Origin: Branchiostoma lanceolatum | Taxonomy: Eukaryota > Chordata > Leptocardii > Amphioxiformes > Branchiostomatidae | DNA: 64,000 nt | Direction of reading: 5' to 3' | NCBI RefSeq assembly: GCF_035083965.1 | Contig: NC_089738.1 | Coordinates: 8,334,734 to 8,398,733 of the forward strand | In this document: positions 1-64,000 of the stretch, piece after piece | Layout of the letters: each line of letters begins with the position of its first letter | Position numbering within the stretch: the stretch's first letter is position 1 | Program-made: the position numbers and the translations under genes | Notes under the pieces: generated by a model | Database searches by the model: none | What the model saw: only the letters and a program-made list of their open reading frames with translations | What the model was told of the DNA's origin: nothing

Positions 1-900
1 TCAAAGGCGGGTGGTAGGCGGTGCCTTCCTACATGTCCTACGTACGGGCGTATGGATCGTAGAATTCGGCAAAAAAGGAATGATTAGGCCAGTAGAGTCA
101 GTCCCCGGTAAGGTCAATGATTCGCCCCTTTGCGCTAGCTTGTAACGTTAAATGAATGTACCCTCTGGTGGCCAAACTTCACTGACAAACTTTCTCCCTA
201 TTATCATCATGAGCTTGCGTTAGTCTGGTACTAGTGACTATTATGTGCCGGGAATGTTTATCTATCGCACGCCTTGGAAGGAAGTTCAACCATGATAAAT
301 GGTCGGCCGTTGCGAAAATTTGGAATCCCATGCTGTTGATTTTTGTGATTGAATCTGTAAGAAAATATATTTTCATGTCGTTCATGTTTTTGGGACGGAC
401 GCCGGGACGGGGTGAATTTTTTCTATCATTTTCGTCCCGTTAGTAATGCAAATCGAATCGTGTTGCACAAGAGGCAAAACACTAAAAACGTGGGTCTTGT
501 GGAGTGTTTTGGAGCGGGAAAATGCCGGATATTAGCGGTGCCGAACAGTGTACATCGTCGCGCGCGGGTGACGCTCCGTCAAAACAAATCCGCTGGTGGT
601 CTAGCGCGGCCACCGAAAATAGGCAGAAACACACAGGAGGACTTAGCACCTTCGTTTATGAGGGCAATTGTGAAAATCTTTTGTTACAAATTGTTCGAAC
701 ATTGAAACATTTGGATAGATGGTTTGAAACTGTTCTAAATAAAGAGATTTTTGTGTAGTTACGTTCGAAATGTTTCCAACGTATGTGAAATGAGTTCAAA
801 CATGTTATAAGTTTCAATTCTAATTGTTTGAACACTTTAGAACTGTTGTGACTTAGACATTCTTTTAATCAAAATAGTTCAAACATATTACAAATATTAT
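1..900. other. Intergenic, no gene seen
   Basis: Only short open frames occur, with no recognisable domain, splice-consistent exon chain or RNA gene. The composition is AT-rich and I see no clear repeat structure here. Confidence 0.5.
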
Positions 901-926
901 ATTAAAACCCTCTCGGTGACTTTGAA

Positions 927-2690
927 TTGACCCAAATATGTTGTTTTTGGTCATTTCCTTCGTCTCCTGTCAAATCTTCATATGTATACTATGGAAAACT
1001 TCATTCTTCCCTGGGGCTGATCTTTTTTAATTCAATTTTGAACTGGGTTGATTATGCGCAAGAGTGTAATTTTCAGCGGATATTTTTCGACTGGTTTACA
1101 TGGAAATGGCACGGAATATCCCATTCTTGCAAGGGGAGGATTCTTTAATTATTTCTTTCAATTTTGAGCTGGAATGATTATGAAAAAGTCCATTCTTTAG
1201 CAGAAGTGTTAATCAATTAGTGGATATGGTTGTGGACTGGTCCATATTGTGTTGAGGTGCTACTGGAAGACTCAGTTTTGGACTGGGGTGATTCATTTTT
1301 TTAGTGCAAGTATTTTAGAATGGTCCATTGTTATTTGGGGAGAGTCCATTTTTTGCATGGCGAGGAGTATGGCTAAACATGCTGTATTTGCTCGCAAATG
1401 TTGCCTTTCTAGTTACTCATGTTTCTTCTCCTCCTCCTGTCAAATCTTCAAATCGATTCATCTCTGTCATTTTTTGACCAAATGACCTGAAATTTGGTAC
1501 AAAGGTAATGTAGGCAAAAACCAATGTGCGTTTTTTTCCTTTTTTGATATTGACCTTGAAAGTGATTTTATTGAGGTTTTTATGACCAATAATGCATATC
1601 ATGGCCTCCTGGGCCCTGGTATTTCAACCGAATGACCTGAAATTTGCTGTATATGTGCCTTGAACAAATATTTAAAGGACTACATTCTCATTTTTGGCAT
1701 ACATATCTTCAAAACGATTTATTTGGGGCTTTCTTGACAATATTTGCCACTTCTGTCACTTTCAATACTACATATGACCAAAAGGTCAGTGACCCCAAGT
1801 GCCTTGCACCTGGCCTTGCAAGGTCTGTGAGCCTTGCGACCACCTGATTGGTCAATTGAATTAATCTAATTATCTTTCATTTCTGGCGCAGGTGTGCTAA
1901 TATCCATGCCAAATATGGTATGGGAATTCCTAGGACATGTGATTACATGGCTTTGTTCACTCTTTTTTAGAACAAAGATACACATCTCCAGTTCCTATGT
2001 ATTAAACCAAAATAATGTGAAATTTGACATATGTCTGTCATGTACACAGGCCCTCATTCAAATGTTTGGCATACAGCCTTTCAAAACGATTTTTTAATCA
2101 AAGAATTTTTTCGTTTCGTTATTTTCAACCCAAAGTGTATACTATTGAATCTTGCATTCAAACAAAGGGGTGTCACATTCTTATATTTCACCCATACTAT
2201 CGCTGAAATATGTTGTTTTTGGTCATTTCCTTCTTCTCCTGTCAAATCTTCATATATATCATTATGTATACTATGGCAAACTTGATCTTTTTTAATTCAA
2301 TTTTGAACTGGGTTGATTATGCGCAAGAGTGTAATTTTCAGCGGATATTTTTCGACTGGTCTAGTTTACATGGAGATGGCACGGAATATCCCATTCTCGC
2401 AAGGGGAGAATTCTTTAATTATTTCTTTCAATTTTGAGCTGGAATGATTATGAAAAAGTCCATTTGTTAGCAGAAGTGTATTTGTTAATTAATAAGTGGA
2501 TATGGTTTTGGACTGGTACATGTTGTGTTGAGGTGCTACTGGAAGACTCCATTCCTGTATGGAGAGACTGATAATTGTTTTTAGAATGGTCCATTGTTAT
2601 TTTGGGAGAGTCCATTTTTTGCACATCGAGGAGTATGGCTAAACATGCTGTATTTGCTCGCAAATGTTGCCTTTCTAGTAATCATAAGCA
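927..2690. repeat. Direct repeat pair of about 460 bp
   Basis: The block at about 941-1395 recurs at about 2209-2665 in the same orientation. Shared landmarks are TTTTTGGTCATTTCCTTC, the phrase GAACTGGGTTGATTATGCGC, and the end AGTATGGCTAAACATGCTG. The 0.8 kb between them repeats the phrase AATGACCTGAAATTTG twice (about 1481 and 1632). The copies differ by small indels (for example near 2340-2360 and 2540-2580). This looks like a dispersed non-coding repeat or a local segmental duplication. No coding potential is visible. Confidence 0.7.
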
Positions 2691-3033
2691 TCTAGAATAA
2701 TGGTATAAAGCATAGACCATGTCTGAACCTGAAAAAGTGGTCAAGTTCTAACGAGCTTTGCAAGACTTTGGTGGAAATTCTAAGATCACACCAGTTTGGA
2801 CGACACATTGTTCATGCCATGATCTCGGAGTCTAATAACTCGGAATCTAAAAAGCTTTGCGCGAAATAATAGCATCATGATCATCGTTGTGGCTATCAAC
2901 AATTGATTGAAGAAAAACAACGATATAATCGGTACACTACATGGATTTTTTTAACATGCGCCTCGGTGAAATGCCTACTTTTCTAGTTTGGCCTAGATCA
3001 GACTCTCCACTTAAAACTGATCCCATTACTGAA

Positions 3034-3149
3034 GTAGCCTGGGTACCATTCTCGATCCATCCCGTTCTTTTTGCTTGCTACTTACGGATTAGCAAGAGAA
3101 AAGCCTGAGCCAGCGGTAAACTTCTACGGAGGATGGTACCTAGGCTACT
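3034..3149. mobile_element. Short palindromic MITE
   Basis: The ends are inverted copies: GTAGCCTGGGTACCATTC on the left against GATGGTACCTAGGCTAC on the right, about 115 bp overall. Small size, terminal inverted repeats and no ORF fit a non-autonomous DNA element of the kind common in marine invertebrate genomes. Confidence 0.6.
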
Positions 3150-5295
3150 ATCAAAGTGCCAGGCCAGGACAACCGTGGACGCACTCAGTGACTGCCTAAC
3201 TAGACCAGTGTGTAAACATCAGTATGCCCATTCAGCGCTATCTGCGAACCATCTCCAGTCCTGCAAAGCCAGTTTGTCCAGGGGACTGTAACTGTAACCT
3301 GTGACTGTGACAGGCTTACTGCACGCTGCACACCGAATACCATCGGTCGATCGCAACCAATAGCCTTAAGAATACCTTAACCGTGACTTTCACAACACTG
3401 TTGATACCTACTAAAGTACCAGTCAATGTCTGAATTTAGTAGATAATTTACTAACTGTTTGACAGTGACTGAAAGTAGTTCAAAGCACGAAATGAACGGA
3501 ACAGTAGTTAGTGTGGTGCATAACCGGGTGTAACGACAAATATCGTCACTCAGCGGCAAATTTCAAAAGGTTTCAATGTCCTTGATTTCAGAACAAACAT
3601 GTCAAACAGAAGGCTCAGGGGATAATTAAGATCACACAAACGCCTACCCATTTTTTTTATACATGTAAACAATATCTCAAATCAATATCAGAAGATTATC
3701 AATCCAACGATAATGTTTAATCTCATCGATTGGTTAACCGAGCATGCCAGTATAACGTTAATAGCCTGAAGCCTACCTGAAGTAAAATTACAGCTTCTAT
3801 GGGCTTTTATTATATGGCATGATTATATCAAGCTGCTATTTGATTACATCAACGATGAAAATTATCATTGATGTATGAACTTTAAGGTATTCTGATCAAG
3901 TCTGCAATTTTATGGTTTGATCAGAAAAGTCTAGCCTGATTTCAATCAAGCCTCTTGTGACCGCTCGCCGCCCTGTAACCGCCTCGCTGACAGAAACCCC
4001 CGGACAGCTGGAGTTTGCGTTATACAGACTAAGAAAAGTCAATAATCAAATAGTTTAACCAGTATGAAACTTTATACCACAATCGACATTAACTGGTGAC
4101 CTATCAAAGCTTTATTCGATCGTTTTCTTGCATAAGGTATGTTGAAATGGACCAACCAGTTTCACCACAGAACGATAACACTAAGCATGACGAAACGCAC
4201 TAGTTACGTCGCAAAATGGCAAATCCAATTGACAAAAGACAGCGAGACTTGATTTAGAAAATCCATTAGTAGTGTGCCCTCTAATCTTTGAGGACTTCTC
4301 GGCAGACAATTCGTACAAAGAACAACATACATACAGTACATTCTTCAAATATCTACACGTAACATTATTACCGTGTCACTATTATCGTAATAACATTAAA
4401 ATCAGTCCTATCACACAAATGTTAAACTATCACAACTAGTGCAGTCAAGATCATTTCAATTCCACTGAGGGGACAATTCGTAGAGGATTTTAAGGATTGG
4501 GCGAACTGCAATGCTGGCGGTAGCTGATTCCATACTTTAGTGTCTCTATAACTAAAACGACTGACATAGCAGATACGTAGTTGATAGGTAGTTTGTTTCA
4601 CCCGAGACCATCATGCTATATATTTCACACTAATTGCTTTGGAATCAAGGGGGAGGGGGGTATCATGGTTAGAGTAACTACCATTGTCCGCTGCTACGTC
4701 GAAAAACTGATTGACTTTTTTTATGTGGTAAATCTCTTGTAAACAGTTCAAAAACACGTATCTATGGTGGTAACAGTACCCTCTTTTGTACATGATGTAA
4801 GCTAAGTGTTATGTTGACGTTGCTGTGTTGGACGTTTCTTTTCCCTTGGCTTACAGCAAAAAGACAATTTGCGGTCAAAGAGTCTCAGGTGACCAAACAG
4901 GCCCATGTAGTGTTGCAATGCTGTTATAACTTAGTCTAGTGTGACTAAAAACGTACCCATTTCTGCCTTTCTTGACACGCATTTTAGTTACAAATACTTG
5001 CTACAAACACAAGAAGCCCTCACATCAACAGATACGTCAGGGTACGGACCTTCTTTAGGTTCAACGTTCCGTAGGGAAAATATTTTCTTCACGGTTGAAG
5101 TTGCCACTTTTGTTGACTGTGCGTTGCCAAGTCGTTTAGTACATGAGCAGGTATCCCTAGTGTGTACCCTAGTCCGTCCCTACGTATACAAGGCTAGACC
5201 TCTGTTTGAACAACAACATTTGAATTAAAGGCAGCTTTTGGTTGAATATCAGAAAATTTTTGGAAGCAATCCGAAAGTTTCGCCAGAGTTTTGAC
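3150..5295. other. Intergenic sequence upstream of the channel gene
   Basis: I see no convincing gene. A 95-codon open frame at 4941-5228 has no family features. This stretch should hold the promoter and any 5' UTR exon of the channel gene that starts at 5296, but I cannot point to a clear TATA box or donor site. Confidence 0.4.
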
Positions 5296-8200
5296 ATGGC
5301 AGACGACGAAGACACATCGCCGGAGAAGGATTTTGCGGACAACACGACTCTTCATGGGATAGGAAAGGTGTCGGGCAGTGAGAAATGTTCGCTGAAACTG
5401 CTCTGGCTAGCCATCTTTCTGGCCTGTTTTGGAGTGGCGACTTGGCAGATCACAGAGACGTAAGTGGCGTAACTTTATATCTGACTGCAAGTTGAATTAA
5501 CTGATCAACTTTCCCAGTTTGAATATCAGATCTAGATTTACATTTGTACTCTCCAAGCTGAGGTTCGTCTCCGGCTTGTCTGTTTTCTCGTCTTTTAGGC
5601 GTTTTTGTCGGGCTATCTATTTTGTCATGTTTTTCTTGTCTGCCGGCCAAACAGACAGCAGCGGACAAGAAGAAAACCTGACAAAATAGATAGCCCGACA
5701 AAAACCCCTAAAAAGATGAGAAAAAAAGCCGGAGCCGAACCTCTGCTTGGACGGAGCCGAACCTCGGTCTAGTCTGCTTGGAGAGTGGTACATTTGTAAC
5801 CATGCGGCGCATATGAAAAGCTGCAGTACACTAGAAATTGATGGAATGATTTCGATATAAGTCTTGTGGTATCCACTTGTATCTTCGTTTCTAAAGCTCG
5901 GAAAAATGACAGAATGACATGTTAGCGTGAAGTTGGTATCTAGAACTATTCTAACCAGAGTCTTTGAAGGCCAGCGTCTGTTCAGCTTCGGAGCCGGAGG
6001 GATTATCCGATATGTAGATGTTCGGAAAGCGGAAAAATTGGCTAACCTCCAAATCTCTTTCCAGCATCATTCGCTACTTGCAGTACAACACGGTGACCAA
6101 CATCAAACTGGAGTTTGAGAACGAGCTGGTCTTCCCTGCTGTGACCGTGTGCAACTTCAACAGGTACGTCTGAACGAAACAGGGCCGTCTTTCAAACGAA
6201 GGAGTATAAAGACGCTCACCGGCATTGTTGATAAAGTGTCGTTCAATAGCAACCATTCTATTTCGTCGAATTCGCTTCATTACCTTTGCGGGGTACCTGA
6301 GTGGGGTCGTGTGGCGTAAAAGTGGGGTCGTGTGGTGTAACGGCAGGGTGTTTGACCCAGAACCCAGAGGCCCTGGGTTCGAATGCTGTCATGTATTGTG
6401 CCGATCTTATGCCCTTGGGAAAAGCACTTTACACGACGTTCCTCACTCCAGCTAGGTGTAAAAATGGGTACCTGACTACGGTTGGGGAGGTAACAGGCGG
6501 TGGAAGAAGTGGGTTGTACTCCGCCTTCCGATACTGTGCCATAGACACCGTGGATAACAACCCACTGTACCTACAGCCTCAAAAAGGCTATAGAACTTGC
6601 AAGGAGGTCATCTTTTTGGTGCCTTTGGCGTCGTGTGAGTGAGTGAGTGAGTGAGTGAGGGAGTGAGGGAGTGAGGGAGTGAGGGAGCGAGTTCATAAAT
6701 GAGTGAGTGAGTTTGTCTCCAAACATTTCTCTCATCCTAGGTTTGAGGAGAACCGTCTCCAGGCCGACACGCAGGCGTACCTCTCCGCCCTGCTGTACGG
6801 GTACTACCTACCGCCGCCCGTCGGGGTGTACTACGATCCCGTGCTCAACGAGTTAGTGTCCGTCGTCAGGTAAGTACCAACTGAATCTTACGCCCTACCG
6901 CCAGTCTATATGTTAGCCATCAAGTTGAAGATACGAGGGAGTAAGTCAAGCTTTCAAGGGCATGGTCCGAACTTGAAATCAACTCAGTCGCTCATAAAAA
7001 TGTGAACAACAAACTGAGACATTTCAGTCTCAAGAAGGCATGTTTCTTTACATTTGCGCTAAATTTCAACTCATATTATACAAAAATGAACCTGCTATGA
7101 CACAAACGGCGATTTATTTTGACTTACCCTCGTTTCATAAAACGCACGCATTTTGTCAAAATTTTACGGGAAAGAACAACCTCTCCTGTATCGCTTCTTT
7201 CAGGGATGATTTGGATCCAGTCAACACTACGTTGGAGGCCGGATGGCAGTTGGTGAAAGATTGGAACTTCTACGTGTGTGAGTTCAAGGGAGAAGAGTGC
7301 ACCGTAGCGGTAAGTTTTTTGATAATGCTGTATCTCAAACATTACCAATTTTTAGTGCTTGATGCGGACAAAAGACCAACTACAACCAGTCCAAGTTGTC
7401 AAACTACATTTTCAGTTGTTAATGCTTCGGTCACATTTCGAATAAGAGGCCCCGCCGGGTAGTTTTCGGGCTGCACTTTCAGACGTGACCCCTACGTGGC
7501 CCCGTGGGACACCCTGCGGCTACCGGGCTATTTTTGGGCAAGGACGGGCCCAAGGATTTTTAAACTTGAAATTAAAAGCAACCTGGGATCCGGTAACAAA
7601 TAGACGCCGTAAGCTAATCGTGACAACACCGAGAGGTATCCCAAAGGTATGCGACAGTCCATCGGGATAAATTTGTGGCTTTAGGGCCCGACCGGGGCTA
7701 CACCGGCGCAATTGTGAACGTAGCATAAGGCTGAACATGTGCAACAATGACCTGAGATTCGGCCTTCCACCGCCGCCTCTCACACTGCCTTTCAAGCCCA
7801 CAGATGTACATACAACATGGAAAAAACTATAAAGAAAACTATTGTAACACTGCCTTAATCTACAGGATTTCGAGCACGTCTTTACGACCTACGGGAATTG
7901 TTACACCTTCAACGCCGTGGTGGACCCTGACAACCCACGCAGACAGAGGTTACCAGGGGCAGGCAACGGTCTGAAGCTCATCTTCAACATTCAGAGCGTA
8001 AGGGTTTTCATTTTTCGTTTGTGTATGTGGTTAATTGTGATTTTTTTTTTCACCACTTGTCATCATTGCCCTAAAGAAGGTAACAGATATAGAAGGACGT
8101 CCGAAACAATTGCCAGCGAGGTAAGAACAATTTTTGGTTGCGTAAAAATCTACACTATCGTGACTTGAAAGTTCATCTGTTTTGGTAGAAATCATTGTGG

Positions 8201-11200
8201 GCCAATGTTGAACTGTAATTTCCAACACAACAGACAGACGGGGGGCGCCATAGACTTTCTGCAATTCATGATCCACCGAGTCACATTTGTTATTTGCATA
8301 AGGCCACACCAACTTCATTTTATGGATGACATCGTCTGGAGACCCCAAAACTAATGCGCGCGGGCGAAAAAAATAAAATCCAGCAAAAAAAAAAAAATGC
8401 TGCTAAACCACAGGACTACTAGTACAAAGCTGGTACCGGTATTGCAAATTGAACCACAGAACACAGTTTATTTGTAGGAGGTACATGTAGGTTGTCTTGT
8501 TCATCATAGCAGACTCAGCGCAAGTGATTGATTTTTAATATATTGACAAGAACGACCAAAGAAGTATACTATTAGAAGGTATTTGGCTCCAAGGACTGTG
8601 GATGATATAGGACTGTGATGAAAATACTCATATACACCCATAAGGGCAGTTTCAACATACGTGGCATTGAACTCCATATTAAGCATTCCATGGTTTATGC
8701 TCACAAATCTCACTGTGAGACCTCTGCCAATCCCTCAATTCCTCTCTCATGTCTCTCATTGTTGCAAAAGAAACGTGTGAGAGCCACTCTGGATAGGTCG
8801 TGTTTGAAATTGTCTGGGCGATACTCGCTGGCCAGCGCGATCCTCTCGTACAACTGTGCAAACGCAAAATCCCCCTAGCCAACATCGATGGCATACCAAT
8901 CCACAAATGCGCCTTTTGCGGCAATCTAAGTCGGCAAGTTTCGGAATTCCGTGTAGCCTTGGAGGAGGTGATTTTTTTTTTTTGACAACAGGCGAAAATC
9001 AATGCGCGCGCGGATGTCATCCATAAAATTAAGATGGTGTGGCCTAACATGACGTCACAGAAGCCGTGGATTGATCATTCATTGACAAAGACTGGAGTTG
9101 ATTTTTTGGTGTTAGAAATTACATTTCAACTTTGATCCAGAACTCTGATATTGACTGACCATCCTGATAAAGCTACGGATACTCTTTCGATTTATCACAT
9201 ATTGTTTTTGTACGATGACAGGAATTTTACACGGAGGACCCTGCGCAAGGAGGCAGTGACGATGTCGGGATGAAGGTTCTGATTCACGATCAGAAGGAGC
9301 CGCCCAAGATGGACACACAGGGCATCGCCGTCGGCCCGGGAAGCCACGCCTTCATAGGGATATCAAAAGTCGAGGTATCATCGCGTTTATATTTTACGGA
9401 AGGGAAACATGTTGTTTTTGCTACATTTCTTCCTCATCTTCTTCTCCCCCTTCTTCTTCCATCCTCACAACCCCCCCCCCCCCCAAAAAAAAAAGATCAA
9501 TGACCTGCACCAGCCATGCAATGTCATAAAGACATGATAGTTTTGATTTTCATCTTTTTCCAAGAAGAGGTTTGGCATATTTTTTTAAACTTTGATACAT
9601 TTTACAGCGCTTTTGTCGGGCTTGCTATTTTGTCAGCTAAGGTTTTCTTTATGTCGCCAAGCCAAAAAAAACATAAAACACGTCAAAACCAAATGCAAGC
9701 CGGAGCCGAGCCTCTGCTTGCAGAATAGATCTCTATAGCATAGAATAAAACACTAAACTCTTAGCAAATATCTTGTGAGAGAGAGATATGTACATGTGTA
9801 TGTGTTACGAAAGAAAGGCTTCTATAGTAGCCTTTATCCTATCATTAAGGATATCAATCGATTAATCTGAGTAAAAATTGCTTTTAATTTAGACTATCAT
9901 TTTCCATTGTTACAGTACAAGAATGAGATCCCGCCATGGGGAGACTGTCAGGACCTAGAACTTCAGTACTACAAGAACTACACCCTAACCGGCTGTCTGT
10001 TGGAGTGTAGGACCAAACATGTGTACGAGCAGTGCGGCTGTCGGCTGTTCTATCTGCCTGGTAAGAAATGCACATTGTGATACAAGGCTTTCTTTATAAT
10101 CGACTTAGGTCCCAATTGGAAAAGGGGGCCCCGCCGAGTAGTTCACGGGCTTTTTTTTGCACTTTCGGGAGTGACTCCTTCTCGGCCCCGTGGGACACCC
10201 TGCGGCTGCCGGGCTATTTTGAGGCCAGACCGGGACCTCGAATCATTCTAACTCAGACTTAGAATGAACGCGGGACCTAGTAACAAATAGACGCCGTGAG
10301 CTAATCTTGCGAGCACCGGGACAAGTTTGTGGCTTCGGGGCCCGGCCGGGACTACACCCCCGACGGGCAACGGCACAATTGGGACCTACGAATTACCGAG
10401 AGAATCCTTTGCGTTGATAAAAACTAGCATTGAGTTATAAAATCATTTTCGATATGGCAGGGGGCAGTGGAAGACCAGGATAGCTCAGTCCTTACATTCT
10501 TACAATAGGAACCTCGGAATGAAGGTTATGGGTGAGTGTGAGTGGTGGCAATGGCAAAGGATACATGGTTAGGATTTCACGTCGTCTACGTGTTTTAAAG
10601 TAAAATTGCATTACTCAGCTGGCCTTGAAAATTCTACTATGTTTTGTTTACTAATTCGTACAGGAGGCAATGACTACTGTGAGCCGGAAGAGATTGCGAA
10701 CTGCGCACTGGATACAATAAGTAAGTCTTCACTTCTTCATATGAATACTTATGCCAATTGAATACAAGCGAGAGAGACGCTCAAAATGCAAAACTACATT
10801 GCAACAAAATTGTCACAGTTGCCACAGCATGCTTCAAAGAGCTGTGATAACCGTCACTCTAGAAAAGAAGTAGACAATTGAAGATCTTTGGATAGAGGAT
10901 AGAGGTCAAATACGCACAGGCACAATATCAACGAAAAGACCTTATAAATTAGTGACTTGAGGAGCTTAGTAACTGATAACTATATATGTACGTAGCATCT
11001 TTTCTGGACGCAGATGTGCACAGGCAAGATATGAACTTAGGATAAGCTTCCACAGGTACCCGATAAGTGTTTAGATGTTTGGTCCGTCAGAGATCAAAAT
11101 GTTTATACTTAATCGTCTTTCCACAGATGCAGTGACGGCAGGAAACTACACCTGTGACTGCCCCACCCCGTGCGACATCTCACATTTCCAGACCAGCGTG

Positions 11201-12696
11201 TCCTACGCCGGCTGGCCCAACAAGAACACCGCCCGATACTGGCTCACCTACCTGGACCTGTGGGATTCCTGGGACGAGGAGAGCGCCACGTACTACATGT
11301 CGTAAGTTGTATCACTAAACAAACTATATATATAAAACAGTTATTATCATATAGTGCAGGAAAAAATCAAAACAAACCTACATATAATTACCTGGTCCTA
11401 GGGCACTAGAATTGTATACCGATGTTATATATATATATATACTTTACATTCTTCAGTGGGCAACTAATCACCGACTGGATGGATGAAACATTTTTGTTTC
11501 CGTCTCAATGTTCAAGTCAGTTGAGGGTTTCTCGCACCAATGAGCTGTTGCAAATATACCATCAGTTGCAGAACATCAAAATCCTCTTTCATAAGAATCG
11601 CAATCTTTAAAGTGATTTAAACATTGACTTGACAATTGATGAGGACAAATTCTGACCAACATAAATGATCAGTCATCAATAATAATCAATGATAATTTGC
11701 AGACAGAACTGGGTGGTTCTGGACATCTACTACAGCGAGCTGAACTACCAGGTCATCGAGCAGCAGCGAGAGATGACGGAGGGGGACCTCCTCAGTACGT
11801 TGTCTTCATTCTGTTCTTCAAAACACATAGAGCACTTTTGATAAGTGCGAACAGCGATTCGACGTAATGTTGATACCATTCAACAGTCTGATCATGTTCA
11901 AAATAAACTAAATTACAGGAATGTTTCTAGCTGACAAGAAACTCAATGACAATTCCTATGTGTCCTAACTCATCAACCATATGCAGGATGTCAAAATCAA
12001 AACCCTTGAAAGTGGAAAAGGGGGCCCCGCTGGGTAGTTAATGAGGGCTGTTTTTTGCACTTAGGGGCATGGCCTCTATACGTGGCCCCGTAGGACACCC
12101 TGCCGGGCTTTTTAGGGCCAGGCCTGGACCCCGAATCATTTTAACTCGGACTCATGAGAATGAACGCGGGGCCCGGTAACAAATAGCCTAAGCTATTATC
12201 CTCAGTTTGTAACGTTAGTTCTGTGTGTTCTCTGTCCTACAGGCAACATTGGCGGCCAGTTGGGCTTGTTTATCGGAGCCAGTGTCATCACTCTCTTTGA
12301 GTTCGTGGAGTACCTGACTAAGCGCGTCACGTCCTGCTTCCGGAAAAAGTACATGAAGGACAAGGTAAGATTCACGTGATGTTCACGTGTTGTTCACGTG
12401 GATACCTATAGTAATGGCGAACACTTCATGAGTTTCATACAGACTTACAAAAAGTTTATCACATTCAGTGTAACTCTTTTTTCACTTTGCACCGTATTCT
12501 AGTGGGCTTAATCAATTCACAAAACTACTTTTCCTTTTTCACTGTAATAACCTCAAATTAAAGTTCATATGAATGAATGAATCAATCGACAAATGAATGA
12601 GGCCACCCATTAAAGTACATTATCTAAATATGACTATCTCCTGTGCGTTTTCAGGTTTCGGATGTGAACATCAAACCGGAGAAGTCTTTCGCCTGA
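5296..12696 (+). CDS. ASIC-like DEG/ENaC sodium channel subunit
   Basis: Twelve exons: 5296-5459, 6065-6163, 6741-6869, 7204-7309, 7866-7997, 9222-9374, 9916-10060, 10664-10720, 11127-11301, 11703-11794, 12243-12364, 12655-12696. They join in phase to give 471 aa. The N-terminus carries the His-Gly gating motif (TTLHG, about residues 17-21) and helix 1 (LKLLWLAIFLACFGVATW). A Cys-rich ectodomain follows, with family landmarks YGNCYTFNA, PPWGDC and the CxC and PC cysteines after NYTCDC. Helix 2 has the selectivity filter G-A-S inside GGQLGLFIGASVITLFEF. Known for the family: trimeric plasma-membrane cation channels, often proton- or ligand-gated. The spacing and the pre-TM2 segment fit ASICs best, though the protein is a little short (ASICs are mostly above 500 aa). 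The gating stimulus cannot be read from sequence. The ATG at 5296 is chosen because upstream in-frame sequence has no other ATG. Confidence 0.92.
5545..5790. mobile_element. Foldback element in channel intron 1
   Basis: A long imperfect palindrome runs from GTACTCTCCAAGC (left end) to GCTTGGAGAGTGGTAC (right end). The arms share TTTTGTCGGGCTATCTATTT and its complement around 5612-5702. No ORF is present. A diverged partial relative lies at about 9607-9725. Confidence 0.75.
6300..6692 (+). mobile_element. tRNA-derived SINE with (GTGA)n tail
   Basis: The head at about 6325-6385 looks like a tRNA gene, with an A-box-like TGGTGTAACGG and a B box GGTTCGAATGC. It is followed by a roughly 250 bp unique body and a GTGA/GGGA microsatellite tail at about 6636-6688. 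The first about 15 bp of the head are duplicated just upstream (6301 and 6322). Non-coding, same orientation as the host gene, in intron 2. A shorter head of the same family lies at about 35945. Confidence 0.75.
7448..7715. repeat. GC-rich dispersed repeat, copy 1
   Basis: It starts GGCCCCGCCGGGTAG, contains TGGCCCCGTGGGACACCCTG, and ends near GGGGCTACACCGGCGCAATT. Two further copies in the same orientation occur in other introns of the same gene (10124-10395 and 12018-12200). No terminal inverted repeats are obvious. It is much more GC-rich than its surroundings. Confidence 0.7.
8300..9046. mobile_element. MITE of the GGCCATGTTGATT family, long variant
   Basis: The ends are inverted: AGGCCACACCAACTTCATTT on the left and the complement of TTAGGCCACACCATCTTAAT on the right, each followed inward by GATGACATC. 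Internal ORFs have no recognisable domain. It lies in channel intron 5. Shorter relatives are at 15601-16026, 19189-19574 and 47515-47895. Confidence 0.65.
9471..9494 (+). repeat. Homopolymer C then A tract
   Basis: A run of C followed by a run of A lies in channel intron 6, just after a TTCTTC-rich stretch. Low-complexity sequence, prone to assembly error. Confidence 0.6.
9607..9725. repeat. Partial copy of the 5545-5790 foldback element
   Basis: It shares TTTTGTCGGGCT and GCCGGAGCCGA-CCTCTGCTTG with the intron 1 foldback element, in degraded form. Non-coding. Confidence 0.55.
10124..10395. repeat. GC-rich dispersed repeat, copy 2
   Basis: Same family and orientation as 7448-7715. The left end GGGGGCCCCGCCGAGTAG and the core GGCCCCGTGGGACACCCTGC are shared. 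It lies in channel intron 7. Confidence 0.7.
12018..12200. repeat. GC-rich dispersed repeat, copy 3 (shortened)
   Basis: Same left end (GGGGGCCCCGCTGGGTAG) and body as the copies at 7448 and 10124, but the right part is missing. It sits only about 45 bp upstream of channel exon 11. Confidence 0.65.
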
Positions 12697-14039
12697 GAAC
12701 CACTGTGACAGTGCGATGTGGCCTCCAAAGAAGGCTCAAAGCGGTTGGAAAATTTCTGCTGGTAACTTCAACTGACCACTATCTAGTCGTAGGAATATAC
12801 AACATTTTGTAAGGTCATAGGAACGATTTGGTTGTGCTTTCCACATATTTAATTATAACAATCAAAACGGCATCACATTAGGTGAGTCCAATGTAAGAGT
12901 AATTATTAAAAACTTGATTATTTAAAGTGCATTTGTTTCATATTGTTTGGAGTTGGGGTGTAGTAGTTGGACAATCTAGTAGCAGGATCATATCTACCTG
13001 AATGTAACATTAGATTGATTGTATATGCAGCAACATTGTGACTAACTTTAGAATCAGTGTACTTAACGACTTCACTGACTTTATCTTACATTTGTATGTT
13101 TGTAAATTAGTGACAAATACACATGTGATAAGGACATTAAATATGCCTCTTCACATATTCTTTCCCGAGAATCTTGCATTTGAAAATAAGGTTAAGTCAG
13201 ATCAAACATATGGTTGATATCTTATTGTACTTATGTTAGTCCATCGCAATTTGTGTTTGAAATTTGTACAGTATACTTTAATCCTTGCTTTCTGCATGCA
13301 TGCTAAAAAAATTGAAAAGAATTATTTAACAAGAGTATGGGTCACTTTTACATTTTAATACAGGGCAATAACAGAAAGTTTATTTCAAGATTATCTATTG
13401 GAAACAAATATTGATTTCAATCTTATCAAAGAGTAATAAATTTGTTGTATATTCATGTATCCTGGACCTGGTGACTCAAAATATGAAAGACATCGCTCCA
13501 TCCTCATGACTTGCATTATTGTTATCTTGTGTAGAATTAGAAAGGAATGACGGAAAAATACCTGACTGCCATCATCATTCTCCTGTTACGATGGGAAAAC
13601 AGTCTAGTAGTACCGAGTCAGGGCCAACCTTCATGCAACACCTCACAAACAAACATTCTAAAAACACATATCTATGAACAGGAGAACTTATCAAAATTGA
13701 ACGCCTCTTCCCGAAAATGGCTTTCTCAGTCAGGTGTTATGTTGATACTGGTGCCATGGGCTAACCTTTCCCCTGGTTTATGGCAAAGAAGACTCTTTGC
13801 TTTAAGAGTTACAAATGGCATTGAAGAATAGACAAGATTGTGTTGTACTTTTCCAGTTCTGGTCTATTGTAAAGATAAATAGCTAAAACTTAACAAGAAT
13901 ATTGACAATGTCAATCCCTCTTTGGTTATCAACAACAAAACCAATGTCATTAGGTATGCACGGGTACAAAGCTCTTCTTTCAGTGTAGGCCTTGCCAGCA
14001 TTCCCTTGTATACATACATTTACAACTGTCCTTGCAAGG

Positions 14040-14232
14040 ACAGACTTACTGTAAATGCATTTAAGTCCGCATGGTTTTTATTTCACGCTAAGGTGAAAAT
14101 GGGGTGTTCGTGGTGGTTTTAAGTTTGCGGCAGCGCTGTAGTCACATACTGCTACAGCATCGGACAAAAAAGTTCGCGGTGCTATCAAGTTCACGGTAAA
14201 ACCACCGCGAACATTTCTGCATTTACAGGATT
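14040..14232. mobile_element. MITE with TACTGTAAATGCA ends
   Basis: The left end TTACTGTAAATGCATTTAAG and the right end TTTCTGCATTTACAGGA are inverted. The interior has the recurring phrases GGTGGTTTTAAG and ACCACCGCGAAC. Related decayed fragments are at about 17160-17358, 46105-46150 and 63572-63806. Confidence 0.6.
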
Positions 14233-15600
14233 TTGGACACCCGAAATCTAAAGCAGTCATATACAAGATGAAGAGCTGCAAAGACTGTTTCAGAAATCCT
14301 TTATTTCCTGAAAATAAGAGTATCATAGGTTACGGTAAACAGTACAAGAAAATGATAATTGTTACAAAAATATGCACAGACATTAACAACAAAACTGCAC
14401 CAATCTTTCATTTTCAACAGGTATATAACAGAGAGATACGCCATGAGAAATTCATGATTTTTTTTTGCTTCCATAGTCAATACGATCTACTACTAGTAGT
14501 TACTATTACACAAATATGGGTAACTGTTTAAATTACTAAAGGCACATAACTAACATTCTATTCACTGAAAAATATTCTTCCTACATTTTGTAATATCATT
14601 TTTCAATACAGTGTTAAGTTTCCACAACAAAAGAAATGATATCTCGAAGCTAAGCTCAACTCTTATGTATCCGTAGAATCTTGAAAACAAACTTAAAGAC
14701 TTAACAAAAATAAAGGAACAATGTTTAACCTGAATATCAGCCTTCTTAGGCTTCTTCTACTCTGCTTTGTTTTGTATGGTGTGAAACGTGATCTACTTGT
14801 TCCACTGGCCTTAGAATAGACTGATTCTCAGACTATCAACAACTAGTGATAATTACATAGTATGTAAACACAATCCAATATTTTGAGAAACTAAAAGGAT
14901 TGTTTCCATCAAATGGTTCCCTTTATGAGAAAAAAATATCAGCTCTCTTTGTAATTTCAATGGAATATCATAATTGTAGATTACCAGGTCATGTAGTTCA
15001 GTGTACAAAAATAAGTGACATTTAGTTCTCTGCATTTGGTACAGGGAGAGCTTGATTTATTTTATAGGAAAGCTCATTGGGAACATGCTTTGCATTTTGT
15101 CAGTTATAGTTTATTAGTTAGCATGTTTTCTTTATATGGTCCATTGTACATTTATGATGAAAACGCATAAATAACACAAAAATTTGAACTGATAACTTGC
15201 AGTTATTATTTAGTCAAAAGTCATGGAGTGAGCTGCACTTTTGTAAGAGTAGACAGACTTCTGAGTAGACAGACCCTCACATAGGAAAAGTGAGTGGACA
15301 AGGAAAAGGCTATAAGCATACCACATTTTGTGTAAAGTAAGTGGCATGTTTGTGCTTCCATGACAGTGTCTGTGTCCTTGTGTTAAGTTTGCAACTTAAT
15401 ACCAAAGATACCTCAAGTACACAACTGTTACCTTAATCTTGATCCTACCAAATTTGATTTCTTGGTTCTTATATTTGCCCTCTGAATTCTTTTTTGATTC
15501 ATTGAAACCAAAAGAGAAGACTTATACTGTTCAGGGTATGTATCAAGATATCAACTCAAAATCAAGAACCAAAAAATTGAATTGGTCGGACCTGATACTA

Positions 15601-16026
15601 GGGCCATGTTGATTTGATTTTATGAATGACATCTGCTCACGCGCATCAATTTTTGTCCCTTTCCCCCCCCCCCAAAAAAAAATGTTTTTGACCATACTGC
15701 AAATCATACATAGCTGCTGCAAAATGAGTAAATATATGCCGTAAATGGCACCAAAAAAATATTTCAGAAAAACAGATAACGATGCCGTAGAATACAAAAG
15801 TCAATTCAAGTCAAAGAAGAAAATGTGATAGAAGAAAAATAAAGAATCTATTGTTTGGCATACTATACTCTGCTGTCTGTTTATCTATTTGTTCAACCTT
15901 CCTAACCACATAGATCTCATAATGAAGACAACTTTTTTTAGTCAAACATTTTTTTTATTTGCACAACCGCATCAGTTTTGGAATCCCCAGAAGATGTCAT
16001 CCACATAATCAAATCAACATGGCCTA
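15601..16026. mobile_element. MITE of the GGCCATGTTGATT family
   Basis: The ends are inverted: GGGCCATGTTGATTTGATTT on the left, AATCAAATCAACATGGCCTA on the right, about 425 bp with no gene. It lies ten bases beyond the GPR180-like stop codon (16036), so it should form most of that gene's 3' UTR. On the minus strand it supplies an AATAAA at 15959-15954. Confidence 0.8.
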
Positions 16027-16035
16027 ATAGATATC

Positions 16036-19000
16036 TTAGGAGTAGTTCTTCTTGTTAAAACTCCTGTCCATCCTGAGAGGCAGAGACAGTGCTGACAGGG
16101 CAGACACTTCCCAGTACAAACTACGGGACAGGAACAGTTTGTAGAGGAGCACAACTGCTAAAGACTCACATATAACTACTCCACTTGTTACAATCTGGAA
16201 AGTAAAGAGACAAGAACATGATTACATCAATGTCACTTCACAGTGGACTCAATGGAAAAATACAAATGGACTATACTGTTTTTTTTAATGACATCATTTG
16301 TGCCATTTTAGACTGCAAAGTACAAAGTATCTAAAGTTGAGACCAAGATTAGTCTGTGTATGTAACTCCACTGTAAAAGGCTGTCACGGCCACTCGAGCC
16401 ACTTATAAGCGTGATTCAATCAGGCTAAGGCCAAGAGTAGATAACAAAAACATGAATGTAGGACAGTGAATCATGAGTCTTCACTTACCTTATTCCTGAG
16501 GTGTCCAGGAAACAAATATGCTATAACCACAATAACTGGGTAGCTTAAGAACCATAGCAGACAGCTCTGAAAAGAAAGACAATTGATTTTCAACAGGGAA
16601 CAGTAATTTTTCAAACTTTATACATTGTACTTCAAAAGTTGTAACATAAATTTTACACCTAAGCAGTGTTACAAAGGATAAAACTCAGGCAATAGAAATG
16701 TATCATTACTTCGTTGTCGACAATTTTTGTGTATGGCTTTAGATTGCACTTAGCGAGTTGTTAGTGACATCATCATTTGTGCACACAGAAGTACCACATC
16801 ATCATAAAGGATACTATGCTACCCATGCATATCATTGAGGCAAACATGAACTCAAACTTCACACAACACTCCCCTTTGCAATGACATCAACTTACCTTGA
16901 AAAAACTGAGGTAGAAATCTCTCCTGAGGCTGCTCCTTTCCTTGGCCATGGTTTGGTAGATGGCCCCTCCGAACACGAGCGCTAACACTAGTCTCAGCAC
17001 CACCAAGGACAGGCCCACCGCGCTTCTGTGGGCGTGGTACGTCTGGTGTTCTGAAGACTGGAACTGTTCCCATAGAGCCAGGACTGCCTGGTAAACAAAG
17101 TGGGATCTTGAGTCTGTTAGCTTTTATCTTAAATGTGTACTCAATGCGAAAGGGGTTATCGCAATGGTTCGAGGTTTTATGACTGCAAAGTCGCATAACA
17201 GCAAACTTAAAACCACCGTGAAAATGCTTGTTCTGTCTTCTGTCCAACTAGGTACCAGCATTGTTTTAACCACAAACTCAAAACAACTGCAAACACTCCA
17301 TTTTCTCAGCTCCTTACCGCAAAATTAAATCCCTACGAATGTTTCCCTTTTACAGTAGTTCACATTTGCTGCAGACTCGATAATTATATATAATGTATAT
17401 GTACTGAAAGAAGTAGGGAATGTCATCTCCAATGTGCTTCTTGGTTCAACTTTTCATTATTTAACGTTTCATAATTTCTGCAATGTCAAGATTAACAAAA
17501 TGAATACATAAATTGCAAAGATAGGGGTACATGTATGTACAATTGTACAATGTAACCAGTTAAGATTTGTATAAATATCACTATATACCTTAGCATTGGC
17601 AAAGATAATTACAAATCTAGGAGTTGAATAAAACAACTGTGAACTGCACTTGAAAAACGTACCAGACTAGATATACACATGATTGTTGAACAACCCTAAC
17701 GATGAGACTATTGTTACTCTTAAAAAGGATGGACTAACAATAATGATGCCAAAACTGCAAAAGTTTATGTATAATCCAAAGTATATAATAACTAACCTGT
17801 ATGGCACCGAGTCCCAGCACAACTACTGTTACAATGGGGTTGTTCTTCAGGTTGGACATCTTGGTGGCTTTTGACCCGGCCAGTGTCCATCCCATGGCTA
17901 CATTCAGCAGCATGTACAGCATCACCAGTGCAGAAAGGACCTCTAGCACTACACAATGGAACAGCAGTCACATGAGTAGATATACATTGTACCGAGAGAA
18001 AGTAGGCTACCAAAAGTGGGTAGTCACACACAATGTATCTCAACCCATCTATCCTTTAGTCCAACTATTTGACCATTGAGAAGATCTGGCAACCAGTTTT
18101 CTCCACCCTTCTTGGTTCTCTGTTTTTCTTAGTGTTTTACTTAGTGTCATGCCTGTCCATTCTCTGACATTATCCTCCCATCTTCTCCCTTCCTACCTCT
18201 CTTTTTTGCTCCCTCGATGGTTATCTTACATGATAGTTTTGACTTCAGCTTTCGTTTCTTTACTGTGGTTAGGAGGTCTTTGTACAGACCAATATTTTGC
18301 TTGACTCTATTTTGCATTTCAGATACATTAAGTAGAAAGGTAAATAGTATATCGTAAGGAAAGAAAGAAGAATGAAGTTAAGGTTGATACTCACTTTCAG
18401 ACAAGTTAAGAAAAAAAGGTGATCCCTCTCCGTCCTTGCTGTACCTTTGGTAGTGCAACATGTTGAATAGTGCAGCGGAAAACTGCAGAGAAGTGGCCAA
18501 TGTCAACAGCTTTAGCACCTGTGATAGAGGAAGAATAAGCGCAATTTACTATCACTATATCAAATTTGTAAATACAAACATGTCTAATTGGAACACAATG
18601 CATCATCTTTATTTAAACATAAAGCACATCAAATTTTATTTGTGGTTTTGTAGTAACTCATTTTTGACAAAAAAAAAGATAGAAATGTTAATCTACTGGT
18701 TCAGAAAAAAACCTGAAATACAGAAAAAAGTGTTCACATTTGCTAGAAAACATGTGGCATAATCAAAAAGAAATCTATCTGTACAATGTACATACCAAGT
18801 ACATGGGTCCTTCCTTACAAATAGTCTGCCACAGTTGGGGTCCATAGATACAGGCCATGATGAAATATGCCAGAACTACAAGCTGGTAGAACAGGAGAAG
18901 ACCTACAGAAACACAAAAAGAAACTTTAAATCAAGTTCCAGAAAAAGGTTGTTGGCAGTTTGGTGTTTGTGTAATAGAGATAAATCTTCTTTCTTTAATA

Positions 19001-22000
19001 CTGAAGAAGCCTGGTATCCAGGCCTAATATAGCTGCCAAGTTTCTTTCATTCCATCTGAAAATGAGATGACAAAAGAGACCCGGCAGCTGTATATAACAG
19101 GATTGGATACCATGCTAGTACTGAAGTCACCATCAAAGGGGTTCTACGCATATGTTGGCACCTGGTGAATGTATTTTGGTCATGTACAAGGCCATGTTGA
19201 TTCGATTAAATGGATGACATCCACACGCGCATCAATTTTTGCCCATTTCCCAAAAAAAAATTTCCGGCCATACTGTAAATCGTATAAAGCAGCTGCAAAA
19301 TGAACAAATAGATGCCGTAAAAAAGGAAAACGAATACTAATGTCGTAGAATGCCAAAGTCAATCACAAGAGTCAAAGAAGAAGATGTGAAAGAACAAAAA
19401 TTAGGAATCTAGCTAAGGTATACCATACTCTGCATCTTCAACCATCCTTTGATTTCTTAATGAAGGCCAAGGTTGTTTCTTTTTTGGCCAAACATTTTTT
19501 TTTCTCTATTTGCAGGCTTGCATCAGCTTAGGGTTTCCCATTGTCATCCATAGAATAGAATCAACATGGCCTAAATAAAAATAAATAATGTTCAATACCT
19601 CTTTCCCCTGTACTGAAGTGGTAAAAGGGTATCTACTAAAAAGTTGGCAGATGGCTGTTTTTTGACAGTGTGTATACATGAATTACCTCTTTCCCCTGTA
19701 CTAAAGTGGTCAAAAGGGTTGCCCTCCCTGTCTGGGTTGAACAGTCTCAGTTGGTACTGTATGGTGTTGGGCTGTCCCATAAAGGACCCCAGCTGACAGG
19801 TGCTGAGCTCCGCGTACACAACGTGCCACATCTCAGGACTGCCGCTGGAAAAGGTGAAGTTGGCCTCCGCTTCCACAAGTTCAACTGGAAGAAAAAAAAG
19901 ATATCCTCAGTAAGAAAGATTAAAGTCTCCTCATGAGTCGAACACAAGACCTCTTATCCAAGGTACTGTGAATCTTAAAATGTTGGTTGTGTTTTTGGCG
20001 GTGACCGCAAATGCGCATGTCCAATGCAGGGATCTCCCCAAAGAATGGAACAGTGGCCCTCCTCCATCCTGTTCTAATCCCAGCTCCATCCTGTTGATTT
20101 TCAAAGTTAGGGTACCAGTATTTCTTCCAATATTTCCCCAGCCAAGACTGTAATTTTGCTCAAATTTAAGATTTTATTGATTAATATAATTATGATGCAA
20201 ACCTGAAGTTGCAGGAAATGAAAAGGCAAGATGCAGCAGTTGCTCTCCTCTTGACAAGTGCGTGCCCCCTCCAGACCTCCCCCCTCACGACATGTATCCT
20301 GTGCTTGGCACCCTCCCCCCATCCTGCTCTATATTTCTGGGGAGATCCTTGCAATGTATCACTTTATAGTAAATATAATACATACTACAAAATTGTTTCA
20401 CCTGTGAATTTAAAACACAGCGGAAACCTCCTTTCTTCTCATGTACATGTAAATGAATTTACAGCATGTCCCAACCAAAGGTAACTTGTTACTCATTTCC
20501 TTTCTTCTTTTATTAATCTATCATTTTCATCAGATTCTGAGTTAATTGTACTCCAATAAACTGCAATAAATGATTATAATTTATAGTGGTGTCAAGTGAC
20601 TTTCCTAAGCACACAACATCAACATGGATTTGAATCCCTCCAAACTTGGAGTCAAATACCCTAATTATAACCACCAATGCTACTGAAAGAAAATTGGAGG
20701 AATTCTCTTATTCAGGAATTATCATTGTTCAGTTTCCTTTTTTTGCCATACAACAATTCAAAGACTTGACGTACAAGACAGTCTGGCAGCTGATATCTTG
20801 TCGAAACAGGTGAGTTTCTCGGTCGCATCCCTCCAGTCATCGTCCCGGTACAGGTACAGTCTACCGTCTGAGGTCACCGTGGCATTGAACTTGTACTGGA
20901 TAAGGGTTGGTTCCCCTGTTTGAAAAGAAAATAATCTCAACATTCATAGAAACACATTTACAAAGACTTTTACTGCTTAGAATAGATGTTTACAAATAAT
21001 GAAATGGCAAAGATACATATGTATGATATTATTGCATTGGCTCACTCACTTAGAATTCAATAACTTCATTCCTTTTGCAAATGGGACATTTATATAGTGT
21101 CCTTGCATATACATTGTCAAACCTGCCCAAGGCGACCACCCGGCGGACCGAGCAAAAACGGTCGCGATGGACAGGTGGTCGCCATGAAGAGGATTCCACT
21201 CACATGTTTCCAGGGCGAGGTTTTTAAATACAGTACGTAAATGGATGGAAAATTATGTGAATTTAGACAGCATGACCCCCACCAGGCTCAATTCTCATTG
21301 ACAGAAAGATCACACAAAAATTACATTTTCCGTTATCTGTATACCGCTACATCGTGTACAAATTTTCGTCATAATTTTGTGTACAAAACAATGTTTGCCT
21401 CGATAATCTCGCAGCGCCTTCCCGCATTCACACGTTACATTAAATAGTACACACACACACACACTCATCATCGAAGTTTTAAGGCCTAAGACAAATCCCT
21501 AGAAAACACCTGCTGGCCCCAGCCTTTTTTGGGGTGCCGACCGCTGGATAAAAGGGTCCAAAAGTTTTCGATCTGACAACTAAAGATGAAACAGAACGGT
21601 GTGATTTCGTCGCGCCGCGCCGCCAAGCTCTGTGCGACCGCCTCGAAAGGTATGAGTCAGTGCAGCAGAACGCACAGCGTCCAATAAAAGTTTGCGAGAT
21701 TCATGGAAATAAAAAGAAAATAAGAATATTAATTTTCATCAATAACTAGAGTATTCGTAAATGTTCATACACATAAAGCATCGTGTTTTAGAAAGGTCAG
21801 CGGTACGCCAAATCCGGGCTACGCCAAATCCAAGATGGCGTCGGGACCAAGGAACAACATTTATCGCCCGATGTTTTGCCCGCCGCGAAGTCATTTTACG
21901 GCGGAATTTAGTAAGACACAGACACATTTTTGTTGAAAATACAAGAAATAGATAATAGTTTCTGTGAAATCTGACTTCTTGACGCCATGTACGACGTATT

Positions 22001-22855
22001 CGTTTTGAAAATTGAGTTTAAACCGAACTAAGATAACGATAGGCACAACAACATCACAAACATTTGTCTTTACAATTTGTTTATGAAGGCGGAACGTTTT
22101 CTTAAAACACTTCATGGAAGAATCGATGCTATAACATTGCTATTTCATATATTTTTGTCCTTATTTTTGTCCTTCAAAGTCTTGAAAACATTTCCGTGAA
22201 ATCCGACAACAAAATGATCCGATGTCACCACACGCTTGAAAATTAGGCGGCCGCCATGGGCAGGGATTGTGCTCTGTGCGGTCCCAATTCGTGGCGGTCG
22301 CGGTCGCGTTGGACAGGTGGTCGCCTTGGGCAGGCAGCTTAATGCTTGTGCCTATGGAGAAAATTTTCGGGACCGAGAAAAAGCGGTCGCCATGGCCAGG
22401 TGGTCGCGTTGAAAAGGTGGTCGCCTAGGCAGGTTTGACTGTACAGTATCATTTACAGTCTATCTACATTGCAAATGATTCAAAAGGCTAATAATTGTAC
22501 TACCAATAGTAATGCTATTGTATACTTAACTACAGTCTGTTTTAATTTGGTAACCTCTTTTCAGTTTCTTTTTGCATGTTCAAATAATAGATATATCAAA
22601 TATTTTAATTTGATAAAATATGCATGCTATATTGTTGAAACTTAACCTTAGCATGAGTTCAGTTTAATCTTAAGATATAATCTTAAGGAAAAGACAAGAT
22701 AACAAGATATCACACTTACCATAGAACCAAAAGCTTGCAAGATGTTGTCCCTTCTCTTCCAAGGCTCTTTGAGAACTCAAGACTCCCCTCACCGTCTTGC
22801 CTTGGCATTCTAAGACGCCGGCTAGGACTCTTAAGGCAAGAAGCAGCCACAACAT
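16036..22855 (-). CDS. GPR180: GPR180-like GOLD-domain seven-helix protein
   Basis: Nine exons on the minus strand: 22855-22720, 20915-20775, 19884-19687, 18902-18796, 18518-18395, 17948-17797, 17087-16896, 16566-16489, 16194-16036. They give 428 aa (human GPR180 is 440). A signal peptide (MLWLLLALRVLAGVLEC) leads to an ectodomain of about 140 residues with paired cysteines, then seven predicted helices from about residue 159. Loop landmarks are YGPQLWQTICKEGP, LHYQRYSKDGEG, and AMGWTLAG before helix 5. Family knowledge: GPR180 and TMEM145 belong to the GOST group (GOLD-type ectodomain plus 7TM), are not classical GPCRs, and act in the secretory pathway or at the surface. TMEM145 is the alternative by sequence alone. 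The divergent TGDS neighbour favours GPR180. The end of exon 2 is the least certain splice site: GTACGT is used, and a GTCTTT six bases on is also in phase. Confidence 0.88.
17155..17358. repeat. Decayed MITE fragment
   Basis: It shares AAACTTAAAACCACCGTGAA and the end TTTTACAGTA with the TACTGTAAATGCA element family at 14040. It lies in intron 6 of the GPR180-like gene. Confidence 0.45.
19189..19574. mobile_element. MITE of the GGCCATGTTGATT family
   Basis: The left end AAGGCCATGTTGATTCGATT and the right end ATAGAATCAACATGGCCTA are inverted. The interior matches 15601-16026 at CAGCTGCAAAATGA and ATGCCGTA. It lies in intron 3 of the GPR180-like gene. Confidence 0.8.
21115..22444. mobile_element. 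Non-autonomous DNA transposon, about 1.3 kb
   Basis: The left end reads TGTCAAACCTGCCCAAGGCG and the right end is the inverse of TACAGTCAAACCTGCCTAGG. The subterminal zones are packed with the phrase GGTCGCCATGG or GGTGGTCGCC in both orientations. The interior is AT-rich with no transposase frame. It lies in intron 1 of the GPR180-like gene. The superfamily cannot be named without matching to an autonomous relative. Confidence 0.75.
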
Positions 22856-23204
22856 GTTCAGGCAGACCTGATCTTCAAATACTGATCTTATTCGTTACAT
22901 GTAGCCAGATATATCGAAGATATTGTGGTGAAAATACTTTGACAGTTTTACCGGTATTTTGCAGACGCCATTTTGCTTGGTACGTGTCACTACTCACTTC
23001 CGGGGTACGCTTTATGGTACTATCGTAAAATACGATTCTAGCAACAAAACCAACTTTTTACACTCTTTCGTATCTTTTTAATGTTTTAAAAAAAATCATA
23101 AATGTATTTTTAGTGCACTTGACTAAGAATTTCGATTATCATTTGCATTAATGGATATATACTTATAGTTTACGATATGCCGTAAAGTGTGTTGGTGGTA
23201 CAAG
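22856..23204. promoter_or_regulatory. Bidirectional promoter, GPR180-like / TGDS
   Basis: Only 349 bp separate the two divergent start codons. The interval has no TATA box placed for either gene. It contains an ETS-type motif ACTTCCGG at 22996-23003 and a minus-oriented YY1-type motif (CGCCATTTT) at about 22966-22974. These are the classes of site typical of TATA-less divergent housekeeping promoters. Confidence 0.7.
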
Positions 23205-23212
23205 ATGGCGGC
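23201..23212 (+). promoter_or_regulatory. TISU / YY1-type start element of TGDS
   Basis: The bases CAAGATGGCGGC around the TGDS start codon match the TISU consensus SAASATGGCGGC at every position. TISU elements combine YY1-dependent transcription with initiation on very short 5' UTRs. If it works here, transcription would start within a few dozen bases of 23205. Confidence 0.65.
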
Positions 23213-26200
23213 GCCCGTGGAAAAAACGCCGGCGGGTGTCCAACAGGAATGTTGTTTTTGTTCGGACACAAAGTTCCGACGGAGGATTCTGGTGACAGGC
23301 GGTGCTGGCTTCATGTGAGAGGGTTATGTTTTTACTTTGTATACAGTAAGACTGGTACTGTAGTTTAATACTCTTTTCCTGAGGTGGAACTAGTACTCAA
23401 GTGGGAGGGGGGCATTTTTGTTGATAATAATTGTGAAACCATGCGGAAGTGATTATGAAGGTGAGAAGTTTCAAATAATGTCTCTGTGTTGATTGAATGA
23501 TACACAAGCATAAGATATACGCCTTAATATTTACTTCTATTTGTACTGTTTTATGCTGACAATATATCACAATATACAACATATAAACAACTGTAACAGT
23601 GGGGGTTCAAGCGCCTCCAACTGACCAGTCTAACTGGTCTTGACCTTTTAGCCTAGTGGTTAAGGCGTGCGTGCCTGTGATCTGGGCTGCTGGTTTCGGC
23701 GTGGGTTTGAATCTCGGTTGGGATCACTTCTGTTTCTACTCGCTCCTTTGATTTGTTTCACTGGTTCCCACGCCGGCCCTGTGAGATCACACAGGGAATA
23801 TCGTACTCAGAGACAAGGGGCGAGTCTAGAAAGAAAAGGGGGAGTCTTGTAACAGTGGGGATTCAAGCGCCTCCAACTGACCAGTCTAACTGGTTGCGAC
23901 CTTTTAGCCTAGTAATTAAGGCGTGCGTGCCTGTGATCTGGCCTTGGCTGCCGGTTTCGGCGTGGGTTTGAATCTCGGTTGGGATCACTTGTTTCTACTC
24001 GCTCCTTTGATTTGTTTCACAACACACATGTTTTTGCTTTTGCCTGAGGCTATTGACAGGATCATCCTGTCAGCAGTGTAAATTTTTTCTACTGCTGACA
24101 GGATCATTCTGTCGACAGGATCATTCTGTCAGCAGTGCAAAGTTTTCTTCTATTGACAGGATCACCCTGCAGTCAATAGTCACTTCCTTTACTTTTTAAA
24201 CTTTTTTATTACTCAAAAATGTACTTCATAATTTCTATCTTCTTTTTTTCTCCAGAGCATCACATGTTGTTGCAATGCTTGTGGAAAGACATCAGGACTA
24301 CTTTGTTGTCAATCTTGATAAGGTAATTGACTGCTATAATATTAATATGCAATGTTTTAAAAAATCTCAAAATCAGATATGGGCATTGGGTTGAGTACTA
24401 TGGATGTTGGTTAAACTTAGGAAATCTTCACAATTTAGTGGATGAACAATAAAAGTTGAAAGTAAGAGTTGTTACCTTTTGATGTATTTATTTTTGACTC
24501 AAGTGTATGTATTTTTGACTCAAGTGTAAATTTGAATTACTCATGACACATGCAATGTTTATGCCATTTCATCATGCGCTAATATAATGTGGCATTTAAG
24601 TCCATGATACTGTTAAACTGTTGTATATTATATTTTCTGTAGTTCGGGGCTTTGCTTTGGATACAGATCTTTTTAAAGATTTGTAAGCATTCAACATGTA
24701 CATGACCTTGAAGTATATCCCATTTGCCCTTGACAGTTGGATTATTGTGCCAGTCTCAAGAACCTTGAGAGTGTGGAAAACAGTCCCAACTATAAGTTTA
24801 TTCAGGTAAGTTGTATTTTTCATACTGAATTACTTTTCCCTTCAAATTTATCATTAATCTAAGCAAAAGCAAATATATTAATTTCAAAAAGATGTAGATC
24901 TGCAAAGATGTAGTTCTGCAAATTAAATCAAACAATAGCAACATTAGTTATTGTTATCAACCTACTAGTATAGCAACTTGTCTGACAGAAATAGGTGTTT
25001 TTCCAAAACAAAAAACCAGCCAATTTGCTACTAGTATCAACATTTCTTTTTACATGAGCATGTAGTGAAAACAGTGCATTATCCAAGGTATTCTGTTTTA
25101 TCCCTGTATCTAATTGTATTTTTGTGTTTTACATGTTTTATGCATTTTTTTTATTCCATACCTATCCCACAGGGTGACATCTGTGACCAGGACTTCATGA
25201 GGTATATCTTCCAGAATGAGAGAATTGACACAGTGTTGCATTTTGCTGCTCAGTCTCATGTTGGTAAGTATCACTATGGCAGGACATGTTAAATGCTTAC
25301 ATCAAAGAATTCTTTGACATAAAATCAAGAAGACATATACATCCAAGCAAGATTCGATGCTTTTAGAATAGAAGAAAATGAAAATATCTTTAACATTGTG
25401 CTGACATCTATCTTTGGTTTAAGATGCATTTGGAATATCCATGGAGGGTTTAAAATGCATTTGGTATATCCATGGAAGGTTTAAGATGCATTTGGAATAT
25501 CCATGGAGGGTTATGGCAATGGAAAAATCCCAACCAAATGCATAAACTATCACTTGAATGTACATTATAACATCATGATGTGCCTATATGAATTGTTAGG
25601 TATTTTGATATGTTACTGAATGTATTGATGTACATTAGATATACAGGGGATAAAATACACAACACAAGAGTTACTCAAACATCAGGATAAGTTTTGTGAA
25701 CTTATAGCTATTTACAAAACTTAAATATCCAGTTGCTTATGAATAACTTGTGTATTGTGTTACTGAATACTAGTATATACATGTAGTAAGAATATAGTAC
25801 ACTGTACTTGTGGATGCTGTTTTATTGCTAACTCCAGTGACCATGTTAAAATTTCTAATGCAAGATCCAGTATATCTGACAAAATCAATTCTTTATTGTA
25901 GACACGTCATTCACGAGTTCTTTAGAGTTCACGCGAGTGAACGTGTACGGGACCCACGTGCTCGTCAACACGGCGTACGAGACCGGTGTGAAGAGGTTTG
26001 TCCACGTCAGCACAGATGAGGTGTACGGAGGAAAAAGCACCAGCGTAAGCTTTACAGCAACCTGTTTTATGCATTTTATTTGCGAGGTTGCATTTGTGTC
26101 AGTATTTACAATAACACATGCATCTTGATATCCCCATGAATTCAGTGATACTTTTGTAGGTTAAGACTGTTTTCCATGTAATGATTATTAAATGCAAGCA

Positions 26201-29078
26201 ATTCTTTCCTCCTTTTCAACCAAACAACCAATCAGTCAATAGATCAAACAATCAAACATTCAATCATTTTTCATAAGATGTCAAATCTCAAGAATAAAAG
26301 GTGTGAACTTGCTTTAACAAACTTCCCTTTGATTTTTTTTTAAAGGTGCTTCATGAGTCTGCACCCAGAAACCCCACAAACCCCTATGCAGCCTCCAAGG
26401 CAGCTGCGGAGTGTATTGTGATGTCCTACTGGGAAGGTTTCAAGGTCAGATGACATTGATAACCTATATAAGGGCTTTCTTTTAATATAGGTTGGGGATG
26501 GGGAGTAGTGAAAAATATTTCAAAAGTGCTTCATATGGGTCTATCAACTTAACTAAGAATGTCTTGACCACTTATATGTTTTATTGGCAATATCAGAAAA
26601 GTTTAGTTTTTGCTCCTTTTTAACCACAAACTTGAAGAAGCTTTGGCATGTACATGTAATATATACTAATTTGTCAATTTGTTAGTTTTGTTAGGGTAAT
26701 TTTTATCAATTTGTCTTGATTTTACCTAATTGTTTTTTTCATCTTCTTTCAGTTCCCTGTAATCATAACAAGAGGTAATAATACGTATGGTCCTCATCAA
26801 TTTCCAGAAAAGGTAAAGAAATCTTAATTGTTATGTTGAATCTAACATTTGAAGTACAAATGTATATACACTTGATTCTGGAATATTACTTCTATTAGAT
26901 TACACTACTGCTTCAGAACTAATTAAACTGAAGAAGACAGTCACAAATTCAGAAGAGTAATTGCTGTATTCAGTTCTTATATATTACATCCTATTTGCAT
27001 CATTAATCTGTATTAAGGTTGTCAAAATGCCAATAAGAACATTTAAATGGGAAAATGAATTGCCATGCATTCTAAATATCATGAAGTAATGTTGTCTCTT
27101 AGATCTAGAATAAAGACTAAAACCCTTGGTTATTAGTGAATATTACTGTCTATAATTTTTTAGGTCATTCCAAAGTTTGTGTCTTTGCTGCAAAGGGACA
27201 GAAAATGGTGAGATATAATTGTTCTATTTCTATGTTTGTAGTCCATATACATTGTACTTCTTTTTGTATACTGCAGAGAATTTTTTTACCTTCTGCAATA
27301 AAGTATCAGATGTAGATATCAGAATACACAAATTAAGCAAGCCAGTGAAATATGTTCTTTGTTGTTTTCTTAAAGATTTTATATACATCTTTACAAGTTA
27401 TGACTCATTTCTCCAGCTGTGTCTATGGAAACAGCCAGCCGTTACGGAACTACCTTTACGTGACAGACGTAGCAGAAGCGTTCCTCACGATTCTGGAGAA
27501 AGGACAGGATGGTGAAATCTACAACATCGGCACGGACTTCGCAATCTCCAATCTGGAGTTGGCCAAGCTGCTCATCAGAAAGGTTGGGCTAAAAACTAGC
27601 TATGCTCTATTGTTTATAATAGTAGTAATGTAGTTTTACTTGGCTTATTGAATTAGCCACCTTGACTTACATGTAAATGTCTTGTGTCTAACTAACATGC
27701 ATTTATTCAGTAATTTTGTTGATTTAAACTATACAGTACTTGTATCCCAGTTACCCTAATATATGAAGTGAGTGTCTCCATGAAACTGTAAAGTTGTTTT
27801 TTCCAGAGTTGTTCATGTTGTGCCATATCTTTATCTGTAATATTATGAATATTATGAATGTTAAATGTAAACATCAAGCTGTCAAAAGTCAAAAAGGTTT
27901 TTTTTACAACAATTGAAATTGCGTACCAGAATTATGTTCTGTGCAATAAAATCATTTGTTTTCATACTGAAGGTATCTCCAGTTGGTATAGATTTTCTAT
28001 GACATGCATGAAGTTGTTATGTACTTTTGTTGCTCTCCAATCACAGTTAAAACATGTGACCAATGAAGAAGATGTGCAGAGGTGGATTGAGCACACCCCA
28101 GACAGGTAAAATAATGCTACATGGAGCAATTTTGAGAGCCAAGGATTATCAATCCAACTGGCAGGAACAGAGTTAACTAGCAATTCTGTGGTACTGCTGT
28201 GTCCTTGGTGCTGATTGGCTGTCAGCTGGAAAATGTCATAAATGTTTCTTGTCCTTTACTCTGATTGGCTATCAAATAGGTCAAAGAGCCTTCTCCTGGG
28301 TGCTGATCGGTTGTCTACTATGACATTCCTCAATATTCCCAGTCCTTGGTGCTGAACAGTTGGTTATGAATGAAACTTTCAAATACTTTATCATTCCTGG
28401 TGCTGATTGGCTGATTCTCATTAGTAAAATCATTTCAAACTCTTTAGAAAAAAAAGCTTGATAATTTGGAGACATTCCTGAAGTAATTATTTATGCAGAA
28501 GCATAGCAGTTGTAGTCAGATTTTAATTTTGAATCATGGTACAATGAAAGTATTTTTAGGAAGTCATTTCAACGCTTCATTTTCCAGACCCTTCCATGAC
28601 CAGCAGTACCGCATTGACAGCTCAAAACTCAAGCAGCTGGGCTGGGAGCCCAAGGTATCATGGGAAGAGGGACTGGAAAGAACGAGTAAGTACAGGTTGT
28701 ATAGATTTGTATAGATTGATCTGTTAGGAATTTTATACTTTATAGTGATATCGAGTAAAAATGCACTCATTGTTTTATGGGAAATGTATGTAGACTGTAG
28801 TTTAAACAATGGAAATTTCGTATTCTGAACATTGTGTATTTAAGTATGTTCTGACCTTTTTGTCCATGATAGTGAGGTCTATAGCTGGAAAAGATGGTAA
28901 AAATTAGATCTAAGGGAAAATGATTCATTAAATCAACTTATTAAAAGTAAATTTTCTTTGCCTTTCAGTTGCCTGGTATTCTAAGCACTTCCATAACTGG
29001 ACAACGGCAGAACAGGCTCTACAACCCTTCGGCAATGGAACGTCCAAATACGAGAACTCCGGAAGTGCTGGACAATAA
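23205..29078 (+). CDS. TGDS: TGDS, nucleotide-glucose 4,6-dehydratase family
   Basis: Twelve exons: 23205-23314, 24256-24322, 24737-24805, 25173-25263, 25902-26044, 26346-26444, 26753-26812, 27164-27207, 27417-27582, 28047-28105, 28588-28685, 28969-29078. They give 371 aa (human 350). It is an extended short-chain dehydrogenase: NAD-binding TGGAGFIASH (residues 31-40), acidic NLDK after strand 2, active-site STDEVYG with T150-D151-E152, and Y174-x3-K178. Downstream family landmarks are [26 protein letters not shown] and GEIYNIGT. The known reaction of the family is removal of water from a dTDP- or UDP-glucose to the 4-keto-6-deoxy sugar. The animal protein's substrate is less settled. Human TGDS mutations cause Catel-Manzke syndrome. 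All catalytic residues are present, so it should be active. The donor of exon 9 (GTTGGG) is weak but keeps phase. Confidence 0.95.
23593..24023 (+). repeat. Tandem pair of tRNA-headed SINE-like units
   Basis: A 256 bp unit beginning GTAACAGTGGGGGTTCAAGC at 23593 is repeated at 23849, the second copy ending near 24023. Each holds an A-box-like TAGTGGTTAAGG (TAGTAATTAAGG in copy 2) and a B-box-like GGTTTGAATCTC, as in tRNA-derived SINEs. It lies in TGDS intron 1. Confidence 0.65.
24040..24182. repeat. Short nested inverted and direct repeats
   Basis: GACAGGATCATCCTGTCAGCAGTG and variants occur several times in both orientations, bounded by TATTGACAGG and GTCAATAGTC. It would fold into hairpins. 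TGDS intron 1. Confidence 0.55.
25417..25513 (+). repeat. Three-copy minisatellite, about 35 bp unit
   Basis: The phrase GATGCATTTGGAATATCC, followed by ATGGAGGGTTTA, occurs three times head to tail with one or two changes per copy. TGDS intron 4. Confidence 0.7.
28200..28420. repeat. Degenerate repeat with CCAAT-box cores
   Basis: CTGATTGGCT (inverted CCAAT) occurs at about 28211, 28261 and 28403, with degraded versions near 28302 and 28350, at roughly 50 bp spacing. Most are preceded by TCCTTGGTG or TCCTGGTG. TGDS intron 10. It may be only a degenerate tandem repeat. Confidence 0.5.
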
Positions 29079-31390
29079 CACAGAAACAGATTCTTACACC
29101 TGGGTTTACATCTATTAAGCCCAGGTTACACATAGCCGAACATGAACTTCCAACCTTCCCCAAAACATGGTTGGGAGTGGTTTGGGACCTAAGTCAGCTG
29201 TAGTAGGCTGGTCTTTGGCGGGGTTGGCTAGTGTTTGGCTGCGCCACTCAAATGTTATGAAATCTTAAAACATTTGGCTGTGGACGGAAGGTCTGGAATG
29301 GGTTGCTGGTAGTTGGTTGACTGGTGGTTTGGAGTAAGTAGTTGTCAGGGTGTCTTTGGGCTTTGGGAGTCAAATTTGAGTACGGCTAACCTTGGATGGC
29401 TAGTTGTCGGGATCCATGTTTGGCTATGTGTAACCGGGGATTTAGTTTTTGTATCCAGGAAAGATTTTATTCAGGACCAAGATACTTTTCACAGAGTGAT
29501 TTTTATTTTCGTCTCAAAGCTGCAGTGTTTAGACTAATAAGATTTTAGATTCAAAGTGAAAGTACGTAAAAGTTTTAATAGCTATGCTGACTAATTCATA
29601 TACCTTAAAAAACATGGTCAAAGTATTGTTTGAATGGACAAAGTATATTTCAAAATGATCAGTCGCTTTGTACCAAACAATGCTAGCTTTTTTAACAAAA
29701 TGAAAACTTATTTATTCAAGGTGCCTTTATAACAAGAAAAATCAGACACAGAGGCCTTATACTGAGCTTTGTTTAGACTAAGAATGAAAGTAAAGTAACT
29801 AATTAACAGAATCAAATATTAAATATTATATAATATAAAAAGAAAGCCATTGTAGTGGGATACAGTTCATGCATGTATGCATGTTTATATTGTTTCTAAG
29901 CACATTATATATTTTTACTCAGACAAAACTTCATTATATGATGCATTCCATTGAATACTAACAGACTTGAACAAAGGTCAAATAATCCTAACATGAACAA
30001 AGGTTCAAACAAAAAAAAAAACATATAATGATACATGTTTTTCAATCTATTGCTATTACAGTATTAGGCCATGCCAATTTATCCCTCAATTGTCATATAC
30101 AGTAAATGTTGAAATGTTAGTGGGAAATGTTCTGATGCATTTCGATTTTACATTGTTAAACTGTATTGGTTGCATCATTTTAGCCAAAATCTTTGAAAAT
30201 ATGTAACAATAATAAAAATTATAGAATCCCTACCTACCAACCCTAATTTTTTCGGCACTGTAACTGGAAACACTGCATTTTTGGGGGCTAGGCCTTGCCA
30301 ATGAATCCCATGCCATTTACTGAGAAATCCTTAAGGAGATAAATGTACAGAAGTACAATGAAACATGATGCATATCCTGAGGTTCCTACTTTAATCTTTA
30401 TTTCATTATGTATGGCAGTGTTCTCTTTAATCAAGAAGTGAACATGACCAATTTATGCATAAGAATCATACATGTATGTGCACACTACTGTGTCCAACGG
30501 TCAAACTTCACGTGATATTGATTATGCACTGTGGTATATAGAGTTAGTAAAATAGTGTTAGGTATTAATTGGAGTAACTACAGTTGTGTGACTTGATAAT
30601 TGCATATACTTGACTTTTTATCATCATGCTGGTTGTTGAAGGAGGGGATTTTAGGCGAAGCGATTTAGAAATGGTCCGAAAATCTGTCCGTTGGAAAGAT
30701 CTAGTTTTATATGGAAAAAGTCATTGCATAAAACCTTACGAATCAGGTCTGTGTGATATGTTTAGGTAGAATTTAGTTTACTTGTGTATGGCATCATGAT
30801 GTATCTCTATTAATGATATTCATTAAGGTACAAAATCAGTATGGAAGCTAATATTTCTGTGATATTTCCTGATATACATCATACAACAATATGGAAAACC
30901 CACTTTTGAGTTATAGAGTTGAAGATGTTTCTCTATATTTGTTATGTTACAATGAATAAATTTCTTCCTGTGTTTTGAAATTGACTCTTTATATCCCATC
31001 ATTGACTACATGTATGTGTCTGTCTTTAGGCAAACAAAACTTAGCACACAAGCTAGGCAATCAGAGATGGCAAACTTCACCCCCTTCACGTCCCATGACG
31101 TAATTCCCTGTGCACAGATGGAACAAACAATTCTTCACTGCCTTGAGGTGAAGGAACAATACAGTATGAGATTACCATCTCTAGAGGAAAATTGCATGCA
31201 GATTGTGTCCATCCCGCTAGGGGCGCCATTCTACGGGCCAATTGTGAGCGTGGATCCGATATGGCGTGACAGTTGCACCGGTAAACGTCACAGTCACGTG
31301 TGCAGCCGTTGTCTCGCCAGCCGGTGTGTTGGTTGCAGTACCTGTCTTTTCGGTTCGCTGATTGCTTCACACGTTTACGGAATATTTCTG
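29079..31390. other. TGDS 3' flank and intergenic space
   Basis: AT-rich sequence. It should start with the TGDS 3' UTR. Candidate AATAAA signals occur, for example at about 30956. One MITE lies at 29120-29440. I see no further gene. Confidence 0.4.
29120..29440. mobile_element. MITE with GGTTACACATAGCC ends
   Basis: The left end CCCAGGTTACACATAGCCGA and the right end GGCTATGTGTAACCGGGG are inverted copies, followed inward by AACATG on both sides, about 320 bp. The interior is rich in GGTTGG and TTTGG. It starts about 45 bp after the TGDS stop codon and is probably in the 3' UTR. Confidence 0.7.
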
Positions 31391-31393
31391 ACC

Positions 31394-31489
31394 ATGGCGG
31401 CGGTTTAGAGCTGACGGTGTACTGTTTAGCTCATCTGGTAACATTTCAGTGTTTATAACGACCATACAACGATAGTTCACCCAATATCG
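31394..31489 (+). promoter_or_regulatory. Probable non-coding first exon of FADS
   Basis: A YY1-like ACCATGGCGGCGG at 31391 is followed by a strong donor (TATCG/GTAAGTACC) after 31489. The first coding exon of FADS has a good acceptor (CATTACAG) ending at 34544, 20 bases before its ATG. A 3.05 kb intron would join them. If so, 31394-31408 is a tiny upstream frame (Met-Ala-Ala-Val-stop). The true transcription start is not visible. Confidence 0.5.
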
Positions 31490-32609
31490 GTAAGTACCCA
31501 TATTCCAGCCCTTCTTATAGTGATATTATACAGGTGACAGATAGCGGAAGTGCATACCATTGTCTTTAAGGGGCGGGTCTTCCTTCAGGAAAGCTCGATT
31601 TTACTTGTGCCATGTGCGTGCGGTGAATCTATAATAAAGAAGAGGTCGATCCTTCTACAAGACGTATTACATATCTGGGGCCGCGGTGACTCTTGAATTG
31701 CCAACTACCCAGAAATCTTGAGACAAAGGCCTTTGTAACAACGCGTGGGCGGGTGTACTCGCCGATTGAATAATTAATGTTAACGTATGATTGCGTTAGA
31801 CCGAAAAATTACCAAACGCACCACACCTATCAATGATAAAGAATGTAAATTGCATCAACATTGATCGTTGCCGAAAACTTGATGTAATTTTATCGTTCAA
31901 GACTGTAAGATTGTATAATATGACTTAAAACAATTTTGTCAAGTCACGATTGACGTGAGAAACCAAGAGACCCAGAAATTTCAACAATCTTTTTATCCAC
32001 CAAGATCAAATAGAAGTGAGAAGGCGACTCTAGCAATGAGCAAAGGTTGGTTTTTAGGGAATTGCATCATCCTAATGTATGAGCGTGTTTAAGTTTAAGC
32101 CGTCGTTTAATTGCCATGTTTGAGTTTGAGAACACGTCATACCTTTCAAGCCCACCCTTATTAGTATTCATGGCACGTCAACGTACAAAGCGTGGGAGGT
32201 CTTGAAATATGTAAGTCAAGGTACGCTAGTATATACGGGAGAATATGCTTTAAAACGTGCGATTGAATCTTACCTAAAAACACCACTATGCAATGTTGTT
32301 TAAGATGCAAATTTGTGGTTGAAAATCCTGCATTAATCGTACACCATTGGCATGATAATGAATTAAGGAGGAAAGTCCTTTCTACCCTGGTTGCATAATA
32401 CCTTACCCGTTCCTTCTACATAATGCCCTTGCCGTTGCGTAACCCACGTGATGAAAAAAAATCGATATTAGTTCTTAGCGAGTGGGGCATGGTGTTTGCC
32501 TTTCTTCAAATTGTGCAGATTTGTACTGCTATTTTGCTTTATATTTTAGTGGTGAATGTAGTAGCTATAGTTCGTAGTTAAAAACCTGCTGATCGACAAA
32601 TGTTGCTCA

Positions 32610-32702
32610 GTGTCGCTGACGAAATGTAGTGGATGCTATACTTGAAACGTCTGACGTTTCCAAAATCATATGCAGTTACTCGAGTAACTGTTTTTATTCG
32701 TT
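32610..32702. repeat. GAAACGTCTGAC repeat, copy 1
   Basis: GAAACGTCTGACGTTTCCAA and CTCGAGTAACTG also occur, slightly changed, at about 56110-56192. A short dispersed non-coding repeat, here in FADS intron 1. Confidence 0.55.
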
Positions 32703-33098
32703 ATTTCCTGGATGTCTTAATTTCATCCTTCATCAATGTAGTAGTGAATGTTGGAAAGATATATATAACTCAGCATTTGAATTGGTCTTATGGCCTGAGT
32801 ACACATATGAGACATGGAAATTTCCACTGGTGTACGTGACATGTGCAATCGGTCATTCACATACGCTGAATGTTACATAAGCCGTTCAAGGTTCGCGCGT
32901 GTGCACGCTAGCCTGTCAGTAGGTCGGGGCACGCTTATTTGCGTCATCGTACGATAAGTTTACGTTTAGCAAACAAAAAGTATACTTGGGACACTCGTGT
33001 CGTACAAAGATCAGAAGTTCAAAAGTCTTGTGACAGAGAATTTTTTATCAGAGCTTCGCTGAAAATCGCAGGACAAAAAAGTCGTATGACAAATGTGT

Positions 33099-33708
33099 TA
33101 GCCTCCTTCGCAGACTTCTTGAAGCACCGGCGTTTATTTTCGGGAGCTATCAGCTATGATTCGCGATTTTCAACATGGGCTATAGGTAATAAAGAAGTCA
33201 TCCTCAATTGAGGTGAAGCATGATGCTTTTTTTAAGTAGCTAGCGGTATCGCAATGCACCACTGCTCGCGTTTTTGGCCAAGCACACCGGGTCACCCATA
33301 CTCTTCTTGATAAGTGTGTCGGGTTCTTTTACGTGCAGAGGTTTGACGCTTGAGGCTTATGCCCGAAGCTCCCTCATACACGGGGCCGCCGGCTTAACGT
33401 CACCATCCGAAATGACGAATGCAATCCCTTACAACCCTTACATGTCCGAGCTGGAGTCGACCATAGGATCGAACTCGGGCACCAGGATCCAAGGAATTTG
33501 ATCCAGATGGCGAAGCAGCGGGGTTGCGTTACCGCTTGCGCCACAGTGACGGCAAGGGCTTTCGCCACGCCAAAAAGTCTTCTATATGCTTGGCGTGGCG
33601 AAAGTCTCTATGTTGGCATTAGGAAACCTTAGCCCGTGTTGAAAATTGCGAATTAGCGCTCCCCTGAAAAAATAAAACCCGGCGCTCTGAGGTCTGCGAA
33701 GGAGGCTA
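33099..33708. mobile_element. MITE with TAGCCTCCTTCGCAGAC ends, interrupted
   Basis: The left end TAGCCTCCTTCGCAGACTTC and the right end GTCTGCGAAGGAGGCTA are inverted and bounded by TA. The body carries GCGATTTTCAACATGGG on the left and its inverse near 33630. A SINE is inserted in the middle (33255-33555). Relatives are at 37255-37474, 62888-63276 and a fragment at 46610-46690. Confidence 0.8.
33255..33555 (-). mobile_element. tRNA-derived SINE inside a MITE
   Basis: On the minus strand the head reads GTGGCGCAAGCGGTAACGC (A-box-like), with a B-box-like GAGTTCGATCC about 70 bases on. The body contains GTAAAAGAACCCGACACACT. The same body occurs at 52415-52660, and the same head at about 47212. 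Confidence 0.7.
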
Positions 33709-33783
33709 CATGTGTGAACGCATCACAACCCGGTATAGCCCGGGCGTTATGACAACTTATACACTTTAATAGCGGTGGGTTTT

Positions 33784-34352
33784 AAATCTTTCATATTGTA
33801 TGGTAGTCAGGCACCCGTATTGGCAACGGAGCGATGCGTTTTGTTGCGTCACCTAGGTTTTGAATCTGTAAATCTGTGAACGCGATAAAATCACTACTGA
33901 CGATTTACAGTCAAAATGCCGTAGTCACTCTTCTAAAAAAGACCTATACAGTCCATTCTTTTCGTTCTAAATACACTTCATTGTCTCAGGAGACGGGGTT
34001 CCCTGTGACTTCAATGACATTTATAAAGTTGAATGTGTGACCACACCGCAATGCCAATGAATAGCCCAGGCGTCATTTAAACATACAGTTGTTTCTTTTT
34101 AATCTTTGATATCATATGGTAGTCCGGCATCCATATTGCTTTGGCAACTGAGCGATGTATTATGTGGCGTCACCTAGGTTTTAAATCTATAAATCTGTGA
34201 ACGCGATAAAATCACTGCTGACGATTTACAGTCAAAATGCCGTTATCTCTCTTGGTATAATAGATCTATTCATTCCATTCTTTTCGTTTCAACTATTAAA
34301 GCTTCATTGTCTCAGGAGACTGGGTTCCCTCTGATTTAAATGGCATTTAAAA
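33784..34352 (+). repeat. Tandem duplication, about 316 bp unit
   Basis: The copies start at 33784 and 34100 with AATCTTTCATATTGTATGG and AATCTTTGATATCATATGG. The best conserved core is ATCTGTGAACGCGATAAAAT and what follows, to AAAATGCCGT (near 33878 and 34192). A second conserved block is CATTGTCTCAGGAGAC. It ends about 210 bp upstream of the first coding exon of FADS. Confidence 0.75.
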
Positions 34353-34384
34353 GTCTTTGTTCTGACCAAATAAAGCAGGTTTCA

Positions 34385-34466
34385 AATCCTTGGTTTGACT
34401 CGATCTAGGAATCGAATCCGTAACCTACCGTATGCAAATCGAGTACTCTACCGGCTGTAGCTGTTA
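34385..34466 (-). pseudogene. tRNA-Ala(TGC)-like sequence
   Basis: The minus strand has CCGGTAGAGTACTCGATTTG, CATACGG and a B-box-like GGATTCGATTCC. The order and spacing resemble tRNA-Ala, with TGC in the anticodon place. The D arm is poor and the acceptor stem is not convincing, so it is a pseudo-tRNA or SINE head rather than a working gene. Confidence 0.4.
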
Positions 34467-34564
34467 ACCAATGAATTTGCAGGAAAATTGAAGTAATTAG
34501 CTAGATTTGTCAATTCCTCTCTGATTGACCCTGATTCATTACAGATAGCAAAACTGTCGCAAAG

Positions 34565-40086
<5,522 letters not shown>

Positions 40087-41256
40087 AGTCCTTAACAAAT
40101 ATCTGCTTGTTATTCCACCGTTAACTTTTGACTTTACAAACAGTACCGTAACGCTGAATATAAGACGTTTTGTACGAGGAAAAACGTTAACAGTTTTGAA
40201 AACATTTATAGTTTCAAAAATAAGCTTAAACATATAGATGAAAATGACTTAGAAAAGACGAAGTAGAAAAATATTACTGCATAACTACTCGCTTTATATG
40301 GTGACATCTAGCTGTTTTCTCTACGCCAAAAAGTGTGTGTTTGTGCTTATGAAAGGTGAACCATAATCATGAAATATTAATGAATATTCAAAGTTGCTGA
40401 AATTCATAACACATTTCTATTTACTAACAAAGTGACTTATAGAGTCAGGTGAATTATAAAATAAACATGTTATTGGTATGATGAGGCATATCATATTCTC
40501 TATACCAAAGTTATCATTTAAAAGTGGCACACAATTAACGATGAACATGTATAAATACAAGGTTCTTAAGTTCTTTACCAATAGACATTTCAGTAACAAA
40601 GTGGTGTAAGTCATATAACGAGAATATTCTGGCAACGTCAAAGTATGTAAAACATTGGCCAACTTTTTTTCGTTTATTTGGTTGCTGGGAATTTGAGAAA
40701 TACATTTGCTGCTGATTTGAGCACTACTTCTTGTTATAATAGTATATAGGGTATAAACATGGTCCATTTTACTAAATCAGGTGAAAAGACTTAGAAATTA
40801 AGATGGTTGCGGAAATTGTGATAGTTACACTGACCAACAGGTTTCATAGCACCTTCCTACATATGATAGCATATGCATTTATTTTCTTGATCGTTGAAAG
40901 ATAATGTACAAAATGGAGTATATTAATAAGTGTCCTTCGTTGTGTACTTAATAAACTCGCGACCAAGATAGACAAGTTAGAACTTAAGATTCCAAGATGA
41001 AGCAAGAACAGTTTGGCAATGAGGAGAATACACATTGAGCTGTGATATCCACTTTTCTTTGCCGAGGTCGATATTTTTGTGGCAGCTTGGACAATATTAA
41101 AGCAAGGAGGTTATAGGGAAAACCTTGATTAGAGCAATGATATATATGAATAAAGGAAAAGCTTCTCTGAGATATAAAGCTGGGATATAAATGTGTGCAT
41201 GTATGTGAACGAAAAATCGTACTGTACGTTTTCAATGGTGATAAGACTATGTTATA
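40087..41256. other. FADS 3' flank, no gene seen
   Basis: AT-rich sequence with several poly(A)-signal-like strings from about 40460 on. Frames of up to 116 codons on the minus strand have no family features. Confidence 0.4.
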
Positions 41257-42570
41257 AAGCTGTATACCATATCAGACTATCGATCGTATAGTACGGTTTT
41301 ACGTACAAATAATAGTCTGTTCAAGAGTATATACTTGTAACTTCCACTATCATCTATGAGTTACTTCTAAGTATTAAAGACAAAAATAGTACGCTGTTTT
41401 TTAAAAACCCTACACTGCATTGTATACATTGAACAAACAGCAATAAAAAATGGGCTTTAAGAACGATTGTTATTCATCAGTATATCAAAACCACCCAAGG
41501 TTTCCGGTGCGCGTAGGAGTGAGAACTAGGTCATGGAAAGCCGTGATGGGAATATCAGGAAGCTGATATCATACCCTGGAGCTGTATACCATATCAGACA
41601 ATCTATAGTGCTGTTTTCCACAATTTTCAATTTTTTTAAAATTTGCAGTACATTTACATCAATGCCACTATCATCTGTGGGTTACAACAAAATCTTAAAG
41701 GCGATGATAGTGTATTTGAAAAACCATAAACATGTGCGTTGTATACTTGCCATTTACATTGACGAAACAACATTTAAAAAACATTGGGCTTTGAATAAGC
41801 GATTGTTGTTCATCAATAAACCAAAACCCACCATCACAAGTTTTCCGGTGTGTGTATGAGAGAGAACTAGTTCATGGAAAGTAATCGGAATATCAGGAAG
41901 CTGATACCATACCTTGGAGCTGTATACCATATCAGACAATCTATACTGCTGTTTTTCACACAAATTAGTTAATAGAGTGCACTTACACCAGTGCCACTAT
42001 CATCTGTGCGCTAGTACAAAATCTTAAAGGCGAAAATAGTGTATTTGAAAACCCTGCACAAAGTCATGTGCGTTGTATACTTGCCATTTACATTGAAGAA
42101 ACAGCATTAAAAAACATAGGGCTTTAAATGAGCGATTGTTGTTCATCATTAAACCAAAACCCATCATCACAAGTTTTCCGGTGGTGCGTAGGAGAGAGAA
42201 CTAGTTCATGGAAAGTAATCAGTATATCAGGAAGCCGATATCATACCCTGGAGCTGTATACCATATCAGACAATCTATACTGCTGTTTTTCACAAATAAT
42301 ATTTTTTAAGGAACATGCACATCAATCTCAATATCACACTTGGCCTGGGTCACTACAAAAACTTTAAGGCGAAAGTAGTGCATTTGAAAAACCCCACACA
42401 TGTGCATTTACATTGACAAAACAGCAAATAGAAAAATAGGGAAAAACATTGGGCTTTAAGAGCGATTGTTTTTCATTAATAAACCAAAACCCACCATCCC
42501 AAGTTTTTCCGGTGTGCGTAGGAGTGAGAACTGGTTCGTGGAAATTAGTCAGAATATCAGGAAGCTGCCA
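41257..42570 (+). repeat. Four-copy tandem repeat, about 333 bp unit
   Basis: The phrase GGGCTTTAAGAGCGATTGTT recurs at about 41452, 41786, 42118 and 42451. The phrase CTGTATACCATATCAGACAA recurs at about 41260, 41582, 41920 and 42254. Every unit also has AACCAAAACCCA followed by TTTTCCGGTG. The copies have drifted by a few per cent. Non-coding satellite-like array directly upstream of the LRR receptor promoter. Confidence 0.85.
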
Positions 42571-42593
42571 AAGTTCCTCTCAGCCTTGGGCAC

Positions 42594-42680
42594 TGACGTC
42601 TTTTCATCAGGCCATAGTTCATGACGTCAATGTCTGGGCAAAGCAATTATGGGTGACGAAACAGTTGGAGGTATATAAAG
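42594..42680 (+). promoter_or_regulatory. LRR receptor promoter with CRE and TATA box
   Basis: TATATAA lies at 42672-42678. Upstream are a perfect cAMP response element TGACGTCA at 42622-42629 and a second TGACGTC at 42594-42600. Transcription would start near 42705, giving a 5' UTR of about 410 bases before the ATG at 43116. Factor binding is inferred from motifs only. Confidence 0.6.
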
Positions 42681-43036
42681 AACCTTCTGCAAAGGAGCGA
42701 TAGAGAAAGACACTTTCTTTGCGCAGACAGCTGGCTAATCGTGCTTCCCTGCAGATCAGTGTTCACAGGTTAGTGTCAAGTCGTGCAGAAAGTTGTTAAG
42801 AAAACTTGCGTCTTGCTTACGTTGAGAAGGCGTCGCAATTTGTGAAGTTAATGACGTTTAAGTAGATCGTGGTCGGTTCTAGGATAACGGTTTGGCAACT
42901 CGAGCTACCCTGGGAGCCAGACTTGGGGATCGGGCAGTTAGCCATTTCCTTCGGCGGCCCATTACGCAGTTCAGCCCGCCGATCTGAATTAGCGCTACGG
43001 GGAGTAGTTGACCAGCCGTGTGAGTAGGTCGCAGTA

Positions 43037-43075
43037 ATGGCTCTTCCCTCTGATCTGGATATCCAGGTACTTTAA
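43037..43075 (+). other. Upstream ORF of the LRR receptor
   Basis: Twelve codons and a stop in the predicted 5' UTR. Its start (GTAATGGCTCT) is the same 11 bases as at the main start, as if the start region had been duplicated. It could dampen translation of the main frame. Confidence 0.4.
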
Positions 43076-43115
43076 AAACGTAACGTGTACACATGCCGCA
43101 GTCGTAGTCGTAGTA

Positions 43116-45950
43116 ATGGCTCTGAAGAAAGGACATGTCATGGTCGCTCTTCCTTGGCTGATTCTGGTGATTGCCTGCGTAGGTTCGTCTAACCTCTACC
43201 TTCCCCTGTGTAACAAAGCTGACTGGTCAGAATGTATACGTGACACTATGAACTTGGCCTTCAAGAGCTACCCAGAAGGTATATGTATCGTGTGTAATGA
43301 CCAGGAAGAAAGCATGGTTAATGTCAGTACTAGTCCTGATCGTACAGCTTGGCGGATTGGCACAGTCCTGGCAATAAGACGTCATCCATTCGGCGTTCTG
43401 TCGGCAAAGAAACTAAAGTCCTTTGCCAACTCTTCATTGCTGGCTCTGATAGAAGATGAAATCACAGACTTAGCGGAAGGCGCTCTGAGTGGGTTTGTCC
43501 GACTGGAAATGTTGAGTCTGGACTTCAACAAGTTGACACATGTAAAACAGCATTGGTTCACTGGAGTAGAGAATCTCAGTCATCTTGGCTTGTCTGATAA
43601 CAAAATAGCAAAGATTGACCCAGGATGCTTCAGAAACATGTCTATGCTTCTCGTACTGAACCTTCAGAACAACCTATTACAAGTCGTAGATTCTACCTGG
43701 TTCGTTGGCCTATCAAATTTAGCGTATCTGTACTTGGGGGAAAATGACATAGCAAGCATCTCTCCAGGCGTGTTCACACATATGCGTATCTTTGAGTTGT
43801 ACCTACAGAGAAATACTCTTTCTTGTCTAGATTGGGGGGTACCATTGGTACCAAAGTTTTTGACAACTTTTTATGTCAGTGGTGACAGCTTGATGACCGT
43901 ATATGACGAAACGCCACACAAAATCGTATGGAGCCTATCCATACATAAAGACAATCAGCACAAACAGTTCTTCACTGTCGAAGTGCCAAACTTCTATCTC
44001 TGTGTCGTAAGTGATCCACGAAGTGAGAAGTCTCTAGTGTGGAAGTTTGACTCAGTAAAGATTATCCCTCGTTGGGAATCGAAAACTCTAATGTATCCCG
44101 TTCTGTGTATTGACTCGGACAGATCTCCGCAAAAGATCATCAGTTCGCCCCGGTTTGTTATCATGGCTACCGAAGCCTCTCCGGACAATCTTGCCCTACA
44201 CTACCCGGATAAGTGCAGGCAGGTGTGGAAACACAATGCCGGCATTACTGTGCCATTTAAGGATAACTCAGTCGTACAACTGGTCTCTATGGGTAGAGGA
44301 AACACAACCATGACAGACGTTGCTATTTTGTTTGACGACACAAAAAACACAAAGTCAGTCGACTACACGACGAACATATCCTGTGTGGTGCTCTCCAATC
44401 GTTATCCATCTTCAGTGTCCTTCAACATTTCGCCGGTCCCAAAAATTCCCCACAAAGCCTGCCCAGTGCGCAGAGATGACACTGAACAAGTTAGCTTTCT
44501 GACATCGGCCCCGATTCCAAAATCTCAAAGTTTAGGAGACCACAAACCTCAGACATCGGCACAAACGACGGCCCAGACCACACTGAAGCCATTGGTAACT
44601 ACGTCTCCATTTCGAATCAACACTCTCCTGACCACTCTTTACCACAACACATCAGTATCAAACCCTATTATCATCCCTGTTGTTGTCTCAGTGGTGGGAA
44701 TTCTATTCCTGATACTTTTGGTAGCCTTTCTGCTGAAGATGTGCCTCCCAAAAGTACGAAACAACGGCTTGCAGAACATCGTTGATACACACGCACGGAT
44801 ACAAGGTCTTGTCTCGTGTGCGGCAATGCCTTCGGGTCTACGTATGATTCAACCCGCTGATGATCCCCCACACACCTACTGTGAGATCCCAGATCATCTA
44901 GCTGCTGCTCAGCGGCCTCTGCCCAGCCTCCCACACACGTATTCTGAGATCCCAGATCATCTAGCTGCTGCTCAGCGACCTCTAGATCCACCTAGCCTCC
45001 CACACGCGTATACTGAGATCCCAGATCATCTAGCTCTTGCTCAGCGGCCTCTGCCTAGCCTCCCCCGAGAATACCAAAATGTGACGGCGTCCTGTTGGTC
45101 ATTGCCAGCTCGTCTCCCTTCTGCCACCCAAGAAGACAGTCTAGATGACGAAACTATCCGTTTTTACAGTGCAGCTGCAGAGCCATTACTTCCTACATTC
45201 ACAAGAACTAGACAAAATCGAAGAATATATCGGGGCAACGATGCCGAGACTTTACTCAGTCGTCATTGTAACGCTGACAGGATCATTGCTGTATATAGGG
45301 TGCCCAAGGTCAGACATCATGATTGTGTTATGATGTATAGCAATCATAAAACCTATTGGCCGTGGAAGATCCCAAGGGAGGGGGCCCGTAACACACCACG
45401 GCGTGCGTCCCTCCCCAGCATACTACCGAACACCTACTGGCCATGGGAGATGCCGGAGGAGGGAACCAGTAGCACACCACGGCGTGCGTCCCTCTCTACA
45501 CTACCTAACACCTACTGGCCATGGGAGATCTTGGCTATAGAAGGAACCCGTATCAGATCACGGCGTACGTCCCTCCCCCTCTCTACACTACCTAATACCT
45601 ACTGGCCATGGGAGATCCTAGCTAGAGAGGGAACTCGTATCAGATCACGGCGTGCGTCCCTCCCCCTCTCCACCCTACCGAACACCTACTGGCCATGGGA
45701 GATGCCAAGGGAGGGAACCCGTAACACACCACGGCGTGTGTCCCTCCCCCTCGCCACAGCACCTAACACCTATTGGCCATGGGCGATTCCAGGGAAGGAA
45801 ACCCGTAACACACCACAGCGTGCTTCCCTCCCCCTCTCCACACTACCTAACACCTACTGGCCATGGGCGATTCCAGGGGAGGGAACCCGTAACACACCAC
45901 GGCGTACGTCCCTCCCCCTCGCCACAGCACCTAACACCTACTGGCCATAG
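43116..45950 (+). CDS. LRR transmembrane receptor with repetitive tail
   Basis: One open frame of 944 codons, no intron needed. It has a signal peptide (about 1-25), then about five leucine-rich repeats (about 108-238; consensus LxxLxLxxNxI). A region of about 270 residues follows with scattered cysteines and no domain I recognise, then a Thr/Ser-rich stalk and one membrane helix (about 516-540). The tail begins with three repeats of YxEIPDHL (Y-C, Y-S and Y-T versions, from about residue 588) and a YQNV site. From about 744 there is an array of 28-29 residue units, each TYWPW followed by a basic RRxSLP-type motif. Outer LRRs and inner phosphorylatable repeats suggest a surface receptor, but no TIR, kinase or death domain is present. 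I know no named orthologue. The frame stops at a TAG inside repeat unit 8, while the repeat goes on to 46046. AATAAA lies at 46302. Confidence 0.85.
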   Translation: MALKKGHVMVALPWLILVIACVGSSNLYLPLCNKADWSECIRDTMNLAFKSYPEGICIVCNDQEESMVNVSTSPDRTAWRIGTVLAIRRHPFGVLSAKKLKSFANSSLLALIEDEITDLAEGALSGFVRLEMLSLDFNKLTHVKQHWFTGVENLSHLGLSDNKIAKIDPGCFRNMSMLLVLNLQNNLLQVVDSTWFVGLSNLAYLYLGENDIASISPGVFTHMRIFELYLQRNTLSCLDWGVPLVPKFLTTFYVSGDSLMTVYDETPHKIVWSLSIHKDNQHKQFFTVEVPNFYLCVVSDPRSEKSLVWKFDSVKIIPRWESKTLMYPVLCIDSDRSPQKIISSPRFVIMATEASPDNLALHYPDKCRQVWKHNAGITVPFKDNSVVQLVSMGRGNTTMTDVAILFDDTKNTKSVDYTTNISCVVLSNRYPSSVSFNISPVPKIPHKACPVRRDDTEQVSFLTSAPIPKSQSLGDHKPQTSAQTTAQTTLKPLVTTSPFRINTLLTTLYHNTSVSNPIIIPVVVSVVGILFLILLVAFLLKMCLPKVRNNGLQNIVDTHARIQGLVSCAAMPSGLRMIQPADDPPHTYCEIPDHLAAAQRPLPSLPHTYSEIPDHLAAAQRPLDPPSLPHAYTEIPDHLALAQRPLPSLPREYQNVTASCWSLPARLPSATQEDSLDDETIRFYSAAAEPLLPTFTRTRQNRRIYRGNDAETLLSRHCNADRIIAVYRVPKVRHHDCVMMYSNHKTYWPWKIPREGARNTPRRASLPSILPNTYWPWEMPEEGTSSTPRRASLSTLPNTYWPWEILAIEGTRIRSRRTSLPLSTLPNTYWPWEILAREGTRIRSRRASLPLSTLPNTYWPWEMPREGTRNTPRRVSLPLATAPNTYWPWAIPGKETRNTPQRASLPLSTLPNTYWPWAIPGEGTRNTPRRTSLPLATAPNTYWP
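44870..45075 (+). repeat. YxEIPDHL coding repeats
   Basis: Three 60-66 bp units each code for a tyrosine followed by xEIPDHLA and QRPL, then a run ending SLP. A fourth, diverged unit ends in the YQNV motif. The DNA word GAGATCCCAGATCATCTAGC is identical in all three. Confidence 0.85.
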
Positions 45951-46043
45951 GAGATGGCAGGGGAGGGAACCCGTAACACACCACGGCGTGCGTCCCTCAC
46001 CACACAACCGAACACCTACTGGCCATGGGAGATCGCAGTGGAG
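45345..46043 (+). repeat. TYWPW...RRxSLP coding minisatellite
   Basis: Nine occurrences of TAC/TAT-TGG-CC encode TYWP at 84-87 bp intervals. The unit length is a multiple of three, so the frame is kept throughout. The last one and a half units (45951-46043) are intact but lie after the TAG at 45948-45950. Confidence 0.9.
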
Positions 46044-46609
46044 TGAACCTACGTGAAGGATACTGTAAAATAATGCATTTCAAAGGAGAAAATGAAGTGT
46101 TAGATCGAGATGGTTTTTTGAGTTCGCGATAGCGCTATAGTCATATACTGCTACAGTAATGGAAACACCGGCGCCTTTACTAACCACCGGTCGGAAACCA
46201 CCTACTAGCGACTCGGCAAGGGTGCTAACAAGGACAGAACAGCTTTGAGCCGTGCTCGTAGGATTACCTGTCAGCGATCTAACTTATGTTCCCAAGGAAT
46301 GAATAAAGGCTTTTGACTTTGCTTGAAATTCTTAATAAACATGTATTCAATGTTCGAAGATATCGAGTCTGTGTTTAATTGTGTACATGTCTTAAGCTTG
46401 CTAGTATTCGTGCGTCGTCACCGTAACAGGTACCGGTGCCTACAACACATCATAATACTGTACAATGTACAGTGCGTACATGAAGACATGTAGAGGTTAG
46501 ACAAAGGGGTAGGCAGTCAGAGAATAGGACAAAGAATTTCAAGGTGGTTTTGAGTTTGTGGTGCGGATTCGAACTTAAATGCATTTACCAGGAGAAGGGA
46601 CCAGAAAAA

Positions 46610-46690
46610 CAGTAGGGCGTAGATTTCTGGGAGCCCCTTCTCCAGAAAAAAAAAGCCGCCGGTGCTCCAAGAAGTCTGCGAAGGAGGCTA
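46610..46690. repeat. Right-end fragment of TAGCCTCCTTCGCAGAC MITE
   Basis: It ends GAAGTCTGCGAAGGAGGCTA like the right ends at 33708 and 63276. The left half is missing. Confidence 0.65.
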
Positions 46691-47211
46691 CACACGTACT
46701 TCTTCACACATGTACAGGATACAGCTGATTATGAGGAATTCAAGTTGTCAAGATCCCATATAGAAATCGATGCTATTACTCTTCCTATCCTATCCTACCT
46801 AACCCCTAGGTGAGGAAAAGTCCTGTAAACCATCACTACACTAGGTTTGAGTTCTTGCACTACCAAATACATACTCGGCTTAAATCAAGGCGAGTCTACG
46901 TAGGGCAGGGAAAGTGAAATTCGGGACGGTTAGCATGTTCTACGCGCAACTCTGCATAATGACTGCTGAACAGAACAGTGGCCATTGCTTGTATCTGGAC
47001 GGGATACAAGGTATGACTGTACAACATCCCACATAGCCTCGGCATATCTAGTATCTGCTACTAACGGCGCCACCACATTCGTCATAGGCCGTCGTACATA
47101 ACGCTGTACAAATTATACAAGGCTAGGCTGAAAAAAAGGTTAAAAAGTAACTCTGTACCTCAGGTATTACCTTCATGTTAAAGTAACATTGGGAAATATC
47201 AAATAGCCATG

Positions 47212-47245
47212 TCACCGTGGTGCAAGCGGTCAACGACCCCTATGC
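47212..47245 (+). repeat. SINE head fragment
   Basis: GTCACCGTGGTGCAAGCGGT matches the tRNA-like head of the SINE at 33255-33555. No body is recognised after it. Confidence 0.4.
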
Positions 47246-47514
47246 GACTTATCCGTTGGCATGTGTGGTGGCCGCCATCTTGATTTTGTGACGTCGCAGG
47301 GTAGCCATACCATTTCATGGGAGGGGGTATTTTTGGGGGTCGCTAGCGTTCTCTCTATTTTTAACAAATCGGCACACAACTACCACACATTCAACTCAAA
47401 TTAAAAGAAAAATTCAATATCAATTCATATTTATAAAAATACCCCGTAATCGCTAAACTAGTAAAATAACATAGCAAACCTAAAGTATATGTAGCACAAA
47501 TACTTAACTCTAGT

Positions 47515-47895
47515 TATATAGATGACATCCTCTGGGAACCCCAAAGCTGATGAGAACGTGCGACTAAAAAAAATTGGAAAAAAAAAGTTACCCTCATTAT
47601 AAAATCTACGTGGTCAGGAAGGATGAACAAACCTAACCACACACAGTATGGTATACCGAATAATAGATTCTTCATTTTTGTTCTTTTACATCTTCTTCTT
47701 TGACTTTGGAATTGACTTTGGCTTTCTACGACATCAGTATCCGTTCTCCAAAATATTCTGTTGCAATTTACAGTATATATTTTCTCATTTTGTAGTTGGT
47801 TTGTACGATTTACAGTATGGCCTAAAACGTGTTTTTTTTAAACGAAGGAAAGTTGATGCATGGGCGGATGTTATATAATCAATTCAACATTTATG
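47515..47895. mobile_element. Decayed MITE of the GGCCATGTTGATT family
   Basis: The interior carries the inverse of 15601-16026: TCTTCTTTGACTTTGGAATT, CTACGACATCAGTATCCGTT and the subterminal GATGACATCCTCTGG. The outer ends are damaged (ATCAATTCAACAT on the right). An end of the same type (AATCGAATCAACATGGCCC) lies alone at about 48475-48493. Confidence 0.65.
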
Positions 47896-48189
47896 TACAA
47901 AGAGGGGGGTTGATAAAGTTTTTTAATCTCCTAGTTTACTTAATCAGAGCTCGAAGGCCAGTCACTAAAAAACGCAATCGGCCATCTGGGTTTTATTTCC
48001 CCATCCCTTGAGGGCTGTCAGGTGGTATGTGGAAATTTGTCTTAGTACCAGGAGGGGCTGTTGAGGTCCATGGGCACTGACATGTCGACATGTTTCATTA
48101 ATAAGGGGAAGGGGGGGGGGTGTCACACTAGTGCGCATATTCAAGTCCGTATGAGTTGAGTATTGACGTTTTAATGGTTTTATCGGTTT

Positions 48190-48301
48190 AGGTAAAGTTT
48201 GCGGGGAGGAAGATGTTTTTCACCTTAACCCACCGTTGTGCAGTCTGGTTATCGAACCGAAAAAAAAAAAATATCTTTTTTGGACGCAAACTTTACCTAA
48301 G
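48190..48301. repeat. Small foldback
   Basis: TTAGGTAAAGTTTGC at the left and GCAAACTTTACCTAA at the right are inverted copies around a roughly 80 bp spacer with an A tract. Confidence 0.6.
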
Positions 48302-48666
48302 CCAAATAACTGTTCATACGGATCGGATATACGCTTTCGTGTGAACCCTAAATTACGTTTCAACACAAATTTTAGACATGTGTCTTGCGCTTGGAAACTT
48401 TGATTGGGTTTCTCGGGGTTGGAAATACAATTTAAACAACATATCTTTAACAACAATTACTTCAGTTCCATACAATCGAATCAACATGGCCCAATGTAGC
48501 ATTACAACCTTTGCATGTGACTAAAATGTTTTAACAAATGAATTGATAGAAACATAAAAACAGAACGCTTCATCCTTATGAGGAACAGGAACAGAAATGA
48601 GAAAACAGAAGTGCGACTACGTTACAAGAACAAAATTGTAAAGTTTTGTTACTCCATCAGTCTAGT

Positions 48667-48854
48667 CTCTTGACCCGAAACCCGTACGGCGAAATGTCCA
48701 TGTATGGCTCAAGCAAAAGACAAAACCCGAAACGAGAAGTATGCATTCACGATACCAAGGAGGTTGTCTATGAAACCATCACTCTCTCGACTCGAAATCC
48801 GTAAGGAAATGTCTATGTTTGGCCAAGGCAAAAGACGAAACAAGAAACGGGAAG
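48667..48854 (+). repeat. Tandem pair, 117 bp apart
   Basis: CTTGACCCGAAACCCGTACG and CTCGACTCGAAATCCGTAAG start two copies that share GAAATGTCTATG-TTTGGC, GCAAAAGACGAAAC and GAAACGGGAAG. They lie about 230 bp upstream of the four-helix protein's start codon. Confidence 0.6.
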
Positions 48855-49032
48855 GAGTCTATACAGTAAGTATGTATGCCCCCCTCCCCACCCCTATGGA
48901 CGTTTAACTGGGACTTCCTCTTTTTCGCAAATGATTAAATCATTGCATCAGAGACATGTGGTTGATGCAAAATATGCCTGTAACGTTGTCCATTTATGGT
49001 AAACCGTAAGATACAACGTAATGACTGGGTAA

Positions 49033-49041
49033 ATATAAAAG
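49033..49041 (+). promoter_or_regulatory. TATA-like box of the TMEM272-like gene
   Basis: ATATAAAAG lies about 45 bases upstream of the ATG at 49084, so the 5' UTR would be very short (about 20 bases). Confidence 0.5.
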
Positions 49042-49083
49042 GGTAGTGATTCAAAAACCCTGTGTGAAGAGTGTGGGTCCAAC

Positions 49084-52000
49084 ATGGCCGACTTGGAGTC
49101 AGAAAACACCAAACCTTTCCTTCGACTCTACAGCCGGCAGTCGGACGATACAAGTCTCGGAACGGAAGGTAAGAATGTCTAGTTTACAAAAAAGGTTGAC
49201 AATGAACGCAAATGGACATGACTATAACTAAAGTATTGAGTGATAAAATGTGTTTGTGTTGTACTGTTGGATCAATCAATCAATCAATCAATCAATATAA
49301 AATGGAGTGGGGGAAGGAACATTGCTCCGAGGGCGCTGTACTTGATTAGCCTGTGACAGTAAGTCAATACTCAACACAAAATTCGAATTCGGTATACATA
49401 TTGAGATATCAATAGAAAATCGTTATTTTCATAAAGTATAGATTGGTTGTGGGCATGCCTATATATTTGCAGTACTGACGTACATTTGCTTAGTGATATA
49501 TTAAATTTTTCAGGAAATCGTGCTGTATAACACTCTACCATTTCTATGGTAGGAAGTAAATGTAGAAGTAGAAGCTTGTACGTAAGTACATACATATACA
49601 GCTATAGCATAGAGATACCATAAAGATAGCATTGTGCATTCACTGGCTTTAGCAATAGGTTATACGACAGCAAACAATTTTAAAAATACATGAAGTGAAA
49701 GTGAAACACGAGAAGTGAAAGCTTGTGGTACACAACCTCTTTCTAGCTGTCAGGGGCTGATACATTTCGCCCCCCTCCCCTGGTTAGGGCGCGGTCACAT
49801 TTATAGTTGTGGGTCGTCGCACAACTTTGTCGTAGGATTCAAATAGGCTTCGACAGAACCTACCGCCGACAAGGATCTAAGACTGCCATTTCGGTGACAG
49901 GACAACTGAATTTGGTACGACGCATGTACGACTATCCCAAGAATACCCTCAGTTTTAGCATGCACGACGATTTTACGACGTTTGTGACCGTTCGACCGGG
50001 GCTTTAGTCAGGGGTCCCTAAGACATGTAAGAATGGTGATTTTAGTAAGACTTAGCTAAGAGAAGTTGGACTTGAATTAAAAAAGTCAATCTTATTCAAT
50101 TTCAACTTAGATGGAATCCTCATCTACGATAAGCTAACCCAAGATTAATTTCTTCATTAGTTATTAACTATTACATGTATTAATATAATTATCAATTTTA
50201 ATCAATTTTTTTAGATATTTTTTAGACATTTTTGTTAATCATTTGTCAATTTTTGCATTATATGTTTGTAAGCTTTTATTGATCCTTTCATTGATTTTCC
50301 ATTGAATTCTCTATTAATTTTATATCAATTATTCCAGTAGGGTGCGGTGGACCACAGTGGAAGCTGTTTGGAATCATCCTTCTGGTGTTAACGTTCGCCG
50401 GAGTGGAACTCGCAGCAATTGGAGTCGGTAGGAACAAATTTCACCTGATCACACAGAATACAGCACACAAGACAAAAACGTAACACATACATATTTAAGC
50501 ATGTAAAATAAATCAGTATTCTGGATTTATTTTTAAGCCAAGATAGCTTTTCTTGCACTGTAGTGTAGGGCACATATAGTAACGGGGGTACTGACGTTTT
50601 CAATATTAGAGTCCTTATCAGTCAAGAACATCACCAAAAGTAGCAAATACATTCCTCACTACCTAACATCTTTCGTTATTATCATAATACACACAATGGA
50701 AAACTAAATAAATCATGAATATCATTCACTTGAATATTCGAAGCGTGAGGTTGATCCTGTTTCGTAGACATTTCCGCCTGCCCATTTGTTTCGATTCCTT
50801 GTTTTCGAAATAAGAGTTTTAGTTGAGATACACAAACCAATCTTGTTTAGTTCTAGCCTAGCTGAGTGCCAGCCTTTTTATCTTCCGTCCGCTACCCTAG
50901 CTCCGCTGCGCTACCCAAGCTCCACCGCGAGGAGCGGAGCTTAGGTAGCGTACGGAAGCTAAAAAGGCTGGTACTCGGGCTAGTTATCTCCATGAAAAAT
51001 GGAGATATTGTTTTTGGCGTGTTTGTGTGTGTGTGTGTGTGTATGTGTTTGTGTTTCCGGACTCTTGTAGTCAGCATAACTCAAGAACCTCTTGATGGAT
51101 TACAATGATATTTGGTATGTGGGCGGGTGTTGTGAAGCCGAAGGTCAGGGTCGATTTTGGGCCCCCTGGTATGTGACCTTGGTACTGCAGCAGAACTTCA
51201 ATTTTTGTATCTTTTGACCTGGACGTGCTGTGGTCTTGATTTTTGGATGGGAGATAGCTTGTGATGTAATTAAGAAGTGGTGTAGGTTTGGGCACCCTAG
51301 CAGCTTGCTCTGGAACTGCAGGGGCGTTATTGTGAAAATCTTCTAAGGAGTATAACTGAACAAAGGAACAACGGATTTCCATGATATTTAGTATGCAGGT
51401 AGCTTAGACAGAGATATACACAATGAAGTGCAAATTATGCTAATTGGGACTTAATTTGCATAGATAATGAGGGAAATCTATATTTGCTGTGTTTTCCATT
51501 ATAAAACTCAAATACATGTAACATATGTACTTTATGGAAAGTGGAGCATCAACAGATACCAATTATGCAAATAAATTCCTGATTTGCATAATCAATGCAA
51601 AAACACCGAAATTCATCAAATTTTAAAATTATAGGACTGTCAATATTGCAACATGTTTAAGTAAGATAAAGGTGTTTATGATAAAGCATATATTATGTAA
51701 ATGTGTAAGTCATTTGCATAAATAGACTTGTTCATGGAGATATGAGGTCGCGGAACTCTTGTTTTAAATTAGTTCTTCTTTGCATTTAGAAATCTATTTT
51801 GTTCTTTGCAATGATTTTTTATAAAGTTAGTTGTTAAAAGTCCTTCTCGCACCAGTGGTACATAGGGCAGCGTCCATCTCCGTTTCTGTAGCCCTTGGGC
51901 CACGCAACTTCATCACTACAGCAGGGGGCTAGTCCGCTGGTAGCGGTGTGTGTTCAACTACCATACTCTTTCTCAAATGTGCTGAGTGCTAAGCAGAAAA

Positions 52001-53066
52001 AGCACTAAGTACCATATTTCTAAAGTCTATGGTATGATTATAGAACATAGATCTAGTGAAATGGGGAAATAGACCTTGATGACGTCACATGTTTTGCAGG
52101 AGCTGCGCATGTGCACCAGTGCGCCGTGGAAGAGAAGATCCCAGTGTTCCTTGTGGTTTCCGGTGCGCTATGCCTGCTGGGAGCCGTGACAGGTGTGAGG
52201 CGACCACGTGGGGATCACGTGGACACCTGCTGCTGCAGCTACACCTGCGACAGGTACAACATACCTGTGGTGCTGTTGATTGCAGGATGGTTCATTACAG
52301 GTGATTGTTTGTTTGTTTGTATTGTATACCCGAAAACCTTCTCAAGGCGTATGTGTAACTCACCAGGTTTGTACTGATCAGTACAAGCTGCATATCAGGA
52401 CTAGTTTATTTTATCCACTAACACCGGAATGGTCCCCTACTCTTTTCGATAAGTGTGGTGGGTTCTTTTACGTGCTCGAAGTGTGGCTCTCCTAAAACAC
52501 GGGACCTCCATTGAGCATCCTATCTGAAGCACGACCTTGACCGAAGCTTGGTACTCGGTGAATTGAATAGATTCTTGTTAAGCGCCTTTGCTAAAGGCAC
52601 ATCGTCGGCCGGGGCATGTCAAGGGATTCGAACCCTGGACCTCTTGGTGCTTATTGACATATTACGGTCTGTAGCAAGAATAAGTCAGAAAACGATATTT
52701 GGTTTTTGGTGGGGTGTTGATATACGTAAGACAATTTCGATTTGGGGCCTCGTATTATATCATGTATAACCGCGCACATGGTATATCGTAACCTTAAACA
52801 TTTCTCTTCTAGTAGATTCATGTTTCTGTTGTTCTTTTACAGGCAATGTGTGGGTGTACTCTGTGTACCCTAGCGTCGTCACCGTAGACCCCCAAAGCAC
52901 ATCGTACTGCCAGCCCACACTTTACTACTTCGCATTCTGTTACGTCACGATCAAGTGGATTATGGCTATCCTGGGTGCCATGGCATTACCGTTCGTCATG
53001 ACGTCATTCCCCCCGTTGTTCACGATACAGTCGACAGGCGGCAGATACGGTTATGTCCCCTTTTAG
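49084..53066 (+). CDS. TMEM272-like four-helix membrane protein
   Basis: Four exons: 49084-49168, 50338-50427, 52100-52300, 52843-53066, all introns in phase 1, giving 199 aa. After a short polar N-terminus come four hydrophobic segments: GIILLVLTFAGVELAAIG, PVFLVVSGALCLLGAV, IPVVLLIAGWFITGNVWV, and a C-terminal helix through YFAFCYVTIKWIMAILGA. Between helices 2 and 3 lies a Cys cluster (CCCSYTC). After helix 3 is GNVWVYSVYP, with YC before helix 4. This order and the GNVWVYS signature match the uncharacterised TMEM272-like family as I remember it. The function is unknown. It probably sits in the plasma membrane with both ends inside. Poly(A) candidate AATAAA at 54067. Confidence 0.8.
49271..49298 (+). 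repeat. (ATCA)n microsatellite
   Basis: Six to seven ATCA units in intron 1 of the TMEM272-like gene. Confidence 0.85.
49785..50008. mobile_element. MITE-like element
   Basis: The left end TTAGGGCGCGGTCACATTTA and the right end (inverse: TAAAGCCCCGGTCGAACGGT) are loosely inverted. GTCGTCGCAC near the left and GCACGACGA near the right continue the symmetry. No gene. Confidence 0.5.
50853..50983. mobile_element. Short palindromic MITE
   Basis: CTAGCCTAGCTGAGTGCCAG on the left pairs with CTGGTACTCGGGCTAG on the right. The inner arms share AGCCTTTTTA-CTTCCGT and AGCTCCGC, giving about 130 bp of near-perfect hairpin. Intron 2 of the TMEM272-like gene. Confidence 0.8.
50984..51762. repeat. Dispersed repeat with CATGGAGATAT end
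   Basis: It begins near TCCATGAAAAATGGAGATAT, has a (GT)n tract at about 51021-51045, then phrases such as TTGATGGATTACAATGATAT and GATTTCCATGATATTTAG. It ends near GTTCATGGAGATATGAGGTC. The repeated 'CATGATATTT-GTATG' wording suggests a decayed dispersed family. No ORF. Confidence 0.45.
52415..52660 (-). mobile_element. tRNA-derived SINE, second copy
   Basis: The body on the minus strand (GTAAAAGAACCCACCACACT, then AGTAGGGGACC) matches the SINE at 33255-33555. Its B-box-like GGGTTCGAATCCC lies at about 52624-52636 on the minus strand. Intron 3 of the TMEM272-like gene. Confidence 0.6.
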
Positions 53067-54925
53067 AACCACAAGTTCTGGTTCCATTCTTCCTTTCCTG
53101 ATTTTAACAATGAAGAATTCCTTTTCGAGAGAATACAGTAGAGATGGGTTTGTGGACGGCAAGGGTATGCTGATATTCAATGCGAAATCATACACACGAA
53201 AAGGGAATCGAATCTTCACAGAGCAAGAGCAGTATATTATCTGCTTATTGAATATACGCTATATTACGTTGTGGTGGCAACTGGACTCATTCCCTGGTAA
53301 CTGCAATATCATAACTTTTCGAAGAAATGTACAGGTTTTCATTCATAGACTTTCTAGATGATATGATATTTTCTAACATCGACGTCTTACTAGTTGTATC
53401 GCGTGGTTTTAGTTTTAGCATCTTATATGTGTTAAACATGTATACTGATATTATCCAGACACTGTTATCAAACACTATTCCAATATCTCCCTATGTATAT
53501 ATACGAAGGTCAACCCATGTGATTCATTCCAACATATAGTACGGATAATTTAGTCTCGATGTATATGCTTGATTTTTGGTATGTGCTGTGGGAATATAGC
53601 CGATTTACGAATGAAATACGTCAGTAAAAGATTATTAAGTTTACCTTCACGACATATTAATTTTGCTCTTTGCTCATTTTTCTGTTCCAAAGAAATAAGG
53701 TCAATGACCTGTACCAGACGGCTGTCACCATGGTTACTGGCACTGTAGCAGACACCATGTGTAAGCAATGCCCCCTGTGTATTTGTTGTATCAAGTGGCA
53801 GGACAGAGCTGGAGGGGCTGGTCACCATATATATATGAATTTGAGTAAGGAAAAATATGTAGCACAGTACATTGTTAGATTAGAAGGTAAACATTATGTA
53901 TATTGCATTTGCTTGCAACTGTTACCTTTCTAGAGTTAGAGTAATCTTTTAGTGAAGTAATTCATTCCTTACTAGTTGACTACGAGCGTGTAACGTTACC
54001 TAAAGACAGAAAATATTATTACTATTTTTAAGGTATAATATCTCTTTTCAACCTGTAATGAACGAAAATAAATATGCATGCATTGTTTGGATGTGTATTG
54101 TTCTTTGCATATCTTGTGTGCGTGGGATGTAAGTAGCCTGCAGAACAAACTACTCACTAACGAATATGAAAAATACACCAGGTAACATGTTTATTCAAAG
54201 GATGAAGATTTATTGAAATGGCATGCGTCATATGAATAATAAAACTACAGAGAGTGTAGAAATATCAACGACGTGAATAGCACATGCAGGTACATATTGA
54301 AGTGAATATAACAGTTTGAACATCTACAATTTCTATCTTCGCAACAATATGCCTTTTCTATGATGATAATGTGATTCATTTCTAATACATATAAGGAAGT
54401 CACATTGGTAAAGTCTGAATAGCACCTTTCTTTTCTAAGTACATGCTGCTAAGATACAATTACCCCCAAAGAAATTGGTATCATTCTAATCACGTGATGC
54501 TATAAGGTCTGAAAATAACAATACAAACCAACTGTCTGTCGAATTATTAGAATTATGTTAAGGGTATGTCGTATTTCTATATATAGCCTAGTTATTTATA
54601 GATGTAAGAAAACGACAATAGTTTTTATTATCATTATCATTGATTAAATACATACGCAGCTATAATCTAAAAGAAAGTAATATGTCGCTAAATATGAAAT
54701 TATAAGTTGAAATATTGGATTTTATACATCTCATCCCCACTACCATGAGGAGCATACTCAAGTCCATGTTCTATATACCAATATCTGTAGCACCGCCTCA
54801 TACATTTCCTCGCTATCTTCAAACTGCTTCAAACTTCAAGCGAACTGATAAATGTTTTTATCTATTTCTACTTTTAAAATCATCTTCGGACTTTGTCGTC
54901 ACCTTGTTGTCAGGAACCGCTACTT
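53067..54925. other. Convergent 3' flanks, no gene seen
   Basis: Space between the stop codons of the TMEM272-like gene (+) and the LTD gene (-). It holds a plus-strand AATAAA at 54067-54072 and a minus-strand AATAAA at 54629-54624. The frames are short and featureless. Confidence 0.5.
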
Positions 54926-57900
54926 CTAGGCGTCCGTACCGTCGTCGTAGCCGAGGTCGCGATAAGCAATCTTGATGTCGTTCTTAACTCCTTTTGGCAA
55001 CGATAAGCTGTGATAAAAACAATTACGATGATCAGATTGGAAAACTGAGTGAAAGTATTTTTCACAGTAGAGTTATGATATGTAAAGCAACGTTGCCTGG
55101 GTGACCTGTGTTTTGCTGTACTGCAATCTCAATAAAATTAAAATAAATGAATAAAACAATAGCCCAGCTTCCTTGAATAATTCCAACAGGTTGGTAAGTC
55201 ACTGAATAAAAAGACTCTCTTTACACAACCAAGCGTTTCATTCAATTGACGTTTCGATGACCATCTGTCACCTTTCTAATGGTAATTCTGATTGGGACCG
55301 CATCTGTTAGCAGCGACACCTATAGCTGCAGTGCAAAGTTTCGGTGACCGTCTGTCACCATCCTGATGACAAATCTGATTGGTCCACTTAGTACTGCAGC
55401 TATAGGCGTCGCTGCTTACAGATGCGGTCCCAGTGAGAATTGTCCTGAGGATGGTGACAGACGGTCACCGAAACGTCGGTTGAACAAAACACTTGGTTGT
55501 GTACAAAGAGTCGTTTTATTCAGTATAGTCCAGCTTTAGTGTGTTTTTTTTTCACGAACGTTAACAAGGGTTAGAAACTTACCGTCTGCGATAGATGTAG
55601 AACCCCGCGGCTGCTGAGATGACCCCAGCTAGGAGCACTCCGATCACGGCACCGGCAACCTTACCCCCGGCTCCACTGACAGGCGCTGTGTAGAAAGGCA
55701 TTAAGAGGTATGAGAAGATTGTTGACACTTATTGCAGTGGTATGAAGATATAGATAAAAGAGTTATTTCTTAGAAATAAACATGTCTTTTTTTTCGTTAT
55801 CATAGCTTGGCTCAATCCTAAACTATTCTTTAGTTGAATGTTCCGTGCTGGAAGAATCTGAATCAAAGTTGAACATCAGTTTACCAACAAAAATTGGACT
55901 GACCCAAATTTTCATTGTCATTCCTTGACAAAGACTGGAGTTGATCAATCAAAAATTTGGGTAAGTCCATTTCTTGTGTGTTGGTAATTAACTTTGATTT
56001 GAAACAAACTATTCTTTTGTTTGAAGACATACATTGCCTTTTAATGTTGACGAATGTTAGACATCTAGGTAATGATACAAAACCTGTTTCTTTAGCTTTT
56101 TTCTTAAGTCACTGACGAAAGAAAGCGGGTGCTGTCTGAAACGTCTGACTGTTTCAAAATCTTATTCAGTCGCTTGAGTAACTGTATTGCTGTATGCTGG
56201 TGTATAGTGCTGGTGTACATTGCCTTTTAACTTTTTTGGCGTTATATTTTTCAGGCTAGACAGAGTTGATAAAGTCTCAGAAAAAAGGACGTGGCGAAGA
56301 GCTTACCGACTGTTGCCGTTTGCTCGTCAGTTTCCTCCGGATCCGGGATGTTGTCACAGATGTTTTCTTTGCCAGGTGTCGGGACGGACAGGGCGAACTG
56401 GGACAGGTTGACGGGATCAGTCCCCCTACACCTACTGAGCGACTCGTCTATGTCTCCTGGATAGTACACCTGCGACTCGTGAAGCGGTTTCTGCCCTGGC
56501 GTTAGAGTCTTCAGGATGAGGTTACTCCCCTTCCATTCACGAGTAGAGTACACCACGGCGTCTATGAGATTATCCGCTATGACAGGCATCCCCTTCTCGT
56601 ACTTTCCGCCCGGGTCGTAGTAAAGAGCTACGGCATCTTCTCCGTTCTGTATGACGTTTTGGTACCTGTCTATTAGATAGTCCGGAGGCTGGCGTAAGCC
56701 TTCTGTGCCGACGACGAAATATCCTTTCCCTGGAATCGAGTATCCCGCTAAGTCAATTGCAAGGTAAACTTTGTCTCTGTTGCCGTCGTATAAGACCAAG
56801 GAGACGGAATCTAGAGATACGACTGTCGACTCTTTGTTGTAGAGCTCTATGAATTCTTTCCGATCGTACGATGGGTTGTCGACGTTTATTTCGTTGATGA
56901 CGATTCTGGGTGCTTTGGAGGAGCAGTTGTTCCTACGGCCCGGAGTTGGGAATGTTAGGGTAAAGTCTGAGAGCTCGCGGGGGGTTAGACCACCGCACCT
57001 ACTCAAAGACTCGTCCACATCGCCGGCATTGAAACTTTTGTTCTCGTGCAAGGCCTGTTGTCCAGGCGTCAGGGTGTTCAAAATGACGTTACGTCCCTCA
57101 AAGACGAAAGTCGAGTAGACTGCTGCGTCCATCAAGCCGTCGGTTGTCACAGGCATGAGTTTGTAATACCGTGCGCTAGGGTTGTAATACAGACCGATTC
57201 CGTCTTCCCTATTCCTCAACAACCTCACGGTTTTTGCAGTGACGTAGTCCGGGCGGGGGACGACGTTTTTGGAACCAACCACGAAGTAACCTTTTGCCGT
57301 GATTTCTCTGCCAGTGAGGTCGATGATTTCGTACGCCCAGCTATGGTCATCGTCGTAAAAAATAAGGTAAACAGAATCGAGAGGGATTCTGAAGTCGTTT
57401 GGATTGTACAGTTCAACGTACTCCGCATTGTCTGGTCTTGCTGGGGTGTCCGCGTTGAACTCGTTGATGACAAGATTCGGTGTTGGGATAGGGCGGCAAT
57501 CGTTTGGCCGTGACGGGGAGGGTAGAGTCGCCTGGAACTGTGAGATGTCCCGGGGAACGAAACCTCCACACCGGCTGACGGATACATCAACGATGCCGCT
57601 CTCCACGACAGCGCTAGAGCCGGGAGCCAAGGCATCTATGAGCGGGGTGTCGGTAACGTTGGGGTGCTTGGTGTAAACTACCACGTCCACGAGATCTCTC
57701 GCAGTGGGGTTCATGCCGAGTTTGTAAAGATTTGGTGTAAGCGGATCGCTGTAGTACAACGCTACAGCGTCTGGGCCGTTCTGGAGGATTCTCGTCCCCG
57801 CTTGTAGCACCATGTTCGGCTTTGGTGTGACGTTCTCCGTACCGATGACGAAATACCCGTATGGCTCCACCGCCTGCCCGGCTAGAGACAAGATCCCGTA

Positions 57901-60900
57901 GGCCTTCCGTAAGACACTCCCCTCGTACAACACAATGACGAAGTTGTTCAACAGTACGGCTCTGTTCTCAGTGTTGTAGAGTTCGATGAACTCTTCCTCG
58001 TCTGTGGAGGGGTTGTCGGCATTGACTTCACTGATGATGACGATTGGCTTGCTGTTTGGGAGCGGCGCGATTGTTGGTGAAATTATTGCTGTTGTTGGCA
58101 CGATTGTTGTCTGGCTGGCACTACAAGCGTTTGGTGCCCCCGGAGTTGGGGCACTGGACTGAAACATTGTCAAATCTTTTGCATTGAGTCCTGAACATCT
58201 ACTTATAGATTTGTCAGTCGTTTGCGCCTCGTTGCTTTCTATGAGCGTGTTTTGACCAGGAGCTAGCACTTCCGTCAAGGGTGACGTCACTAACTGTGGG
58301 TACACGGTATATATGACGACGTCAACAAGATTGAGATTCGTTGGAGCCATGCCTATGGTAAAGTCTCTGGGTGATCCGTAATACAGAGCCACGGCATCGG
58401 GACCGTTCTGCAAAATGTTCTGTCCCTTGCCAAGAACCACGTCGGGAGTAGGCTGAACGTCGCTCGACCCTATAACGAAGTAGCTTTTCTTTGTGATTCT
58501 CTGTCCAGTGAGGTTGATGACATCATACGCCTTCGGCGAAGAGGCACCATTGTACAGGACGAGTACGAAGTAGTTCAGTATCACGTCATAGTCTTCCGTG
58601 TTGTAGAGTTCGATGAATTCCTGGTCGTCCACAGAAGGCATGTCGACATTTATCTCACTCAGTATGACTCCAGGGTAATTGTTTATTGGAACAACTGTAC
58701 AGTTATTCTCCGTACCCGGGGTAGGAAATCCGAGCTTGAACTGATCTAATCTTAGTGGGTCGTTTCCACTACATCTACTGATAGATTCGTCCATGTCCCC
58801 GGGATTGTGTCTGTAGTACTCGTGTAGAGCTTGCTGTCCGGGAGTTAGGGTGTTCAATATGGCGTTACTTCCGTCCCAAAACTGTACAGAGTACACCACA
58901 GCGTCTATCAGGTTGTTGGCTGTTACCGGTAGCTGGTAGAAGTCGTCACCGTTTGGATCGAAGTAAAGCGCGACTCCGTCTTCGCCGTTCTGAAGGATGT
59001 TCTTCGCCTTTTCCAATGCAAAGTCGGGACGAGGGACTACAAGGGTAGACCCCACGACAAAGTAACCATTTGGTTGAATTTCGTACCCGCTCAAGTTGAT
59101 GACACTGTACGCGCGATCATTGTTGCCGTTATACAAGACTAGGAAGACGGAGTCTAGAGACGCTTTCTCTATTCCTGGATTGTAGATTTCTACATATTCC
59201 GTCGTGTCGAAACGTGGATTATCGGCGTTCACTTCGTTTATTAGGAGCCTCGGCGGTGATCGTGCGGGAGTCGGTCGGACAATCGGCGGAACAGTCGGTG
59301 GGGCAGTCGGCAAAACTCGGCAGTCGTTTAACGCCGAGGGCGAGGCGTATGTGCTCTGAAACATCGTCTGGACACGTGGGATGGTGCCTCCACACCTACT
59401 GATGGAAGCGTCAGCAATGTCCGCTCTCTCTAGGATAGCTGTTGTCCCTGTTGTTAAGATGCTAGCTAGCGGTGTGTCCAGTTTGTCACTGTATTTGCTG
59501 TAAACTACGGCGTCAACCAAATTTACTGCCGTCGGGTCCATACCCCTTTGGTATGCCGAGTATCTATCGTAGTAAAGGGCCACCGCGTCTGGACCATTCT
59601 GTAAGATGTGCTCTTCTCCTGGTAGAAGTATGTCCGGAAGAGGAAGGACTTTACCCGAACCAACTGTGAAAAATCCGTTCGGTTGGACGGTTTGCCCCAG
59701 CAAAGGAATAACTTCGTAAGCTTTCATGGAGTTGCCGTCAAAGAGAACTAGTTGGAAACCATCTAGCGATACAGCGCGGTTGTCTTGATTGTATAGTTCT
59801 ATGAACTCCCGATCATCAGTTGAAGGGTTGTCGGCGTTGACTTCGCTTATGATGACGTTGGGTCGAGGGGTGGCGGGTGATAGAGTCGTTGTTGTTGTTG
59901 CTGGAGTAGAGGGCGTGGTTACGTCTCGACAATCGTTGATGCGAGCGGGGGAGGAATATGTTGCTTTGAACATAGATAGATCTCTTGGGGCGAGACCACC
60001 ACATCTACTTATGGAAGAGTCTAAGGCGTCGCTCCTTGTGGTGACGTCTTGCCCAGGAGCTAGTACATTTCTCAATGTTGTCAATGATGGGTTGGACATC
60101 TCGCTAGCTTTGGTGAAGATGATCACGTCTATGAGGTTTCTGGAAGTGGGTGCCATTCCTGCCGTATAGTCAGACGCTTGGCCGTAGTACAAGGCAATAG
60201 CTTCTGGTCCGCTCTGCCGAATGTTTACGCCAACGTCAAGAAGCTTGTCCGGTAGCGGTTGAACGTTTCTACTACCGATGACAAAGTACCCGTTTGGTTG
60301 AATGGAGTATCCTTTCAGAGGGATGACTCCGTACGCCTGAGTGGAAGAACCGCCTCCGTAAAGAACGAGAACGAAATAGTCTAAAGAAACGCCGCGGCTC
60401 TCCGGGTTGTAGAGCTCGATGAACTCCTGGTCGTTGGTGGGAGGGTCGTCTGGGTTGACTTCGCTGATGAGTAAAGCTGGGGGAGGGAACGGGGCAGGCT
60501 GTGCGGTAGTTTGCGGAGCTGGAATTGGCTGGGAAGGACAGCTATTTGCGGTGGATGGTGTCGGCGTTGTCGCTCGAAATTGGGACATGACTTTGGGGGT
60601 GAAGCCGCCACATCTGCTGATAGACGGGTCGATCTCAGCGCCTTCCAGTACGACTTCTTGTCCCGGAGCGAGGACGTTCAACAGCGGCGTGGATGTCATG
60701 GAAGAGTATTTGCTGTATATCACAACGTCCACCATGTTCTCAGCCGTCGGCGCCATTCCAACGCTATAGTCGGTGAAATAGCCGTAATAAAGAGCCACTG
60801 CGTCAGGCCCATTTTCTAAGATGTTTACCCCCTGCGGTAAAATATAGTCCGGTACTGGCCTGACATTCCTAGACCCGACAACGAAGTAGCTACCCGCTTT

Positions 60901-61752
60901 GACGACATATCCGGTAAGGATGATGACGTCATAAGCCTTTCCGGTCCTACTTCCGTCAAAGAACACAAGGACGAAGTTATCTAGTGGAACGTCTCGGTTT
61001 TCGAGGTTGTACAGTTCGACGAATTCTTGGTCGTCTACCATGACATTGTCGGCGTTTACTTCGGAGATCACCACGGCAGGGGCTGGGGGGAGTTCGGGGC
61101 GAGGGGCAGGGGGGTTAGGGGGCCCAGCGGTGGCGGGGGTTGTCCCACAGTCGTTTGCGCGTCCTGGAGAAGGATTCCCGGATGTAAACTTTGACCAGTC
61201 CTTTGGGATGATGCCATTGCAGGCGCTGATGGAAACATCTTCAGCGGAATTTATCGTTATGATGCGCTGTCCCGGTGCAAGATCGTCCACTAGAGATGTT
61301 GATGTCGGATATATGGTGTATATGACTACATCTACCAAACTTCTCTTTCTAGGGGCCATACCTATCGCGAAGTCCGCCGGATTTCCGTAGTAAAGCGCTA
61401 CAGCATCTGGCCCGTTCTGTAAGATATTTTCCCCCGCGGAAAGTACCTTGTTTGGAGTCGGCTGGACTTTAGCTGACCCGATGACGTAATATCCCTTTGG
61501 TTGGACTATGTCGTCACTTCCGAATTTGATGACGTCATACGCGCCTACTGGGTTGGTCGCGCCATCGTATAGGACGATGATGAAACCTTGTAGGGAGACG
61601 GGTGTGCTGCCTGCGTTGAAAAGTTCAATGAACTCTTGGTCGTCGATGGTAGGGTTGTCGGCGTTGACTTCGCTGATGACGATAGCGGAGGATGCGGTTC
61701 GGAGGACAGACAATAGGAGCAGAACTTTCCATCCCATCGCCATCTGTGTCAT
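54926..61752 (-). CDS. Nine-LTD-repeat type I membrane protein
   Basis: Three exons on the minus strand: 61752-56307 (5446 bases), 55685-55583, 55007-54926, giving 1876 aa. A signal peptide (to about residue 22) is followed by nine lamin-tail-domain repeats starting near residues 23, 226, 425, 631, 834, 1027, 1236, 1425 and 1616. Each opens with I(S/N)E(V/I/F)N-D, then EFIELYN, LVLY-G, the GY(F/Y)VVGS strand, ILQNG-DAVALYY and LAPGQ. Each ends with two cysteines (SRCGG...NDC) that could form one disulphide. Pro/Thr-rich linkers separate several repeats. Exon 2 encodes the single membrane helix (VAGAVIGVLLAGVISAAAGF) and Arg-rich stop-transfer, exon 3 a short tail (AYRDLGYDDGTDA). LTDs are immunoglobulin-like folds known from nuclear lamins and from secreted bacterial proteins. 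An adhesive or structural surface role is only a guess. MTQMAMGW offers three possible starts; the first is used. Confidence 0.85.
55197..55523. mobile_element. Palindromic element with GAAACGTCGG arms
   Basis: It is bounded by ACTGAATAAAAAGACTCTCT and the inverse of ACTGAATAAAACGACTCTTT. The arms share TTGTGTACAAAGAGTC, TGACAGACGGTCACCGAAAC and GCAGCTATAGG in mirrored order. It lies in intron 2 of the LTD gene. A half copy is at 35295-35452. Confidence 0.75.
56105..56192. repeat. GAAACGTCTGAC repeat, copy 2
   Basis: GAAACGTCTGACTGTTTCAA and GCTTGAGTAACTGTATT match the repeat at 32610-32702. Intron 1 of the LTD gene. Confidence 0.55.
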
Positions 61753-61801
61753 AGGAATACAAAGACATTCTAATTACCGGAAATATAGATTTTTAATTTC
61801 A

Positions 61802-61807
61802 TTTATA
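61802..61807 (-). promoter_or_regulatory. Possible TATA box of the LTD gene
   Basis: TATAAA on the minus strand lies 50 bases upstream of the start codon at 61752, so the 5' UTR would be about 20-25 bases. The surroundings are AT-rich, so chance is possible. Confidence 0.35.
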
Positions 61808-62199
61808 CAATCTTTATTGACAACAAAAGTACAGCGACTTTCGTAAGGTCTTCTACAATTATGCATGCAAACAACAATTGGATACAAACTGATTAACCTA
61901 CGTACAAGTATAACAAGTATATGAATACTTCAACATGTCGAGTTTAAACTATCACTTACACTACTAGTTCTAAGATCTAAACAATCTTTGATATATTTAC
62001 CTATTTGTACACAGTAAAGCAAGTAAGTCTCCTTCTAGAACGTACTTTGAATTTATCTATAGAATGGAATGTATCTAATTTTGTTGAGCATATTAAGAGG
62101 GTGTATCAGCAACAAACATTGTCATTGTCCGCCTTTTTGGTGTTCACATACATGTGAATCGTTGCTCAATTGCGCTTTTGACAATATATTGACAATATA

Positions 62200-62620
62200 T
62201 CAGAAGTATATTGATCTACAACAATTCATGCAAAACAAAGCAGCACGCCTGGTTCTACGCTGTGACTTCAAGTACAACCCCCAGTACAGTACAACATATC
62301 CATACCTTTATGTCATTGCATACTGTGAAAAGCTACTAGTGAACACTAACTCTCAGTTCCTGGGGATCCTTGCCATGCAACAACCAGCAGTCCTCTACAA
62401 CCAGTTGTTTTCTGTTACACATCAGCACAGCTTCCAAACAAATCATGCCAGCAAAAACAAATACATACTATTGAAACCAAAACTAACGCCATGAAAAAGA
62501 CTTTCATAGACAGGTCCATACCCATATTGGACGATTTACCTTATGGCGTTCAGTCTTCTAGTAATTCGAAGTTTCGGCAATTGCTTTTCATGTATATAAA
62601 TCAGTGTATTTGATGTAGTT
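62200..62620 (+). pseudogene. LINE reverse-transcriptase C-terminal remnant
   Basis: The frame ending at 62494 contains LQQFMQNKAARLVL, the well-known motif after the RT core of non-LTR retrotransposons. After a one-base frame change near 62490 the typical end continues: KKTFIDRSIPILDDLPYGV and a short F-rich stretch. Upstream RT motifs and any endonuclease are missing. A 5'-truncated, frameshifted copy. Confidence 0.7.
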
Positions 62621-62887
62621 TGCATGTCTTATATTTGTGTGTTTTACATGTATGTCCAGGAAAATTATATTGCATGTTAGCTAAAGGACTTTGATAATAA
62701 AGTATCAAAGTGCAAGATTTAAGCTCAAGAGACTAAATTATGGTAACGTTAATAATCTTAAGGAACTGTTTATCATGACCCCACAGCTATGACATAACTA
62801 TTTGACCACTATCACAACATATTTGCATAGACAACATAACAGTCATGGCATGTCATGTCAGTTCTGTAATCGATCAGTAGCAAAAAC

Positions 62888-63276
62888 TAGCCTCCTTCGC
62901 AGACTTCTGGAGCGGCGGCGTTTATTTTTGGAGGTAACGCTGATTCACGATTTTCAACATGGGATAAAGTCCTCTATGTCGGGAAAGGGAGTTTTGCCAA
63001 GCCTCTACCAGGTTCCAGGCGTGGCTGGAAAGAGAAAAATCGGCCAAATAGCTAGAGGAGTTGGCCAGTCGATAGATACCGACGTGGAAAATTGTATCTA
63101 TCGCCTGGCCAACTCCTCTATTTGGCCGATTTCTACTCTTTTTAGCCACGTCTAATGGTAGAGGCTAAGTTTTGCCCGCCCCAGCATAGAGAACCTTAGC
63201 CCATGTGAAAATCGCGAAACAGCGCTCCCTCAAAAAACAAAAACGCCGCCGCTTCTGATGTCTGCGAAGGAGGCTA
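62888..63276. mobile_element. MITE with TAGCCTCCTTCGCAGAC ends, full copy
   Basis: A 389 bp palindrome bounded by TA. Left TAGCCTCCTTCGCAGACTTC, right GTCTGCGAAGGAGGCTA. The arms share GCGGCGTTT-TTTTT and TTTTCAACATGGG. A second perfect inner hairpin is built on AATCGGCCAAATAG-AGAGGAGTTGGCCA. The open frames on both strands here are by-products of the palindrome. Confidence 0.9.
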
Positions 63277-63571
63277 AGTAGCGACCATAATGAGATACTA
63301 GAAGATGGGTGGGACGATCGCGAGCTGAATGCACGTGGGAATGTTTCTGTAACAGTTACTAGCTCGTTTGTACAACTACCAAAGGTCATAGGTCACTTTT
63401 ATAATGTGTCAAAAGGGGGCAGTTTTAAACGTGTTGGGTTAAGAATTTAGGGTCATATATAGCGGTAATTAAAGCATGTACTTCAGTGTCTCTACTCTGT
63501 GGTATCAAATGAAATTAAACACTAAAACATTTTACCGCAAAGTCTTCGAGTGACTTAAACTCAGATACAAA

Positions 63572-63806
63572 AGTACTGTAATTCTTGTTTCTTTCGCTGT
63601 AACTTTATGTTCACTGTGTTCACGGTCACCCCTGTATCGTGAACTTATCATTACCGTGAAAAAATCTGTTGTAATAATTTATGATTCCTTCACACATCCG
63701 TTATGTAAATCACTTTGCCGCCACCCTGAAGTTAAAGTTCAGTGAAAATCTCCATTTTCCTTGCACCATGAAATGTTGCTACCGCGAAGATGAAGTGAAT
63801 TACAGT
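63572..63806. mobile_element. MITE with TACTGTAATTC ends
   Basis: The left end TACTGTAATTCTTGTTTCTT and the right end (inverse: TACTGTAATTCACTTCATCT) match, followed by TCGC-GTAAC on the left and CGCGGTAGCAAC on the inverted right. The interior repeats TTCAC-GTGAA. Related to the elements at 14040 and 17155. Confidence 0.6.
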
Positions 63807-64000
63807 ATGGTGCGTTTCCTTATGCCAGAGATGAACAACCTAAAATATGTTTGATATGTAATAAGTCCGTTCATTATATCTCTTGTGCAATTCATATACA
63901 AGCGGCCCCGCCATCTGAAACTACGAGTAAATCGGTATTTCTTTATCCCATTACCATGCTGACATTTCACAATCCTAGATTCGTCGTGCAATATTTTCTC

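Follow-up and report, generated by a model that had tools for sequence, protein, structure and literature searches.

In nuclear lamins, the lamin tail domain (LTD) is intracellular and present as one copy behind a coiled coil. The domain also occurs in bacteria: the passages of PMC6085458 cited here, which refer to Mans et al. 2004, place LTDs in secreted proteins, including tandem arrangements, and in secreted or membrane-associated hydrolases and tandem repeats, with a role that is not yet elucidated. LTD-like non-lamin proteins are reported from several eukaryotes in PMC5630835, cited here in part, which itemizes them in its supplement.

No signal-(LTD)n-transmembrane protein appears among the matches listed for open-licence PMC articles (titles and abstract starts), and the cited portions of PMC4448529, PMC5118699, PMC12051499, and PMC10125929 contain no extracellular LTD array in animals. 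A pearl oyster study names an LTD-containing protein 1 and, in its cited section, nothing more (PMC7820862). Seven LTD proteins from octopus skin mucus (PMC10138644, in part) were considered as secreted relatives and dropped; nine LTDs and nine intermediate filament rod domains in the corresponding part of PMC11431876 suggest that these mucus proteins are probably intermediate filaments. Also set aside, on the excerpts cited, were LTDs linked to flatworm adhesion, which are named together with intermediate filament domains (PMC6745481, PMC9229212), and a tsetse LTD protein that is a lamin (PMC3998921).

Here we describe a gene in a 64-kb window of amphioxus DNA (the whole stretch analyzed) that encodes nine LTD modules in tandem. 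Its product is probably a type I surface protein made of modules of a bacterial extracellular LTD subfamily that have gained a disulfide, a judgment that covers a surface protein of this subfamily and extends neither to transfer nor to any given ligand.

The array and its gene model

A minus-strand frame open from 61773 to 56251 (1840 codons) encodes all nine modules (Table 1). Joining exon 1 to two 3' exons, which are conceptual and drawn from sequence and splice logic, gives a protein of 1876 residues without internal stops. The coordinates of the initial annotation proved correct. Further in-frame ATGs lie at 61743 and 61737, and CCTATGACACAG (61743-61755, minus strand), directly before the second in-frame ATG, could act as a splice acceptor, so an upstream 5' untranslated exon may exist.

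Table 1. Features of the array gene, in window positions
Feature	Position	Strand	Description
Exon 1	56307..61752	-	signal peptide and entire nine-module ectodomain, intronless; ATG at 61752; donor G|GTAAGC
Predicted signal peptide, residues 1-23	61684..61752	-	MTQMAMGWKVLLLLSVLRTASSA; 19-residue hydropathy 1.7 from residues 10 and 11
LTD module R1, type A	61123..61683	-	50.3 bits; structure modelled
LTD module R2, type A	60514..61074	-	36.4 bits
LTD module R3, type A	59905..60474	-	38.6 bits
LTD module R4, type A	59296..59856	-	45.1 bits
LTD module R5, type B	58675..59247	-	36.3 bits
LTD module R6, type A	58099..58668	-	38.3 bits
LTD module R7, type A	57475..58041	-	42.7 bits; analyzed stretch one codon longer
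LTD module R8, type B	56905..57474	-	25.0 bits, below Pfam cut-off; analyzed stretch one codon longer
LTD module R9, type B	56335..56904	-	42.6 bits; structure modelled
Exon 2	55583..55685	-	103 bases; candidate transmembrane helix (hydropathy 2.22), basic end; acceptor CACAG|CG, donor ACG|GTAAGT
Exon 3	54926..55007	-	remainder of cytoplasmic tail; stop TAG; joined tail RRRLSLPKGVKNDIKIAYRDLGYDDGTDA
Candidate polyadenylation signal AATAAA	54624..54629	-	about 300 bases past stop

A search with the Pfam LTD profile PF00932 (curated cut-off 34.3 bits) confirms that the repeats are LTDs and that there are nine of them, as first proposed: nine stretches are found in the protein (E 1.5e-101, 334.7 bits, listing at E<=1), and each module matches when scanned singly (E 3.6e-13 to 2.6e-5), all except R8 scoring above the cut-off. 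The modules show the lamin-tail Ig-like fold of the Pfam family. The first follows the signal peptide directly, and the nine begin at residues 24, 227, 427, 633, 836, 1029, 1238, 1427, and 1617, a start-to-start spacing of 189-209 residues, with R9 continuing into the C-terminal region. They share 33-54% identity and are separated by eight proline-rich linkers of 6-27 residues, some also rich in threonine or serine. The ectodomain is acidic (pI 4.4, net charge -87), as is each module taken separately (pI 4.1-5.1, net charge -5 to -15).

The claim that every repeat carries its own cysteine pair is borne out by the 18 cysteines of the whole protein, which occur as one pair per module, always with a spacing of 24 residues. 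In R9, a predicted strand precedes the first cysteine, and the second is found two residues beyond the conserved asparagine of the C-terminal segment, positions at which a disulfide would pin the C-terminal extension. We infer that each module is closed by its own disulfide.

The signal peptide and the helix were called from hydropathy and a reading of the cleavage site, which would lie after SSA. When the 1.8 kb beyond the 3' end of exon 1 is screened for exons with splice sites, the right phase, and a hydropathy of 2.0 or more, exon 2 is the sole candidate for the helix; dinucleotide shuffles yielded any candidate in 4 of 2000 trials and one with a basic-pair end in none of 2000. By hydropathy and splice logic, the signal peptide and the C-terminal helix of the initial annotation are predicted, as are secretion and membrane anchoring of the array protein. 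The tail of about 30 residues was described there as short and basic, which holds for the RRR adjoining the membrane; the remainder is mixed and includes YRDL, leaving the tail weakly basic. YRDL resembles the YxxPhi sorting motif and may be an endocytic signal. Overall, the LTD identity, the nine-fold array, the paired cysteines, and a layout of signal-(LTD)n-helix-tail type have the support of sequence and model.

Comparison between modules indicates that the array is old. Differences amount to 0.64 at codon position 3 against 0.44 and 0.35 at positions 1 and 2, and codons for the same residue show synonymous change of 0.58, where saturation would give 0.61, a pattern that points to an old array maintained by selection. 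The long open frame and the codon-position pattern led us to reject a chance open frame or a pseudogene.

Elsewhere in the 64-kb window we found no other convincing LTD gene; a tblastn match (E 0.39, 43663-43836) and an HMM match (E 0.68, 31670-31795) were too weak to be taken as such. On the plus strand, an open frame of 970 residues at 43038-45947 contains leucine-rich repeats (LRRs; LRR_8 E 5.7e-28) and is likely a single-exon LRR gene. Intron 2 holds inverted repeats (55201-55339 and 55386-55524; 139-nt arms, 84%), perhaps a transposon relic, and a second pair lies upstream of the gene (62888-62929 and 63235-63276). No RNA family reaches its gathering threshold.

A bacterial subfamily of extended modules

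The nearest relatives of the modules, within the collections searched, which comprised no eukaryotic genomes, are bacterial, for the most part proteins of secreted type. A one-pattern scan of an 84,980-species collection returned 22 stretches, eight of them relatives, all titled as Bacteroidota, KSB1, or Calditrichia. From 24 bacterial domains we defined an extended-LTD subfamily in which an LTD core of about 125 residues is followed by a C-terminal S-x-x-R ... [TS]-P-x-x-x-N segment, and nine of ten bacterial domain rows extend to position 178 or beyond of 188. A profile built from the 24 domains matches all nine amphioxus modules over their whole length, C-terminal segment included, at 100.6-145.1 bits; six LTDs of other kinds, hand-picked from the same proteins, score 5.0-34.0 bits. 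The modules thus belong to a narrow bacterial subfamily, some members of which score below the PF00932 cut-off (L005, 25.8 bits; L008, 20.1 bits; L028, 30.1 bits), a point shared by R8 that counts against our reading. At E<=1e-8, the module type is present in at least 11 of 395, in 11 of 82, and in 3 of 40 genomes from three phyla, the genomes in which relatives were first found being counted in. In the second phylum, 80 of 81 genomes carry some LTD at E<=1e-5.

Conservation across the 33 aligned modules (nine here and 24 bacterial) is complete at E5, D9, E20, P177, and N181 and nearly so at the acidic positions E17 (32/33) and D14 (30/33); a putative Ca2+ site formed by E5, D9, D14, E17, and E20 was considered. 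The cysteine columns, in contrast, are occupied by cysteine in 9/9 modules and in 0/24 bacterial domains in the alignment with full-length bacterial domains, the first column being usually I, L, or F in the latter.

Twelve bacterial proteins were scanned for their wider architecture. Por sorting tails are found in four (L002, L004, L005, L008), an adhesive-like domain in L002, and nuclease domains in four, namely Endonuclease_1 (Endonuclease I) in L008 and EEP in L026, L027, and L028; an EEP match in L032 falls slightly under the cut-off. One bacterial frame of 787 residues (L014) carries one other LTD and three extended modules with a period of 188-189 residues. In its modules (L014:892-3252), two cysteines sit at other positions (VLCNEADNVPNC in modules one and two) and perhaps form a disulfide of independent origin.

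Viral sequences contributed no relatives: among viral contigs, 49 stretches match a pattern and none is a relative, and searches with two modules, R7 against phages and R9 against plasmids, gave no match. A viral origin of the modules was rejected on the viral contigs and the R7 phage search. A BFVD fold search with a module model returned four matches at E<=0.001 (TMq 0.46-0.58), including proteins of uncultured phage cr7_1 and Bacillus phage G (Gp352), which suggests that similar folds may occur in phages.

Transfer or vertical descent

In a tree of the nine modules and the bacterial domains, the modules form one side of a branch with 100/100 support. The midpoint root and the length of the branch leading to them, 1.07 changes per column, weigh against our reading. 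Two types of module can be told apart, A (R1-4, 6, 7; 99/97) and B (R5, 8, 9; 98/84), arranged in the order AAAABAABB. Transfer from Bacteroidota/KSB1-like bacteria is the likeliest source of the modules, plausible though given somewhat less than an even chance; both the match to one narrow subfamily and the coding of the array in one large exon agree with it. Tentatively, and with the transfer and its direction both inferred, a eukaryotic, probably animal, lineage may have acquired a bacterial secreted LTD module and amplified it nine-fold in one exon; with disulfides gained and a transmembrane exon and a tail taken up, a class of receptors or adhesins would have arisen whose recent origin is not tied to lamins. 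The gained cysteine pair would fasten the C-terminal segment of the bacterial-type module.

Alternatively, the array may represent an ancient, vertically inherited family of eukaryotic extracellular LTDs to which the bacterial proteins are distant cousins, with no transfer here. The non-lamin LTD-like proteins of several eukaryotes (PMC5630835, as excerpted), the near-saturated synonymous change, and the position of the modules apart from all bacterial rows in the tree (100/100) speak for such descent. A very old split poorly predicts that the modules should match one narrow bacterial subfamily far better than the six other LTDs of the same proteins; we hold vertical descent to be a serious possibility, short of an even chance.

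Predicted membrane anchoring, proposed binding, and comparison with known LTD proteins

In the layout that we propose, nine extended LTD modules on proline/threonine-rich linkers would follow a signal peptide and lead, through a single membrane-spanning helix, to a tail of some 30 residues. Extracellular-type modules, cysteine pairs, acidity, proline/threonine-rich linkers, and a single helix together fit a long multivalent surface binder, and the most likely function would be that of an extended surface protein engaging a ligand or a surface in adhesion or capture.

A soluble secreted array would result if exon 1 continued into intron 1, with the helix exon unused or alternative. Retention of intron 1 (56251-56306, minus strand) adds 18 residues before a stop and gives a helix-free C-terminus, and both forms could coexist. 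A soluble array is nevertheless unlikely in view of exon 2, whose splice sites are good and whose phase is correct, and which encodes a strong helix with basic residues at its end, a combination rarely found in shuffled sequence.

Binding of extracellular nucleic acid, a role proposed for the LTDs of secreted DNases, is similarly improbable for the array. Nuclease domains do stand beside the module in a third of the bacterial proteins scanned, a DNA role for the LTD is suggested in the cited part of PMC4486849, and ExeM lacking its LTD is less active or slower in vitro, according to the relevant section of PMC6085458. The same section reports that LTD-less ExeM clears DNA on plates almost like wild type, and the acidity of the ectodomain, shared by all nine modules, argues against plain nucleic-acid binding.

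Returning to the anchored surface protein, we consider it very improbable that its modules arose when a nuclear lamin tail was duplicated and then moved to the cell surface. The Foldseek rankings do count against our reading: by E-value, lamin B1 stands first with the models of both R1 and R9, and the Bacteroides thetaiotaomicron protein 4q1z is fourth for R1 and eleventh for R9, where nothing reaches E<=0.001. The alignment in most lamin rows stops near module residue 125 and leaves over the C-terminal extension, which does align with bacterial proteins. At E<=10, the module profile matches no lamin among 177,635 PDB sequences and gives two weak, unrelated matches; with bacterial rows added, it again matches no lamin and gives nine matches that are weak or repetitive, the best of which is EtpA (E 0.001, no stretch passing alone). 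The matches of both searches were taken as chance. Pfam on nearly all of exon 1 finds LTD and one sub-threshold family and no coiled-coil rod before the LTDs, and the conceptual protein, read through its conceptual 3' exons, ends in DDGTDA with no CaaX. Bacterial contamination or a misassembled contig, which bacterial-type sequence in one unbroken exon might raise, is scarcely credible given GC and GC3 (0.51, 0.57) similar to the values for the LRR frame in the window (0.49, 0.50) with GC-poor flanks (0.35-0.41), a cysteine pair that the bacterial domains lack, and splice-ready 3' exons downstream.

The initial annotation called an extracellular LTD array unusual, which is so only when lamins are the reference, because secreted bacterial proteins have LTDs too, also in tandem. 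What surprises more than any departure of lamin tails from the nucleus is the occurrence of a bacterial-type module in an apparent eukaryotic surface protein. If transfer is confirmed, the gene would show plainly how a secreted module of bacteria turned into a large, receptor-like protein that has acquired a new disulfide. The array also offers a handle on the role of extracellular LTDs that PMC6085458, in the portion cited, calls not yet elucidated.

Among described systems, the extended LTDs of Bacteroidota, KSB1, and Calditrichia (e.g., L001-L008, L014, L026-L033) are closest, with a near whole-length sequence match and, in L014, tandem copies as in amphioxus. They differ from the array in lacking the cysteine pair at its columns, in bearing sorting tails or nuclease domains in 7/12 scanned proteins, and in having at most five LTD stretches in any scanned frame (L003, with two of extended type) against nine. 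ExeM-type nucleases (NF033680), of which ExeM itself is described as membrane-associated (PMC6085458, in part), resemble the array in their LTD part, which matches it in eight stretches (whole-protein E 3.6e-35); the 121.3 bits obtained, against a curated cut-off of 1300, come from that part only, and the array is without the nuclease domain. B. thetaiotaomicron BT_1938 (DUF4876, PDB 4q1z) differs, at 15% identity and a Foldseek E of only 1.1e-2 with the R9 model, and the nuclear lamin tails (PDB 3gef, 1ifr, 3jt0) have no profile match from the modules at E<=10. One fold would have two histories, that of nuclear lamin tails and that of an extracellular, bacterial-type LTD lineage which, by this gene, is also eukaryotic.
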